Shown: positions 1 through 45,319 of the stretch, piece after piece | Position numbering within the stretch: the stretch's first letter is position 1 | Layout: the number at the start of each line of letters is the position of its first letter | Assembly (NCBI RefSeq): GCF_003287355.1 | Contig: NZ_QMIM01000027.1 | Coordinates: 1-45,319, forward strand | DNA: 45,319 nt | Source: Halorubrum sp. 48-1-W | Lineage (GTDB): Archaea > Halobacteriota > Halobacteria > Halobacteriales > Haloferacaceae | Direction of reading: 5' to 3' | Translations under genes and position numbers: made by a program | The notes under the pieces: generated by a model | Database searches by the model: none | The model's input: the letters and a program-made list of their open reading frames with translations, nothing else | Told to the model about the DNA's origin: nothing

Positions 1-131
1 CTCCAGAACGCCCGAACCGACCGCGTCGTCGACGATCGCGACGTCGGCGCGGGACCGGAGGACGTTCTCGAGTTCGGGCGCGTCGTACGGCGGGAACCGG
101 AGTTCCCGCTCGCAGCGCGTGACTTGACGCG
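1..131 (-). pseudogene. Orc1/Cdc6 initiator fragment (second, partial copy)
   Basis: Bases 1-120 match bases 4908-5027 of the intact orc gene with only four mismatches by eye, and looser similarity runs to about 131. On the minus strand it encodes the stretch after sensor 1 (CERELRFPPYDAPELENVL and on), in the same frame as the intact gene. Upstream of about 131 (toward the N-terminus) the match stops and no Walker A or B segment exists, so this copy lacks its N-terminal half. The C-terminal half, if present, lies beyond the window edge. A recent partial duplication, or the scar of recombination between two orc-bearing replicons, is the simplest reading. Confidence 0.8.
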
Positions 132-208
132 CGCAACCGCCACAGCAGTGAGACTCAAACCATGACTGACAAAAGGTTCAAGGTAATACATTGAAAAGTA
201 GTACTATA

Positions 209-478
209 ATGAGTACAACTAACGGGGGTCGAATCGTGAGCTTGAGTCAGAAAGGTCAGGCGACGATCCCGAAAGAACTCCGGGAGAAGCACGGAATCGA
301 ACCGGGAAGCAGGGTCCGAATCCACGAAAACGAGCAGGGAGAGATCGTCGTCGAACCGCTCCCCAGCCTCCAAGACTTCCGTGGCGCAGCAACCACGGCA
401 ACGCGCGGGACGGCCATCCTTCGTGAGGAGCGGGCGGTCGACGAGGAGCGAAGTCAACGCCTCGAGCGGGACGACTGA
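209..478 (+). CDS. AbrB/SpoVT-type antitoxin (VapB-like)
   Basis: An 89-residue protein with an N-terminal swapped-hairpin AbrB DNA-binding domain (about residues 5-50): VSLSQKGQATIPKELREKHG followed by the GI-PGS-V motif typical of the fold. The C-terminal 40 residues are acidic and charged, as expected for a tail that binds and masks a toxin. The ATG at 209 is preferred over a TTG at 191 because it starts just before the domain. Its TGA overlaps the ATG of the PIN toxin gene (TGATG), so the two are co-translated. In such pairs the antitoxin represses its own promoter and neutralises the toxin. A TATA-like stretch lies about 20-27 bases upstream of the ATG. Confidence 0.88.
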   Translation: MSTTNGGRIVSLSQKGQATIPKELREKHGIEPGSRVRIHENEQGEIVVEPLPSLQDFRGAATTATRGTAILREERAVDEERSQRLERDD

Positions 479-879
479 TGGACCACGTCGTGTTCGATGC
501 GGAACCGCTGATCGCCTATTACTGGGACGAGCCCGGGAGTGATGCCGTCGAAGCGATCATCGACCGCGTAGAAGGCGGCCGGCTGAAGGGGGCAGTGAAT
601 ACAGTGACGTGTACCGAAGTGCGGTACGTCTGCGGACGAGACGACCCGCAGACGGCGCAGGCGTACGTCACTCGGATTCGAAACTGGTGCGACGTCGTTA
701 CCGCCGAAGACGTCTGGGAATCGGCCGCCGAGTACAAACGCGACTACGACGTCGCACTCGGAGACGCCTTCACGCTAGCCACAGCAACGATGGAGGGGGC
801 GACAGCCTACACGGGTGCTGACGACGATTTCGACGACGTCGACGTGACGGTGACGCGATTTCGCGAAGACGGTGTGTGA
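478..879 (+). CDS. vapC: PIN-domain ribonuclease toxin, VapC family
   Basis: A 133-residue PIN-domain protein, the usual VapC length. Acidic metal-binding residues are visible: D7 in VFDAEPLIAYY, E47 in CTEVRYV, D96 in ALGDAFTLATA, and an aspartate run near residues 114-121. VapC enzymes are Mg-dependent endoribonucleases that cut tRNA or rRNA and stop growth when released from VapB. The start codon overlaps the antitoxin stop by one base, a standard vapBC layout. All catalytic positions appear intact, so this looks like a working module. The RNA target cannot be read from the sequence. Confidence 0.9.
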   Translation: MDHVVFDAEPLIAYYWDEPGSDAVEAIIDRVEGGRLKGAVNTVTCTEVRYVCGRDDPQTAQAYVTRIRNWCDVVTAEDVWESAAEYKRDYDVALGDAFTLATATMEGATAYTGADDDFDDVDVTVTRFREDGV

Positions 880-953
880 GCGGCTCAGCGATCCTTGCTG
901 TGTACCCTGACCGAAACGGTTTTCTGACACAATCAACTACATTCGAATACACA

Positions 954-1367
954 ATGCCAGTACTCCTCGAGGACCACGACCCCGAACTCGCCCTTCGGCC
1001 GGGGACCACGAAGTCGGATATCGTGGAATACCTCTATCAGCACCCCGAGTGGGGATACTCTCCCAAGGACGTCACGGAGGCCCTCGACATCCCTCGGGGA
1101 ACCGCCACGACCACGCTCAAACGTCTCTACGACGACGGCTATCTGGGGAAAACCGACGACGGCTACTACCACGCCCTCGGTGACCGCGACGACGTCCGAC
1201 GGTACGTCTCCAGTCTCGACCAAACACATCGGCTGTTCGGTCACCACCGCGACGAGGAGACCACTCCCGAGACACCCGAGAGGCGGATCGGTGACGGTCG
1301 GACTGACGAGGAACTCGATGCGGAGCTGGACGCGCTAGAGAACGAGATGGACGGGTCGGATGAGTAA
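954..1367 (+). CDS. Winged-helix DNA-binding protein (MarR-like, antitoxin-type)
   Basis: A 137-residue protein. Residues 16-70 form a winged helix-turn-helix: KSDIVEYLYQHPEWGYSPKD, then a recognition helix (RGTATTTLKRLYDDGYL) and a wing. The rest is acidic and helical (ELDAELDALENEMDG). The ATG at 954 is chosen over an upstream in-frame GTG at 876, which would start before vapC ends. In haloarchaea this family usually precedes a small toxin gene of MazF/PemK type whose start overlaps its stop. Here an ATG at 1360 overlaps the stop as expected, but the following gene is destroyed after about 15 codons. It is therefore probably an antitoxin or regulator that has lost its partner. The partner's identity is inference. 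Confidence 0.75.
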   Translation: MPVLLEDHDPELALRPGTTKSDIVEYLYQHPEWGYSPKDVTEALDIPRGTATTTLKRLYDDGYLGKTDDGYYHALGDRDDVRRYVSSLDQTHRLFGHHRDEETTPETPERRIGDGRTDEELDAELDALENEMDGSDE

Positions 1368-1410
1368 CCGGCAGTCGACCGAAAGCCACGGAGCAGTTCG
1401 AAACCGTTTC
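1360..1410 (+). pseudogene. Truncated start of a partner gene (MazF/PemK-like suspected)
   Basis: An ATG at 1360 overlaps the end of the winged-helix gene and opens MSNRQSTESHGAV, which resembles the N-terminus of the MazF-type proteins that follow this regulator in other haloarchaea. After roughly 15 codons it runs into the epimerase remnant on the opposite strand and shows no further domain. I read it as the stub of a deleted toxin gene. The family assignment is from memory of typical gene order and is weak. Confidence 0.35.
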
Positions 1411-1570
1411 GCTTTCTACCTCGTGTCACGTCCCGCCTATCTTGTCCCGGGAGCGTCAGCCTCGCGGGAGGGCGTACGGACGTGTTCGACGCCCCTCCGC
1501 GAAGTCGATCTCGGGCTCCCAGCCGGTGGCCACCCGGAACGTGGAGGCGTCGGCCAGGGTGTCGTGGAGT
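1411..1570 (-). pseudogene. NDP-sugar epimerase 3'-end remnant, copy A
   Basis: On the minus strand this reads HDTLADASTFRVATGWEPEI, then DFAEGRRTRPYALPRG and a stop. That is the C-terminal signature of NAD-dependent epimerase/dehydratases (T-AD-SK-R---GW-P---FEEG). There is no Rossmann domain or start. The DNA is clearly similar to copies B (2738-2836) and C (3667-3955), and all three share the same 3' flank beginning near TCTAC. Bases 1571-1775 beyond it hold no gene I can support. Confidence 0.6.
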
Positions 1571-1775
1571 TGCTATCGTGTACGCGGAGGGACGTTATCG
1601 AAGAAGAACCGTTCTCCAGCGCCCAGACGTTCACCTCGCGATCCCGTCCGAATGGAGTCGTCAGGGGGAGGTTCGCGTCGATCTCGTCGTACCACACCAC
1701 CGCACGTTTCGCGCTGGCGTTCCCTTCGAGTTGACCGACAGAAGTCAGTGAATCTCGCGTTATACCGCCGTGGGA

Positions 1776-2221
1776 TCACCTATCGATGGGCGTATTCAGC
1801 TCGTCTTCTTCATCCACCGTGCGACCTGTTTGACTATACGTGTCGTACACGGAGAGGCCCGTTTGGAGGGTTTCATACACCTCGTCGTAGTTGACATGCC
1901 CGTACTCGTGTGCGAGCACGTTCCGAAAGCCGATCGCGGCGACGAGCGTCCCGGCCGTCCCTTCGTCGATGACTCCCTCACGAGCAAGCACTCGAATCGC
2001 GCCTTTGGACGTCGTTCCGTCGAATCCGAACTCGCGTGAGGCGACGTGTTGAGCGAGGTCAGCACACGCTTGGCGTTCTCGAACATCCGCTCGACGGCGC
2101 GTCGTTCGGTCGTACTCGAGAGGAACTCCCGACGGGAAAGCGTCTCCCGTTTCGCGGTGAGCTCGCCGTGGTACCGTTCGATCTGCTCGAGCTTGACCGC
2201 AACGACCCGTTCGTCAACCAC
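1776..2221 (-). pseudogene. hepT: HepT-like HEPN ribonuclease toxin, frameshifted
   Basis: HEPN toxin of the HepT/MntA type (DUF86). The first 50 codons from the GTG at 2221 read well (VDERVVAVKLEQIERYHGEL and on, to VERMFENA). After that the homologous protein continues in another frame: QACADLAQHVASREFGFDG, then the catalytic RNxxxHxY motif (RNVLAHEYGH, about 1902-1925), which in family members is both the RNase site and the tyrosine AMPylated by MntA. Loss of a single C near 2072 (GCCCAA to GCCAA) would account for the break. The GTG start overlaps the mntA stop by eight bases, so translation was coupled. Unless the frameshift is a sequencing error, the toxin is dead while the antitoxin gene is intact. 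Confidence 0.82.
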
Positions 2222-2645
2222 GTAATCCGTCCTCCGCTATCCGATCGATGACCGCCCGCTGGCGACGGCGGAGCGTCTCACGCTGCTCGTCGAACCTCGC
2301 TTCGATGTCTCTCTTGAACCGCTCGAAGGCCACTTCATCGCCACAGAGGAACTCGCCGTTCACCGCGTCGTGTGCGACGTCCAGCGGGAGCGATCCGATA
2401 TCGGACACGTCGACGAACGGGCGATCCTCGGCTTGGAGGTCACCCGACAGGAAACACCGTTTCTCGAATCGCTCCCGCTCGGAGAGGTCCGCGCTGAACT
2501 CGACGGCGATATCGAGATCGGACGAGTGCGTCGGCGTCCCCGAGAGCCGTGACCCGAACGCGACGGCAAAGACGACGTCCGGATCGGCGCAGACGACCGC
2601 CTCGAGATCGGAGCGTACCTGCGACCGATCGGCACCCGGTTCCAT
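2214..2645 (-). CDS. mntA: MntA-like minimal nucleotidyltransferase antitoxin
   Basis: A 143-residue protein with the minimal nucleotidyltransferase signature GSx10DxD (VAFGSRLSGTPTHSSDLDIAV) around residues 34-50 and a helical C-terminal part. MntA antitoxins silence their HEPN partner by adding AMP to a tyrosine of the RxxxxHxY motif. The ATG at 2645 is preferred to a GTG at 2657. It is the first gene of a two-gene minus-strand operon with hepT. No residue loss is visible in the motif. With hepT broken, selection on this gene may have relaxed, or it may be a very recent break. Confidence 0.83.
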   Translation of the reverse strand: MEPGADRSQVRSDLEAVVCADPDVVFAVAFGSRLSGTPTHSSDLDIAVEFSADLSERERFEKRCFLSGDLQAEDRPFVDVSDIGSLPLDVAHDAVNGEFLCGDEVAFERFKRDIEARFDEQRETLRRRQRAVIDRIAEDGLRG

Positions 2646-2737
2646 GCGTGAGAACACGCCGTATCGTCACAAAAGAATTCCGCCGACGCGGTTCGTTTCG
2701 GTACGATGTGCCCCACCGCGGGAGTCGGGACGGCCAC

Positions 2738-2836
2738 GCGTTCTATCTCGGTCGTGTCCCGCCTCGTTCGTCCAGGGAGCGTCGGCCCCGCGTGAGGGCG
2801 CACGGACGCGTTCGACGCCCCCGAAGTCGATCTCCG
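2738..2836 (-). pseudogene. NDP-sugar epimerase 3'-end remnant, copy B
   Basis: The shortest of three related remnants. The minus strand reads TEIDFGGVERVRAPSRGADA, then PWTNEAGHD, matching copy C (EIDFAEGVARVRAPSREADA, then PGTNETG) residue for residue with small changes. Only the very end of the epimerase is left. It sits between mntA/hepT and the Doc/Fic gene. Confidence 0.55.
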
Positions 2837-2951
2837 TGCGTACGGCAGAGATACACCTCCGATCGCGCCGTCTTCGGGGATCTCCTTGCCGAACCAGAGC
2901 ACTGGCCGTCCGTCAGCAACACTTTTCACGAGTACGTGCCCTACCTCAGGT
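2837..2951. other. Stretch with a protein-like minus-strand frame, unidentified
   Basis: The minus strand carries an open stretch reading FIIPEVGHVLVKSVADGRPV, then LWFGKEIPEDGAIGG. It looks more protein-like than the other frames, but has no clear start, and I do not recognise it. It may be another gene remnant stuck to copy B, or chance. Confidence 0.25.
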
Positions 2952-3050
2952 ATGATGAACTGGGAGAGCGAGCGAGACATGGCGAAAGACGTCGAGGAAC
3001 ACGCCGAGTTATACGACGCTCTCGCGGACGACGACGAGGACGCGGAGTAA
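2952..3050 (+). CDS. Possible 32-residue protein, unknown
   Basis: An ATG at 2952 opens MMNWESERDMAKDVEEHAEL followed by YDALADDDEDAE and TAA. It is strongly acidic and helical, haloarchaeal in style, and ends two bases from the stop of the convergent Doc/Fic gene. It may be the surviving C-terminal tail of a larger protein, possibly an antitoxin. No ribosome binding site is clear. Low confidence. Confidence 0.28.
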   Translation: MMNWESERDMAKDVEEHAELYDALADDDEDAE

Positions 3051-3051
3051 C

Positions 3052-3555
3052 TCAGCAGTATTCGTCCGGAAGCACATCGGTGAAGAACCGATACCATACC
3101 TCGTACAGTTCGTCCTTTTCGTACAGTGTATCGAGACGAATCGGTGGGATCTCTCCTCGCACGTCGTGAGATTCGTCGCGAACACGCTCGATGCGTTCCG
3201 TCGGCCACGCTCCAGGATCGATCCCGTTGTCGCGGAGGAGTTTTCGGAGGAGAGCGATCGCGGTGCGGTGGTTGGCGTCCTCGAAGAAGTGTTTCCCGAC
3301 GACGGCATGCATCCAGAGTGCGCACTGCTCCGCGAGTGGTCGATCGGTCGGGAACTCGTCGAGGATTCTCCGGATGTCCCCGTTTCGAACACGCCATATC
3401 TCCCGGCGTTGCTCGAGGAACGACACGTCGCGTGGGTTGTCGTAGCGGTGCCGGTCGCTCTTCAAGAACTCAGTGTTTCGGAACTTGACGTTCTCCGGCT
3501 CGATCGACGACAGATCCGTGATTCGCGGTTCCGTTGGATCCGTCGACGAGCACAT
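3052..3555 (-). CDS. Fic/Doc family protein (Doc-like toxin)
   Basis: A 167-residue Fic-fold protein. The active loop reads GKHFFEDANHRTAI (about residues 87-100), which fits the Doc form HxFxDANxR more closely than the classical HPFxDGNGR of AMP-transferring Fic enzymes. In Doc this loop positions a nucleotide for phosphorylation of EF-Tu; in Fic proteins it usually AMPylates targets. Which applies here cannot be read from sequence. The ATG at 3555 gives a normal Doc length. No Phd-like antitoxin gene is visible directly upstream, and no inhibitory (S/T)xxxE(G/N) helix is obvious, so the antidote may be lost, distant or of another type. Confidence 0.82.
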   Translation of the reverse strand: MCSSTDPTEPRITDLSSIEPENVKFRNTEFLKSDRHRYDNPRDVSFLEQRREIWRVRNGDIRRILDEFPTDRPLAEQCALWMHAVVGKHFFEDANHRTAIALLRKLLRDNGIDPGAWPTERIERVRDESHDVRGEIPPIRLDTLYEKDELYEVWYRFFTDVLPDEYC

Positions 3556-3666
3556 CTCGTCCGTCGAGATTCGCTCGAGGGTGTTAATTCACCGTGGTTC
3601 TCGGAGTCTCACGACACGCGGGGTGGATGATCGACTGGAGACTCCGAAAGGGGTCAGATCGGCCCC

Positions 3667-3955
3667 GCTTTCTACGTTGTCGCGTCCCGTCTCGTTCGTC
3701 CCGGGAGCGTCGGCCTCGCGGGAGGGCGCACGGACGCGGGCGACGCCCTCCGCGAAGTCGATCTCGGGCTCCCGGCCGGTGGCCACCCGGAACGTGGAGG
3801 CGTCGGCCATGGTGTCGTGGGAGGGGCCGTCGACGGGGCACTCGAGGTAGGCGGGGTCGACCTCGGTGCCGAGCGCGTCGTCGACGCCGATGGGGCTCGT
3901 GGTCGACGGCGAGTTCGCGGGCGCGGGCGACGTTCTCGACGCGGGCCGTGGGCCG
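3667..3955 (-). pseudogene. NDP-sugar epimerase 3'-end remnant, copy C (longest)
   Basis: The longest of three related remnants. On the minus strand it opens VENVARARELAVDHEP, then after a frame change and an apparent internal deletion gives IGVDDALGTEVDPAYLECPV, followed by HDTMADASTFRVATGREPEI and DFAEGVARVRAP. These are consecutive landmarks of the last third of an NDP-sugar epimerase: the conserved helix that faces the substrate, then the C-terminal lobe. The first origin box lies 16 bases beyond it at 3971. It is clearly non-functional. Confidence 0.65.
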
Positions 3956-3970
3956 GGCCGGTGTATCACC

Positions 3971-3994
3971 GACACACCGCCGCTTCGCGTGAAA
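3971..3994 (+). repeat. Origin recognition box ORB1
   Basis: GACACACCGCCGCTTCGCGT followed by GAAA. One of seven copies of a 24-bp element with consensus (g)ACACACCACCryTTCrCGTGAA around the orc gene. Confidence 0.7.
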
Positions 3995-4038
3995 CCGATC
4001 GATCGCTGTCCGATATCGTGGGTTCGATCCCCGGGAGT

Positions 4039-4062
4039 CACACACCACCACTTCGCGTGAAG
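4039..4062 (+). repeat. Origin recognition box ORB2
   Basis: CACACACCACCACTTCGCGT followed by GAAG. Same orientation as ORB1, 68 bases further on. Confidence 0.78.
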
Positions 4063-4147
4063 CCGTTCGGCGGTCGGTCCTCGATGGGGTCGTTCACCGG
4101 ACTCGGGGATCGTCGGATTCCACGTTTCCGGGCGTTTTTCCGGCCGT

Positions 4148-4171
4148 CTTCACTCGAAGAAGTGGTGTGTT
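4148..4171 (-). repeat. Origin recognition box ORB3 (inverted)
   Basis: The plus strand reads CTTCACTCGAAGAAGTGGTG followed by TGTT, the reverse complement form of the box. Together with ORB2 it makes an inverted pair 85 bases apart. Confidence 0.78.
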
Positions 4172-4180
4172 CGGTCAGAT

Positions 4181-4220
4181 GGTGGGATGTTCGTTCGGGT
4201 GGCGGTATGTTCGTTCAGGT
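4181..4220 (+). repeat. Tandem 20-bp repeat beside the origin boxes
   Basis: Two adjacent 20-base units, GGTGGGATGTTCGTTCGGGT and GGCGGTATGTTCGTTCAGGT, identical at 17 of 20 positions. They lie between ORB3 and ORB4 and may be extra initiator sites or a remnant of local slippage. Confidence 0.5.
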
Positions 4221-4240
4221 GGGGGTGTGGCCACTCCCGA

Positions 4241-4264
4241 ATTCACTTGAAGTCGTGGTGTGTC
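4241..4264 (-). repeat. Origin recognition box ORB4 (inverted)
   Basis: The plus strand reads ATTCACTTGAAGTCGTGGTG followed by TGTC. It completes the downstream set of two forward and two inverted boxes. Confidence 0.78.
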
Positions 4265-4327
4265 TGTAGAACCGCAGTCGGGAGGACGCTTCGGTTCGGG
4301 CGTCGGAGCGTTCTCCACGTCGTCGGA

Positions 4328-4373
4328 TGGTCCTCAGGGCGTACTCGGTCGGGTGGTCCTCAGGGCGTACTCG
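4328..4373 (+). repeat. Direct 20-bp repeat after orc
   Basis: TGGTCCTCAGGGCGTACTCG occurs at 4328-4347 and again, perfectly, at 4354-4373 (period 26). It ends 18 bases before the orc stop codon. Iteron-like in form; role unknown. Confidence 0.55.
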
Positions 4374-4391
4374 TCGGACGGTCGACCGGGT

Positions 4392-5615
4392 TCAGATCCC
4401 GTTCATCGACGCGATCTCGCGGATCGCGTTCGTCTCGGCGTCGAGTCGGAGGACGTCTTCCATCGCCTCGATCGCGCTCTCGAAGGGGACGTCCAGCTCG
4501 TAGCTGTAGTAGTTCCCTCGCGAGCCGCTCCGGTTCTCCTCGGCGGAGAGGATGCCGAGCATCCGGAGGTCCGAGAGATGGCTGTGAACCGACCGCTGTG
4601 AGAGCGTGTCGATACCCGACGAGTCACAGAGCGTGGCGTACTCCTCGTATAGTTTCCGCGTGCGACACGGCGTCTCCCGTTTAGCGGCCTTCGAGACGAC
4701 CGCGAGGAGCGCGAGCCGACCGTGGGTGGTCAGGTCCCGCATCCCCTCCTGGACCCGTTCCTGTTCGAGACGGGAGCGAGCCCGTTCGACGTGTCCCTGT
4801 TCGATCCGGTCGTGGTCGCCGTTCTCCGCGATCTCCCCGGCGAGCCGGAGGAGATCGAGCGCCTGTCGGGCGCTCCCGCTGTCGCGGGCCGCGAGCGCGG
4901 AACAGAACTCCAGAACGCCCGAACCGACCGCGTCGTCGACGATCGCGACGTCGGCGCGGGACCGGAGGATGTTCTCGAGTTCGGGCGCGTCGTACGGCGG
5001 GAACTGGAGTTCCCGCTCACAGAGCGTGTCCTGGACGCGGGGGTCCAACTGCTCGCGAAACGTGAAGTCGTTGCTGATCCCGATGAGCCCCACGGCGGCG
5101 TCCTCGAGGTTCCCGTTCGCCCGCGCCCGCGGGAGTTCGTACAACAACTCGTCGCGGTCGCCGATCGAGTCGATCTCGTCCAAGACGATCAGGACCGTCC
5201 CGCCGAGGGATTCGAGTTCCCGGTAGAGCTTGTTGAACACCGTCTGCTGTGGGTATCCCGTCGAGCTGATCTCCTCGCCGACCGGGCGGAGCTCGTTCAC
5301 GAGTTCGACGGCCACCTGGTACGAGGAGTTCAGCGTCTTACAGTTCAACGAGACGACGGAGAGGTCCACGTCGTCGTACGCCTCGACGTCCTGTTGAAGT
5401 CGTCCGAGGAGGTAGTCGGTGACCGCCGTCTTTCCGACGCCGGTGTTCCCGTAGAGGAAGACGTTGTTCGGCTCCCAGCCGTCGACGACCGGCTGAAGCG
5501 CCTCGATGTACTCCTCGATCTCCTCGTCGCGCTCCTCGATCGTCTCCGGCCGGTAGGACTCCCCCAGCGCGTCCTTGTTTCGGAAGACGTTCCCCTTCCG
5601 TTCGAACCGATGCAT
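4392..5615 (-). CDS. orc: Orc1/Cdc6 replication initiator
   Basis: A 407-residue archaeal Orc1/Cdc6. AAA+ features in order: Walker A GNTGVGKT (about 56-63), Walker B LIVLDEID (about 142-149), sensor 1 region GLIGISNDF, sensor 2 region DSGSARQALDLLR, and a C-terminal winged helix (about 310-390) that binds origin boxes. Length is normal for the family. The ATG at 5615 is chosen over a GTG at 5624 because a TATA box sits 23-30 bases before it. The gene is flanked on both sides by copies of a 24-bp box in inverted arrangement, so it most likely opens its own origin. A near-identical internal fragment is repeated at the window start. Confidence 0.95.
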   Translation of the reverse strand: MHRFERKGNVFRNKDALGESYRPETIEERDEEIEEYIEALQPVVDGWEPNNVFLYGNTGVGKTAVTDYLLGRLQQDVEAYDDVDLSVVSLNCKTLNSSYQVAVELVNELRPVGEEISSTGYPQQTVFNKLYRELESLGGTVLIVLDEIDSIGDRDELLYELPRARANGNLEDAAVGLIGISNDFTFREQLDPRVQDTLCERELQFPPYDAPELENILRSRADVAIVDDAVGSGVLEFCSALAARDSGSARQALDLLRLAGEIAENGDHDRIEQGHVERARSRLEQERVQEGMRDLTTHGRLALLAVVSKAAKRETPCRTRKLYEEYATLCDSSGIDTLSQRSVHSHLSDLRMLGILSAEENRSGSRGNYYSYELDVPFESAIEAMEDVLRLDAETNAIREIASMNGI

Positions 5616-5637
5616 ACCGCACACTCCAGCAGGTCAA

Positions 5638-5645
5638 TTTATAAA
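5638..5645 (-). promoter_or_regulatory. TATA box of orc and AT-rich segment
   Basis: TTTATAAA, palindromic, lies 23-30 bases before the orc ATG, the spacing expected for a leaderless haloarchaeal transcript. The surrounding 5636-5675 stretch is the most AT-rich part of the origin region and could double as the duplex-unwinding element next to ORB5. Confidence 0.65.
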
Positions 5646-5680
5646 ACTACCTCTTCAATTGATTCAAGTGAAGGGGTATA

Positions 5681-5704
5681 GACACACCACCGTTTCACGT
5701 GAAC
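5681..5704 (+). repeat. Origin recognition box ORB5
   Basis: GACACACCACCGTTTCACGT followed by GAAC. The best match to the consensus. Adjacent to the AT-rich stretch upstream of orc. Confidence 0.82.
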
Positions 5705-5823
5705 GTGTCGTGTCGCGTTCCCGATCGCGGCAGTATCGTCATCGTGATCGCGCACACGACGATGGCTCTCCCTCGGGCTCCGTAGTGATGGTCACTGGAT
5801 CGGATCGGTAGTCTCCGCCCGGG

Positions 5824-5847
5824 GACACACCACCGTTTCGCGTGAAC
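5824..5847 (+). repeat. Origin recognition box ORB6
   Basis: GACACACCACCGTTTCGCGT followed by GAAC. Same direction as ORB5, one base different. Confidence 0.82.
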
Positions 5848-5907
5848 AGGACGCGTTCGACAAAGCGATCGTCGAGACGCTCCTCCAGGTCCCCCCTCAT
5901 CGAAGAG

Positions 5908-5931
5908 CTTCACTCGAAATAGTGGTGTGTC
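5908..5931 (-). repeat. Origin recognition box ORB7 (inverted)
   Basis: The plus strand reads CTTCACTCGAAATAGTGGTG followed by TGTC, inverted relative to ORB5 and ORB6. It closes the upstream box set. Bases 5932-6087 beyond it hold no gene. Confidence 0.8.
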
Positions 5932-6087
5932 CGTGTCGTTCGAACATGGTTGGTCGCAGTACACGTCGTAGACGGAGCCGGCCTCCCCGCGAAGCCGTCC
6001 GGTCGGTGGTCGGACCGCACGCGGGCGGTGCGGATCGGGAGCGGTGAACCGGTACGTTTGTTTGCGGGCGTCGGGTACGGAGGCGTA

Positions 6088-7200
6088 ATGCGAATCCTCC
6101 GGGTCGCGCCGTGGCTCTACCCCGACACGAAGGGCGGCGGGGACTACCACGTCCACGCGATGTCGCGAGACCAGGCCGCGATGGGTCACGACGTGACCGT
6201 GCTCACGACGCGGGCGGACGAGTCGCTGCCGCGGATCGAGGAGACGCACGGGTACACCGTGCTCCGGGTGTCGCCGGGCGTGACCCTGCTCGGGAACGAC
6301 GTCTCGCCCGCGGTGGCGCGGTACCTCTGGCACGCGGACGGCGACGACTTCGACGTGATCCACGCGCACTCGCACTGCTACTTCGTGACGAACCTCACAG
6401 CGCTGAAAGCCCGGCTCGGCGACCTGCCGCTGGCGATCACCAATCACGGGCTGTACAGCCAGAACGCGCCGGAGCGGCTCTTTTCGGTGTACCTGCGGAC
6501 GCTCGGGCGGTGGACGTTCGACCAGGCGGACGTGGTGTTCTGTTACACCGAGGTGGACAGAGAGCGCGTGCGGGATCTGGGTGTGAGTTCGCGGATCGAG
6601 GTCGTGCCCAACGGGATCGACACGGAGCGGTTCACGCCGGAGGGGGCCGAAAGCGAGCTGATCGACGCCGAGGGGCCGGTCGTGTTGTTCGTCGGGCGGT
6701 TCGCGGAGGGGAAGCGGCCGTGGCTCGCGGTCGAGGCGTTCGCGGAGGTGCTGGCGGCGTACCCGGACGCGGAGCTGTACCTGTGTGGCGACGGGGCGTT
6801 ACGCGGAGACCTGGAGGCGCAGGTGGCGGAGCTGGGGATCGGGGAGGCGGTGACGTTCCTCGGGCACGTGCCCTACGACGAGATGCCGAAGGTGTACCGG
6901 AGCGGGGACGTGTTGGTACTGCCGAGTCGGGCGGAGGGGGTGCCGCGGACGGTGTTGGAGGCGATGGCGAGCGGGCTGGAGATCGTGATGAGCGACCTGG
7001 ATCAGGTGTCGTCGACGCTCGGGGATCGGGGTCACGTCGTCGCCGACGGGGGAGATGAGTCGCTCGCGGACGGCCTGTTCGCAGCGATCGGCGGTTCGGG
7101 TGAAACGTCCGAGCAGATCGCGGCGGGCGATCATCGGTGGACGGACACGGTCGAGCGCACGACTCGGAGCCTCGAGTCGATCGCCGAGAACAACCCATAA
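6088..7200 (+). CDS. Family 4 glycosyltransferase
   Basis: A 370-residue GT-B fold enzyme that transfers a sugar from an NDP-sugar to a growing glycan, probably lipid-linked at the inner face of the membrane. N-terminal half: LRVAPWLYPDTKGGGDYHV (glycine-rich acceptor loop) and FDVIHAHSHCYF. C-terminal half: VVPNGIDTERF, FVGRFAEGKRPW and the E-x7-E motif EGVPRTVLEAMASG (about 291-304). The ATG at 6088 follows a GGAGG at 6079-6083, a clear ribosome binding site. It is GC-rich, like the chromosome. It begins the glycan locus beside the origin. Donor and acceptor are unknown. Confidence 0.9.
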   Translation: MRILRVAPWLYPDTKGGGDYHVHAMSRDQAAMGHDVTVLTTRADESLPRIEETHGYTVLRVSPGVTLLGNDVSPAVARYLWHADGDDFDVIHAHSHCYFVTNLTALKARLGDLPLAITNHGLYSQNAPERLFSVYLRTLGRWTFDQADVVFCYTEVDRERVRDLGVSSRIEVVPNGIDTERFTPEGAESELIDAEGPVVLFVGRFAEGKRPWLAVEAFAEVLAAYPDAELYLCGDGALRGDLEAQVAELGIGEAVTFLGHVPYDEMPKVYRSGDVLVLPSRAEGVPRTVLEAMASGLEIVMSDLDQVSSTLGDRGHVVADGGDESLADGLFAAIGGSGETSEQIAAGDHRWTDTVERTTRSLESIAENNP

Positions 7201-7227
7201 GTAACCGCTCCCCCTCACGGCGAGTGT

Positions 7228-7521
7228 ATGGGGCCGAACCCGGTAGCGGTCATCAAGAACTCCCTCCTGTATCGCGTCTCGGCGCAGATCGTCGAGTGGG
7301 CCGAAGAGAGTCTGGTCGTGCGGGCGTTGAACCTATTGGCTCGGGTGCTGGATAACGAGCGCGTGCTGGTGGGACTTCTCGGTGTGGGGTTACTCGCCAG
7401 TATCGTTCGGATACTCTCCTCGGGCCTTCACGTGACGATTCAGTTCTTGAGTTTCGCGCTGTTGTTCGTCGTGCTCGCCGCGGTGACGTGGAACTACACC
7501 GAGCCACTCACGGACGAGTAG
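7228..7521 (+). CDS. Small membrane protein, unknown
   Basis: A 97-residue protein. Residues 45-65 (LVGLLGVGLLASIVRILSSG) and 70-90 (FLSFALLFVVLAAVTWNY) look like two membrane helices; the N-terminal 40 residues are amphipathic. It follows the glycosyltransferase by 27 bases and may be in its transcript. I recognise no domain. Its last 132 bases overlap, in antisense, the end of the convergent membrane-protein gene at 7390-8691. Confidence 0.65.
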   Translation: MGPNPVAVIKNSLLYRVSAQIVEWAEESLVVRALNLLARVLDNERVLVGLLGVGLLASIVRILSSGLHVTIQFLSFALLFVVLAAVTWNYTEPLTDE

Positions 7522-8691
7522 TTCCCAGCGTGCGATCACGGGTGCGGCAGTCATGATTAATATGAAATCGAAGACAATTCGATGGCGAACGCCGGTTCCG
7601 AAGTTGGAGTTGATCGCCCCGTATCCGGCAGTTCCAGCGAGATAGACGACGATGAGGAGAACAGCAGTAGTCCGATCGTAGTCACATTCATACAGTGACC
7701 GGAGAGCACTCACGAAGAGAATCATAGCGATGACGGTGCCACTGAACGTAAGCAAGTGAAAGATCGACTCGATGTGGAGCGGGAACGGAGTAAACTGGAA
7801 GTAGACCGCCCGCCCTGGTGCGATAAGGAGGAAGTCGAACCAGGAATTGTACTGCATTCCATCAAGGTATACAGCTCCACCAGATGCCCGATATGAGAGG
7901 GCAGCGTTCACTCGGTCAAACGAGTAGAGCAGTTCAGCAAATAGGCTGAATCCTATGGCACCGACAGCGCCCAGAACGACGATCAGTGATCGAAGGGACG
8001 GTTCCAGTTCGAACGTTTCTATGACCTTTATACTGATCGTCGCGAGAATGGCAAGGAGAGAAACGAGGGCAAGTTCTGGACGGACTAGATATAGCATTCC
8101 CCATAAGGGGACCGTGAGAATCCCGAGTGCCCCGTTGTTTCGTTGTATCGCTCGGAGAGCGAGGGCGAGAAGGCTAAAAAAGACGAACACTGACGTCGAA
8201 TCTCGCATCGGAAGACTCAGCATCAGAAACGGTAGCGGCAGAAACAATACCAACGCCGTCACTGTATCAAGACTCACGTGGTCGTACAGTTCCGTGGTAA
8301 TATATCGAATCGGGATCGGGACCAATACAGCGAGAAGCCCGGAAACGATCGCGATGTTCGTCTCATTGTGTCCGAATATCGCGTATACGACTCCCTGTAC
8401 CGCTGCGAAGGAGGCAACCGTGGATCCACTAGGAAGCGTCCCCGTGGCCACCTGTTGTGCCGCCCGATCGAATTGTCCAAAATCCCATACATACGGGATA
8501 TTCGGGACCACTCCGACGGAAACGACCACGTGACCCAGTAGTGCGATCAGACCGAGTTTCAGATACAGTTCGTCGCCGATCCGGCGAGCGATGTAAATGA
8601 ACGCGAGAAACGCGAACACGGTCACAGCGACGACCATTATAACCTTCAGTCCGATCGGACGAGTGAAAAAGGTAGCTTTCTCAATCGTCAA
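7390..8691 (-). CDS. Polytopic membrane protein (glycan polymerase or GT39-like)
   Basis: A 433-residue protein with about 11-12 predicted membrane helices, beginning near residues 16-35 (KVIMVVAVTVFAFLAFIYIA). A loop near residue 75 carries WDFGQFDRAAQQVATG, resembling the acidic acceptor loop of family 39 or oligosaccharyl-type membrane glycosyltransferases; LVRPELALVSLL is another recognisable piece. It could be a glycosyltransferase using lipid-linked sugar, or a repeat-unit polymerase. The start shown is TTG at 8691; an ATG at 8637 is an alternative that would remove most of the first helix's leader. The last 44 residues are hydrophilic and overlap the convergent small gene, so the true C-terminus may be shorter in relatives. 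Confidence 0.72.
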   Translation of the reverse strand: MTIEKATFFTRPIGLKVIMVVAVTVFAFLAFIYIARRIGDELYLKLGLIALLGHVVVSVGVVPNIPYVWDFGQFDRAAQQVATGTLPSGSTVASFAAVQGVVYAIFGHNETNIAIVSGLLAVLVPIPIRYITTELYDHVSLDTVTALVLFLPLPFLMLSLPMRDSTSVFVFFSLLALALRAIQRNNGALGILTVPLWGMLYLVRPELALVSLLAILATISIKVIETFELEPSLRSLIVVLGAVGAIGFSLFAELLYSFDRVNAALSYRASGGAVYLDGMQYNSWFDFLLIAPGRAVYFQFTPFPLHIESIFHLLTFSGTVIAMILFVSALRSLYECDYDRTTAVLLIVVYLAGTAGYGAINSNFGTGVRHRIVFDFILIMTAAPVIARWELLVREWLGVVPRHRGEHDEQQRETQELNRHVKARGEYPNDTGE

Positions 8692-8770
8692 TCAGTGTAC
8701 TCACCCAAATCAACCACCGATCTGCTCGGATACACAATCATAATAAGTGGTACGACTCAAAGACGAGTAG

Positions 8771-10186
8771 ATGTCGGTCCAGAACAGCACGTTCTTGCGG
8801 AAGGTCTACAACTCGTCTCCGCCTCCCTTACAGTCGGTCGCCATCTCCGTACTTGGGTTGAACATTAGACGGAACCGATACAGTGACCGGTTTCATGAGT
8901 ATACGGAGAAGTATCGCCGACACCAGTGGAACGGCGCGGAGTACTGGCAACAGTATCAACTGGAGAAACTCACGGAGATCGCGAAGTACGCCAAGCGAAC
9001 TACCGATCATTATCATGATATAGAGATCGAACCGATTCAGTCGGCAGAGACGCCGAGGGAAGCCCTCAAACACCTCCCGTACTTGGAGGGCGAGACGCTT
9101 CGAGACGAACCGAACTCTCTCATATCGAGTGAAGTCGACACGGACAACTGTATCTCCTTGAGTACGAGTGGAACGACGGGGACTCCGAAAACGACATATC
9201 ACGACGATCTCTCCCATATCAAGTACTGGTCCGCGATGAATCGATTCTGGCACTGGGGCGGTTGCCGGTACGGAGATCGGCGGGCGTCCTTTACCGGAAA
9301 CAAGATCGTCCCCGCCGATCAGTCGGGCGGTCCGTACGGTCGATACGACCGAGCGAACAATCGGCTCCTACTGTCCAGCTACCATCTCGGTGAGGAAACC
9401 GTCGACGCGTATCTCGACGAGCTCGAGGAGTTCGAACCTGACTTCATTGACGGGTATCCCTCGTCGATCCGGTTCTGTGCCCAGCGGGCGATCGAGACCG
9501 ATCGCGATCTCGCGATCCCCGCCTGTTTCCCGACGGCCGAAATGCTTCGTGAGGAGGACAGAGAGATCATCGAGGAGGGGCTCTCGACCAACGTCTACAA
9601 TCAGTACGGTTCTACTGAGAGCGCAGCTATCGTGACAGAATGTCCGAGCGGGCACATGCACGTCAACCCCGAGATCGGGATCATCGAAGTCCTCGACGAG
9701 AACGGTGAAACTGTCTCAGAGGGTGAAGTCGGTGAGATCGTCATGACCGCGTTGAACAACCGTGCGATGCCCCTGATCCGGTATCGGATCGGAGATATGG
9801 CGCGTGGGCCGCCGACGTATGGGAAGTGTGACTGTGGAAGAGAGATGCCGATCATCGAGAAGATCATCGGCCGGCAGGACGAGGTCGTTGTTACGAAAGA
9901 CGGGCGACGGGTTCCAATGTTGAGCTATAACGTGTTCAAGTACACAGAGAACGTCAGCGAATCGCGGATCGTTCAAGAGTCCGTCGACGAATTCCTGTTA
10001 CAGATCGTTCCGGATGATGGATACACGGACGAGCAAGCGGAGATCGCTATCAAGAAACTCAAAGATCGTGTCGGTGAAGATATTCACGTCGAGATCGAAA
10101 CACTTGAATCGATCCCACGGACGGACGCCGGGAAGTTCAGAGCCGTTATTAGTGACGTTGAAAACCTTTCAGAGGTGCCACAATGA
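8771..10186 (+). CDS. CapK/PaaK-like adenylate-forming enzyme
   Basis: A 471-residue member of the phenylacetate-CoA ligase/CapK group. ATP-binding P-loop STSGTTGTPK (about 131-140), YNQYGSTES (about 276-284) and RYRIGDMA (about 336-343) are present, with a C-terminal lobe containing PRTDAGKFR (catalytic lysine region). KCDCGREMP is the usual cysteine-containing insert. Such proteins activate a carboxylic acid as an acyl-AMP; CapK versions occur in capsule and exopolysaccharide loci and are thought to help add an acyl or amino-acyl group to a sugar. The gene overlaps the next glycosyltransferase by four bases (ATGA), so the two products probably act together. Substrate unknown. Confidence 0.88.
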   Translation: MSVQNSTFLRKVYNSSPPPLQSVAISVLGLNIRRNRYSDRFHEYTEKYRRHQWNGAEYWQQYQLEKLTEIAKYAKRTTDHYHDIEIEPIQSAETPREALKHLPYLEGETLRDEPNSLISSEVDTDNCISLSTSGTTGTPKTTYHDDLSHIKYWSAMNRFWHWGGCRYGDRRASFTGNKIVPADQSGGPYGRYDRANNRLLLSSYHLGEETVDAYLDELEEFEPDFIDGYPSSIRFCAQRAIETDRDLAIPACFPTAEMLREEDREIIEEGLSTNVYNQYGSTESAAIVTECPSGHMHVNPEIGIIEVLDENGETVSEGEVGEIVMTALNNRAMPLIRYRIGDMARGPPTYGKCDCGREMPIIEKIIGRQDEVVVTKDGRRVPMLSYNVFKYTENVSESRIVQESVDEFLLQIVPDDGYTDEQAEIAIKKLKDRVGEDIHVEIETLESIPRTDAGKFRAVISDVENLSEVPQ

Positions 10187-11256
10187 ACAACATATCAGCA
10201 TTGTTTTTGACAAAATATGATCAGAAAGGAGCCAGTAGTCGTTATCGAGCTCTCAAATACTTCCCGATTTTAGAAGAGAATGGGATTAAATGTTCATATC
10301 GACCATTATTCACGGATGAATATTTAGTAGAATTGTTTGAAGAAGGATATCGAAGTAAGAAACGTGTGATTTCGTCGTATCTACGTCGTTTTAAACATAT
10401 GATTGGATTGAGATCGTATGATATCCTTATTCTCGAAAATGAATTTTTTCCATATTTACCGAGTGTCTTCGAAAAACTGCTTGGATATATTGACATACCA
10501 TATATTGTTGACATTGATGATGCAATATTCCATAAATACGATCATTCTGATAATATTTTTATTAGATCTATTTTAGGGCAAAAAATTGATGTCGTAATGC
10601 GGAATTCAGAGATGGTCATTGCAGGTAACGAATACCTCGCTTCAAGGGCTCGTCAAGCAGGCGCACCATCAACTGAGATCATTCCAACTGTCATTGACTT
10701 GAATCAATATCCTGCTGAACCTCCAGAGCAGAATGAGGATACATTTGTGATTGGCTGGATCGGTTCGCCTTCGACATCACATTATGTCGAAGAAATAAGC
10801 GATGTGCTACGTCAAGTCGCTGATCGGCGTCAAATTGAAGTCCGACTGATTGGCTCAGGCGATGTTTCATTACCTGACGTTCCACATGAAGTGCGAGAGT
10901 GGTCCGAGGAGAGTGAGATTGATGATTTACGAGATATTGATGTCGGGATCATGCCGCTTGATGATACTCCTTGGACCCGAGGAAAGTGCGGATTTAAATT
11001 AATTCAATATATGGGTACATGGAAACCTGTAGTTGCATCACCAGTTGGTATAAATCGAGATCTCGTGGATAATGGTGTGAATGGATATCTTGCCAACTCA
11101 AAAGCCAAATGGGTAAATTCGCTACTTGATATTTGTGATAACCCGGAGAAACGAAACACAATGGGTGTAAATGGCCGCAATATTGTTGAAAATAAATATT
11201 GTTTCCGTGTTACCGGCCCAAAAATTGTGGATGTAATTAAAAACAGTATTGAGTAG
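10183..11256 (+). CDS. Glycosyltransferase, family 4-like, AT-rich
   Basis: A 357-residue GT-B glycosyltransferase. The C-terminal lobe shows FVIGWIGSPSTSHY, VGIMPLDDTPWTRGKCGFKL and YMGTWKPVVASPVG, the nucleotide-sugar binding part of this subgroup, which lacks a classical E-x7-E. The N-terminal part includes SRYRALKYFPILEENGI and DIDDAIFH. It starts inside the end of the CapK-like gene (ATGA overlap). Codon use changes at once to AT-rich (many AAT, ATT, AAA codons), unlike the gene before it, so this gene was probably acquired from a different source although it is translationally coupled to its neighbour. Confidence 0.88.
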   Translation: MNNISALFLTKYDQKGASSRYRALKYFPILEENGIKCSYRPLFTDEYLVELFEEGYRSKKRVISSYLRRFKHMIGLRSYDILILENEFFPYLPSVFEKLLGYIDIPYIVDIDDAIFHKYDHSDNIFIRSILGQKIDVVMRNSEMVIAGNEYLASRARQAGAPSTEIIPTVIDLNQYPAEPPEQNEDTFVIGWIGSPSTSHYVEEISDVLRQVADRRQIEVRLIGSGDVSLPDVPHEVREWSEESEIDDLRDIDVGIMPLDDTPWTRGKCGFKLIQYMGTWKPVVASPVGINRDLVDNGVNGYLANSKAKWVNSLLDICDNPEKRNTMGVNGRNIVENKYCFRVTGPKIVDVIKNSIE

Positions 11257-11279
11257 AACCTCGATCTATAACAAATTAA

Positions 11280-12566
11280 TTAATATAATTTAGCATAACT
11301 GTTTGCTATGATCGTAGTATCAAAGTTTTCTTTCGCGAATTGTCTACAATCCTCAGATATTTCCTCGCTATTGGAAATAATATCGTGAATTCGTTCTGAA
11401 TCGTCTTTTGATAGGGATTCAGGAGGACAGTACGAATTATTTTTGTTGAAATGGAGTGATATTTCACAGCCAAGATTATTCTTGCGTATGATCTCTGCGG
11501 CACCCTCTACATTCTGATTTACGATTGTAGGGAGACCCGCTGAACAATATTCGACGAATTTTGTTCCAATTCTTATAGATTCGTTATCTAAGATATATAA
11601 TCCCAGATCCGCTTGAGACAGTAGCGTAGGGACCTGCTCAAAATTAGGATTCTCAATTATGTAATGTTCATCATTAATATTGTACTCATGAAATTTTTTT
11701 CGCAATAATTCGTTTGAATCAGGAGGTATCAGGAACATAAATTGTAGATTACGATTTAGTTCCAACAGTTTTTCTATTACACAGCCATATTCATCAGGGT
11801 TATTCCACAAACTCTCATACATGGAGCCAGAATAACAAACGAGAGTTGTAGACTCATCGATGTCATGCTTTTCTCTAATCGACTCATCTCTAACTTGATC
11901 CGGAGAAAATTCATTAGTATTTACATTATTTGGGATTATTTTTGTTTTGACACCAGAGTATATCTTCTTAAAATGTTGATCGTAGGTATTTGAGATCGCT
12001 ATAACATAATCTGAGTGGATACACAACTGTCTTTCCAATTTTTTCCACATCTTATAACTCAGTGACCTCTTGGACCAATTCCGGCGTGTTATATTCTCCT
12101 CTGGAAAATCAGATCGTGGATCGAATATTAGTCTGATATCTTTAGAGATACATTTTATCGCTAGCACGGATACCGATATAGGATAAGAACGACAGTGAAA
12201 TATATTAATTCCTGAAATGAATTTCAGATATAATACGAATGGGGTAGAATACAACAGCACAACTAACATCCGTATCCAATCATACCTCCACCTGTTTATC
12301 CACCCCCTATCACGGGTATATATTGGAATGGGAAACGGTGTTGGAATAGTTATAAATCGTATACCCTCTTTCTGTAACTCCTTATTTAGGTCAGAAATAT
12401 TGCTCCGATTACGCAAATATTCATAGAATGGGAGAAATGACACAAGAATCAGATCTTTATTTGTTAATTTATTAGATTCAGATATAACTTCAATTACCTG
12501 TCTTCTTAATAGATTTGACCAAGGCTTCTCATTGAATGTTAGATACCCAATTTTGCTCGATCCCAT
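11280..12566 (-). CDS. Glycosyltransferase, family 4-like, AT-rich
   Basis: A 428-residue GT-B enzyme. The C-terminal lobe contains KIIPNNVNTNEFSPD, LVCYSGSMYESLWNNPDE, QADLGLYILDN and GTKFVEYCSAGLPTIV, typical of sugar-nucleotide binding. The N-terminal lobe has NIFHCRSYPISV and LIFDPRSDFPEE. Transcribed against its neighbours, it converges with the previous glycosyltransferase with a 23-base gap. Strongly AT-rich and rich in Asn, Ile and Lys, like 10183-11256, so both probably arrived in one block. Donor sugar unknown. Confidence 0.87.
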   Translation of the reverse strand: MGSSKIGYLTFNEKPWSNLLRRQVIEVISESNKLTNKDLILVSFLPFYEYLRNRSNISDLNKELQKEGIRFITIPTPFPIPIYTRDRGWINRWRYDWIRMLVVLLYSTPFVLYLKFISGINIFHCRSYPISVSVLAIKCISKDIRLIFDPRSDFPEENITRRNWSKRSLSYKMWKKLERQLCIHSDYVIAISNTYDQHFKKIYSGVKTKIIPNNVNTNEFSPDQVRDESIREKHDIDESTTLVCYSGSMYESLWNNPDEYGCVIEKLLELNRNLQFMFLIPPDSNELLRKKFHEYNINDEHYIIENPNFEQVPTLLSQADLGLYILDNESIRIGTKFVEYCSAGLPTIVNQNVEGAAEIIRKNNLGCEISLHFNKNNSYCPPESLSKDDSERIHDIISNSEEISEDCRQFAKENFDTTIIANSYAKLY

Positions 12567-12686
12567 ATGTGAGCATCAAATATGTGGACACTTATATTCT
12601 GTACATGCTGATTCAAACAGTCTAGCCGATCTGTTTCTATGTCTTTGTCTCTCAAACTGTTATTCCAAACGGTACGATAACAGGTC

Positions 12687-12694
12687 TTATATTA
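12687..12694 (+). promoter_or_regulatory. TATA box of the rfbC-rfbA operon
   Basis: TTATATTA, 24-31 bases before the rfbC ATG at 12718. The spacing points to a leaderless transcript carrying rfbC, rfbA and probably the zinc-ribbon gene. Confidence 0.55.
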
Positions 12695-12717
12695 TACTGA
12701 ATCAATAGTGTATACGA

Positions 12718-13182
12718 ATGCTCGAGGGCGTCGAAAACCGTGACCTCCAAGTTAACACCGACGAGCGCGGGCACCTCGTCGAAATGTTCCGAAAGGATTG
12801 GGAGGAGTACGATCCCGAACCCGCTATGTCGTACTTCTCGATGAGTTATCCAGGAGTGATCCGAGCGTGGCACCGCCACACGCGCGGACAGATCGACCAC
12901 TTCGTCTGTCCGAAGGGCCGGATCAAGGTCGGTATCTACGATGATCGGGATGACTCGTCGACACAGGGTGAAGTGAACTCGTTCGTCATCGGCGAGCACA
13001 ACCAGCAAGTCATTCGGATCCCGGGCGACTGCTGGCACGGATTCAAGGTAATCGGCAACGAACAGGCGTTTCTCGTGAACTTCCCGACGAACCTCTACGA
13101 CTACGAGGACCCGGACGAGGAACGACTTCCACACGACACCGACGAGATCCCCTTCGACTGGGAGGCCGAGCCCCACGCATGA
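12718..13182 (+). CDS. rfbC: dTDP-4-dehydrorhamnose 3,5-epimerase family protein
   Basis: A 154-residue cupin-fold RmlC-type epimerase, which inverts C3 and C5 of dTDP-4-keto-6-deoxyglucose on the way to dTDP-L-rhamnose. The core WHRHTRGQIDHFVCPKG (about 42-58) holds the catalytic His region, followed by KVGIYDDRDD and the dimer strand PGDCWHGFKVIG; the end has the conserved NFPTNLYDYEDPDE and DEIPFDW. The length is short, as usual for archaeal members. It overlaps rfbA by four bases (ATGA). GC-rich again, in contrast to the gene before it. Confidence 0.9.
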   Translation: MLEGVENRDLQVNTDERGHLVEMFRKDWEEYDPEPAMSYFSMSYPGVIRAWHRHTRGQIDHFVCPKGRIKVGIYDDRDDSSTQGEVNSFVIGEHNQQVIRIPGDCWHGFKVIGNEQAFLVNFPTNLYDYEDPDEERLPHDTDEIPFDWEAEPHA

Positions 13183-14252
13183 AGGGCGTGCTACTCGCCG
13201 GTGGGACCGGCTCGCGCCTACGTCCCATCACGCACACGGGTCCGAAACAGCTCGTCCCCGTCGCGAACAAGCCGGTGATCCAGTACGCGATCGAGGACCT
13301 TCGCGAGGCCGGAATCTCCGAGATCGGCGTCGTCCTCGGCAACAAGGGTCGCGAGGCGATCCAGTCGTTCCTCGGCGACGGGAGCGACTTCGGCGTCGAG
13401 ATCACGTACATCGTCCAGGGTCGACCCTTAGGGCTCGCCCACGCTGTCGGCTGTGCGGAGTCGTTCGTCGACGGCGACGACTTCGTCGTCTACCTCGGCG
13501 ACAACATGCTCAAGCGCGGGATCGTCGACGTCGTCGACGGGTTCCGTACCGGCGGGTTCGATGCCGGGATCGCCCTCCAGGAGGTCGACAACCCGACGCA
13601 GTTCGGGATCGCGGACGTGGACGAGGACGGCAGGGTCACTCACCTCGTCGAGAAGCCGGACGATCCGCCATCGAACCTCGCGCTCATCGGGATCTACGTG
13701 TTCACGCCACGGATCTTCGACGCGATCGAGGAGATCGAACCCTCGTGGCGCGGAGAGTTGGAGATCACCGACGCGATCCAATACCTGCTCGACGACGGCG
13801 GAGCGATCGACTCCCAAGTCGTCGAGGGGTGGTGGAAGGACACCGGGAAACCGGAGGACGTGCTCGAAGCGAACCGACTGGTGCTCGAAGACCTCGAAGC
13901 GACGCGAGCCGGTTCCATCGACACGGACGCCAAGGTCGAGGGACGAGTCGACCTTGCCGAGTCGTCGCGGATCGAATCCGGGGCGGTCGTCCGCGGACCC
14001 GTGTCGATAGCCGAAAACACGACGGTCGAAACGGGCACGTACGTCGGCCCGTACACCGCCATCGGCGCGAACTCCACGGTCCGAAACGCCCACATCGAGA
14101 ACAGCGTCGTGGTCGGCGATACCGAGATCACGACGAGCGGTCGGATCATCGACAGCCTGATCGGTCGCGGAGCCGCGATCGGGAGCGCCGAAGGGAAACT
14201 CCCTGAAGGTCGTCGACTCGTGGTCGGAGAGAACTCGCAACTCGAACTGTAA
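13179..14252 (+). CDS. rfbA: Glucose-1-phosphate thymidylyltransferase (long form)
   Basis: A 357-residue RmlA-type nucleotidyltransferase that makes dTDP-glucose from glucose-1-phosphate and dTTP. N-terminal signature KGVLLAGGTGSRLRPIT (2-18), then GPKQLVPVANKPVIQYA, VYLGDNML and VEKPDDPPSNLALIGIYVF. After residue 240 a left-handed beta-helix follows (repeats such as SSRIESGAVVRGPVSIAENT), the long archaeal form. It is co-translated with rfbC and followed two bases later by a small zinc-ribbon gene. Confidence 0.93.
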   Translation: MKGVLLAGGTGSRLRPITHTGPKQLVPVANKPVIQYAIEDLREAGISEIGVVLGNKGREAIQSFLGDGSDFGVEITYIVQGRPLGLAHAVGCAESFVDGDDFVVYLGDNMLKRGIVDVVDGFRTGGFDAGIALQEVDNPTQFGIADVDEDGRVTHLVEKPDDPPSNLALIGIYVFTPRIFDAIEEIEPSWRGELEITDAIQYLLDDGGAIDSQVVEGWWKDTGKPEDVLEANRLVLEDLEATRAGSIDTDAKVEGRVDLAESSRIESGAVVRGPVSIAENTTVETGTYVGPYTAIGANSTVRNAHIENSVVVGDTEITTSGRIIDSLIGRGAAIGSAEGKLPEGRRLVVGENSQLEL

Positions 14253-14254
14253 TT

Positions 14255-14434
14255 ATGCGTGTCATCACCCTCGAATGTCCGGACTGTGGAACCGTCGTCG
14301 CCGCGAACGAACTCGAAGACAACCGGATCATGAAGTGTCCCGGCAACGACTGTGACTCCGTCCTCCGGTTCGATGACCTCCCGGAAGACGACCGGTCGTT
14401 CTACCTGGAGAACAAAGAGCAGTACCGACTCTAG
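14255..14434 (+). CDS. Small zinc-ribbon protein
   Basis: A 59-residue protein with two cysteine pairs, CPDC (residues 8-11) and CPGNDC (29-34), fitting one zinc ribbon, followed by an acidic tail (LPEDDRSFYLENKEQYRL). It begins two bases after the rfbA stop, so it is probably expressed with rfbC-rfbA. Its TAG stop and the TAG stop of the convergent rfbD share the palindrome CTAG (14431-14434). Function unknown; zinc ribbons of this size in haloarchaea are common and often uncharacterised. Confidence 0.75.
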   Translation: MRVITLECPDCGTVVAANELEDNRIMKCPGNDCDSVLRFDDLPEDDRSFYLENKEQYRL

Positions 14435-15309
14435 AGCAGATCCGCGAGGTCTTCTTCGAGCGTCGCTTGCGGACGATCGAGCGTCTCCTCGATCGCCGTC
14501 GTATCGAGACACGTGTACCGCGGTCGTTCAGCATCACGGTCGATATCGTCCATCGAACTCTCCGCGAGCGCTGCGTCCTCGAATCCAGCCTCCTCGACGA
14601 TCAGCTCGCCGAACTCGTAGGGCGTGACACAGGATCGACTCGCGACGTTGAACGTTCCTCCGTGTCCGCTTTCGAGGAGATCTAAAAGGGACTTGGCGGT
14701 TGTCTTCGCGTATGACGGAGACACTCGTTGATCGGTGAACAACGGGATCTCTCCCCCCTTGCGTGCCCTCTCGAGAACCCACGACGGAAATCCGGATATC
14801 GATCCATCTGGTAGAGAACGACCATACACGAACGAGAGGCGGGCGATCAGTGGATCGGGATGAACCTCGCGAACGCGACGCTCTCCCGCGAGTTTCGATT
14901 CGCCGTACACTTGTTCCGGGGCAGGTTTGGCCTCCTCCGAATAGGGTGCTGTCTCCTCACCATCAAAGACGTAATCCGTCGAAGTGTGGACGAATGCGGC
15001 GTCGACCCTGTCGGCGGCCCGAGCCACGTGTTCGGCACCGTCTGCGTTGACCGCATAGGCACGCTTCGGATCGGTTTCACATCCGTCCACGTCCGTCATC
15101 GCCGCGCAGTTGACGATCGCGTCCGGCTCGAGTTCGTCGACGAGATCGTCTACCTCCGTCGACGAGGTAATATCGATCTGGTGGCTCGGACAGTCGAACC
15201 CCGGATCCTCCGAGTGGTATGCGGCCGCGACGGTCCCGCTCCGGTCGAGTGCGACCGACGTGACGTTTCCACCCAGTAACCCGTTCGCGCCCACGACGAG
15301 TACCCGCAT
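14431..15309 (-). CDS. rfbD: dTDP-4-dehydrorhamnose reductase
   Basis: A 292-residue short-chain dehydrogenase of the RmlD type, which reduces dTDP-4-keto-L-rhamnose to dTDP-L-rhamnose. Features: MRVLVVGANGLLGGNV (NAD(P) glycine loop), NCAAMTDVDGCE (conserved in RmlD), HTSTDYVFDG (active-site Thr/Ser), YGESKLAGE (the YxxxK pair) and ARLSFVYGRS. The ATG at 15309 is chosen because it starts at the Rossmann strand and has a TATA box 23-30 bases upstream; an in-frame start farther up would run into rfbB. Divergent from rfbB across a 53-base gap. Confidence 0.93.
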   Translation of the reverse strand: MRVLVVGANGLLGGNVTSVALDRSGTVAAAYHSEDPGFDCPSHQIDITSSTEVDDLVDELEPDAIVNCAAMTDVDGCETDPKRAYAVNADGAEHVARAADRVDAAFVHTSTDYVFDGEETAPYSEEAKPAPEQVYGESKLAGERRVREVHPDPLIARLSFVYGRSLPDGSISGFPSWVLERARKGGEIPLFTDQRVSPSYAKTTAKSLLDLLESGHGGTFNVASRSCVTPYEFGELIVEEAGFEDAALAESSMDDIDRDAERPRYTCLDTTAIEETLDRPQATLEEDLADLL

Positions 15310-15331
15310 GCGGACCGGTCTGATGGATAGT

Positions 15332-15339
15332 GATTTATA
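15332..15339. promoter_or_regulatory. Shared divergent TATA element of rfbD and rfbB
   Basis: GATTTATA reads as a TATA box for rfbB on the plus strand (24-31 bases from its ATG), and its complement TATAAATC does so for rfbD (23-30 bases). One short element may thus direct two leaderless divergent transcripts, making their expression competitive or balanced. Confidence 0.55.
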
Positions 15340-15362
15340 GGTGACGACGTACCCTCGAATCA

Positions 15363-16298
15363 ATGCGTGTTCTCGTGACCGGAGGTGCCGGATTCATCGG
15401 TTCGAACTTCGTCCACCATCTCCTCGAAACGACGGATCATCACGTCGTGACGCTCGATTCGCTTACGTACGCCGGGACGACCGAGAACCTCTCCGAAGTT
15501 CTCGACCACGATCGCCACCGGTTCGTCGAAGGAGACATCCGGGACGAGGAACTCGTCGACGAACTCGTCGAGGAGTGTGACGTGATCGTCAACTTCGCCG
15601 CCGAATCTCATGTCGACAGATCCATCCAAGACGCCGAACCGTTCGTCTCAACGAACGTCGACGGAACGCGAACACTCCTCGATGCTGCGTTAGAACACGA
15701 TCTCGATTCTTTCGTACAGATCTCGACGGACGAAGTGTACGGCACGATCGAGTCCGGAAGCGTGACCGAAGAGGCACCTCTCGATCCCAGAAACCCCTAC
15801 TCGGCGACGAAAGCGAGTGCGGACCTCCTCGCGTTGAGTTACCATACGACCCATGACCTTCCGGTCATCGTCACACGGTCATCGAACAACTACGGTCCTC
15901 GCCAGCACCGTGAGAAACTCATTCCGAAGTTCATCACGCGCGCGGCCGCAGGCGAGACGCTCCCGGTGTACGGTGATGGGTCAAACGTCCGTGAATGGTT
16001 GTACGTCGAGGACAACTGTCGAGCGATCATGACTGTTCTCAAAAAGGGATTGGCAGGCCAAATATATAATATTGGCAGTGGAACGGAACTGACGAATATT
16101 AAGGTAACAAAGCAGATCATCGCTATGATCGGTAAGTCTGAAGATCAGATTGAATTCGTAAAAGATCGTCCAGGTCATGACCAGCGATACTCCCTTGATA
16201 CAACTAAACTCAGGTCATTAGGATGGGAACCCAAGGAGAATTTCGACGATGGTCTGGAAAAAACGATCAACCATTACATTAATAAAAATAATACATAA
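15363..16298 (+). CDS. rfbB: dTDP-glucose 4,6-dehydratase
   Basis: A 311-residue SDR-family RmlB that converts dTDP-glucose to dTDP-4-keto-6-deoxyglucose. Visible: TGGAGFIG (6-13), STDEVYG with the acid/base Asp-Glu pair (121-127), NPYSATKAS with Y146 and K150, and SNNYGPRQHREKLIPKFI. C-terminal GHDQRYSLDTTKLRSLGWEP is the usual sugar-nucleotide lobe. Codon use is GC-rich up to about base 16045 (residue 227) and AT-rich afterwards (AAA, ATA, AAT codons), although the reading frame and family motifs continue without a break. This looks like a recombination join inside the gene. Only the first half resembles its neighbours rfbD and rfbA in composition. Confidence 0.93.
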   Translation: MRVLVTGGAGFIGSNFVHHLLETTDHHVVTLDSLTYAGTTENLSEVLDHDRHRFVEGDIRDEELVDELVEECDVIVNFAAESHVDRSIQDAEPFVSTNVDGTRTLLDAALEHDLDSFVQISTDEVYGTIESGSVTEEAPLDPRNPYSATKASADLLALSYHTTHDLPVIVTRSSNNYGPRQHREKLIPKFITRAAAGETLPVYGDGSNVREWLYVEDNCRAIMTVLKKGLAGQIYNIGSGTELTNIKVTKQIIAMIGKSEDQIEFVKDRPGHDQRYSLDTTKLRSLGWEPKENFDDGLEKTINHYINKNNT

Positions 16299-16474
16299 AT
16301 TTCAACAGGTCATTTAAAACTTGGATTTTTGGTGGAGCCACCAGATTCATATCAGAATTATCAGGCAAACATTAAGTTATATTTCTTCAGAAATCAGTGT
16401 AAATTTAGACGAAGATCGTTAGTCGCATACGCACTGTCAATTTCTCATCAACAATTCTATCGGAAAATATGATA

Positions 16475-17893
16475 TTATAGATATCCCATATTCTCTAATC
16501 TGGTCAAAGCTTGATTATCAATTTTTTCAGCACTGGTGTCAACTTTAGACAGCTTCTCAATGTGATTGTGGAGTACTGACTGTAGATGGTCATTTTCGGC
16601 ACTAGTTCCACTATATTTATTTTCTTCAGGATACCAGACGATTTTTGTGTCTGGATTTTTCCATACAGCATACATCTGCCTGGGTGGGAGATCGTCTTCT
16701 AACCGTTTTAGAACACTATTTGGAAGTGTTTGTGTACCCATGTCATCATAATATACATACGCATATTCTCGAGATCTTTTTGTTAGATCTCTGCTATCTG
16801 TTTCTGGTATATCTGCTCCAGTTAGTGAGAGAATTGTTGCGTATAAGTCGACTAATGAAACAGGATTCGAAACTCTATCAAAAGTCAGTTTTTTTGTCGG
16901 ATCGCGTATGAAAAGAGGGACTCGAATCAGTGAGTCATCAACAGAACATTGGTGACCGAATATATTTTGTTCACCAAAGCTATCACCGTGATCCCCAAAT
17001 ATTACTAAAATTGTGTTATCCCATTTATTCTTCATTTTAAGAATATCTACAACACGTTTGATTAACGTATCACAATATTCTAAACATCCTCGATAAAGGT
17101 TCTTAAACGTTTCAGCCTCACGTGCTGGTGGTTGAATATCTCCTGTGGCCACTTTTCGTTTCTTTATGCGACTTCCATATATTCGATGATGCCAGATAGA
17201 TTGATTCCATGCTAGACCCAGTGTAGAACGATTAGTATATGATTTATGATGTGGGTCTGGTGGTGTATACCCTCCACTAAAGTGGGCATCATTCAAATGA
17301 ATAAACCAACAAAATGGATCATTAACTGTCTCTGAATACTGAGAGATCGTATTGACTATTTTTGAACCACCTGAGTCAACAGCCGATGGCTCAGCATTAT
17401 TGAGCCATTTTCTAAGATTATTTTGAAAATTGTAAGTATACCGGGCTCCCTCCATTATAGTATCTGAGGCGGATACAATTTTTTTCAACAAATTTCTATT
17501 AGATTTATTATCGGCTTTAGATTCAGATTTATTTTTGTTTGGATTAATGTCTGCGAATCCTCGTAATATATCACCTGTATCAAACCATCCATTATTATGG
17601 AATGCTGCTGTATTATATCCTTCTGTAGATAATATCTCTGCAAATGTTGGATGTTCACCTAATTTTTTGCCTCTCCAAGTCATTCCATGTTCTATTGGAA
17701 ACAGCCCAGTAAATATAGAAGTATGGACAGGGAGAGTAAAGACAGATGGTGTGATTGCTTTTTCAAAAATAGTTGATTCAGATGCTAATGAACTCACAAA
17801 TGGAAGTGGAGATCTCCGATCATTAAACAAAGAACAAAAATCAGCACGGGCACTATCTATTGAGATACAAACTACGTTTGGTCGATTCGTCAT
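16475..17893 (-). CDS. Sulfatase-fold enzyme (alkaline phosphatase superfamily), AT-rich
   Basis: A 472-residue member of the sulfatase/phosphotransferase superfamily. Metal-binding ends are visible: CISIDSARAD (D13) and IFGDHGDSFGEQNIFGH (about 301-317). At the nucleophile position sulfatases have C/S-x-P-x-R; here it is FTLPVHTSIFTG (T53-x-P55-x-H57), with threonine in place of Cys or Ser. That suits a phosphate- or phosphoglycerol-transfer relative rather than a formylglycine sulfatase, but activity cannot be fixed from sequence. No signal peptide is seen, so it acts at the cytosolic face or is exported by other means. In the glycan locus it may add or remove a charged group on a sugar. 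AT-rich, as if recently acquired. Confidence 0.85.
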   Translation of the reverse strand: MTNRPNVVCISIDSARADFCSLFNDRRSPLPFVSSLASESTIFEKAITPSVFTLPVHTSIFTGLFPIEHGMTWRGKKLGEHPTFAEILSTEGYNTAAFHNNGWFDTGDILRGFADINPNKNKSESKADNKSNRNLLKKIVSASDTIMEGARYTYNFQNNLRKWLNNAEPSAVDSGGSKIVNTISQYSETVNDPFCWFIHLNDAHFSGGYTPPDPHHKSYTNRSTLGLAWNQSIWHHRIYGSRIKKRKVATGDIQPPAREAETFKNLYRGCLEYCDTLIKRVVDILKMKNKWDNTILVIFGDHGDSFGEQNIFGHQCSVDDSLIRVPLFIRDPTKKLTFDRVSNPVSLVDLYATILSLTGADIPETDSRDLTKRSREYAYVYYDDMGTQTLPNSVLKRLEDDLPPRQMYAVWKNPDTKIVWYPEENKYSGTSAENDHLQSVLHNHIEKLSKVDTSAEKIDNQALTRLENMGYL

Positions 17894-18215
17894 TACCTTC
17901 TAAACATTATCAATAGTTATTAAATCTTCTGTCAGTAATTTCGAAACTCATGAGAAGTTAGTCTGGTAATCGTCTATGGTATCGTTTGACGATAGATTAT
18001 CAATTAATTATATACATATTACTAGGATAGAAACAGTCGTATCTGGGTACATCAGAACCTAACCACACAAAATCGGTGGATTAACGAGACAACAGTTATA
18101 TTCAAAAATGAAATTTGTTGTGTTAAAACAGCTTTTATCAAAGTATTCGATTTAATTCTGCCCTATAACAATAGGAAGAACCATTAACTGATCCACATCT
18201 ATATATCAATAATAT
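17894..18215. other. AT-rich intergenic stretch
   Basis: About 320 bases, very AT-rich, with no coding frame, tRNA or clear repeat. The right end of the AT-rich block is near 18250, just inside the next gene's 3' end. It may carry the promoter of the sulfatase-like gene (TATA-like AT runs near 17915-17930), but no single box stands out. Confidence 0.5.
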
Positions 18216-19334
18216 TTATATATTATTGTATGATCTAATCAATTCTATTCTCTTCTTTTCAGATTGTGGTATCATCCCGTCCGGATCCGGATATCCGACA
18301 GCCATAAGCATAACTACGCTCTCGTCACAGTCCAGATCAAGGAGTTCTTCCATCCGTTTCTCGTTTCGCGGGATCGCCGGCCAGTTGATACAACACGAGG
18401 CGAGCCCCTGCGTCTCCAAGGCGAACTGGAAGGCCATCGCCGAGAGGCTTGCGTCGATGTAGATCACGTGTTTATCGCGGTCGTTGAAATACGCGCGCTG
18501 TTTGCCGACGATCACCGCGAGACACGGGATATTGTCTTTATAACCAGATGCGCCGATCGCCAGCGAGGCGATCTCGTCAATCAACTCTGGATCGTCGTAC
18601 AGGCGATACTCGTAGGACTGTCTGTTACACGCGCTCGGTGACTGTATGGCGACCTCCAACGCCTCGTCAACCTTCTCTCGCGGTACGTCACGTTGTTCGA
18701 ACCATCGCGTACTCGTTCGTCGAACCGCCAGCTCCGCCATCGCCTCCGGTGAAACGGGCGTCTCACCGAGATCGCGTCGCGGGAACGGGACTCGGTTCCC
18801 CGGCGAATACTCGATCTCGGAGAGAAATCCCGTGAACTCCGATTCCGCCTCACTGATGGGATTCGTTCTATCGACGACCTCGAAGTACTCGGAGACGACG
18901 TCGACGGCCCACCGGAGCTGTTCGTCGTCGGTCTCCGGATCCCACGCCATGACCAGATCGCCGACGACTTCCCCGATGTACGACTCCGCGAAGACGGGTC
19001 GCCGGTCCCGCATCGAGAGCCCCTTCTCGATCCGGTGGACGTTTCGAATTATCCGATGGCGTGGTGCCTCACGCTGTTCTTCGAGTTCGTGATACTCCGC
19101 GAGCCCGCACAAGACGGCCCGTTGCTCCCGGTAGAACGTTCCCGTCAAAAAGAAGTAAAGCATTGTCAGAATTCGAGATCGAGAGATGAACCGTAGCGTC
19201 TCGTTCTTCGGCAAAACGTTCCAGACAACGTGTGTGAAGAACTTTCGAAGGGCAAATCCCCAACCTTTCCGCAGGAAGGACCGACCACCCTCCTCACGGT
19301 AGACTCTCTTCGCGCGTGCGATAACCGAAGCCAT
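18216..19334 (-). CDS. Nitroreductase-fold protein with N-terminal extension
   Basis: A 372-residue protein. The C-terminal 190 residues are a nitroreductase-like FMN fold: AELAVRRTSTRWFEQRDVP (phosphate-binding RRxSxR), ALEVAIQSPSACNRQSYEYR, YIDASLSAMAFQFALETQGL and LMAVGYPDPDG. The first 180 residues are an extension with RHRIIRNVHRIEKGLSMRDR, seen in exopolysaccharide-locus nitroreductases. The ATG at 19334 is chosen over a TTG at 19367. It is divergent from the pyruvyl transferase gene (62-base gap), a pairing often found in glycan loci. Its substrate is unknown; a redox step on a sugar or a lipid carrier is possible. GC-rich except at the extreme 3' end. Confidence 0.83.
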   Translation of the reverse strand: MASVIARAKRVYREEGGRSFLRKGWGFALRKFFTHVVWNVLPKNETLRFISRSRILTMLYFFLTGTFYREQRAVLCGLAEYHELEEQREAPRHRIIRNVHRIEKGLSMRDRRPVFAESYIGEVVGDLVMAWDPETDDEQLRWAVDVVSEYFEVVDRTNPISEAESEFTGFLSEIEYSPGNRVPFPRRDLGETPVSPEAMAELAVRRTSTRWFEQRDVPREKVDEALEVAIQSPSACNRQSYEYRLYDDPELIDEIASLAIGASGYKDNIPCLAVIVGKQRAYFNDRDKHVIYIDASLSAMAFQFALETQGLASCCINWPAIPRNEKRMEELLDLDCDESVVMLMAVGYPDPDGMIPQSEKKRIELIRSYNNI

Positions 19335-19396
19335 CTTCTGAATACCGAGGTCGTGACTCCACTTCAATACTCTCGTTTCGACGTATCGGGCGTCTT

Positions 19397-20722
19397 ATGT
19401 CCGTTCCCGAAATGGTCTCTCATATGTGTAGTGCCTACCGAAAGCAGGCACGGAACGTCTCGCTCATCACCTCCGTCGAATCTCGACTGCTCTCGGATCT
19501 CGTTCTCGCTGATCAAGGACAGGAGCTCAACGAGGACGGCGACTCCATCGCGATCGTCGGTGGGGAACTGTTCAATAAGGGTGCGCAAGCAATGACATTT
19601 ACCGTGGTCGATCAGATGACGAAACGGTATCCCGAGAAGGACGTCTATCTGCTCTCTGGAAGAGACTACGAACGCGATCAGAACGAAAAGGACCAGTATG
19701 CGTTCGACATATTGCCATGGGGACCGGAAGTACAGCTATCGCTCCTCTCTCCCGAATTGAATCCTGTGAACACGAAATCCTACTCGAAGCGAGCCCATGA
19801 GGCCGTTCGAAGCGTGGTCACGGACTGTAGCATGCTGATCGATATAAACGGGTTCGCACTCAGTTCACAGATGGGTGCGAAGACTTCTTTTACTTATCTT
19901 ACCAACATCGTGCTCGCGAAAGAGTATGACGTTCCGATGTACGTGTTCCCGCAGTCCATCGGCCCATTCGAGTACTCGACGGAGATGAAACTCTTCCTCA
20001 ATCCGCTTATCCAGACCTATCTCACGTTCCCACAGATCGTTTGTCCGCGTGAGCAGGCTGGCGTAGAGGCTCTCGCACCGTATACGCAAAGCAACGTACA
20101 ACGGGAGTTCGATATCGTGTTACAAACGGAGGATTACGATCTCGACAACATCTACATCTCCAAACCCGATTTCGAACGAAAAGATCTCAAATCGGATGCC
20201 GTTGGAATCGTTCCCAACTCGAAGGTGTTCGATCGAGCGGACGACGAGGAGATCTACTCACTGTACGAGGAGGCGATCGGGGAACTACTCGATACGGGGA
20301 GAAGCATCTATATTTTTCGACATTCGATCGGCGATCTAGATATTTGCCGGAATATCAAGGATCGATTTGATGAGATGGACGATGTCCGATTGTTCGAGGA
20401 TGACTTCGATGCCCCTGAATTAGAACAGGTTATCGACCAGTGTGACTTCCTCATCGCGTCCAGATACCACTCGATCGTCCACGCGTACAAACACGGAGTC
20501 CCCGTAATAGCGATCGGGTGGGCGGTCAAATACGAGGAACTTCTCGACGAGTTCGGACAGTCCGAATACTTCTACGAGGGACGTGATCGGATCGATACCG
20601 ATGCGTTCGTTGATTCGATAGGACAAATGAGCGAAAAGTGGGAGCACGAATCCGAATCGGTCCAAGAGAAACTGAAAATGGTCCGTCGAAACGATCTGTT
20701 TAGTCAATTATTTGAGAACTGA
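19397..20722 (+). CDS. Polysaccharide pyruvyl transferase family protein
   Basis: A 441-residue protein of the CsaB/WcaK type, which transfers pyruvate from PEP to a sugar as a ketal, adding a negative charge. Features: IVGGELFNKGAQAMTFTVVD (about 53-72), YVFPQSIGPFEYS, and a GT-B-like C-terminal part with LIASRYHSIVHAYKHGVPVI (about 351-370) and GWAVKYEELLDEFG. The ATG at 19397 is chosen; other Met codons at residues 6 and 10 are possible. It is followed six bases later by the flippase gene, so the two form an operon. Confidence 0.87.
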   Translation: MSVPEMVSHMCSAYRKQARNVSLITSVESRLLSDLVLADQGQELNEDGDSIAIVGGELFNKGAQAMTFTVVDQMTKRYPEKDVYLLSGRDYERDQNEKDQYAFDILPWGPEVQLSLLSPELNPVNTKSYSKRAHEAVRSVVTDCSMLIDINGFALSSQMGAKTSFTYLTNIVLAKEYDVPMYVFPQSIGPFEYSTEMKLFLNPLIQTYLTFPQIVCPREQAGVEALAPYTQSNVQREFDIVLQTEDYDLDNIYISKPDFERKDLKSDAVGIVPNSKVFDRADDEEIYSLYEEAIGELLDTGRSIYIFRHSIGDLDICRNIKDRFDEMDDVRLFEDDFDAPELEQVIDQCDFLIASRYHSIVHAYKHGVPVIAIGWAVKYEELLDEFGQSEYFYEGRDRIDTDAFVDSIGQMSEKWEHESESVQEKLKMVRRNDLFSQLFEN

Positions 20723-20728
20723 TCTGAG

Positions 20729-22237
20729 ATGAGCCGAAATCTCTTCCGTGCTTTTTTTTCTATCTTCGGAACGAAAGTTGGTGTCCTCGCTATCGGTATG
20801 TTGACTACGCCACTGATCGTGAGAATTCTCGGTAGTGAAGGATACGGGAACTATGCGGTCCTTATATCGATATTCGGTGTCCTGACGGTATTCACGAACG
20901 CCGGGATATTCAATGGTATTCGGAAATACATCGCCGAAGATAGAGATATCGACCACTGGAACAAGATCGTATTCAGTTTTTATTTCCGCATTTCCATTCT
21001 TGCTACTGGTTTGCTGGCTCTTATCTTGGTTACGTTCTCTCAGACTTCCCTGATAGTGGAACTACTCTCAGCCGAGTTTCAGACTTACTTCGCGATCTTG
21101 GCGGCGTATCTGTTCGTGAGCCAGTTCTACTCGATGGGGAGAGGCGTACTGATGGGATTTGGATTGGAACACTACTCTGAGCCGCTCCAGATGGTGAACA
21201 AGGTCATCTACGCAGTAATTGCGCTCTCGCTGCTATACTATGAATTCGGGGTTAACGGCCTACTGATCGGTCATGTCACTGCAGCGGTGATCGTGGGTGC
21301 TCTCGCATTCTGGTTCGTCAGGGAGAAATTATCCTTTCGTCAGTTGATCCGACCCGTCCCGAATACGGTCTCCCGCAGACAGTTACTCACGTTCAACGTC
21401 TACAGTATCCTGCTCGCGTTCCTCACTATCTCGCTGTATCACGTCGATATTCTCCTACTCAGACCGATCTCTGGAAGTTCAGTGACTGGATTCTACAAGG
21501 CATCGCTGACGGTTGCCGAGTTCTTGTGGCTTGTTCCGATGGCGATCCAGTATACACTCGTTCAATCGACCTCCGAGATGTGGTCAAAGAATCAAGATCA
21601 GCTGATCACTACCATCGCATCGAGCGCCACCCGTCTGAACCTCTCTCTCGTCGTGATCATGGGGATCGGACTGGCCGCCCTAGCAGACGTATTTGTTCCG
21701 CTCTATTTCGGGGCGGAGTTCACTCCCGCCGTAGGTCCCTTATTGCTTCTACTCCCGGGAGTTCTCGGCTTTTCACTTTCCCGCCCGATCTTCGCCATCG
21801 GGCAGGGGAAAGGACAACTTCGAAGCCTCGTTTTAACGACTGGTGGCGCGGCGGTACTGAATCTCTTTTTGAACCTTCTACTCATTCCTCGATACGGGAT
21901 GTACGGTGCCGCCGTCGCCACTTCGATCGGATACGGGTCGATGTTCTTTTTACACGCTTGGACTGCACGCCGCATCGGATTCGATCCGGTCGGTGATCTC
22001 CGTGTAGCCCGGATCGCAGTGGCAGGAGTCGCCGCCGCCCCAGTCGTCTTCGGACTGGCAAGTATGCTTCCCGCGATTCCTGCTTTGATCGTCGTGCCAC
22101 CGGTCGGGTTCGTTGTCTATGTCGTCGTTTCGATTCGAGCCGGAGTCGTCGATACCGCAGAAATCGAGCAGATTCAAAACCGAGCGCCAGATGCTACTGA
22201 TCGTCTCTTTAGTTGGTTGTATCGCCTTCATGGCTGA
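20729..22237 (+). CDS. Wzx-like oligosaccharide flippase (MOP superfamily)
   Basis: A 502-residue membrane protein with about 14 helices. The N-terminal FRAFFSIFGTKVGVLAIGML and GSEGYGNYAVLISIFGVLTV segments are typical of the RfbX/Wzx and archaeal AglR-type group; further blocks include YHVDILLLRPISGSSVTGFY and LLPGVLGFSLSRPIFAIGQGK. Such proteins move lipid-linked glycans across the cytoplasmic membrane. It is the last gene of the glycan locus and follows the pyruvyl transferase by six bases, so pyruvylated glycan may be the cargo. Composition is normal haloarchaeal. Confidence 0.9.
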   Translation: MSRNLFRAFFSIFGTKVGVLAIGMLTTPLIVRILGSEGYGNYAVLISIFGVLTVFTNAGIFNGIRKYIAEDRDIDHWNKIVFSFYFRISILATGLLALILVTFSQTSLIVELLSAEFQTYFAILAAYLFVSQFYSMGRGVLMGFGLEHYSEPLQMVNKVIYAVIALSLLYYEFGVNGLLIGHVTAAVIVGALAFWFVREKLSFRQLIRPVPNTVSRRQLLTFNVYSILLAFLTISLYHVDILLLRPISGSSVTGFYKASLTVAEFLWLVPMAIQYTLVQSTSEMWSKNQDQLITTIASSATRLNLSLVVIMGIGLAALADVFVPLYFGAEFTPAVGPLLLLLPGVLGFSLSRPIFAIGQGKGQLRSLVLTTGGAAVLNLFLNLLLIPRYGMYGAAVATSIGYGSMFFLHAWTARRIGFDPVGDLRVARIAVAGVAAAPVVFGLASMLPAIPALIVVPPVGFVVYVVVSIRAGVVDTAEIEQIQNRAPDATDRLFSWLYRLHG

Positions 22238-22581
22238 CCGTTCCCGAGATCAATTTCTATTCCTTTCTCTATTCGGTAACACGACCACGTCGAACTGGTT
22301 AGGCAACGACCGCCGTCGTGTACGTCGGGTTGTACCGCGCGACGTCGCGGAGGGCGTCGAGTTTCTCGCGTCTGGAGACCGGTTCGGGATCTGACGATGA
22401 CATACAGGGAGTTGCCCCGATTTCCGACGGCGACCCGAATAATGTCGTCGGTCTCGTCCCGCGCTCACGATCCGTGGACGGACGCTCCCCGACCGAGTTC
22501 GCCCGGGCCACGCCCGTCCCGTCGCGACCTCGGGAGACACCGCGCTCCGCGTCCGTCTCGAGCGCGTTCGTACGGCGTGTC
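22238..22581. other. Gene-poor stretch with decayed coding traces
   Basis: No intact gene. On the minus strand a frame ending at 22299 closes with SRREKLDALRDVARYNPTYT, which looks like the end of some real protein, but I do not recognise it. It probably continues the gene decay seen at 22582-22707. Confidence 0.3.
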
Positions 22582-22707
22582 CGGACTCCGAACGCCCGCC
22601 TCGCGGAGCGCGTCGACCTCCGGTTCGAGGTCGATCGCTCCCCGGTCGGACGCACGGAGGAGAACTCCCACAACGCCGGTCACCGGGACGTCGTGACGCG
22701 TGGCGGT
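22582..22707 (-). pseudogene. DUF3368/PIN-like toxin remnant
   Basis: The minus strand reads TRHDVPVTGVVGVLLRASDR, then GAIDLEPEVDALREAGVR, which matches the C-terminal block of DUF3368 PIN-like proteins (VTGTLGVLLRAK-RGLI-----LDALR--GF). The rest of the protein is missing or out of frame on both sides. It is a decayed toxin gene. Confidence 0.5.
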
Positions 22708-22759
22708 CGCCCGGCCTTCGCTTCCTCGTCTCCGCGCCCTGAGCGCCGGCGAGGCGACC

Positions 22760-22767
22760 GTTTATGT
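22760..22767 (+). promoter_or_regulatory. TATA-like box of the DUF433/DUF5615 pair
   Basis: GTTTATGT lies 24-31 bases before the ATG at 22791, which fits a leaderless start. Moderate match only. Confidence 0.4.
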
Positions 22768-22790
22768 GGATCGGCCCGCTAGATTCAGGT

Positions 22791-23087
22791 ATGGCACAGT
22801 CGTCCGTCCGGATCGTGAGCGAACTCCACGACGAACCGCATATCGAGGGGCGACGCGTGACGGTACGGCGGATCCGCGGACTCGTCGAAGGTGCGGGAAA
22901 GTCGGCCGAGGAGGTGGCCACCCAACTCGATCTGGACGTCGCTGACGTGTACGGCGCACTCGAGTACTACCACAGTCACCCTGAAGAGATGGCGGCCGCC
23001 GAAAGACGGCGAGCGAAACGCGAAGCGACGGCCCGAGAGAGCGGGGCGGCCTCGATCACCGAACTGACCCGGGAAGACGACGCGTAG
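22791..23087 (+). CDS. DUF433 antitoxin-type protein
   Basis: A 98-residue protein. Residues 14-70 form the DUF433 helix-turn-helix core: DEPHIEGRRVTVRRIRGLVE followed by LDLDVADVYGALEYYHSHPEE. The tail is charged and Arg-rich. DUF433 proteins usually sit before a DUF5615 PIN-like toxin and act as its antitoxin and repressor; here the DUF5615 gene starts four bases after the stop. The ATG at 22791 is chosen over one at 22764, which would overlap the TATA-like element. Confidence 0.82.
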   Translation: MAQSSVRIVSELHDEPHIEGRRVTVRRIRGLVEGAGKSAEEVATQLDLDVADVYGALEYYHSHPEEMAAAERRRAKREATARESGAASITELTREDDA

Positions 23088-23091
23088 CCGA

Positions 23092-23427
23092 ATGGAATAC
23101 CGGGTACTCGTCGACGAGAACACGAGTCCACGAGTCGCGGAGTCGCTCCGTGGCAAGGGTATCACTGCCGAACACGTCCACGAAGCACTCTCCGAAGGCG
23201 TCGATGATGACACGATCGCCACGTTCGCCCGCGAGAATGGCTCCGTCGTACTCACTCACGATCCCGATTTCCTCGATCCGGGGACGCGTTCGGGCGTTCC
23301 AGTGTTCTACTACGCCGACGACACGATGGATTCCTACGAGATCGCCGATCGCGTTGCAGAGCTGATCGAGTGGGTTCCGGATCCGGCCGACTTACCACCG
23401 CTCACAAATCTGAACGACTGGGAATAG
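23092..23427 (+). CDS. DUF5615 PIN-like toxin
   Basis: A 111-residue protein of the DUF5615 (Mut7-C/PIN-like) group. The acidic strand YRVLVDENTSPRVAESLRGK (D8, E9) and the second acidic cluster VVLTHDPDFLD (about 52-62) match the metal-binding core, with GVPVFYYADD after it. It follows the DUF433 gene by four bases. Presumed RNase toxin; the target is unknown. The pair looks intact, unlike the related pair on the opposite strand at 23621-24223. Confidence 0.82.
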   Translation: MEYRVLVDENTSPRVAESLRGKGITAEHVHEALSEGVDDDTIATFARENGSVVLTHDPDFLDPGTRSGVPVFYYADDTMDSYEIADRVAELIEWVPDPADLPPLTNLNDWE

Positions 23428-23429
23428 AT

Positions 23430-23577
23430 CGGTTCTCGGTACGACCGAAGACGGTTGACGTGTTCGAGACGACCGTCTTTTTCGGGTGTACTCGACGTTG
23501 ACGAGCCTCTTCGGCCGGTCGTCGGTGAGATCGCCGAGTCGCGTTCCTCGCCCGGCAGCAGGGGTGACCGCGTCCAT
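23430..23577 (-). pseudogene. NDP-sugar nucleotidyltransferase N-terminal remnant
   Basis: The minus strand opens MDAVTPAAGRGTRLGDLTDD, then RPKRLVNV, the G-x-G-T-R-L signature of sugar nucleotidyltransferases. After a frame change it continues as EKDGRLEHVNRL, matching the usual GKPILEHVxDRL. It then stops a few bases from the end of the DUF5615 gene. Only about 50 codons survive. Confidence 0.62.
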
Positions 23578-23620
23578 ACGAGGAGTTCCACACGCCGGTC
23601 ACCTACCCCCATCAACGGGA

Positions 23621-23996
23621 CTACCGGGTCCGGAAGCCACGCTGGCGGGCTTCGATCTCCGAACGCACCGTCGAATGGACGTCACAGATACGGGGTGGAG
23701 CGTCTTCCGAACGGTTCTGTAGGCGCTCGTCGACGACTTTCACGACGTCACCGATCCGCCGTCCGGCCTGTCGGACGTATATCACTCCGCTGTGTGCCAT
23801 CTCTTCTCCTTCGACGAGTGAGAGTCGTCGAAGGTCAGCAGAATCCAGTCGCGTTCGACCGCGTACCGGACTGTTCTCGGTCGGATTCTCCCAGCGTTCC
23901 TTCGTCTCTCGCGGTGTGAACGCTCCACCCGCGACGACTGAGACCGTCGGCGACGGGGATCCAGATGCTCTCGTCACAGTACAACGGCCGCGTCAT
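23621..23996 (-). pseudogene. DUF5615 toxin, broken by two frameshifts
   Basis: Starts with ATG overlapping the DUF433 stop by four bases (ATGA). It reads TRPLYCDESIWIPVADGLSR and RGWSVHTARDEGTLGESD, then homology jumps to a second frame (RYAVERDWILLTFDD) and to a third (EGEEMAHSGVIYVRQAGRRI, GDVVKVVDERLQ). All blocks of a DUF5615 protein are present in order, so at least two small indels broke it. It is non-functional, while its DUF433 partner is intact. Confidence 0.72.
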
Positions 23997-24223
23997 GCGG
24001 AGGCGGGCTCCGAAGACGAGGTCCGAAAGTCGTCGATGTGGTCGTAGTAGTACGCGAGTGCTCGATGGACGTCGCCGAGGCTGAGATCGGGGTACAGTTG
24101 TGTGATCTCGTCAGGGCTGTACCCGCTGTGTTCGTACGCTGAAGCGATGCCCTCGACGCGAATTCCCGTTCCCTCGATCGTCGGCGCGCCGTCACTGTGT
24201 TCGCGATCCCGAACGACTCTCAT
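23993..24223 (-). CDS. DUF433 antitoxin-type protein, second copy
   Basis: A 76-residue DUF433 protein: APTIEGTGIRVEGIASAYEH then GYSPDEITQLYPDLSLGDVH and RALAYYYDHIDDF. ATG at 24223. It belongs to a two-gene operon with the broken DUF5615 gene. It differs a good deal from the first DUF433 protein, so the two pairs are separate acquisitions and not a recent duplication. Possible function after loss of its toxin: none, or cross-protection. Confidence 0.75.
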   Translation of the reverse strand: MRVVRDREHSDGAPTIEGTGIRVEGIASAYEHSGYSPDEITQLYPDLSLGDVHRALAYYYDHIDDFRTSSSEPASA

Positions 24224-24326
24224 ACCACAGAATGGCCGAGTAGCGACTTGAAACACGTGGTCCGGCCGATCGCGGCGTATCTCATGCCGGCCTTCCGTCG
24301 AGAGAGATCCGTGGGAACGACCGTTC

Positions 24327-24500
24327 TCACTCCCCACGCACCAATTCGCCCGCCCGTTCCACGTCCGCGGGCGTGTTCACGTTCACGCGTCCACCGACAC
24401 GAACCGTCGCCACGTCGTACCCCGCGCGCAACGACCCCGCGGCCTCGCTCAGCCGGTGCTCGCCCTCGGCCGACGGCCGGCACAGCGTACAGGCGTGAAA
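24327..24500 (-). pseudogene. NDP-sugar nucleotidyltransferase C-terminal remnant
   Basis: The minus strand reads FHACTLCRPSAEGEHRLSEA, then AGSLRAGYDVATVRVGG and RVNVNTPADVERAGELVRGE. This is the end of the catalytic domain of sugar nucleotidyltransferases (G-Y-L-x-DA, then W-x-VNTPxDxxxA). It is on the same strand as the N-terminal piece at 23430-23577, but in the wrong order relative to it. Confidence 0.65.
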
Positions 24501-24779
24501 GACGTCCTTGTCCACGAGTGTACGTATCCGGACGGCAATCCGGCTCCTGGCCATTCAACACCGACAGCACTTGGACAACTGCTCGCAGACATCGATATCG
24601 ATCACATCCTGCTTACGCATCCGTTTCCCGAGACGGAATCGAACGCCGACGAGCTTGCCACTACCGTCGACCAGTACACAGACGCGTACTGTCGCAGTTG
24701 CGACGGACCATACGAGCCCGATCATCGACGGGTAGCTCTCAGTATCTGTATTCGATCGCCCACCCGAAAAATCGGATGA
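24496..24779 (+). pseudogene. Metallo-beta-lactamase-fold protein, C-terminal fragment
   Basis: The plus strand reads KDVLVHECTYPDGNPAPGHS, then TPTALGQLLADIDIDHILLT and HPFPETESNADELATTV. That is the late part of an RNase Z-like metallo-beta-lactamase domain (L-V-H-E-x(n)-HST...-LTHxxP). The N-terminal HxHxDH half is missing, and the fragment begins at the junction with the nucleotidyltransferase remnant. Confidence 0.55.
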
Positions 24780-25062
24780 CCAACACACTCTCCTGAGCTA
24801 CGCTACTTTGCGCAGCCCTCACCAACGTCACAGTGTACGTCAGCGACGGCATCGCCACTTCGAAGTGCCGACAGACGACAGGAACGCCTTGCGACGAGAC
24901 GTGAGCCACTCGAGCCCGGTGACAGGTCCACTTCCCCGGAACCAAATTGTACACTCCCGCGTCTGCTGTCGATCCCTTGTCCACGAGTCCCGTCGATCAC
25001 CGGCAACTCGTCGACACAGCCACGCTCGGTCCTCGAAGCGACCCAGTGGTAGCACCACCCGC
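24780..25062. other. No gene identified
   Basis: The minus strand has an open frame (24739-24984) containing VSSQGVPVVCRHFEVAMPSL and TYTVTLVRA, which looks faintly protein-like, possibly part of a lost gene. I cannot name it. No RNA or repeat is seen. Confidence 0.3.
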
Positions 25063-26445
25063 TCACCGCTCGAATTCGAACAGCGTCGCGAGCTCTGAGA
25101 TTCCGTACAACGACGCGTCGGACCGCTCGTCGACCACGGCCCGTAACTCGTCCGTGAAGCCGGCCCGCGAAAAGAGCACGTACCGTACCTCCCGATCGGT
25201 TCCTTGCCACCGAACCTCCGATTCGAGCGCCTCCAGCTCGTCGAACACCGCTCGCCCGACGGGGTCGGTGGTCCATTTACACTCGCCGAGCAACAGGGTC
25301 TCGGTCTCTCGATTGACTCCGACGACATCGATCTCCTCGCCGCCGTACCACCAGCGGCCGACCCGCGAGCAGGAGACGGGAAACGCCGGCATCCGAACCG
25401 CCTGCTGGCACACGGTTTCGAAGGTCCGACTCGTGTGCGTCGGCAGCGTTTCGGTGATCGCTGCCCGGACCGGTGCCGTCCGCCCCTGTTCCAGTGTTCC
25501 TCGATTGGGTGCTACGTACCGAAACCAGAACCGAAGGAAATCGTCCGTCAGGCGATAGAGCCCACGGCCGTCGGGGTCCGTCACTGGATGCTCTCGCTCG
25601 AGGATCGCCAACTGCGTGAGATTCTGGAGATACCGAGAGAGACTGCTCGCGTCGCGGCCGATCTCGTTGGCGATCTCGGTGACACGCGTTGCGCCACCGG
25701 CGATGGCTTCGAGGATCGCCATGTACGTCGCGGGCTCACGGAGTTCCTGTCGAAGGAGAAACTCCGGCTCCTCGTACAGGAACTCGCCTTTCGAGAGGAT
25801 GAATTGCTCGATGTTCTCGAGGAGACTCAGACCCGGATCGAACTGTTCGAGATACGCGGGAACGCCTCCAAGCACACTATACAGTTGGATCTGTGTCTCC
25901 AGATCATCGTTCGGGAAGAACGCGCGAACGTCCGCGAACGAGAGCGGGGCGAGCTCCCACTGTCCGGTTCGGCGCCCGTATAGCGGGCTCTCGTAACTCA
26001 ACACGCCCTCCTCCATCATCGAAATCGATGACCCTAACAACACGAGCGAGACGTCTGTCCCTGCGAGTACGTCGTCGACGACGGTTTGAAACACCGACGG
26101 GATCGTATCATCCTCGTCGACGAGATACGAGAACTCGTCTAATGCTACCACACACGGACCGTCGACGCGCGCCGTAAGATACTGAAACGCCTCGACGAAC
26201 CCGTCGATATCCGGCGTGATATCGTCGAACGCGGCAGCGCACTGTGCCGCGAACCGCCGGGCGTTGTGCGTTGCGCCACGCTCGTCACAGAGATAATAAA
26301 CCGACGTGTCTTCGAGCGCATCAAGCGCTGTCGTCACCAGCGTCGTCTTCCCTACCCGCCGTCGCCCGTACACGACGAGGAGCTGTCGCTCGGCCCGTGA
26401 GAGGTGTGACGTGAGCCATTCGAGTTCCGTCTCTCTGTTTATCAT
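25063..26445 (-). CDS. Archaeal P-loop ATPase with C-terminal DUF234-type nuclease-like domain
   Basis: A 460-residue protein. N-terminal STAND-like ATPase: LLVVYGRRRVGKTTLVT (Walker A, about 22-38), CVVALDEFSYLVDEDD (Walker B), VLLGSSISMMEEGVL and SPLYGRRTGQWELAPLSF. A middle winged helix (EIANEIGRDASSLSRYLQNL) follows. The C-terminal part has WYGGEEIDVVGVNRETETLL and LGECKW, an E-x-D...ECK array like PD-(D/E)xK nucleases (DUF234). The ATG at 26445 fits the family's N-terminus (INRETELEWL). Such archaeal ATPases are widespread; roles in defence or mobile elements are suspected, none proven. Located in a toxin-rich island. Confidence 0.87.
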   Translation of the reverse strand: MINRETELEWLTSHLSRAERQLLVVYGRRRVGKTTLVTTALDALEDTSVYYLCDERGATHNARRFAAQCAAAFDDITPDIDGFVEAFQYLTARVDGPCVVALDEFSYLVDEDDTIPSVFQTVVDDVLAGTDVSLVLLGSSISMMEEGVLSYESPLYGRRTGQWELAPLSFADVRAFFPNDDLETQIQLYSVLGGVPAYLEQFDPGLSLLENIEQFILSKGEFLYEEPEFLLRQELREPATYMAILEAIAGGATRVTEIANEIGRDASSLSRYLQNLTQLAILEREHPVTDPDGRGLYRLTDDFLRFWFRYVAPNRGTLEQGRTAPVRAAITETLPTHTSRTFETVCQQAVRMPAFPVSCSRVGRWWYGGEEIDVVGVNRETETLLLGECKWTTDPVGRAVFDELEALESEVRWQGTDREVRYVLFSRAGFTDELRAVVDERSDASLYGISELATLFEFER

Positions 26446-26858
26446 TATGTGCGCAATAATATTATCGTGTTCATAATAGTTGTTCGGGTCAGCTGTAGCG
26501 ATCGTTCTCTCGGTTTCAACGCAAGAGCGCTGTCCACAGTTCAGTGTCGGTGTTGTTCGAATAGGCGGCGCCGACGGAAGCGGATTCAAAAGAGGCAGAT
26601 TTGTAAACGAGTTGGTCCCCTAGCCGGCAGCGAGAACGACCGCGTCCACGTCGGGACGACCGGACAGGACCCACCCGAATCCATCGGCGACGACTTCGAC
26701 GACACGGTCCGGGACGGGAGCGCGTCCGTTTCGTCCCTCTTCGGCCGTGACGTTGGAAGTTTCACGGCGGCCATTCGATTTCGTTCGGAGAGTGGGTCCC
26801 GTTTCGCTCCCGACGCACGGTGATCTTCGCCACAGACTAAATGAATCGTCGGCACAAG
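26446..26858. other. Intergenic stretch without a supported gene
   Basis: About 410 bases. AT-rich for the first 40 bases (promoter area of the ATPase gene, with TATTATG about 26 bases before its ATG), then GC-rich. A plus-strand frame through 26823 (with HVGTTGQDPPESIGDDFDDT) is open but lacks a start and domain. Nothing else seen. Confidence 0.4.
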
Positions 26859-26866
26859 AATTATAT
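26859..26866 (+). promoter_or_regulatory. TATA box of the DUF7342/TumE-like pair
   Basis: AATTATAT, 24-31 bases before the ATG at 26890, consistent with leaderless transcription. Confidence 0.5.
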
Positions 26867-26889
26867 CGTCATATCTACTATCGACTGCC

Positions 26890-27423
26890 ATGACGGTCGA
26901 CGATCCGGCCGGGACGTTCGGACTCGCCGAGGGATTCGGCGCGGATCTCGAGTCCGAACCCGCCGACGAGCGGGTGTATCGGGTCGCGCTCCAGCTGTAC
27001 GACCCGACGGGCGTGTCGGCGATCGCGGAGCGCGCCTCGTGTGCCCCGGACACCGCCCGGCGGCATCTCGAGCGACTGGCCGACATCGGAGTCGTCGAAC
27101 CCGTCTCGGAGTCCCCGCTCACCTACGTCCGGAACGAGTCGTACTTCGAGTGGCGGCTTCGGAACCGGCTCGAGGGTCTGTCGCGCGACGAGCTTCACGA
27201 CGCCCTCGCCGAACTCAGTGATCGCGAAGCGACGTTTCGCGAGCGCTTCGACGCGGAATCGCCGACGGCGGTGGACGCGCTCGACCACGCCGACTACGAC
27301 GATCTGGAGGAAGTGTGGCTCGCGTTGAGCGAGTGGCACACCCTCAGAGCGCGGATCGACCGGTTGGAAGCCGTCCGACGGGATCGCGACTCGGACGCGT
27401 CTCTCGAGGAGAACGCCGCGTGA
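26890..27423 (+). CDS. DUF7342-type winged-helix regulator (antitoxin-like)
   Basis: A 177-residue haloarchaeal winged-helix protein. Residues 35-90 form the DNA-binding domain: LYDPTGVSAIAERASCAPDT, then ARRHLERLADIGVVEPV. The conserved YVRNESYFEWRLRNRLEGLS follows, then a long helical part ending in an acidic tail. This family occurs in front of small toxins. The stop overlaps a GTG start of the next gene (GTGA), so the two are coupled. Likely role: repressor and antitoxin. The pairing is inferred from gene order and family. Confidence 0.8.
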   Translation: MTVDDPAGTFGLAEGFGADLESEPADERVYRVALQLYDPTGVSAIAERASCAPDTARRHLERLADIGVVEPVSESPLTYVRNESYFEWRLRNRLEGLSRDELHDALAELSDREATFRERFDAESPTAVDALDHADYDDLEEVWLALSEWHTLRARIDRLEAVRRDRDSDASLEENAA

Positions 27424-27857
27424 CCGGTCCCGACCGGTCGCGGTCCGTCGACGAGGCGACGCTGCGCTATCTCGCACGCGCGTTCGGTCGCCGACCCGAA
27501 GTGCGCGAGACCTCGCTGTTCCCGACGAAGGAGCTGGAGAGCCTCGTCGTGACGCTCGACACCGAGTACTACCCCGCAGCCGTCGATGGCGTCTCACTCG
27601 AACTTCGCGCGTACACAAATGGCGACTTTCACGTGTCCTACCACGAGACACGCGCGGGCGACCGGCGAACGTGTCGGTGGGACCGACACGACCAGCCACA
27701 TAACGCACGGGACCACTACCATCCGCTTCCGGACGCGGGCACGACCGCCACGGTCGACCGGAACTACGCGACGGATCTCACGCGAGTCGTCGAACGAACC
27801 GTTCTCCCGTGGGTCGACGACGGAGTGGGCGCGCTCTGGGAGTCGGCCACCGACTGA
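27420..27857 (+). CDS. TumE-like (DUF6516-like) small protein, probable toxin
   Basis: A 145-residue protein starting with GTG inside the regulator's stop codon. A strand-rich core (LVVTLDTEYYPAAVDGVSLE, LRAYTNGDFHVSYHE) precedes a histidine-rich RWDRHDQPHNARDHYHPLP (about 85-104), much like the heart of TumE/DUF6516 proteins, which carry an RYDN...FPHHKH type motif. In TumE/TumA pairs the second partner is a regulator, as here. The assignment is by motif resemblance only. If correct, it is a fifth toxin-type module in the window. Confidence 0.6.
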   Translation: MTGPDRSRSVDEATLRYLARAFGRRPEVRETSLFPTKELESLVVTLDTEYYPAAVDGVSLELRAYTNGDFHVSYHETRAGDRRTCRWDRHDQPHNARDHYHPLPDAGTTATVDRNYATDLTRVVERTVLPWVDDGVGALWESATD

Positions 27858-27985
27858 GCCCGTTCGGATCCGGTCGGGGCGTTCCTAGGTAGAGTATTAT
27901 CGCCCGGCACGTGGGTGTGTGGCATGGTGTGGCCGAGAGCCTGCCGGATCTGTTGCGGTTCGACTCCTCGTGGAGCCGAAACTCG

Positions 27986-28030
27986 TCGTCATCTCGAATA
28001 TCGTCATCCCGAACATCGTCATCTCGAATA
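27986..28030 (+). repeat. 15-bp tandem repeat, three units
   Basis: TCGTCATCTCGAATA, TCGTCATCCCGAACA, TCGTCATCTCGAATA in direct tandem. They lie in the gap between the TumE-like gene and the end of the DUF457 operon. No function is apparent. Confidence 0.7.
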
Positions 28031-28083
28031 TCGACGGCGATCCGAGACGATCGCTCTCGTCCGGCGTGTCCGTCGCCGTCGGA

Positions 28084-28590
28084 TCACGCGTCTGGACGAT
28101 CCGTGCGCATCAAACGACGATCGACGACCCAAACGAGACCGGCGAGCACCGCCGCAACGACGACCGGCCACCGATCGGTGCTGAGATAGAACCCCTCGAC
28201 GGCGAGGCCGTGTGTGACGAACGGCCAGAACAACGGACTCGTGACCCCGGACGGCTTGTACAACAGCAGATCGACCACGTAGTGGGAGCCGGCGCCGACC
28301 GATAACAGGGCGAACACGACGCGTCGATACGCGCTCGGGACGACGAGTGCGCCGATACACACGACGACGAGCGTGCCACCGACGCGGTGGAGCGGACTCC
28401 ACGTGAACGGTAGCCCCAGGAGGGCCGCCATCGTTTCCTCGGGGACCACCAGAACGATCCGGTTGAGGTCCGGGAGCGTCGACCCGATCATCACCGCCGT
28501 GACGAACGGATAGGAGATCCACTCGTACCGCCACGAGAGCGCGACCCCGAGGGCGTACCCGATCAGAACGTGCGTGAAGAGGTCAGCCAC
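28084..28590 (-). CDS. Membrane-bound metal-dependent hydrolase, DUF457 (YdjM/YbcI-like)
   Basis: A 168-residue protein with about four to five membrane helices. The family's metal-binding pattern is present: ADLFTHVLIGYALG (His in helix 1), GSTLPDLNRIVLV (Asp), SPLHRVGGTLVVV (His) and GAGSHYVVDLLLY (His, Asp). It starts with GTG at 28590, eight bases inside the upstream gene, so the two are translationally coupled. Family members are presumed phospholipid- or metal-linked hydrolases; the real substrate is not known. Confidence 0.83.
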   Translation of the reverse strand: MADLFTHVLIGYALGVALSWRYEWISYPFVTAVMIGSTLPDLNRIVLVVPEETMAALLGLPFTWSPLHRVGGTLVVVCIGALVVPSAYRRVVFALLSVGAGSHYVVDLLLYKPSGVTSPLFWPFVTHGLAVEGFYLSTDRWPVVVAAVLAGLVWVVDRRLMRTDRPDA

Positions 28591-29098
28591 CGGCGTCGTC
28601 CTCCGATACGTAGCGGGTGTGAAGCGGCGTCTCCCGGGGCGAGAAGGCGACCGCCTCCGGATCGAATCGCCACCCGTCGACGATGCGAAGGGCGACGAAC
28701 AGCGCGCCGAGCACCGACACCGCGTACATGTACGTCGTCTCCCACGGCTCTCGGACGACCGCCCGGTCCCGATCCGCGACGAGCGTCCCGTCCGGTGTGA
28801 GCGTGCCATCGACGACGATATCTTGGCCGACGGTGACGTCCGGCGCGTTCTCGACGAGGATCCGTCGCGTGGCGGTGCCGTCGGTGACCTCGATTATCAC
28901 GGGGTCGGTCGCGATCACGACGCCGCCAGTCTCGACGCCCTCGCCGGCCATATCGGCCGGTGTGACGTCGGGCTCCGCGAGGTCGGGCCCCGAGCTCGTG
29001 GATGCCGGGTATCCCGCGCCGGCAAGCACGAAGAGCCCACCGAGGAGGACGACGGAGACACCGAGTGCGACCAGCCGGTACCCGACGGCACGAGACAT
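28583..29098 (-). CDS. Membrane-anchored OB-fold-like protein, unknown
   Basis: A 171-residue protein. It has an N-terminal membrane helix (RLVALGVSVVLLGGLFVLAG, about 8-27) and a second at about 120-140 (YMYAVSVLGALFVALRIVDG). Between them is a beta-rich exported domain, GVVIATDPVIIEVTDGTATR then VGQDIVVDGTLTPDGTLVAD, that looks like an OB fold similar to nucleic-acid or heme-handling NfeD/CcmE-like modules. It heads a two-gene operon with the DUF457 hydrolase. Function unknown. Confidence 0.7.
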   Translation of the reverse strand: MSRAVGYRLVALGVSVVLLGGLFVLAGAGYPASTSSGPDLAEPDVTPADMAGEGVETGGVVIATDPVIIEVTDGTATRRILVENAPDVTVGQDIVVDGTLTPDGTLVADRDRAVVREPWETTYMYAVSVLGALFVALRIVDGWRFDPEAVAFSPRETPLHTRYVSEDDAGG

Positions 29099-29193
29099 CT
29101 AGGGAGTCGTCCGTTGGTAACGGATAAAGATCCATCGATCGAACGGCTCAGTGACAAGTCAACGTCCTTCGACGTTGCTGAACCCGGGTCCAC

Positions 29194-30180
29194 CTACGAC
29201 GACCGCACCAACGGCTCGTACCACTCCCGATTCGCCCGGTACCACTCGATGAACTCCCCCACCCCCTCCGTGATCGTTCGCGAGGGCTCGTACCCGATCA
29301 GCTCGCCCGCCTTCTCGACGGACGCGTGCGTGTGCTCGGCGTCGGCCTCCCGCGCGGACTCGTACACGATGTCCAGCTCGGGCTTGAGCTGGTCGCGCAC
29401 CGTCTCGGCCAGCTCCTGGATGGAGATGTTGTCCGAGCTCCCGACGTTCACCACGTCGCCGTCGGCCGCGTCCGACGCCAGCAGCGTCCGGTTCGCGTCC
29501 ACCACGTCCGCCACGTACGTGAAGTCGCGCGTCTGCTGGCCGTCGCCGTAGATCACCGGCGGCTCCCCGTTCAGACACCGCGAGACGAAGTTCGAGATCG
29601 CCATGTTGGGGCGCATCCGCGGCCCGTACACCGTGAAATATCGGAGACAGACCGTCGGCAGGCCGTGAAGCTCCGTGTACACCCGTGCCATGTGTTCCTG
29701 GGTCAGTTTGGTCACGCCGTAGGGGCTCACGGGTTCGGTCGGGTGGTCCTCCTCGTAGGGCAACGAGCGCGGCTTGCCATACACCGACGAGGAGCTCGCG
29801 AGGATCACCCGCTTCACGTCCGCCTCCTTGGACGCCTCCAAGAGGTTCACCGTCCCGTCGACGTTGATGTCGGTCACCTTTCGGGGGTTCCTCACGCTCT
29901 CACGCACGCCCGCCTGCGCGGCCTGGTGGACCACCACGTCCGCGTCGTCGACGACCGCCCGCACCGTCTCCGCGTCCCGCACGTCGCCCTCGACGAACCG
30001 GTACTCGGCGTCCCCCTCGTCGGCCACCTCGCGGTGGACCTTGAGCGTGTGGCGCTTGATCCCCTCGGCGTAGAAGGGTTCGAAGTTGTCGAGGACCGTC
30101 ACGTCGTGGCCGCCCCGGAGGAACGACTCGGCGAGATGGCCGCCGATGAACCCGGCCCCTCCCGTCACGAGAATCTGCAT
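29194..30180 (-). CDS. NAD-dependent NDP-sugar epimerase/dehydratase
   Basis: A 328-residue extended SDR enzyme: MQILVTGGAGFIGGH (NAD loop 6-13), ASSSSVYGKPRSLPYEEDHP (catalytic Ser/Thr), SPYGVTKLTQEH (YxxxK), LRYFTVYGPRMRPNMAISNF and GDGQQTRDFTYVADVV. The C-terminal AEHTHASVEKAGELIGYEPS ends like UDP-glucose/UDP-glucuronate 4-epimerases. Probable role: interconverting UDP-sugars for glycan synthesis. The ATG at 30180 begins at the Rossmann strand. It is intact. Its C-terminal end is clearly different from the three decayed epimerase pieces near the window start, so those came from another epimerase. Confidence 0.9.
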   Translation of the reverse strand: MQILVTGGAGFIGGHLAESFLRGGHDVTVLDNFEPFYAEGIKRHTLKVHREVADEGDAEYRFVEGDVRDAETVRAVVDDADVVVHQAAQAGVRESVRNPRKVTDINVDGTVNLLEASKEADVKRVILASSSSVYGKPRSLPYEEDHPTEPVSPYGVTKLTQEHMARVYTELHGLPTVCLRYFTVYGPRMRPNMAISNFVSRCLNGEPPVIYGDGQQTRDFTYVADVVDANRTLLASDAADGDVVNVGSSDNISIQELAETVRDQLKPELDIVYESAREADAEHTHASVEKAGELIGYEPSRTITEGVGEFIEWYRANREWYEPLVRSS

Positions 30181-30445
30181 ACGCGCCGTTCCGACGGCCG
30201 ACACAAAACTCGCGCGGTTCGCCGAGAGCGGAGTCCGATCCGGTATCAGACTACGAGGTGGCCGCCAACGGGAGCGTGAACGGTTTCGTCACGGAATCCC
30301 GGCGGAACGCGCCGGAACCGTCAGCGTACGCCGATCCGTCCGTCCACGAACGCCGGCACGTCCGAATCCGAGCGCCTTCGAAAGGGGAACGGTTTTACTC
30401 CCCGCATAACACCCATGAGATAATGCGATTTACGGGTGGTCCCTC

Positions 30446-31543
30446 ATGGAACTGATCGACGACGACGGAGACCTCTTCGGCGTCGTCAACGTCGTCGACG
30501 CGCTCGTCGTGCTGTTGGTCCTCGCGGTCGGCGTCGCCGGCGTCGCGCTCGTGTTCTCCGACGACCCCGAGCCCGAACCCGACCTCGACTCCACGTACGC
30601 GACCCTCGACATGGGAACCCAGCCGGCCTACGTCGTCGGCGAAATAAACGAGGGTGACACCTACAGCCCGAACGGCGTCTCGACGATGACCGTCACCGAC
30701 GTCCACCTCACGCCCCGCGGGAACGGCATCGGCGTCACCCTCCGCGTCGAGCTCGAGGGCGAACTCGACGGCGGCTCCATCGCCTACGGGGACGCCCCGC
30801 TACGGCTCGGTCGGAGCCTCTCGCTCGACACCGACCGGTACACGCTGGACGGCCAGATACGCGCCGTCGGCGACGGCGACGCGCTCGAACGCGAGGAGAC
30901 GACGGTCGTCCTCCGTGACACGCTCGCGACCGCGGACGCCGAGGAGGTCTCCGCCGGCGACGAGGTCCGGCTCGCAGGCCGGACCGTCGCGACGGTCGAG
31001 AACGTGACGCAGTTCGCGACCAACAACCCCGACAGCCGTCGGGTGTTCGTCACTGCGACCCTCGAAACCCACCGGCAGGACGGCGACCGTCGGTTCGGCG
31101 GGAGTCCCGTACGGCGGGGACAGACCGTTCGACTGTCGACCGACGACTACACGATCGACGGGCAGATCGAACGAGTCGGAGGACGGCTCCAGCTCGGTTC
31201 GGCGTCCACCCGCACGGTCACCCTGCGGATGGACGACGTCCGCGAGGACATGGCCGACGCGCTCGAGCCGGGGATGACCGAGGAGGCCGGCGGCGACACC
31301 GTCGCGCGCGTGACCGCCGTCGACACCCGCCCCTCGCTCATCATCGCCACCGGCGACAACGGGTCGGTGAACGTCGTCGACCACCCGATCGACCGCGAGG
31401 TGACGCTCACGACCGAACTCCAGGTGCGCGAGACCGTCTCCGGGCCGCGGTTCAAGGGCGACCCCCTCCGACAGGGCGAGACGGTGACGATCGATCTCGG
31501 CACCGTCACCGTGCGCGCGACCGTCGTCAACGTGAGCGGATGA
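30446..31543 (+). CDS. DUF4330 family membrane-anchored protein
   Basis: A 365-residue protein. The start ELIDDDGDLFGVVNVVDALV leads into one membrane helix (about 20-38, VVLLVLAVGVAGVALVF); the rest is a beta-rich extracytoplasmic region with repeated units such as DGSIAYG-like APLRLGRSLSLDTDRYTLDG and GSPVRRGQTVRLSTDDYTID, and again GDPLRQGETVTIDLGTVTV. Three similar 100-residue repeats are visible. DUF4330 proteins are found in cyanobacteria and haloarchaea; role unknown, likely cell-envelope. The ATG at 30446 directly precedes the conserved start. Confidence 0.82.
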   Translation: MELIDDDGDLFGVVNVVDALVVLLVLAVGVAGVALVFSDDPEPEPDLDSTYATLDMGTQPAYVVGEINEGDTYSPNGVSTMTVTDVHLTPRGNGIGVTLRVELEGELDGGSIAYGDAPLRLGRSLSLDTDRYTLDGQIRAVGDGDALEREETTVVLRDTLATADAEEVSAGDEVRLAGRTVATVENVTQFATNNPDSRRVFVTATLETHRQDGDRRFGGSPVRRGQTVRLSTDDYTIDGQIERVGGRLQLGSASTRTVTLRMDDVREDMADALEPGMTEEAGGDTVARVTAVDTRPSLIIATGDNGSVNVVDHPIDREVTLTTELQVRETVSGPRFKGDPLRQGETVTIDLGTVTVRATVVNVSG

Positions 31544-31616
31544 GTTCGGCGGTCGACGTCGGGGAGGGTCCGCGCGACCACAACCGGTTTGACGCTCCAC
31601 CCGATCGGTTCACCCG

Positions 31617-32498
31617 ATGACGACTCGTGACGCGGACGGGGACGTCCCGCGAACCGCCGGCGAGCCCGCGGACGAGGGACCGCTCTCACGGGTCGGCTCC
31701 GGCTCGACCGTCCTCGCCAGCGCCCGGTCGGTAGGCGACCGCGTCGCGAGCGCGGTCCGCGCCTCGTGGCTGTACCGGTGGCTCACGGCCGATCCCGACC
31801 CGGAGGTGATCGTGATCGACCTCCGCGAGACCTGGACGGTGGGTCCCTTCCTCCGGGTCCTCGACTGGGTCATCGCCTCCCTCGTCGGCGCGATGGAGGG
31901 GTCGATCCTCGCCGGGACGGTCGTAGCGGCGGTAACGCACGTCCGCGAGACGCCCCTGCGCGTCGCCGGCGGCCTCGCCGTGGGTGCGGGATCGGTCGCC
32001 TTCCTCGTCGCGGTCGCCGGCGACCCCGTCTCGCGGACGCTCCTCGCGGGCGCGCTCGCCCTCTACGTCGTCGGTGCTGTAGGGTTGCGCGATCGGCGGA
32101 GTTGGGCGGAGCTCCGCGACACCCGACCCGTCGAACTCCTGGTCCGCGCGCTGGAGCCACCGGCCCCGCCGGATGCGGCCGACGAGTCGGTCGACCCGCA
32201 AACGTCTCCCGACCCGGTCGAATCGACCGGGTCCGGCGGGATCGACGTGTCGACCGAGGACGCAGAGGTCTCGGGTGAGGACGAAAAGGCATCGGATGAG
32301 GACGAAGAGACCTCGGGCGAGGCACAACCGGAGCTGTTCGGCGAGGATCCCTCCGCATCGTCGACCGATGCGGAACCGACGCTGTTCCCGGAGGATCCCG
32401 GGGAGCCGGACGGCACGGAGTCGGAGGCCGCAGAGTCGAACCCCACGGAGCCGGACGACGCGGCGTCCGACCGACCCGCGGACGACGACCGGTCGTAG
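31617..32498 (+). CDS. Haloarchaeal membrane protein, unknown, acidic tail
   Basis: A 293-residue protein. Residues 1-55 are soluble; ASWLYRWLTADPDPEVIVID and LRETWTVGPFLRVLDW precede two to three membrane helices (about 85-160, with LDWVIASLVGAMEGSILAGT and GGLAVGAGSVAFLVAVAG). The last 110 residues are a low-complexity acidic tail (SGEDEKASDEDEETSGEAQP and so on). I recognise no functional domain. It is between DUF4330 and uppP genes, all plus strand, so it may be an envelope protein. Confidence 0.7.
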   Translation: MTTRDADGDVPRTAGEPADEGPLSRVGSGSTVLASARSVGDRVASAVRASWLYRWLTADPDPEVIVIDLRETWTVGPFLRVLDWVIASLVGAMEGSILAGTVVAAVTHVRETPLRVAGGLAVGAGSVAFLVAVAGDPVSRTLLAGALALYVVGAVGLRDRRSWAELRDTRPVELLVRALEPPAPPDAADESVDPQTSPDPVESTGSGGIDVSTEDAEVSGEDEKASDEDEETSGEAQPELFGEDPSASSTDAEPTLFPEDPGEPDGTESEAAESNPTEPDDAASDRPADDDRS

Positions 32499-32573
32499 TC
32501 CCCTCGTCGGTTCCGAGCCCGGCTTCGCAGGGATCGGTGCCGCTTAAGTACCAGGATCGCGCCAGTGTGAGAC

Positions 32574-33401
32574 GTGACGGACACGGACCTCCTCATCGCG
32601 GTCCTCGCCGGGATCGTCCAGGGCGTCGTCGAGTGGCTCCCGGTCTCGAGTCAGGGAAACCTCGCGCTGTTCCTCACGTTCGTCGGCACGGAGCCGGAGG
32701 CCGCCCTCCAGCTCGCGCTCTTCTTACAGGTCGGGACGACGCTCTCGGCGGCGACGTACTACCGCGGGGAGATCCTGACGGCGTTGCGCGCGACTCCCGG
32801 GTGGCGACCGGCCGGGGCCTACGACGGCGACAACGCGCTCGTCTCGTACGTCGTCCTCGCCAGCGCCGTGACCGGGCTGGTCGGGATCCCGTTGTACGTC
32901 TTCGCCGTGGACCTCGCGAGTCAGCTCACCGGCGGCGTGTTCATCGCCGGCATCGGCGTCCTGCTCGTCGCGACCGGCGTGCTGACGTACGCCTCCGAGT
33001 CGGTGTCGATGGGCGTGAACCGTGACCCGACGCTCGTCGATTCGGTGCTCGTGGGCGCTGTACAGGGGTTCGCGATCCTCCCGGGGATCTCGCGGTCGGG
33101 CGTGACGACGAGCGCGCTGTTGTTTCGGAGCTACGACCCGCCGGCGGCGTTCCGGCTGTCGTTCCTGATCTCGATCCCCGCGAGCGTCGGCGCGGCGGTC
33201 CTGACGCTCCTCGATGCCGGCGGGCTTCCCGGGATCGCTCCCGGGCCGGCTACCGCCGCGCTCGGCGTCAGCGCGGTCGTCGGCTACGTCACGATCGATG
33301 CGCTGATGCGGATCGTCGAGCGGGTTCCGTTCTGGGCCGTCTGTTTCGGGCTCGGCGGACTCGCGATCGTCGGCGGCGGCGTCGTCTCCCTCGTCGTGTG
33401 A
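32574..33401 (+). CDS. uppP: Undecaprenyl-diphosphatase-like enzyme (UppP/BacA)
   Basis: A 275-residue, roughly eight-helix membrane enzyme. Both signature stretches are present: QGVVEWLPVSSQGNLAL (about 16-32, the E-x-LPVSS block) and GFAILPGISRSGVTTSALLF (about 165-184). UppP removes one phosphate from polyprenyl diphosphate, renewing the lipid carrier for glycan assembly; in archaea the carrier is dolichol-type. The GTG start at 32574 has a TATA-like CTTAAGTA about 25-32 bases before it. Good fit with the glycan locus, but it is about 10 kb away and GC-rich like the core genome. Confidence 0.9.
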   Translation: MTDTDLLIAVLAGIVQGVVEWLPVSSQGNLALFLTFVGTEPEAALQLALFLQVGTTLSAATYYRGEILTALRATPGWRPAGAYDGDNALVSYVVLASAVTGLVGIPLYVFAVDLASQLTGGVFIAGIGVLLVATGVLTYASESVSMGVNRDPTLVDSVLVGAVQGFAILPGISRSGVTTSALLFRSYDPPAAFRLSFLISIPASVGAAVLTLLDAGGLPGIAPGPATAALGVSAVVGYVTIDALMRIVERVPFWAVCFGLGGLAIVGGGVVSLVV

Positions 33402-33712
33402 GTCGACGTCGAGACTCGACGTCGGGAGTCGATGTCGGAACTCGACTCGCGGCTGTTTCGGGGAACTGACGCTCCTGAAACACCATATATTTTCTGTCAT
33501 TCGATCCCATAACCTGTGATATTGGGCCTCCAAACATCGAAATTTCTCGTATCGGAAACGTCCAGTGTCGTAACCCATATATAACCCTCCAAATCGAGTA
33601 CGAATATCCCGCAACGCCAGACGGTCGGGCGGTCGCGCGGGAACCAGGCGTCGCCGTGATCGGCGCGTGAGCATCCGCGCTAGCGACAGCACCGTCACTC
33701 GCGGGCACAGAC
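33402..33712. other. Intergenic stretch with hairpin and promoter elements
   Basis: Immediately after uppP is a perfect hairpin, GACGTCGA-GAC-TCGACGTC (33405-33423), inside a run of GACTCG-type repeats to 33450. A TATA-like CATATATA lies near 33576-33583, about 130 bases before the surface-protein ATG, suggesting a long leader of about 100 bases for that gene. No coding gene is seen. Confidence 0.45.
33405..33423 (+). terminator. Possible hairpin terminator after uppP
   Basis: Stem GACGTCGA / TCGACGTC with a three-base loop, four bases after the uppP stop. There is no oligo-T run, so it may be a different structure; archaeal terminators usually rely on T-runs. Confidence 0.3.
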
Positions 33713-36700
33713 ATGACACGTGAGAACTCGCTTCGGATCACCGTGATCGTCGCCGTTCTGACCACTACCGTCATCGTGGCCGCGCTCGGCGTGGGTACTT
33801 CTTCGGTGGGTGCAGAAACCGTTGATGAGGTGTATATTAATCAGACAGGTACTCCGACAGATATTGTCCCGGGAGATACATCTCATACAATCCATGATAT
33901 AATGATTGATACAAATAACAGCGATTTTGGTCCCAATGAAATCCGAATAAGTGTGAATTTGTCAAAGATTTCTACGCACGGAGTGAACACATCAACAGCA
34001 TATGTAGATGATACGAGCATAAAAAATGGTCATCTTCACAGTCAAGAGAAATATATTTCTGAAAACGGTACTGAGAGCCTTCACTTGGTTATTGAATATA
34101 CAGGAGATGGAGATCCACTTCAAATTAATAAACTGGTTATCGGAGGTATTACGACGAACAATGCTGAAATGAAATCTAATGTTCGATATAGTTTCGAAGT
34201 GAGTGATAATTCTACTCGAACTTTCGAAGATTCGTTTGCTAATACAGATGATTCTACTGTTTCTAACGAATTCAATATTGCGGGAGGATCTTTTCAATTC
34301 AGAGATCAAGCGACCGGATCCACTGATGGAGATCAATTCACCATTCCTTCTGCCACGATCGAGGATGTCGAAGCAAACGTAAATAGCACACTTATCGTTG
34401 CATACGAAGATGATGAGACTCGTATCGCGGGTATAAAATCTGTTTCACGTGATACAATAAGCCAGAGTGATGAAATTTCCATTAGGTATCTGGAAGCAAA
34501 TGGTTTTCCAGGACCACATACGATCTATCTTGTTCCAGAAAGTAAATTGAGTAGCGAAAATTATTCTGCTGGGGACAAGTTGCCAACAAAGGCCTCAAAA
34601 TTCTCGATTGCTACTCGCGTGGGCGATTCTTTGTTTGCATCTCTTGATTTCAACAACATCTCTGCTAACACAACAATTGAAGATAATATTACCATCGAGA
34701 ATGCTAGGTTAGATGATGAATATGGTGGTAAGACACCATATATTGTCACAATTCATCCCGTTTTGAGTAATGGATCGATTCTAACTCACAAATATATTGG
34801 TAGGTCTCAAATAATTGCTGGGGACAATCAAGATGTTGAGATAGAATTAATAAATGAAGACGGTGATCCAGTTCTCCTTTCTCAAAGCAATCAATATGCG
34901 GCGATCATACGACTTGTTGATGATAACTCAGAAGTCGGTGACCCTGTTTCACTTGAATCCTCATCAATCTTACAAAACTCAGATCTCAATCAGCAATTTG
35001 TACAAAACGGTGTTTCAGATACGGCATTGATCTCAATTAATAAATCTGAGGAAGATCGGTCTACTACTAATCAGATATTTAATAATACATCTATAAATAG
35101 AGATGATGAAATATATGCTGGAGATCTCATAGCTTTCGAAGAATCTAGTGATGACGAAAATCGCATCGAATTATATCGCGAATTAACTCAAACAGAATCT
35201 GTTCTACAGGGCGTAGAATCAACAACGGATGATTCCAAACTCGTCTATTTCAATACGTCCCAACTTCCAACTGGAAATTACTCACTCTCTGGTGGTGAAT
35301 ATACTAAACAATCTCATTTTAAAATCATCGGAAGGGACGATCAGTATTCTAATCTGACCAGTATATCAAAATCGTCTGTTGTGAGTGATCGACTTGAATT
35401 TAATTTGGAAGCCGATTCCAACACAACCAACATTACAATTACCGACTCGAAAACGAACGACTCGATAGCCACGGCAACCGTCACGACACCGCGTGACGAA
35501 TCGACGTCGCTCGAGTTCAACACCTATACAGCGGGCGATCCGGAACTCGAGTCCGACCTCTTTACTCTCGACGGGCCGGGAACGATCGAGTCGGTCACGA
35601 CGTCGACGGCGAACGGGACGATCCCCGCCGGCGAGTACACGGTCACGGCGACGGCGGAGCCGGGCGGGCCGACCGATACCGCGACCGTGACGCTACGAAA
35701 CCGCTCGACGAACGGTCTCTCGGTGTATTCGACCGCGGAGAGCGACGCCGACGCCTTCTCCACACCGGAATCGATCACGGATTCGATCGCGAACGGGACG
35801 CTCGCGCCCGCGGAGAACGTCACCGAGGGCGACACCGTCGTCTACGCGGTCAACGCCACCGGCCTGTCCGGGTACACCGCGGTCCGCGACCCGACGCTCG
35901 CCACGGGCGCGGACCTCGACCGACTCGACGGCGTCGAGTTCACGGTCTCGAACGAGTCGGAGACCGATCCCGACGCGACCCCCGCGACGACCGCGAACGG
36001 CACCACGGTCCTCACCCGCGAGACGGGACTCTTCCTCGTCGGCAACGGCACCGAGACGCGCAACGGATCGCTCGGCACGTCCGCCGAAACCGACCTCGAA
36101 GCGACGTTCGACGTGGTCGACGAACGCCTCCGTGACGCGGCCGGATCGAACGCCTCCCACGGCGGTGCCGCACGGTTCACCTACGTGCGGAACACGACCG
36201 ACACCGACGACGCCGGCGACTCTGACGGAACCGACGACACCGACGACGCAGACGATGCCGACGATCCCGATACCACCAGCGACGATCAGGAGACCACGAG
36301 TTCGGATGACACTGCCGACTTGGAGAACACCACTGATGCCGAGAACACCACTGATGCCGAGAACACCACTGACGCCGAAAACACCACAGATTCCGACGAC
36401 GTTACCGACTCCAAAACCACCACCAACTCCGAAACCACCACCGACTCGGAGAACACCACCGAGTTCGACGATACGACCGACTCCGACGGAAGCAACGATT
36501 CGGACGACGTCAACGACAGTACCGCCGAAAACACGACCGGCGGCGATGGTGACGACCTCGAAGCTACCGGAGAGACCGCGGCTGTAGACGGGAGCAACGA
36601 TAGCGACGGAAGCGTCGATGAAACCGAGGAAACGCCCGCCGAGAGCGACCTCGACGGCGAGGACGTCGGCTCCGAGGGATCCGACGGTGCGGACTCGGGC

Positions 36701-37510
36701 GGCGGTGGCCGAGCGACGAGCGGTGGCGGTGGTTCGAGTGGAGCGACCGGTGGTGGCGGTGGTTCGAGTGGAGCGACCGGTGGTGGCGGGGGAACCGGTG
36801 GTAGCGGGGGAACCGGCGGCGGTGGTGGGGGAACCGGCGACAGCGACGCCGACGGTGCCGACCGTGACGGAAACGGCGGTGCCGGTGACGGCGGCGGAAA
36901 CGGTGACGACGCCGACCGCACCGGTTCACCCGGAGCGGGCGACGGCGGGTCGGCCGACGAGGGGTCTCGATCCGACTCCGAACAGCCGGGATCGACGCCG
37001 GACGCCGACGACGGAGCCGAACCCGACCCGTCGACCGATCGCGACCCGGACACCCCCGGAGTCGGCGACGACGACGCGGACCCGGGATCGTCGTCGAACC
37101 CTGCGGCCAACGACGGACAGGCCTCGGGGGACGCGCCCGCTCGAGCGTCCACGGTCCGTGCGGTCGAGGAGCGTGCGCTCCGCGACCGCAGGGAGATCGG
37201 TCCCCACCCCGTGGAGGACTCGAACGAACTCGAGGAGGGTGAGTACGTGCCACGTCCCGAGAACGCGTCCTACGCGCCGGCCGTCGCAACCACCGGAGAG
37301 GGCGGGCACGACGACACCCCATCGGTCGAGGGATCCGGTGACGGGGAGGCCGCCACGCCGTCGGACGACGAACGGTCTCAACGGCCGCCGACCTTCGAGG
37401 AGGCCCCGCTGCGGTCGACCGCCTACGACGTTCCCGGGTTCGGTGTTCCCGCCGCGCTGATCGCGATCACGGCCGTGAGCGTCGTCGCCGGCCGTCGCGG
37501 AACGCCGTAG
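33713..37510 (+). CDS. Large PGF-CTERM surface glycoprotein, composition mosaic
   Basis: A 1265-residue exported protein. Residues 8-33 form a signal peptide (ITVIVAVLTTTVIVAALGVG, then TSSVGAE). Two beta-sandwich units resembling DUF7282 follow (about 195-290 and 310-400; FTIPSATIEDVEANVNSTLI and NTTIEDNITIENARLDDEYG), then an S-layer-like part. After residue 820 comes a Thr/Asp/Asn linker with NTTDAE hexapeptide repeats and a Gly-rich stretch. The end has PGF (1241-1243), a membrane helix and GRRGTP: the archaeosortase PGF-CTERM tail. Many N-x-S/T sequons imply heavy N-glycosylation. Codons are GC-rich to about base 33830, AT-rich to about 35440 (residues 39-576), then GC-rich again, so the exposed N-terminal half was probably swapped in. 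Confidence 0.88.
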   Translation: MTRENSLRITVIVAVLTTTVIVAALGVGTSSVGAETVDEVYINQTGTPTDIVPGDTSHTIHDIMIDTNNSDFGPNEIRISVNLSKISTHGVNTSTAYVDDTSIKNGHLHSQEKYISENGTESLHLVIEYTGDGDPLQINKLVIGGITTNNAEMKSNVRYSFEVSDNSTRTFEDSFANTDDSTVSNEFNIAGGSFQFRDQATGSTDGDQFTIPSATIEDVEANVNSTLIVAYEDDETRIAGIKSVSRDTISQSDEISIRYLEANGFPGPHTIYLVPESKLSSENYSAGDKLPTKASKFSIATRVGDSLFASLDFNNISANTTIEDNITIENARLDDEYGGKTPYIVTIHPVLSNGSILTHKYIGRSQIIAGDNQDVEIELINEDGDPVLLSQSNQYAAIIRLVDDNSEVGDPVSLESSSILQNSDLNQQFVQNGVSDTALISINKSEEDRSTTNQIFNNTSINRDDEIYAGDLIAFEESSDDENRIELYRELTQTESVLQGVESTTDDSKLVYFNTSQLPTGNYSLSGGEYTKQSHFKIIGRDDQYSNLTSISKSSVVSDRLEFNLEADSNTTNITITDSKTNDSIATATVTTPRDESTSLEFNTYTAGDPELESDLFTLDGPGTIESVTTSTANGTIPAGEYTVTATAEPGGPTDTATVTLRNRSTNGLSVYSTAESDADAFSTPESITDSIANGTLAPAENVTEGDTVVYAVNATGLSGYTAVRDPTLATGADLDRLDGVEFTVSNESETDPDATPATTANGTTVLTRETGLFLVGNGTETRNGSLGTSAETDLEATFDVVDERLRDAAGSNASHGGAARFTYVRNTTDTDDAGDSDGTDDTDDADDADDPDTTSDDQETTSSDDTADLENTTDAENTTDAENTTDAENTTDSDDVTDSKTTTNSETTTDSENTTEFDDTTDSDGSNDSDDVNDSTAENTTGGDGDDLEATGETAAVDGSNDSDGSVDETEETPAESDLDGEDVGSEGSDGADSGGGGRATSGGGGSSGATGGGGGSSGATGGGGGTGGSGGTGGGGGGTGDSDADGADRDGNGGAGDGGGNGDDADRTGSPGAGDGGSADEGSRSDSEQPGSTPDADDGAEPDPSTDRDPDTPGVGDDDADPGSSSNPAANDGQASGDAPARASTVRAVEERALRDRREIGPHPVEDSNELEEGEYVPRPENASYAPAVATTGEGGHDDTPSVEGSGDGEAATPSDDERSQRPPTFEEAPLRSTAYDVPGFGVPAALIAITAVSVVAGRRGTP
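36323..36394 (+). repeat. 18-bp coding repeat, four units
   Basis: Four units of GAGAACACCACTGATGCC (the last two slightly changed) encode ENTTDA repeats, each bearing an N-glycosylation sequon NTT. Replication slippage could vary the count and so the linker's length. Confidence 0.85.
36731..36790 (+). repeat. 30-bp coding repeat, two units
   Basis: A 30-base unit starting GGTTCGAGTGGAGCGACCGG repeats twice with one change (final base), encoding GSSGATGGGG-type sequence in the Gly-rich linker. Confidence 0.8.
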
Positions 37511-37584
37511 ACGGTCGATCGCGGTGGCTCGACCGCCGACGCTTCGGCGATATTCTTTTGCTATCGCGACGCCTGTCTCCGGAT

Positions 37585-37752
37585 ATGAGTGTCACCCTCT
37601 CACCCCCGACCGAACGGACGTGCGAACTGTGCGGCCGCGTCGAGCGCTGGGACGAAGACGTGGAGGGTTGGCGGATCGACGAGAAGCCCGGCGAAATCTA
37701 CTGTATCCACGACTGGGACATCAACGGAACCTACGCACCCTTCGAAGAGTAG
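37585..37752 (+). CDS. HEWD-type small zinc protein
   Basis: A 55-residue protein: TCELCGRVERWDEDVEGWRI with a CxxC pair (15-18), then IYCIHDWDINGTYAPFEE. The ending HDWDINGTYAPF is the mark of the haloarchaeal HEWD family. The ATG at 37585 is preferred to an upstream in-frame start at 37558. Probably binds one metal with the third cysteine (YC) and a histidine. Function unknown. Confidence 0.75.
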   Translation: MSVTLSPPTERTCELCGRVERWDEDVEGWRIDEKPGEIYCIHDWDINGTYAPFEE

Positions 37753-37967
37753 TTGACGAACGTGTGTTGAGATTGATTTTACACCTCGTTCTATAGCTGA
37801 ATTTGACCATATATGTCCAATCACGGGTAGAACTCGGTGATTGATCTGATCGAACGTAGGTAGTGTTAACCCGTACCAATCCCTTATAGATAATTACCTT
37901 ATATTCCCTAATGTGTGTACGATGGTTCCTACCCATATCAGGGTTATTCCTTTAACCCATGATCCGT

Positions 37968-37976
37968 GAGGAGGTG
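37968..37976 (+). promoter_or_regulatory. Ribosome binding site of gltB
   Basis: GAGGAGGTG directly before the ATG at 37978 is a strong Shine-Dalgarno match, unusual among the mainly leaderless genes here, and it fixes the start. TATA-like CTTATATT at about 37908-37915 would give a leader of roughly 35-45 bases. Confidence 0.65.
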
Positions 37977-37977
37977 T

Positions 37978-40900
37978 ATGACCAAGTCACGTAGTACCAC
38001 CCCCGACGGGGAGGGAACGGGGGACGGCCGCGGCGCCGGGCTCGCCTCCCCGACGGCGGACCGTTCGAACTGCGGGATCGGCGGCGTCATCGATCTCGAC
38101 GGCTCGCCCGAACACGACACCGTACGCGACGCGGTTCGGCTCCTGGAGAACCTCGAACACCGAGGGACGACCGGCGCGGAGGAGAACACGGGCGACGGGG
38201 CCGGGATCATGGTGGCACGGCCCGACGAGTTCTTCGAGGCGGTCGTCGACGCCGACCTCCCCGAGGAGTACGCCGTCGGTTCCGTCTTCATGCCCCCGGA
38301 TCCGGGTGTTCAAGCCGAGATACACGACGTCATCGCCGAGGTGCTCTCCGTGTACGGGCTGGAGGTGCTCGCCTGGCGCGATGTCCCGACCGACAACGAC
38401 GACCTGGGCGAGACCGCACGCGAGTCGGAACCCCACGTCGCCCAGGTGTTCGTCGCCCCCGTCGAGGGAGCCGGTCTCGCGGAGCGATTCACCGACCCGT
38501 CGGCCGATCCGGACGCCGACCCCGACCGGCTCGGGTTCGACCGCGCGCTGTATACAGCCCGCCGCGAGATAGAGAACGTCGTGAGCGACGTCGACGGCTC
38601 GGGCCGGTTCTACGTCTGCTCGTTCGACCGGCAGCGCGTCGTGTACAAGGGGCTCCTCAAGGGGTCACAGCTCGCCGACTACTACCCCGACCTGAAAGAC
38701 GAGCGGTTCGCGAGCCACGTCGCGTTGGTTCACGCGCGCTTCTCGACGAACACGCTCGGCGCGTGGCACCTCGCGCATCCGTACCGCAACGTGGTCCACA
38801 ACGGCGAGTTCAACACGATCCGCGGGAACGTCAACTGGATGCGCGCCCGCGAGAACGACCTGGACCACCCGGCGTTCGGCGCGGAACTCGAGACGGTCCG
38901 GCCGGTGATCGACGACCCGAACCAGTCCGACACGGCGAGCCTCGACAACGCGGTCGAACTGCTCTTACAGACCGGCCGCGACCTCCCGCACGTCCTGCGG
39001 ATGCTCGTTCCCGAGGCGTTCCGCGACGACGACCTCATGGCCGACGAGCGCACGGACTTCTACGACTATCACGCCTCGCTCGTCGAGCCGTGGGACGGCC
39101 CCGCGCTCGTCATCGGCTTCGACGGCGACCGGGTCGCGGGCGTGCTCGACCGCAACGGGCTCCGGCCCTGCCGGTACGAGGTGACGACCGACAACCGGCT
39201 CGTCGTCGGCAGCGAGGTCGGCGCGCTCCCCACCGACGCCGCGAACGTGACGCGCCGCGGACGGCTCCAGCCCGGCGAGATCTTCGTCGCCGACCCCGAG
39301 GAGGGACGGATCGTCCCCGACGACGAGGTGTTCGACGAGCTAACCGACGAGAAGTACGGAGAGTGGGTCGACGAGGCGCAGGTGGAACTCGACGAACTCG
39401 TCGACGAGGGCGCCGAAGCGACGACTGACCTCGACGCGACGGCGGACGCCGGAGCGACGCCTGACGCCGAAGCGACGGCAGACATCGACCCCACTGCCGA
39501 ATCGACGACGGACGCCGACCCGACCGACGACGACCCCGGCGTTCGCGCCTACCAGGCGGCCTTCGGCTACACCACGGACTCGCTGAACCACCTCGTGGAG
39601 CCGATGGCGGAGGCGGGCAAGGACCCCGTCGGGTCGATGGGCGACGACACCCCGCTTTCGGTGCTCGCCGACGTCGACCGGCCGCTTTTCACCTACTTCA
39701 AACAGCTGTTCGCGCAGGTGTCGAACCCGCCGATCGACTACATCCGCGAGGAGCTCGTCACGTCGCTCGAGTCCCGGATCGGCAACCAGCGCAACCTGCT
39801 CGCGGAGACGCCCGAACACGCCCGGCAGATCGTCGCGGACTCCCCAGTCCTGTCGGACGCGGAGACGGCCACGCTGAAGGGTCTCGACGGCGACTCCGGA
39901 TTCTCCGCGGAGACCGTCGACGTCACCTACGGCCGTGACACCTCCCTCACCGACGCGGTCACCCGGATCCGCCGCGAGGCGTCCGACGCGATCGAGGCGG
40001 GCGCGGACGTGGTCGTGCTCTCGGACCGGGCGGTCGGTCCGGACCGGCTCGCCGTACCGAGCCTGCTCGTCACCGGCGCGGTCCACCACCATCTCGTGCG
40101 CAACGGCCTGCGCAACCGCGCGGGGCTCGTCGTCGAGTCCGGCGAGCCCCACGAGGTCCACCACCTCGCCACGCTGGTCGGCTACGGGGCGGACGCGGTC
40201 GACCCGTACCTCGCGTATGCCTCCATCGCCGACGTGGTCGCCGGCCCCGACGGCGCGGACGAGACGGAAGCGATCGCCGCCTACCGTGGCGCGCTGGAGG
40301 ACGGCCTCCTGAAGACGATGGCGAAGATGGGCATCTCGACGGTCGAGTCCTACCAGGGCGCACAGATATTCGAGGCCGTCGGGCTCGACTCCGAGCTCGT
40401 CGGCGAGTTCTTCGAGGGGACCGAGATCCGCACCGAGGGGATCGGGATCGAGGTGATCGAGGACGACCTCCGGACGCGCCACGCGATGGCGTTCGGCGTC
40501 GATCCCGAACTCGAGACGGTCGGCGAGTACGAGAACCGCTCGTCGGGCGTCCACCACGGCTGGAACCCCCAGACGGTCGGGACGCTCCAGAAGGCGGTAC
40601 GGAGCGGCGACTACGGGGAATACGGCGAGTTCGCCGAGCTGGTCAACGACCAGTCCGAGACGCTCCAGACCCTACGCGGACTCTTGGAGTTCGACTCCGA
40701 CCGCGACCCGGTTCCGATCGAGGAGGTCGAGCCGGTCGAGTCGATCGTCGAGCGCTTCTCGACGGCCGCGATGAGCCTCGGTAGCCTCTCGCCGGAGGCC
40801 CACGAGAACAACGCCATCGCGATGAACCGTCTGGGCGCGAAGTCCAACACCGGCGAGGGCGGCGAGCCGCCCGAGCGGTTCGACACGGAAAAGGAGTGTA

Positions 40901-42684
40901 ACGTGAAACAGGTCGCCTCCGGCCGCTTCGGCGTCACCGCCGAGTACCTCGCGAGCGCCGACGAGCTCCAAATAAAGATGGCGCAGGGGTCGAAGCCCGG
41001 CGAGGGGGGCCACCTCCCCGGCGAGAAGGTCAACGAGATGATCGCGCACGTCCGGTGTTCCACCCCCGGGGTCGGGCTCATCTCCCCGCCACCGCAACAC
41101 GACATCTACTCGATCGAAGACCTGAAACAGCTCATCTTCGATCTGAAGGCGGCGAACCCCTCCGCCGACGTCAACGTGAAACTCGTCTCGGAGGCCGGGA
41201 TCGGTACCATCGCGGCGGGCGTCGCGAAGGCGAACGCCGACGTGGTCCACGTCTCGGGGCACTCCGGGGGGACGGGGGCGTCGCCGAAGACGTCGATCAA
41301 GAACGCGGGGCTCCCCTGGGAGCTCGGGCTCGCGGAGGCGAACCAGATGCTACGCGCGACCGGCCTGCGCGACCGCATCCGCGTCGCTGCCGACGGCGGG
41401 TTGAAGACGGGTCGCGACGTGGCCGTCGCGGCCGCGCTCGGCGCGGAGGAGTACGTCTTCGGGACCGCCTCGCTCGTCACCTCCGGCTGCGTGATGGCCC
41501 GGCAGTGCCACGAGAACACGTGTCCGGTCGGCGTCGCCACCCAGCGCGAGGACCTCCGCCAGCGCTTCCCCGGCCAGCCGGACCACGTGATCAACTACAT
41601 GACGTTCATCGCCCAGGAGCTACGCGAGCTCATGGCCGAGCTGGGGTTCACCGACCTCGAGGCGTTCATCGGTCGGCCCGACCTCCTCGTCCAGCGCGAG
41701 ACCGACCACGAGAAGGCGAAACACCTCGACCTCTCGGCGGTGATCGCCGACCCCGCCGGCGACTCCCGAACCAAGACTCGCGCGCAGGCGCATCCGGGCA
41801 TCGAGGAGCTGCTCGACTGGGACCTGATCGAGGAGGCGTCGCCCGCCATCGAAGAGGGCACGCCGGTCGCGCTCACCCGCGATATCGACAACGTCGACCG
41901 CGCGGTCGGCGCGACCCTCTCGAACCGGGTCGTCTCCGCACACGGCGGCGAGGGACTCCCGGACGACACCGTCACCTGCCGGTTCGACGGGCACGCCGGC
42001 CAGAGCTTCGGCGCGTTCCTCGCGCGTGGGATCACGATGGAGTTGACCGGCGCGACCAACGACTACGTCGGCAAGGGCCTCTCCGGCGGGCGGATCGTGG
42101 TCTCGACGCCGGAGGACGCGAGCTACGACCCGGCCGAAAACGTCGTCGCGGGCAACGTCTGTCTGTACGGCGCGACCGCGGGCGAGACCTACGTCAACGG
42201 GGTCGCCGGCGAGCGGTTCGGCGTCCGCAACTCGGGCGTCTACGCGGTCGTCGAGGGCGTCGGCGACCACGGCTGTGAGTACATGACCGGCGGCGTCGTC
42301 GCCGTGCTCGGCGATACCGGCCGCAACTTCGCAGCCGGCATGTCCGGCGGCGTCGCGTACGTCTACGACCCCGACGACCGGCTCGCGGAGCGGCTCAACC
42401 GCGGGATGGTGTCGCTCTCGGCCGATCTCGACGCCAGCGACGAACGGATGCTCCGCCGGCTCGTCGAGAACCACCGCGCGTACACCGACAGCGACCGCGC
42501 CGACGAGCTACTCGACGACTGGGAAGCTACGCTCTCGGACTTCGTCCGCGTCTTCCCCGACGCCTACGCCGACGTGATCGCCGAGGGGACGGGCACTGAC
42601 GTGCGCGAGGAGCCCCCCGCGTCCGCCGACGCCACGCCCGAGGTTGTCGGCGACGCGGCCGAGCAGGTCTCGGGCGACGACTGA
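37978..42684 (+). CDS. gltB: Glutamate synthase, large subunit
   Basis: A 1568-residue glutamate synthase that makes two glutamates from glutamine and 2-oxoglutarate. The class II amidotransferase domain begins at C32 (NCGIGGVIDLDG), after a 31-residue leader that would be removed to free the N-terminal Cys. The central and FMN domains follow (FSTAAMSLGSLSPEAHENNA, KMAQGSKPGEGGHLPGEK, HVSGHSGGTGASPKTSIKNA). The 3Fe-4S cluster cysteines are C1171, C1177 and C1182 (CVMARQCHENTC). The C-terminal beta-helix repeats (GxxxG, around 1340-1490) are complete. Residues 479-521 form a low-complexity acidic insert between the first two domains. No small subunit (gltD) gene is next to it, as in ferredoxin-dependent or archaeal types. 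Confidence 0.95.
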   Translation: MTKSRSTTPDGEGTGDGRGAGLASPTADRSNCGIGGVIDLDGSPEHDTVRDAVRLLENLEHRGTTGAEENTGDGAGIMVARPDEFFEAVVDADLPEEYAVGSVFMPPDPGVQAEIHDVIAEVLSVYGLEVLAWRDVPTDNDDLGETARESEPHVAQVFVAPVEGAGLAERFTDPSADPDADPDRLGFDRALYTARREIENVVSDVDGSGRFYVCSFDRQRVVYKGLLKGSQLADYYPDLKDERFASHVALVHARFSTNTLGAWHLAHPYRNVVHNGEFNTIRGNVNWMRARENDLDHPAFGAELETVRPVIDDPNQSDTASLDNAVELLLQTGRDLPHVLRMLVPEAFRDDDLMADERTDFYDYHASLVEPWDGPALVIGFDGDRVAGVLDRNGLRPCRYEVTTDNRLVVGSEVGALPTDAANVTRRGRLQPGEIFVADPEEGRIVPDDEVFDELTDEKYGEWVDEAQVELDELVDEGAEATTDLDATADAGATPDAEATADIDPTAESTTDADPTDDDPGVRAYQAAFGYTTDSLNHLVEPMAEAGKDPVGSMGDDTPLSVLADVDRPLFTYFKQLFAQVSNPPIDYIREELVTSLESRIGNQRNLLAETPEHARQIVADSPVLSDAETATLKGLDGDSGFSAETVDVTYGRDTSLTDAVTRIRREASDAIEAGADVVVLSDRAVGPDRLAVPSLLVTGAVHHHLVRNGLRNRAGLVVESGEPHEVHHLATLVGYGADAVDPYLAYASIADVVAGPDGADETEAIAAYRGALEDGLLKTMAKMGISTVESYQGAQIFEAVGLDSELVGEFFEGTEIRTEGIGIEVIEDDLRTRHAMAFGVDPELETVGEYENRSSGVHHGWNPQTVGTLQKAVRSGDYGEYGEFAELVNDQSETLQTLRGLLEFDSDRDPVPIEEVEPVESIVERFSTAAMSLGSLSPEAHENNAIAMNRLGAKSNTGEGGEPPERFDTEKECNVKQVASGRFGVTAEYLASADELQIKMAQGSKPGEGGHLPGEKVNEMIAHVRCSTPGVGLISPPPQHDIYSIEDLKQLIFDLKAANPSADVNVKLVSEAGIGTIAAGVAKANADVVHVSGHSGGTGASPKTSIKNAGLPWELGLAEANQMLRATGLRDRIRVAADGGLKTGRDVAVAAALGAEEYVFGTASLVTSGCVMARQCHENTCPVGVATQREDLRQRFPGQPDHVINYMTFIAQELRELMAELGFTDLEAFIGRPDLLVQRETDHEKAKHLDLSAVIADPAGDSRTKTRAQAHPGIEELLDWDLIEEASPAIEEGTPVALTRDIDNVDRAVGATLSNRVVSAHGGEGLPDDTVTCRFDGHAGQSFGAFLARGITMELTGATNDYVGKGLSGGRIVVSTPEDASYDPAENVVAGNVCLYGATAGETYVNGVAGERFGVRNSGVYAVVEGVGDHGCEYMTGGVVAVLGDTGRNFAAGMSGGVAYVYDPDDRLAERLNRGMVSLSADLDASDERMLRRLVENHRAYTDSDRADELLDDWEATLSDFVRVFPDAYADVIAEGTGTDVREEPPASADATPEVVGDAAEQVSGDD

Positions 42685-42700
42685 GTCGGCGGATATCTCC

Positions 42701-42715
42701 TTCTTCATTTTTTCT
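42701..42715 (+). terminator. T-run terminator after gltB
   Basis: TTCTTCATTTTTTCT with a six-base T run, 24 bases after the gltB stop, fits archaeal oligo-T termination. Confidence 0.55.
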
Positions 42716-43062
42716 CGTCCAGATCCGTAGGAATCCTCGGATGGCGATGCGTTTTGATCCGACTGAAATCAACATATAGCGCCCGTTGTTCGTACAATCG
42801 TGAGCGTCTCTCTATCACACGCTCAATATTGGCGAATTAATAGAACGGATTATTCTCCGTTACACTCTTGCCATCCATCGAAGAGATGTTCATTTTGTCG
42901 CCAGAGTTGGGGTTTGAGGAATGAACGGGTGATGACGGCGTTGACGAATCGCGGAGCGACTCGTTCGCGCACCAGAAATCAAAGATTTCTGGAGACGCTG
43001 TATCCCTTCCCTACTCGCTCCCTTCGGTCGCTTCTTGAGGAACGGAACTTAGCGCCTACAAA
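42716..43062. other. Gene-free stretch with a palindromic intergenic repeat
   Basis: No supported gene. At 42972-42992 is a perfect hairpin CCAGAAATC-AAA-GATTTCTGG flanked by CTCGTTCGCG and CGCTCCCTTCGGTCGCTTC-type arms, a style of dispersed palindrome common between genes in haloarchaea. The open plus-strand frame at 42800-43069 shows no known domain. Confidence 0.5.
42972..42992 (+). repeat. Palindromic hairpin element
   Basis: Nine-base perfect stem CCAGAAATC / GATTTCTGG with loop AAA. Probably a member of a dispersed haloarchaeal palindrome family; that family membership is from general impression. Confidence 0.6.
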
Positions 43063-43093
43063 CTGTTAATACGCGCCGGGCGAACCCTCCGTC

Positions 43094-43618
43094 GTGGACG
43101 AACTCGTCGTGCGCACCGAGGTGTACGCCGACCCGGAGACGGTGTACGAGTTCCTGCTGGACTTCCCGGGGTACGCGCACTACTCCGAGTACCTCCGGGA
43201 GGTCCGAACGCTCGCGGGCGACGGCGGCCCGGGGACCCGCTACGCGCTCACGTTCGCCTGGTGGAAGCTCACCTACACCGCCCGCTCGGAGGTGACCGGC
43301 GTCGAGCCGCCGGAGCGTATCGACTGGGAGATCACGAAGGACATCGACGCGGGCGGCTGCTGGCGGGTAACGCCGTGCGGGGACGACGACGCGCAGACGA
43401 GGTGTGGGGTCGCCCTGGAGGTCGAGTTCGACCCCGGATCCGCCAGCTCGGACGCGCTCGACCTCCCGCGGCTCGTCTCGTTCGACTGGGTACTGGAGAA
43501 GGCGGTCCCGCTCATTCGGGGCGAGGCCGAGCGGGTTGTCGAGCGGGCGGTACGGGACCTGGAGGGGTCGACGCGGGACGTCGACCTCGAGGTGTACGTC
43601 GACTCCGACCGGGTCTGA
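43094..43618 (+). CDS. SRPBCC (START-like) family protein
   Basis: A 174-residue helix-grip protein: LVVRTEVYADPETVYEFLLD, FPGYAHYSEYLREVRTL, then ALTFAWWKLTYTARSEVTGV and a last long helix WVLEKAVPLIRGEAERVVER. This is the polyketide cyclase/RatA-like SRPBCC fold, which holds a hydrophobic ligand; the ligand is unknown. It begins with GTG at 43094; a TATA-like GTTAATAC lies 24-31 bases before it. It is 65 bases before the tRNA gene. Confidence 0.83.
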   Translation: MDELVVRTEVYADPETVYEFLLDFPGYAHYSEYLREVRTLAGDGGPGTRYALTFAWWKLTYTARSEVTGVEPPERIDWEITKDIDAGGCWRVTPCGDDDAQTRCGVALEVEFDPGSASSDALDLPRLVSFDWVLEKAVPLIRGEAERVVERAVRDLEGSTRDVDLEVYVDSDRV

Positions 43619-43683
43619 GCCCGGGGCGGTCCGTGATTCGAAGCCCTTAAGATATTCACCGGGGAACGGTTGGACGCGTACGA

Positions 43684-43755
43684 GGGCTCGTAGATCAGTG
43701 GTAGATCATCCCCCTGGCACGGGGAAGGCCCGGGGTTCAAATCCCCGCGAGTCCA
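43684..43755 (+). tRNA. tRNA-Ala (anticodon GGC)
   Basis: A 72-base tRNA without encoded CCA. Acceptor stem GGGCTCG pairs with CGAGTCC, including the G3-U70 wobble pair that identifies alanine tRNAs; discriminator base A. D arm TAGATCAGTGGTAGA; anticodon stem TCCCC / GGGGA with loop CTGGCAC, anticodon GGC; T arm CCGGGGTTCAAATCCCCG with the usual TTCAAAT. No intron. Confidence 0.95.
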
Positions 43756-43815
43756 CTCGACTCACTTCGTTCGTCTCATTCCCTCGCTTGGTCCCGTTCG
43801 CTTCGCTCACGGGAC

Positions 43816-43828
43816 CCCCGCGAGTCCA
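43816..43828 (+). repeat. Duplicate of the tRNA-Ala 3' end (att-like)
   Basis: CCCCGCGAGTCCA repeats bases 43743-43755 exactly, 73 bases downstream. Between them is a hairpin (GGTCCCGT...ACGGGACC, about 43791-43815). Such tRNA 3'-end duplicates mark integration sites of haloarchaeal proviruses and plasmids. No integrase gene is nearby in the window. Confidence 0.6.
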
Positions 43829-43907
43829 TCCCGACTCCTCCGTTGTACCGGTTTTTCACAAACACACAGTAGATATATCGACGAATCCACTGAAATACAC
43901 CTTGGGG

Positions 43908-44132
43908 GTGGAAGACATAATCGAGGACCGTCTCGAAACTGAGAAAGAGATTCTAGCGGGCATGGAAAACGATCTTGAAGATATGGTGGATGGGACGTGC
44001 GAGTTCTGTGGCCGCCCCTACTACGAAGACTACCTAGTCCCGACTAGCAATGATCTTAAACATCCTCTCGGACAAGTATCGGGGAGCCTCTGTATTTCCT
44101 GTTGGCGCAAACGTAACGACCTACCGAGGTAA
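43908..44132 (+). CDS. Small zinc-binding protein, unknown
   Basis: A 74-residue protein with two CxxC pairs: GTCEFCGRPYYEDYLVPTS (C32/C35) and GSLCISCWRKRNDLPR, spaced as one treble-clef or HNH-like zinc site, preceded by an acidic helix (EDIIEDRLETEKEILAGMEN). The GTG at 43908 is used; a TTG at 43902 is possible. TATA-like AGATATAT lies at about 43871-43878. It is downstream of the tRNA repeat, so may belong to an integrated element. Confidence 0.6.
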   Translation: MEDIIEDRLETEKEILAGMENDLEDMVDGTCEFCGRPYYEDYLVPTSNDLKHPLGQVSGSLCISCWRKRNDLPR

Positions 44133-44139
44133 GATCCGG

Positions 44140-44810
44140 GTGATGTGAAGTGAGGAACACTTGGTAAAACTACGTATCGAAGAGGGTGCCATAGACCTCC
44201 TCTCATACCGCGATGATCGTGCTTCCCGATTGCCTCCGGGTTGTAGTTGGTGATAACGACGACGAAGGGGAAGCCACAGGGGAGAAAATACTTCTGCCCA
44301 TGTGTGGACGTAGCCTCGGGTGTGCGTAGGCCCGAGGCCGCAGTCTTTCACCGATTCGTTGGTTCGTCCGGCGCCTGTACGACGATTGTACGTCTCATCC
44401 ATCGTGGGCTGCTTCAGCTGAACATCCTCGCTGTGTTGTTCGATACGGTCTTCGCCCCTGTACTCGATAGTTGAATCAATACAGTAGGTCAACTCAAGCA
44501 GGCCGCGGCGCGCGACCTGCTCAAAAAATGGTTGAACACCTCATCAATGAATTGTTCAAGCTCTTGTATCCGTTCTGTCTGCGCGGCCATGAACACGTCG
44601 AATAGTTGGGAAACTCGAAGGAGAGGAGCTCGAACAGCGCTAGCGTCTCGGTCTCCACGACAGATATAAACGAGTCTATCGAAGGATTGTGTTAAAACGT
44701 CGCTACATCCATGTACCTCGGGGTTCACCCTGTTCTTTGGTGTGCTAATCGTTCTATGACACCATCTACAAATAACCAAAATAATCGGACATACGTTCAT
44801 CTCAGGCACT
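44140..44810 (-). pseudogene. Decayed transposase
   Basis: Minus-strand coding blocks in different frames line up as one protein. RIQELEQFIDEVFNHF in one frame passes to FEQVARRGLLELTYCIDSTI, then EDVQLKQPTMDETYNRRTGA and GRTNESVKDCGLG in a second, then HGQKYFLPCGFPFVVVITNY in a third. The YNRRTxxERTxxxVKxxxGLG pattern near the end is the typical last region (DDE-type) of haloarchaeal IS transposases. At least two frameshifts. No terminal inverted repeats were found. The exact IS family is not recognised. Confidence 0.6.
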
Positions 44811-44901
44811 CCTTGATAATATTCAGGGATTGGTTACGACTTGAGCTGTAATATCGGGCAGTGGAATACTTTATCATACCCCATTCATCTGAGGAGTGTC
44901 A

Positions 44902-45294
44902 ATGAAAGGGAAAAAGCTCTTTTTTGTACTCGGAGCAACTAGCGGGGGTACTGCCATTGTCGGGTCAGGGGCGTTTAGTAGCATACAGGCTGAAAGGGGC
45001 GTCTCTGTGGAGGTCGTCGGTGACGAGTCGGCGCTGCTTACACTGGAACCGACCGACGGACCAAACGGAAAGGACGCGTCGATCGGCGGCGACGGGATGC
45101 TCGAAGTACAGGTTTGTGAGGAGAACGATCGTGTCGAGGGTTCGGGGGTCTATCCCAACTCGTGGTATGATCTCGGGAAAGTATACGAGATCACGAATCA
45201 GGGGACACAATCGGTCGGTGTGTGGATCGAACACGATTCTGAGTACATCACGTTTGAAACGAACGGCTCTGGTGAATCGCCAGAAGGCGTTTGA
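44902..45294 (+). CDS. DUF1102-type secreted protein, possibly frameshifted near end
   Basis: A 130-residue protein: a Lys-rich start and hydrophobic segment (FFVLGATSGGTAIVGSGAFS, 7-26) as an export signal, then the mature AERGVSVEVVGDESALLTLE with PTDGPNG, and YEITNQGTQSVGVWIEHDSE. This is the usual DUF1102 pattern, haloarchaeal secreted beta-sandwich proteins. GAGGAG at 44891-44896 is a good ribosome binding site for the ATG at 44902; an overlapping GTG at 44896 is less likely. Family members are normally longer. In the next frame AFDFTGLRLA follows the stop position, so a one-base change near 45285 could have shortened it. The window ends soon after. Confidence 0.72.
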   Translation: MKGKKLFFVLGATSGGTAIVGSGAFSSIQAERGVSVEVVGDESALLTLEPTDGPNGKDASIGGDGMLEVQVCEENDRVEGSGVYPNSWYDLGKVYEITNQGTQSVGVWIEHDSEYITFETNGSGESPEGV

Positions 45295-45319
45295 TTTCAC
45301 TGGTTTACGGCTCGCTTGA

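Follow-up and report, generated by a model that had tools for sequence, protein, structure and literature searches.

The initiator gene orc in the window (the whole 45,319-nt stretch of Halorubrum sp. 48-1-W DNA analysed here) is flanked on both sides by inverted sets of a repeated box, which raises the question of whether the two sets mark two firing sites or one origin accompanied by a control element. An earlier note, made from the sequence alone, had put forward both readings. We favour the second and estimate a probability of about 0.65 that the locus combines an upstream origin, a downstream array that holds Orc and an orc promoter that is repressed by its own product.

Boxes, orc gene and base composition of the window

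The orc product is an intact protein of 407 amino acids, and its translation contains the Walker A motif GNTGVGKT and a C-terminal winged helix. It matches the Pfam profiles Cdc6_C and Cdc6_lid (3.6e-23 each) and TIGR02928 (455 bits, cut-off 181), and thus has the AAA+ domain, the lid and the C-terminal winged helix of an Orc1/Cdc6 protein. Searches of phage records returned only distant matches to this Orc. At the very start of the contig (1-126, minus strand) lies a second copy, a 42-residue piece corresponding to residues 195-236 that is 90% identical to Orc, 5'-truncated and running off the contig start. The features of the locus are as follows:

3972-3993, plus strand: ORB (box) of the downstream set, exact pattern match
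4040-4061, plus strand: ORB of the downstream set, exact pattern match
4149-4170, minus strand: ORB of the downstream set, exact pattern match
4162-4241, no strand assigned: G-rich box end repeated in degenerate form at 20-bp spacing (GTGGTGTGT, GTGGGATGT, GCGGTATGT, GGGGTGTGG)
4242-4263, minus strand: ORB of the downstream set, exact pattern match
4320-4383, no strand assigned: 26-bp tandem repeat of 2.5 copies, unlike the box
4392-5615, minus strand: orc1/cdc6 initiator gene, from profile matches and translation, with the start codon placed by conservation
5625-5681, no strand assigned: AT-rich stretch (37% GC), orc promoter and candidate unwinding element
5640-5672, minus strand: stretched ORB abutting the orc TATA box (TTCACTTGAATCAATTGAAGAGGTAGTTTTATA), proposed autoregulatory operator, in 58/58 family members
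5682-5703, plus strand: ORB of the upstream set, closest to orc, exact pattern match
5825-5846, plus strand: ORB of the upstream set, exact pattern match
5909-5930, minus strand: ORB of the upstream set, inverted partner, exact pattern match

Seven boxes fit ACACACC[AG]C-NNN-TTC-NN-GTGAA exactly, with 0 expected in shuffles. When the whole 3.58-Mb assembly was scanned with the pattern of the earlier note at up to three mismatches, seven of the nine matches fell inside the 2-kb orc stretch, and the reversed control pattern gave no match in the same scan. All seven boxes are therefore present around orc where they had been placed, far beyond chance. The 24-bp box as first described needs correction, however, since the conserved core measures 22 bp and its middle is variable: the inverted copies carry TTC, GAC or TAT where Cry had been written. 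The two arrays of 20-bp repeats also stand only in part, the period being 20 bp at 4168-4222 but 26 bp at 4320-4383. The former array prolongs the G-rich end of the box at 4149-4170 in 20-bp steps, and the degenerate repeats at 4162-4241 are found in the window only and are absent from its closest relative. With inverted ORBs in the space between genes next to orc, the locus has the arrangement of an orc/cdc6-associated haloarchaeal origin. The box sequence, sought as text in published papers, was not found there.

The earlier proposal of an orc-specific box class is borne out, as the box accompanies this Orc family across the order, and elsewhere in the genome no orc gene has an array of it, except for a similar class at one paralogue. 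This paralogue, 40% identical to the window Orc and located in the C21:33314 region (L014), is preceded by boxes of a class very close to that of the window (ACACNCCACNNNTTCAAGTGTT), and crosstalk between the two proteins is therefore possible. One full box was also observed at C21:37909-37930 (L013 1257-1278), where it follows, at a distance of about 0.25 kb, another orc gene that has its own distinct boxes; this lone copy may be a relic or may allow cross-talk.

An AT-rich stretch adjoins the upstream set, as the earlier note had reported. It is situated not within the inverted set but on its orc side, in the gap that separates the closest box from the start of the gene, and it coincides with the promoter of orc. 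It forms part of the least stable 80-mer in 3500-6500, the minimum being at 5624-5704. The candidate unwinding element is thus beside the boxes of the window, not between them. The spaces between inverted boxes are 61-67% GC in the window, the downstream set included, and on the downstream side the lowest GC of any 60 bp is 52%. Most relatives have, between their inverted upstream boxes, a space that is richer in AT than the locus (often 40-55% GC); the window (63%) and its nearest relative, L061 (72%), do not. Because of this GC-rich space, the origin of the window could be weak or dormant, which counts against the origin reading. The support from GC skew is likewise weak: the skew maximum lies 7 kb from orc, inside an AT-rich island, in a 320-kb piece of the nearest-relative genome G278, and no maximum was seen at orc on the Haloplanus plasmid, so GC skew was rejected as proof of firing.

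Side observations concern the neighbouring genes. A Fic/Doc-like protein, scoring below the curated cut-off, is encoded at 3052-3555 on the minus strand and adjoins the downstream box set. Several glycosyltransferase genes and an AMP-ligase-like gene lie beside the origin at 5950-12566, with a sulfatase beyond them, and the region resembles a surface-polysaccharide island.

Conservation and distribution of the two-sided layout

We compared 58 loci, comprising the window, 56 genome loci and Halobellus clavatus. A convergent box pair upstream of orc is present in 58/58. Downstream of the gene, at least one box was found in 42/58 loci, at least two in 36/58 and a convergent arrangement in 31/58, with 0.1 downstream boxes expected in shuffled sequence. 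No box lies inside orc in the 58 loci, and the 16 loci that lack downstream boxes include all 8 Haloferax loci examined. The same box recurs in all 58 loci (consensus over 348 family boxes, ACACACCACTGTTGCAAGTGAA), and the boxes have been kept as the flanks diverged. In a common layout, a + box at about -267 and a - box at about -66 are followed by a + box 7 bp past the last codon and by - boxes at +56, +93 and +115. The distance from the closest upstream box to the orc start, about 62-67 bp, is near-fixed in most relatives.

Two-sided sets had been thought unusual. With downstream boxes in 42 of the 58 loci, the layout is conserved rather than odd, and Wu et al. (2012, PMC3528665) had already recorded ORBs on both flanks of at least ten orc genes of haloarchaea. 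Of 21 further orc loci in which a box was clear, a set picked by a repeat-count threshold in which some members are related or look oriC1-type, 18 have at least two downstream copies. The two-sided ORB layout is ordinary for haloarchaea. In the tree, the layout with two boxes upstream and four downstream falls in one clade of 38 that contains the window, and the six-plus-none layout lies mostly outside it, the totals being near 6-7 in either case. An odd-looking locus thus becomes a conserved design, in which one Orc clade has two boxes at the origin and about four behind the gene, and other Orc clades have all of their approximately six boxes in front of it. A trade-off between upstream and downstream counts was considered and rejected: the raw correlation (rho -0.73) comes from few clades and fails the independent-pairs test, and we make no claim of it because only about one independent change lies behind it.

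At an identity of at least 69%, the Orc was found in 65 of the 392 genomes of the order, below which there is a gap down to 60%. The family occurs on plasmids of Haloplanus aerogenes, Natrinema pellirubrum, Halorientalis marina, Halalkalicoccus jeotgali, Haloarcula marismortui (pNG500) and others, and elsewhere on chromosome-sized contigs. Full orthologues in the same genus number three among the matches listed, including the window genome, and the nearest relative, G278, has no neighbouring sequence in common with the window directly beyond orc and its promoter. This patchiness, the plasmid locations and the lack of common neighbours imply that the orc module is mobile or often lost. The 41-kb Haloplanus aerogenes plasmid with orc was considered as a natural one-initiator replicon, a case weakened by a second replication-like gene; at L140 32623-33570 it carries a gene whose product has the helicase-binding domain known from NrS-1-type polymerases.

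Comparison with known origins and alternative readings

The partner of Haloferax volcanii orc2 is oriC3, which is active as an origin (PMC7776575; PMC6063281). An orthologue of the window Orc occurs in all 15 Haloferax genomes, and the published H. volcanii orc2 deletion primers (PMC6063281) match the flanks of these orthologues in consistent places with 2-5 mismatches; control primers for other orc genes gave no match there. The window Orc is therefore the counterpart of Haloferax Orc2, the initiator of oriC3, and the tree puts the two in a single clade. The oriC3-orc2 locus (HVO_0634) resembles the window in its orthologous Orc (about 77% identity in Haloferax), the same box, the convergent upstream boxes and the same promoter element, but has 4-6 boxes upstream and none downstream, against three and four in the window. 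In the grouping of Wu et al. (2012, PMC3528665), Hvo_orc2 belongs to the oriCa family, which is also represented in Har. marismortui, Hac. jeotgali and Hrr. lacusprofundi. Relatives of the window Orc were found on replicons of the first two and probably in the third, at 77-81% identity to the named members, a range that straddles the 80% grouping line of that paper. The oriCa list also includes Halobacterium orc10; in a family that is probably Halobacteriaceae nothing exceeded the cut-off, which is uninformative either way. The ORB sequence is common to the window and the family, and the locus is probably an oriCa/oriC3-type origin module with a downstream ORB array, a kind already known.

For the working of such an array, the closest precedent is oriC2 of Haloarcula hispanica. 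Its downstream cluster, oriC2D, has no ARS activity and is not deletable alone. It depresses the copy number of an oriC2 plasmid, two boxes doing so to an intermediate degree, and restrains the upstream origin, probably by titrating the initiator (PMC3936714). Our comparison recovered oriC2-cdc6E (G131) with convergent upstream boxes and exactly 11 downstream boxes (ACACACCACCCTGCAAGTGTT), equal to the published count. It has in common with the window an upstream convergent pair, a downstream ORB cluster, an extra box in the promoter and a very similar box of the same polarity. However, the oriC2 box is one base shorter and ends in GTGTT rather than GTGAA, and the 11 boxes of oriC2D all point one way whereas the four in the window are convergent, as in 31 of the 58 loci, which speaks against an oriC2D-like brake. 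The window Orc was rejected as a Cdc6E orthologue at 42% identity, and the comparison is accordingly one of working, not of membership. A more distant parallel, drawn for the initiator sink in the same paper (PMC3936714), is Escherichia coli datA with dnaA autoregulation, in which there is likewise an initiator sink and boxes in the initiator's promoter; the proteins and sequences are unrelated and the likeness is in working only.

These comparisons bear on how the downstream set should be read. A second origin fired by the same Orc would fit the convergent boxes on both sides in the window and in 31/58 relatives. However, the downstream side of the window has no AT-rich stretch, Haloferax oriC3 fires with no downstream boxes at any of the 8 loci, and the equivalent Har. 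hispanica region shows no ARS activity on its own. Two firing sites, one of the two options in the earlier note, are thus very unlikely and were rejected, since the downstream side is GC-rich and dispensable in Haloferax; the universal upstream pair and the oriC2D precedent likewise favour its other option. Still less credible is a function outside replication, with the boxes serving as transcription terminators or regulatory sites. In some relatives a hairpin could arise from convergent boxes just past the stop codon (27 nt spacing), but this distance is not constant (87 nt in the window), every member also has the same box upstream, and the box is of the class of the proven oriC2 ORB.

Harder to set aside, though doubtful, is that Orc bound at the two arrays brings them together over the gene and so handcuffs or assembles the origin, which would make the downstream set part of one folded origin and no sink. 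The downstream convergence kept in 31/58 loci, which a simple sink does not need, and the steady box totals would suit such looping; the anticorrelation of counts discussed above fails to lend it independent cases. It is also possible, if on the unlikely side, that the module arrived with mobile DNA and is a dormant or decaying origin that no longer fires here. Dormant haloarchaeal origins are known (PMC4595724), and the patchy occurrence in the genus, the location in low-GC islands and plasmids, the lack of neighbours common with G278, the GC-rich inter-box space and the truncated orc copy at the contig start all point that way; against it, Orc is intact, and the boxes and the promoter element are conserved in sequence. 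We therefore retain one origin with a control element as the preferred reading. Orc from the window gene would bind its own 22-bp boxes, the upstream convergent boxes and the adjoining AT-rich stretch would serve as the replication origin, and the downstream boxes would hold Orc and lower initiation at the upstream site, like oriC2D. In this way the one tested archaeal initiator sink, that of Har. hispanica oriC2, is extended by comparison to a second Orc family.

A stretched box in the orc promoter

An eighth, stretched box at 5640-5672 in the orc promoter had been overlooked in the earlier note. Its family form, TTCACTTGAATCAGATGAAAAGGTGGTTTTATA, lies against the orc TATA box in every one of the 58 members and has 13 matches elsewhere in 600 kb strand-bases; this conserved position is new here. 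At this site Orc could repress its own gene, and the arrangement suggests, on sequence grounds, that Orc controls its own production. Sulfolobus Orc1-2, a related protein that regulates transcription, indicates that the fold is capable of regulation (PMC9738581), and in the open-access papers searched we found no description of autoregulation through a promoter box in haloarchaea.

Analogous promoter elements, made from the respective box, precede cdc6E and several other orc genes. In a test that derived the box from the flanks and left the promoter out, a significant copy was found in the promoter segment of 15 of the 21 clear-box orc loci mentioned above (about 1 expected), although the independent cases are fewer than 15 given the threshold choice, the kinship and oriC1-type look of some members, and the copies at the far segment end that may be ordinary boxes. 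We tentatively propose, at somewhat less than even odds, that haloarchaeal initiators generally repress themselves through their own, often stretched, box at the TATA box, that this operator tracks the origin box across Orc families, and that operator and downstream array form one homeostatic circuit. If true, such a circuit would set both the initiator level and origin firing. The promoter element is precise and easily mutated, and is the part of the locus most worth following, as it lets one test whether archaeal initiators set their own supply, as DnaA does. In one subgroup (L109-L114), the promoters contain three half-boxes in steps of about 10 bp, one per helical turn.
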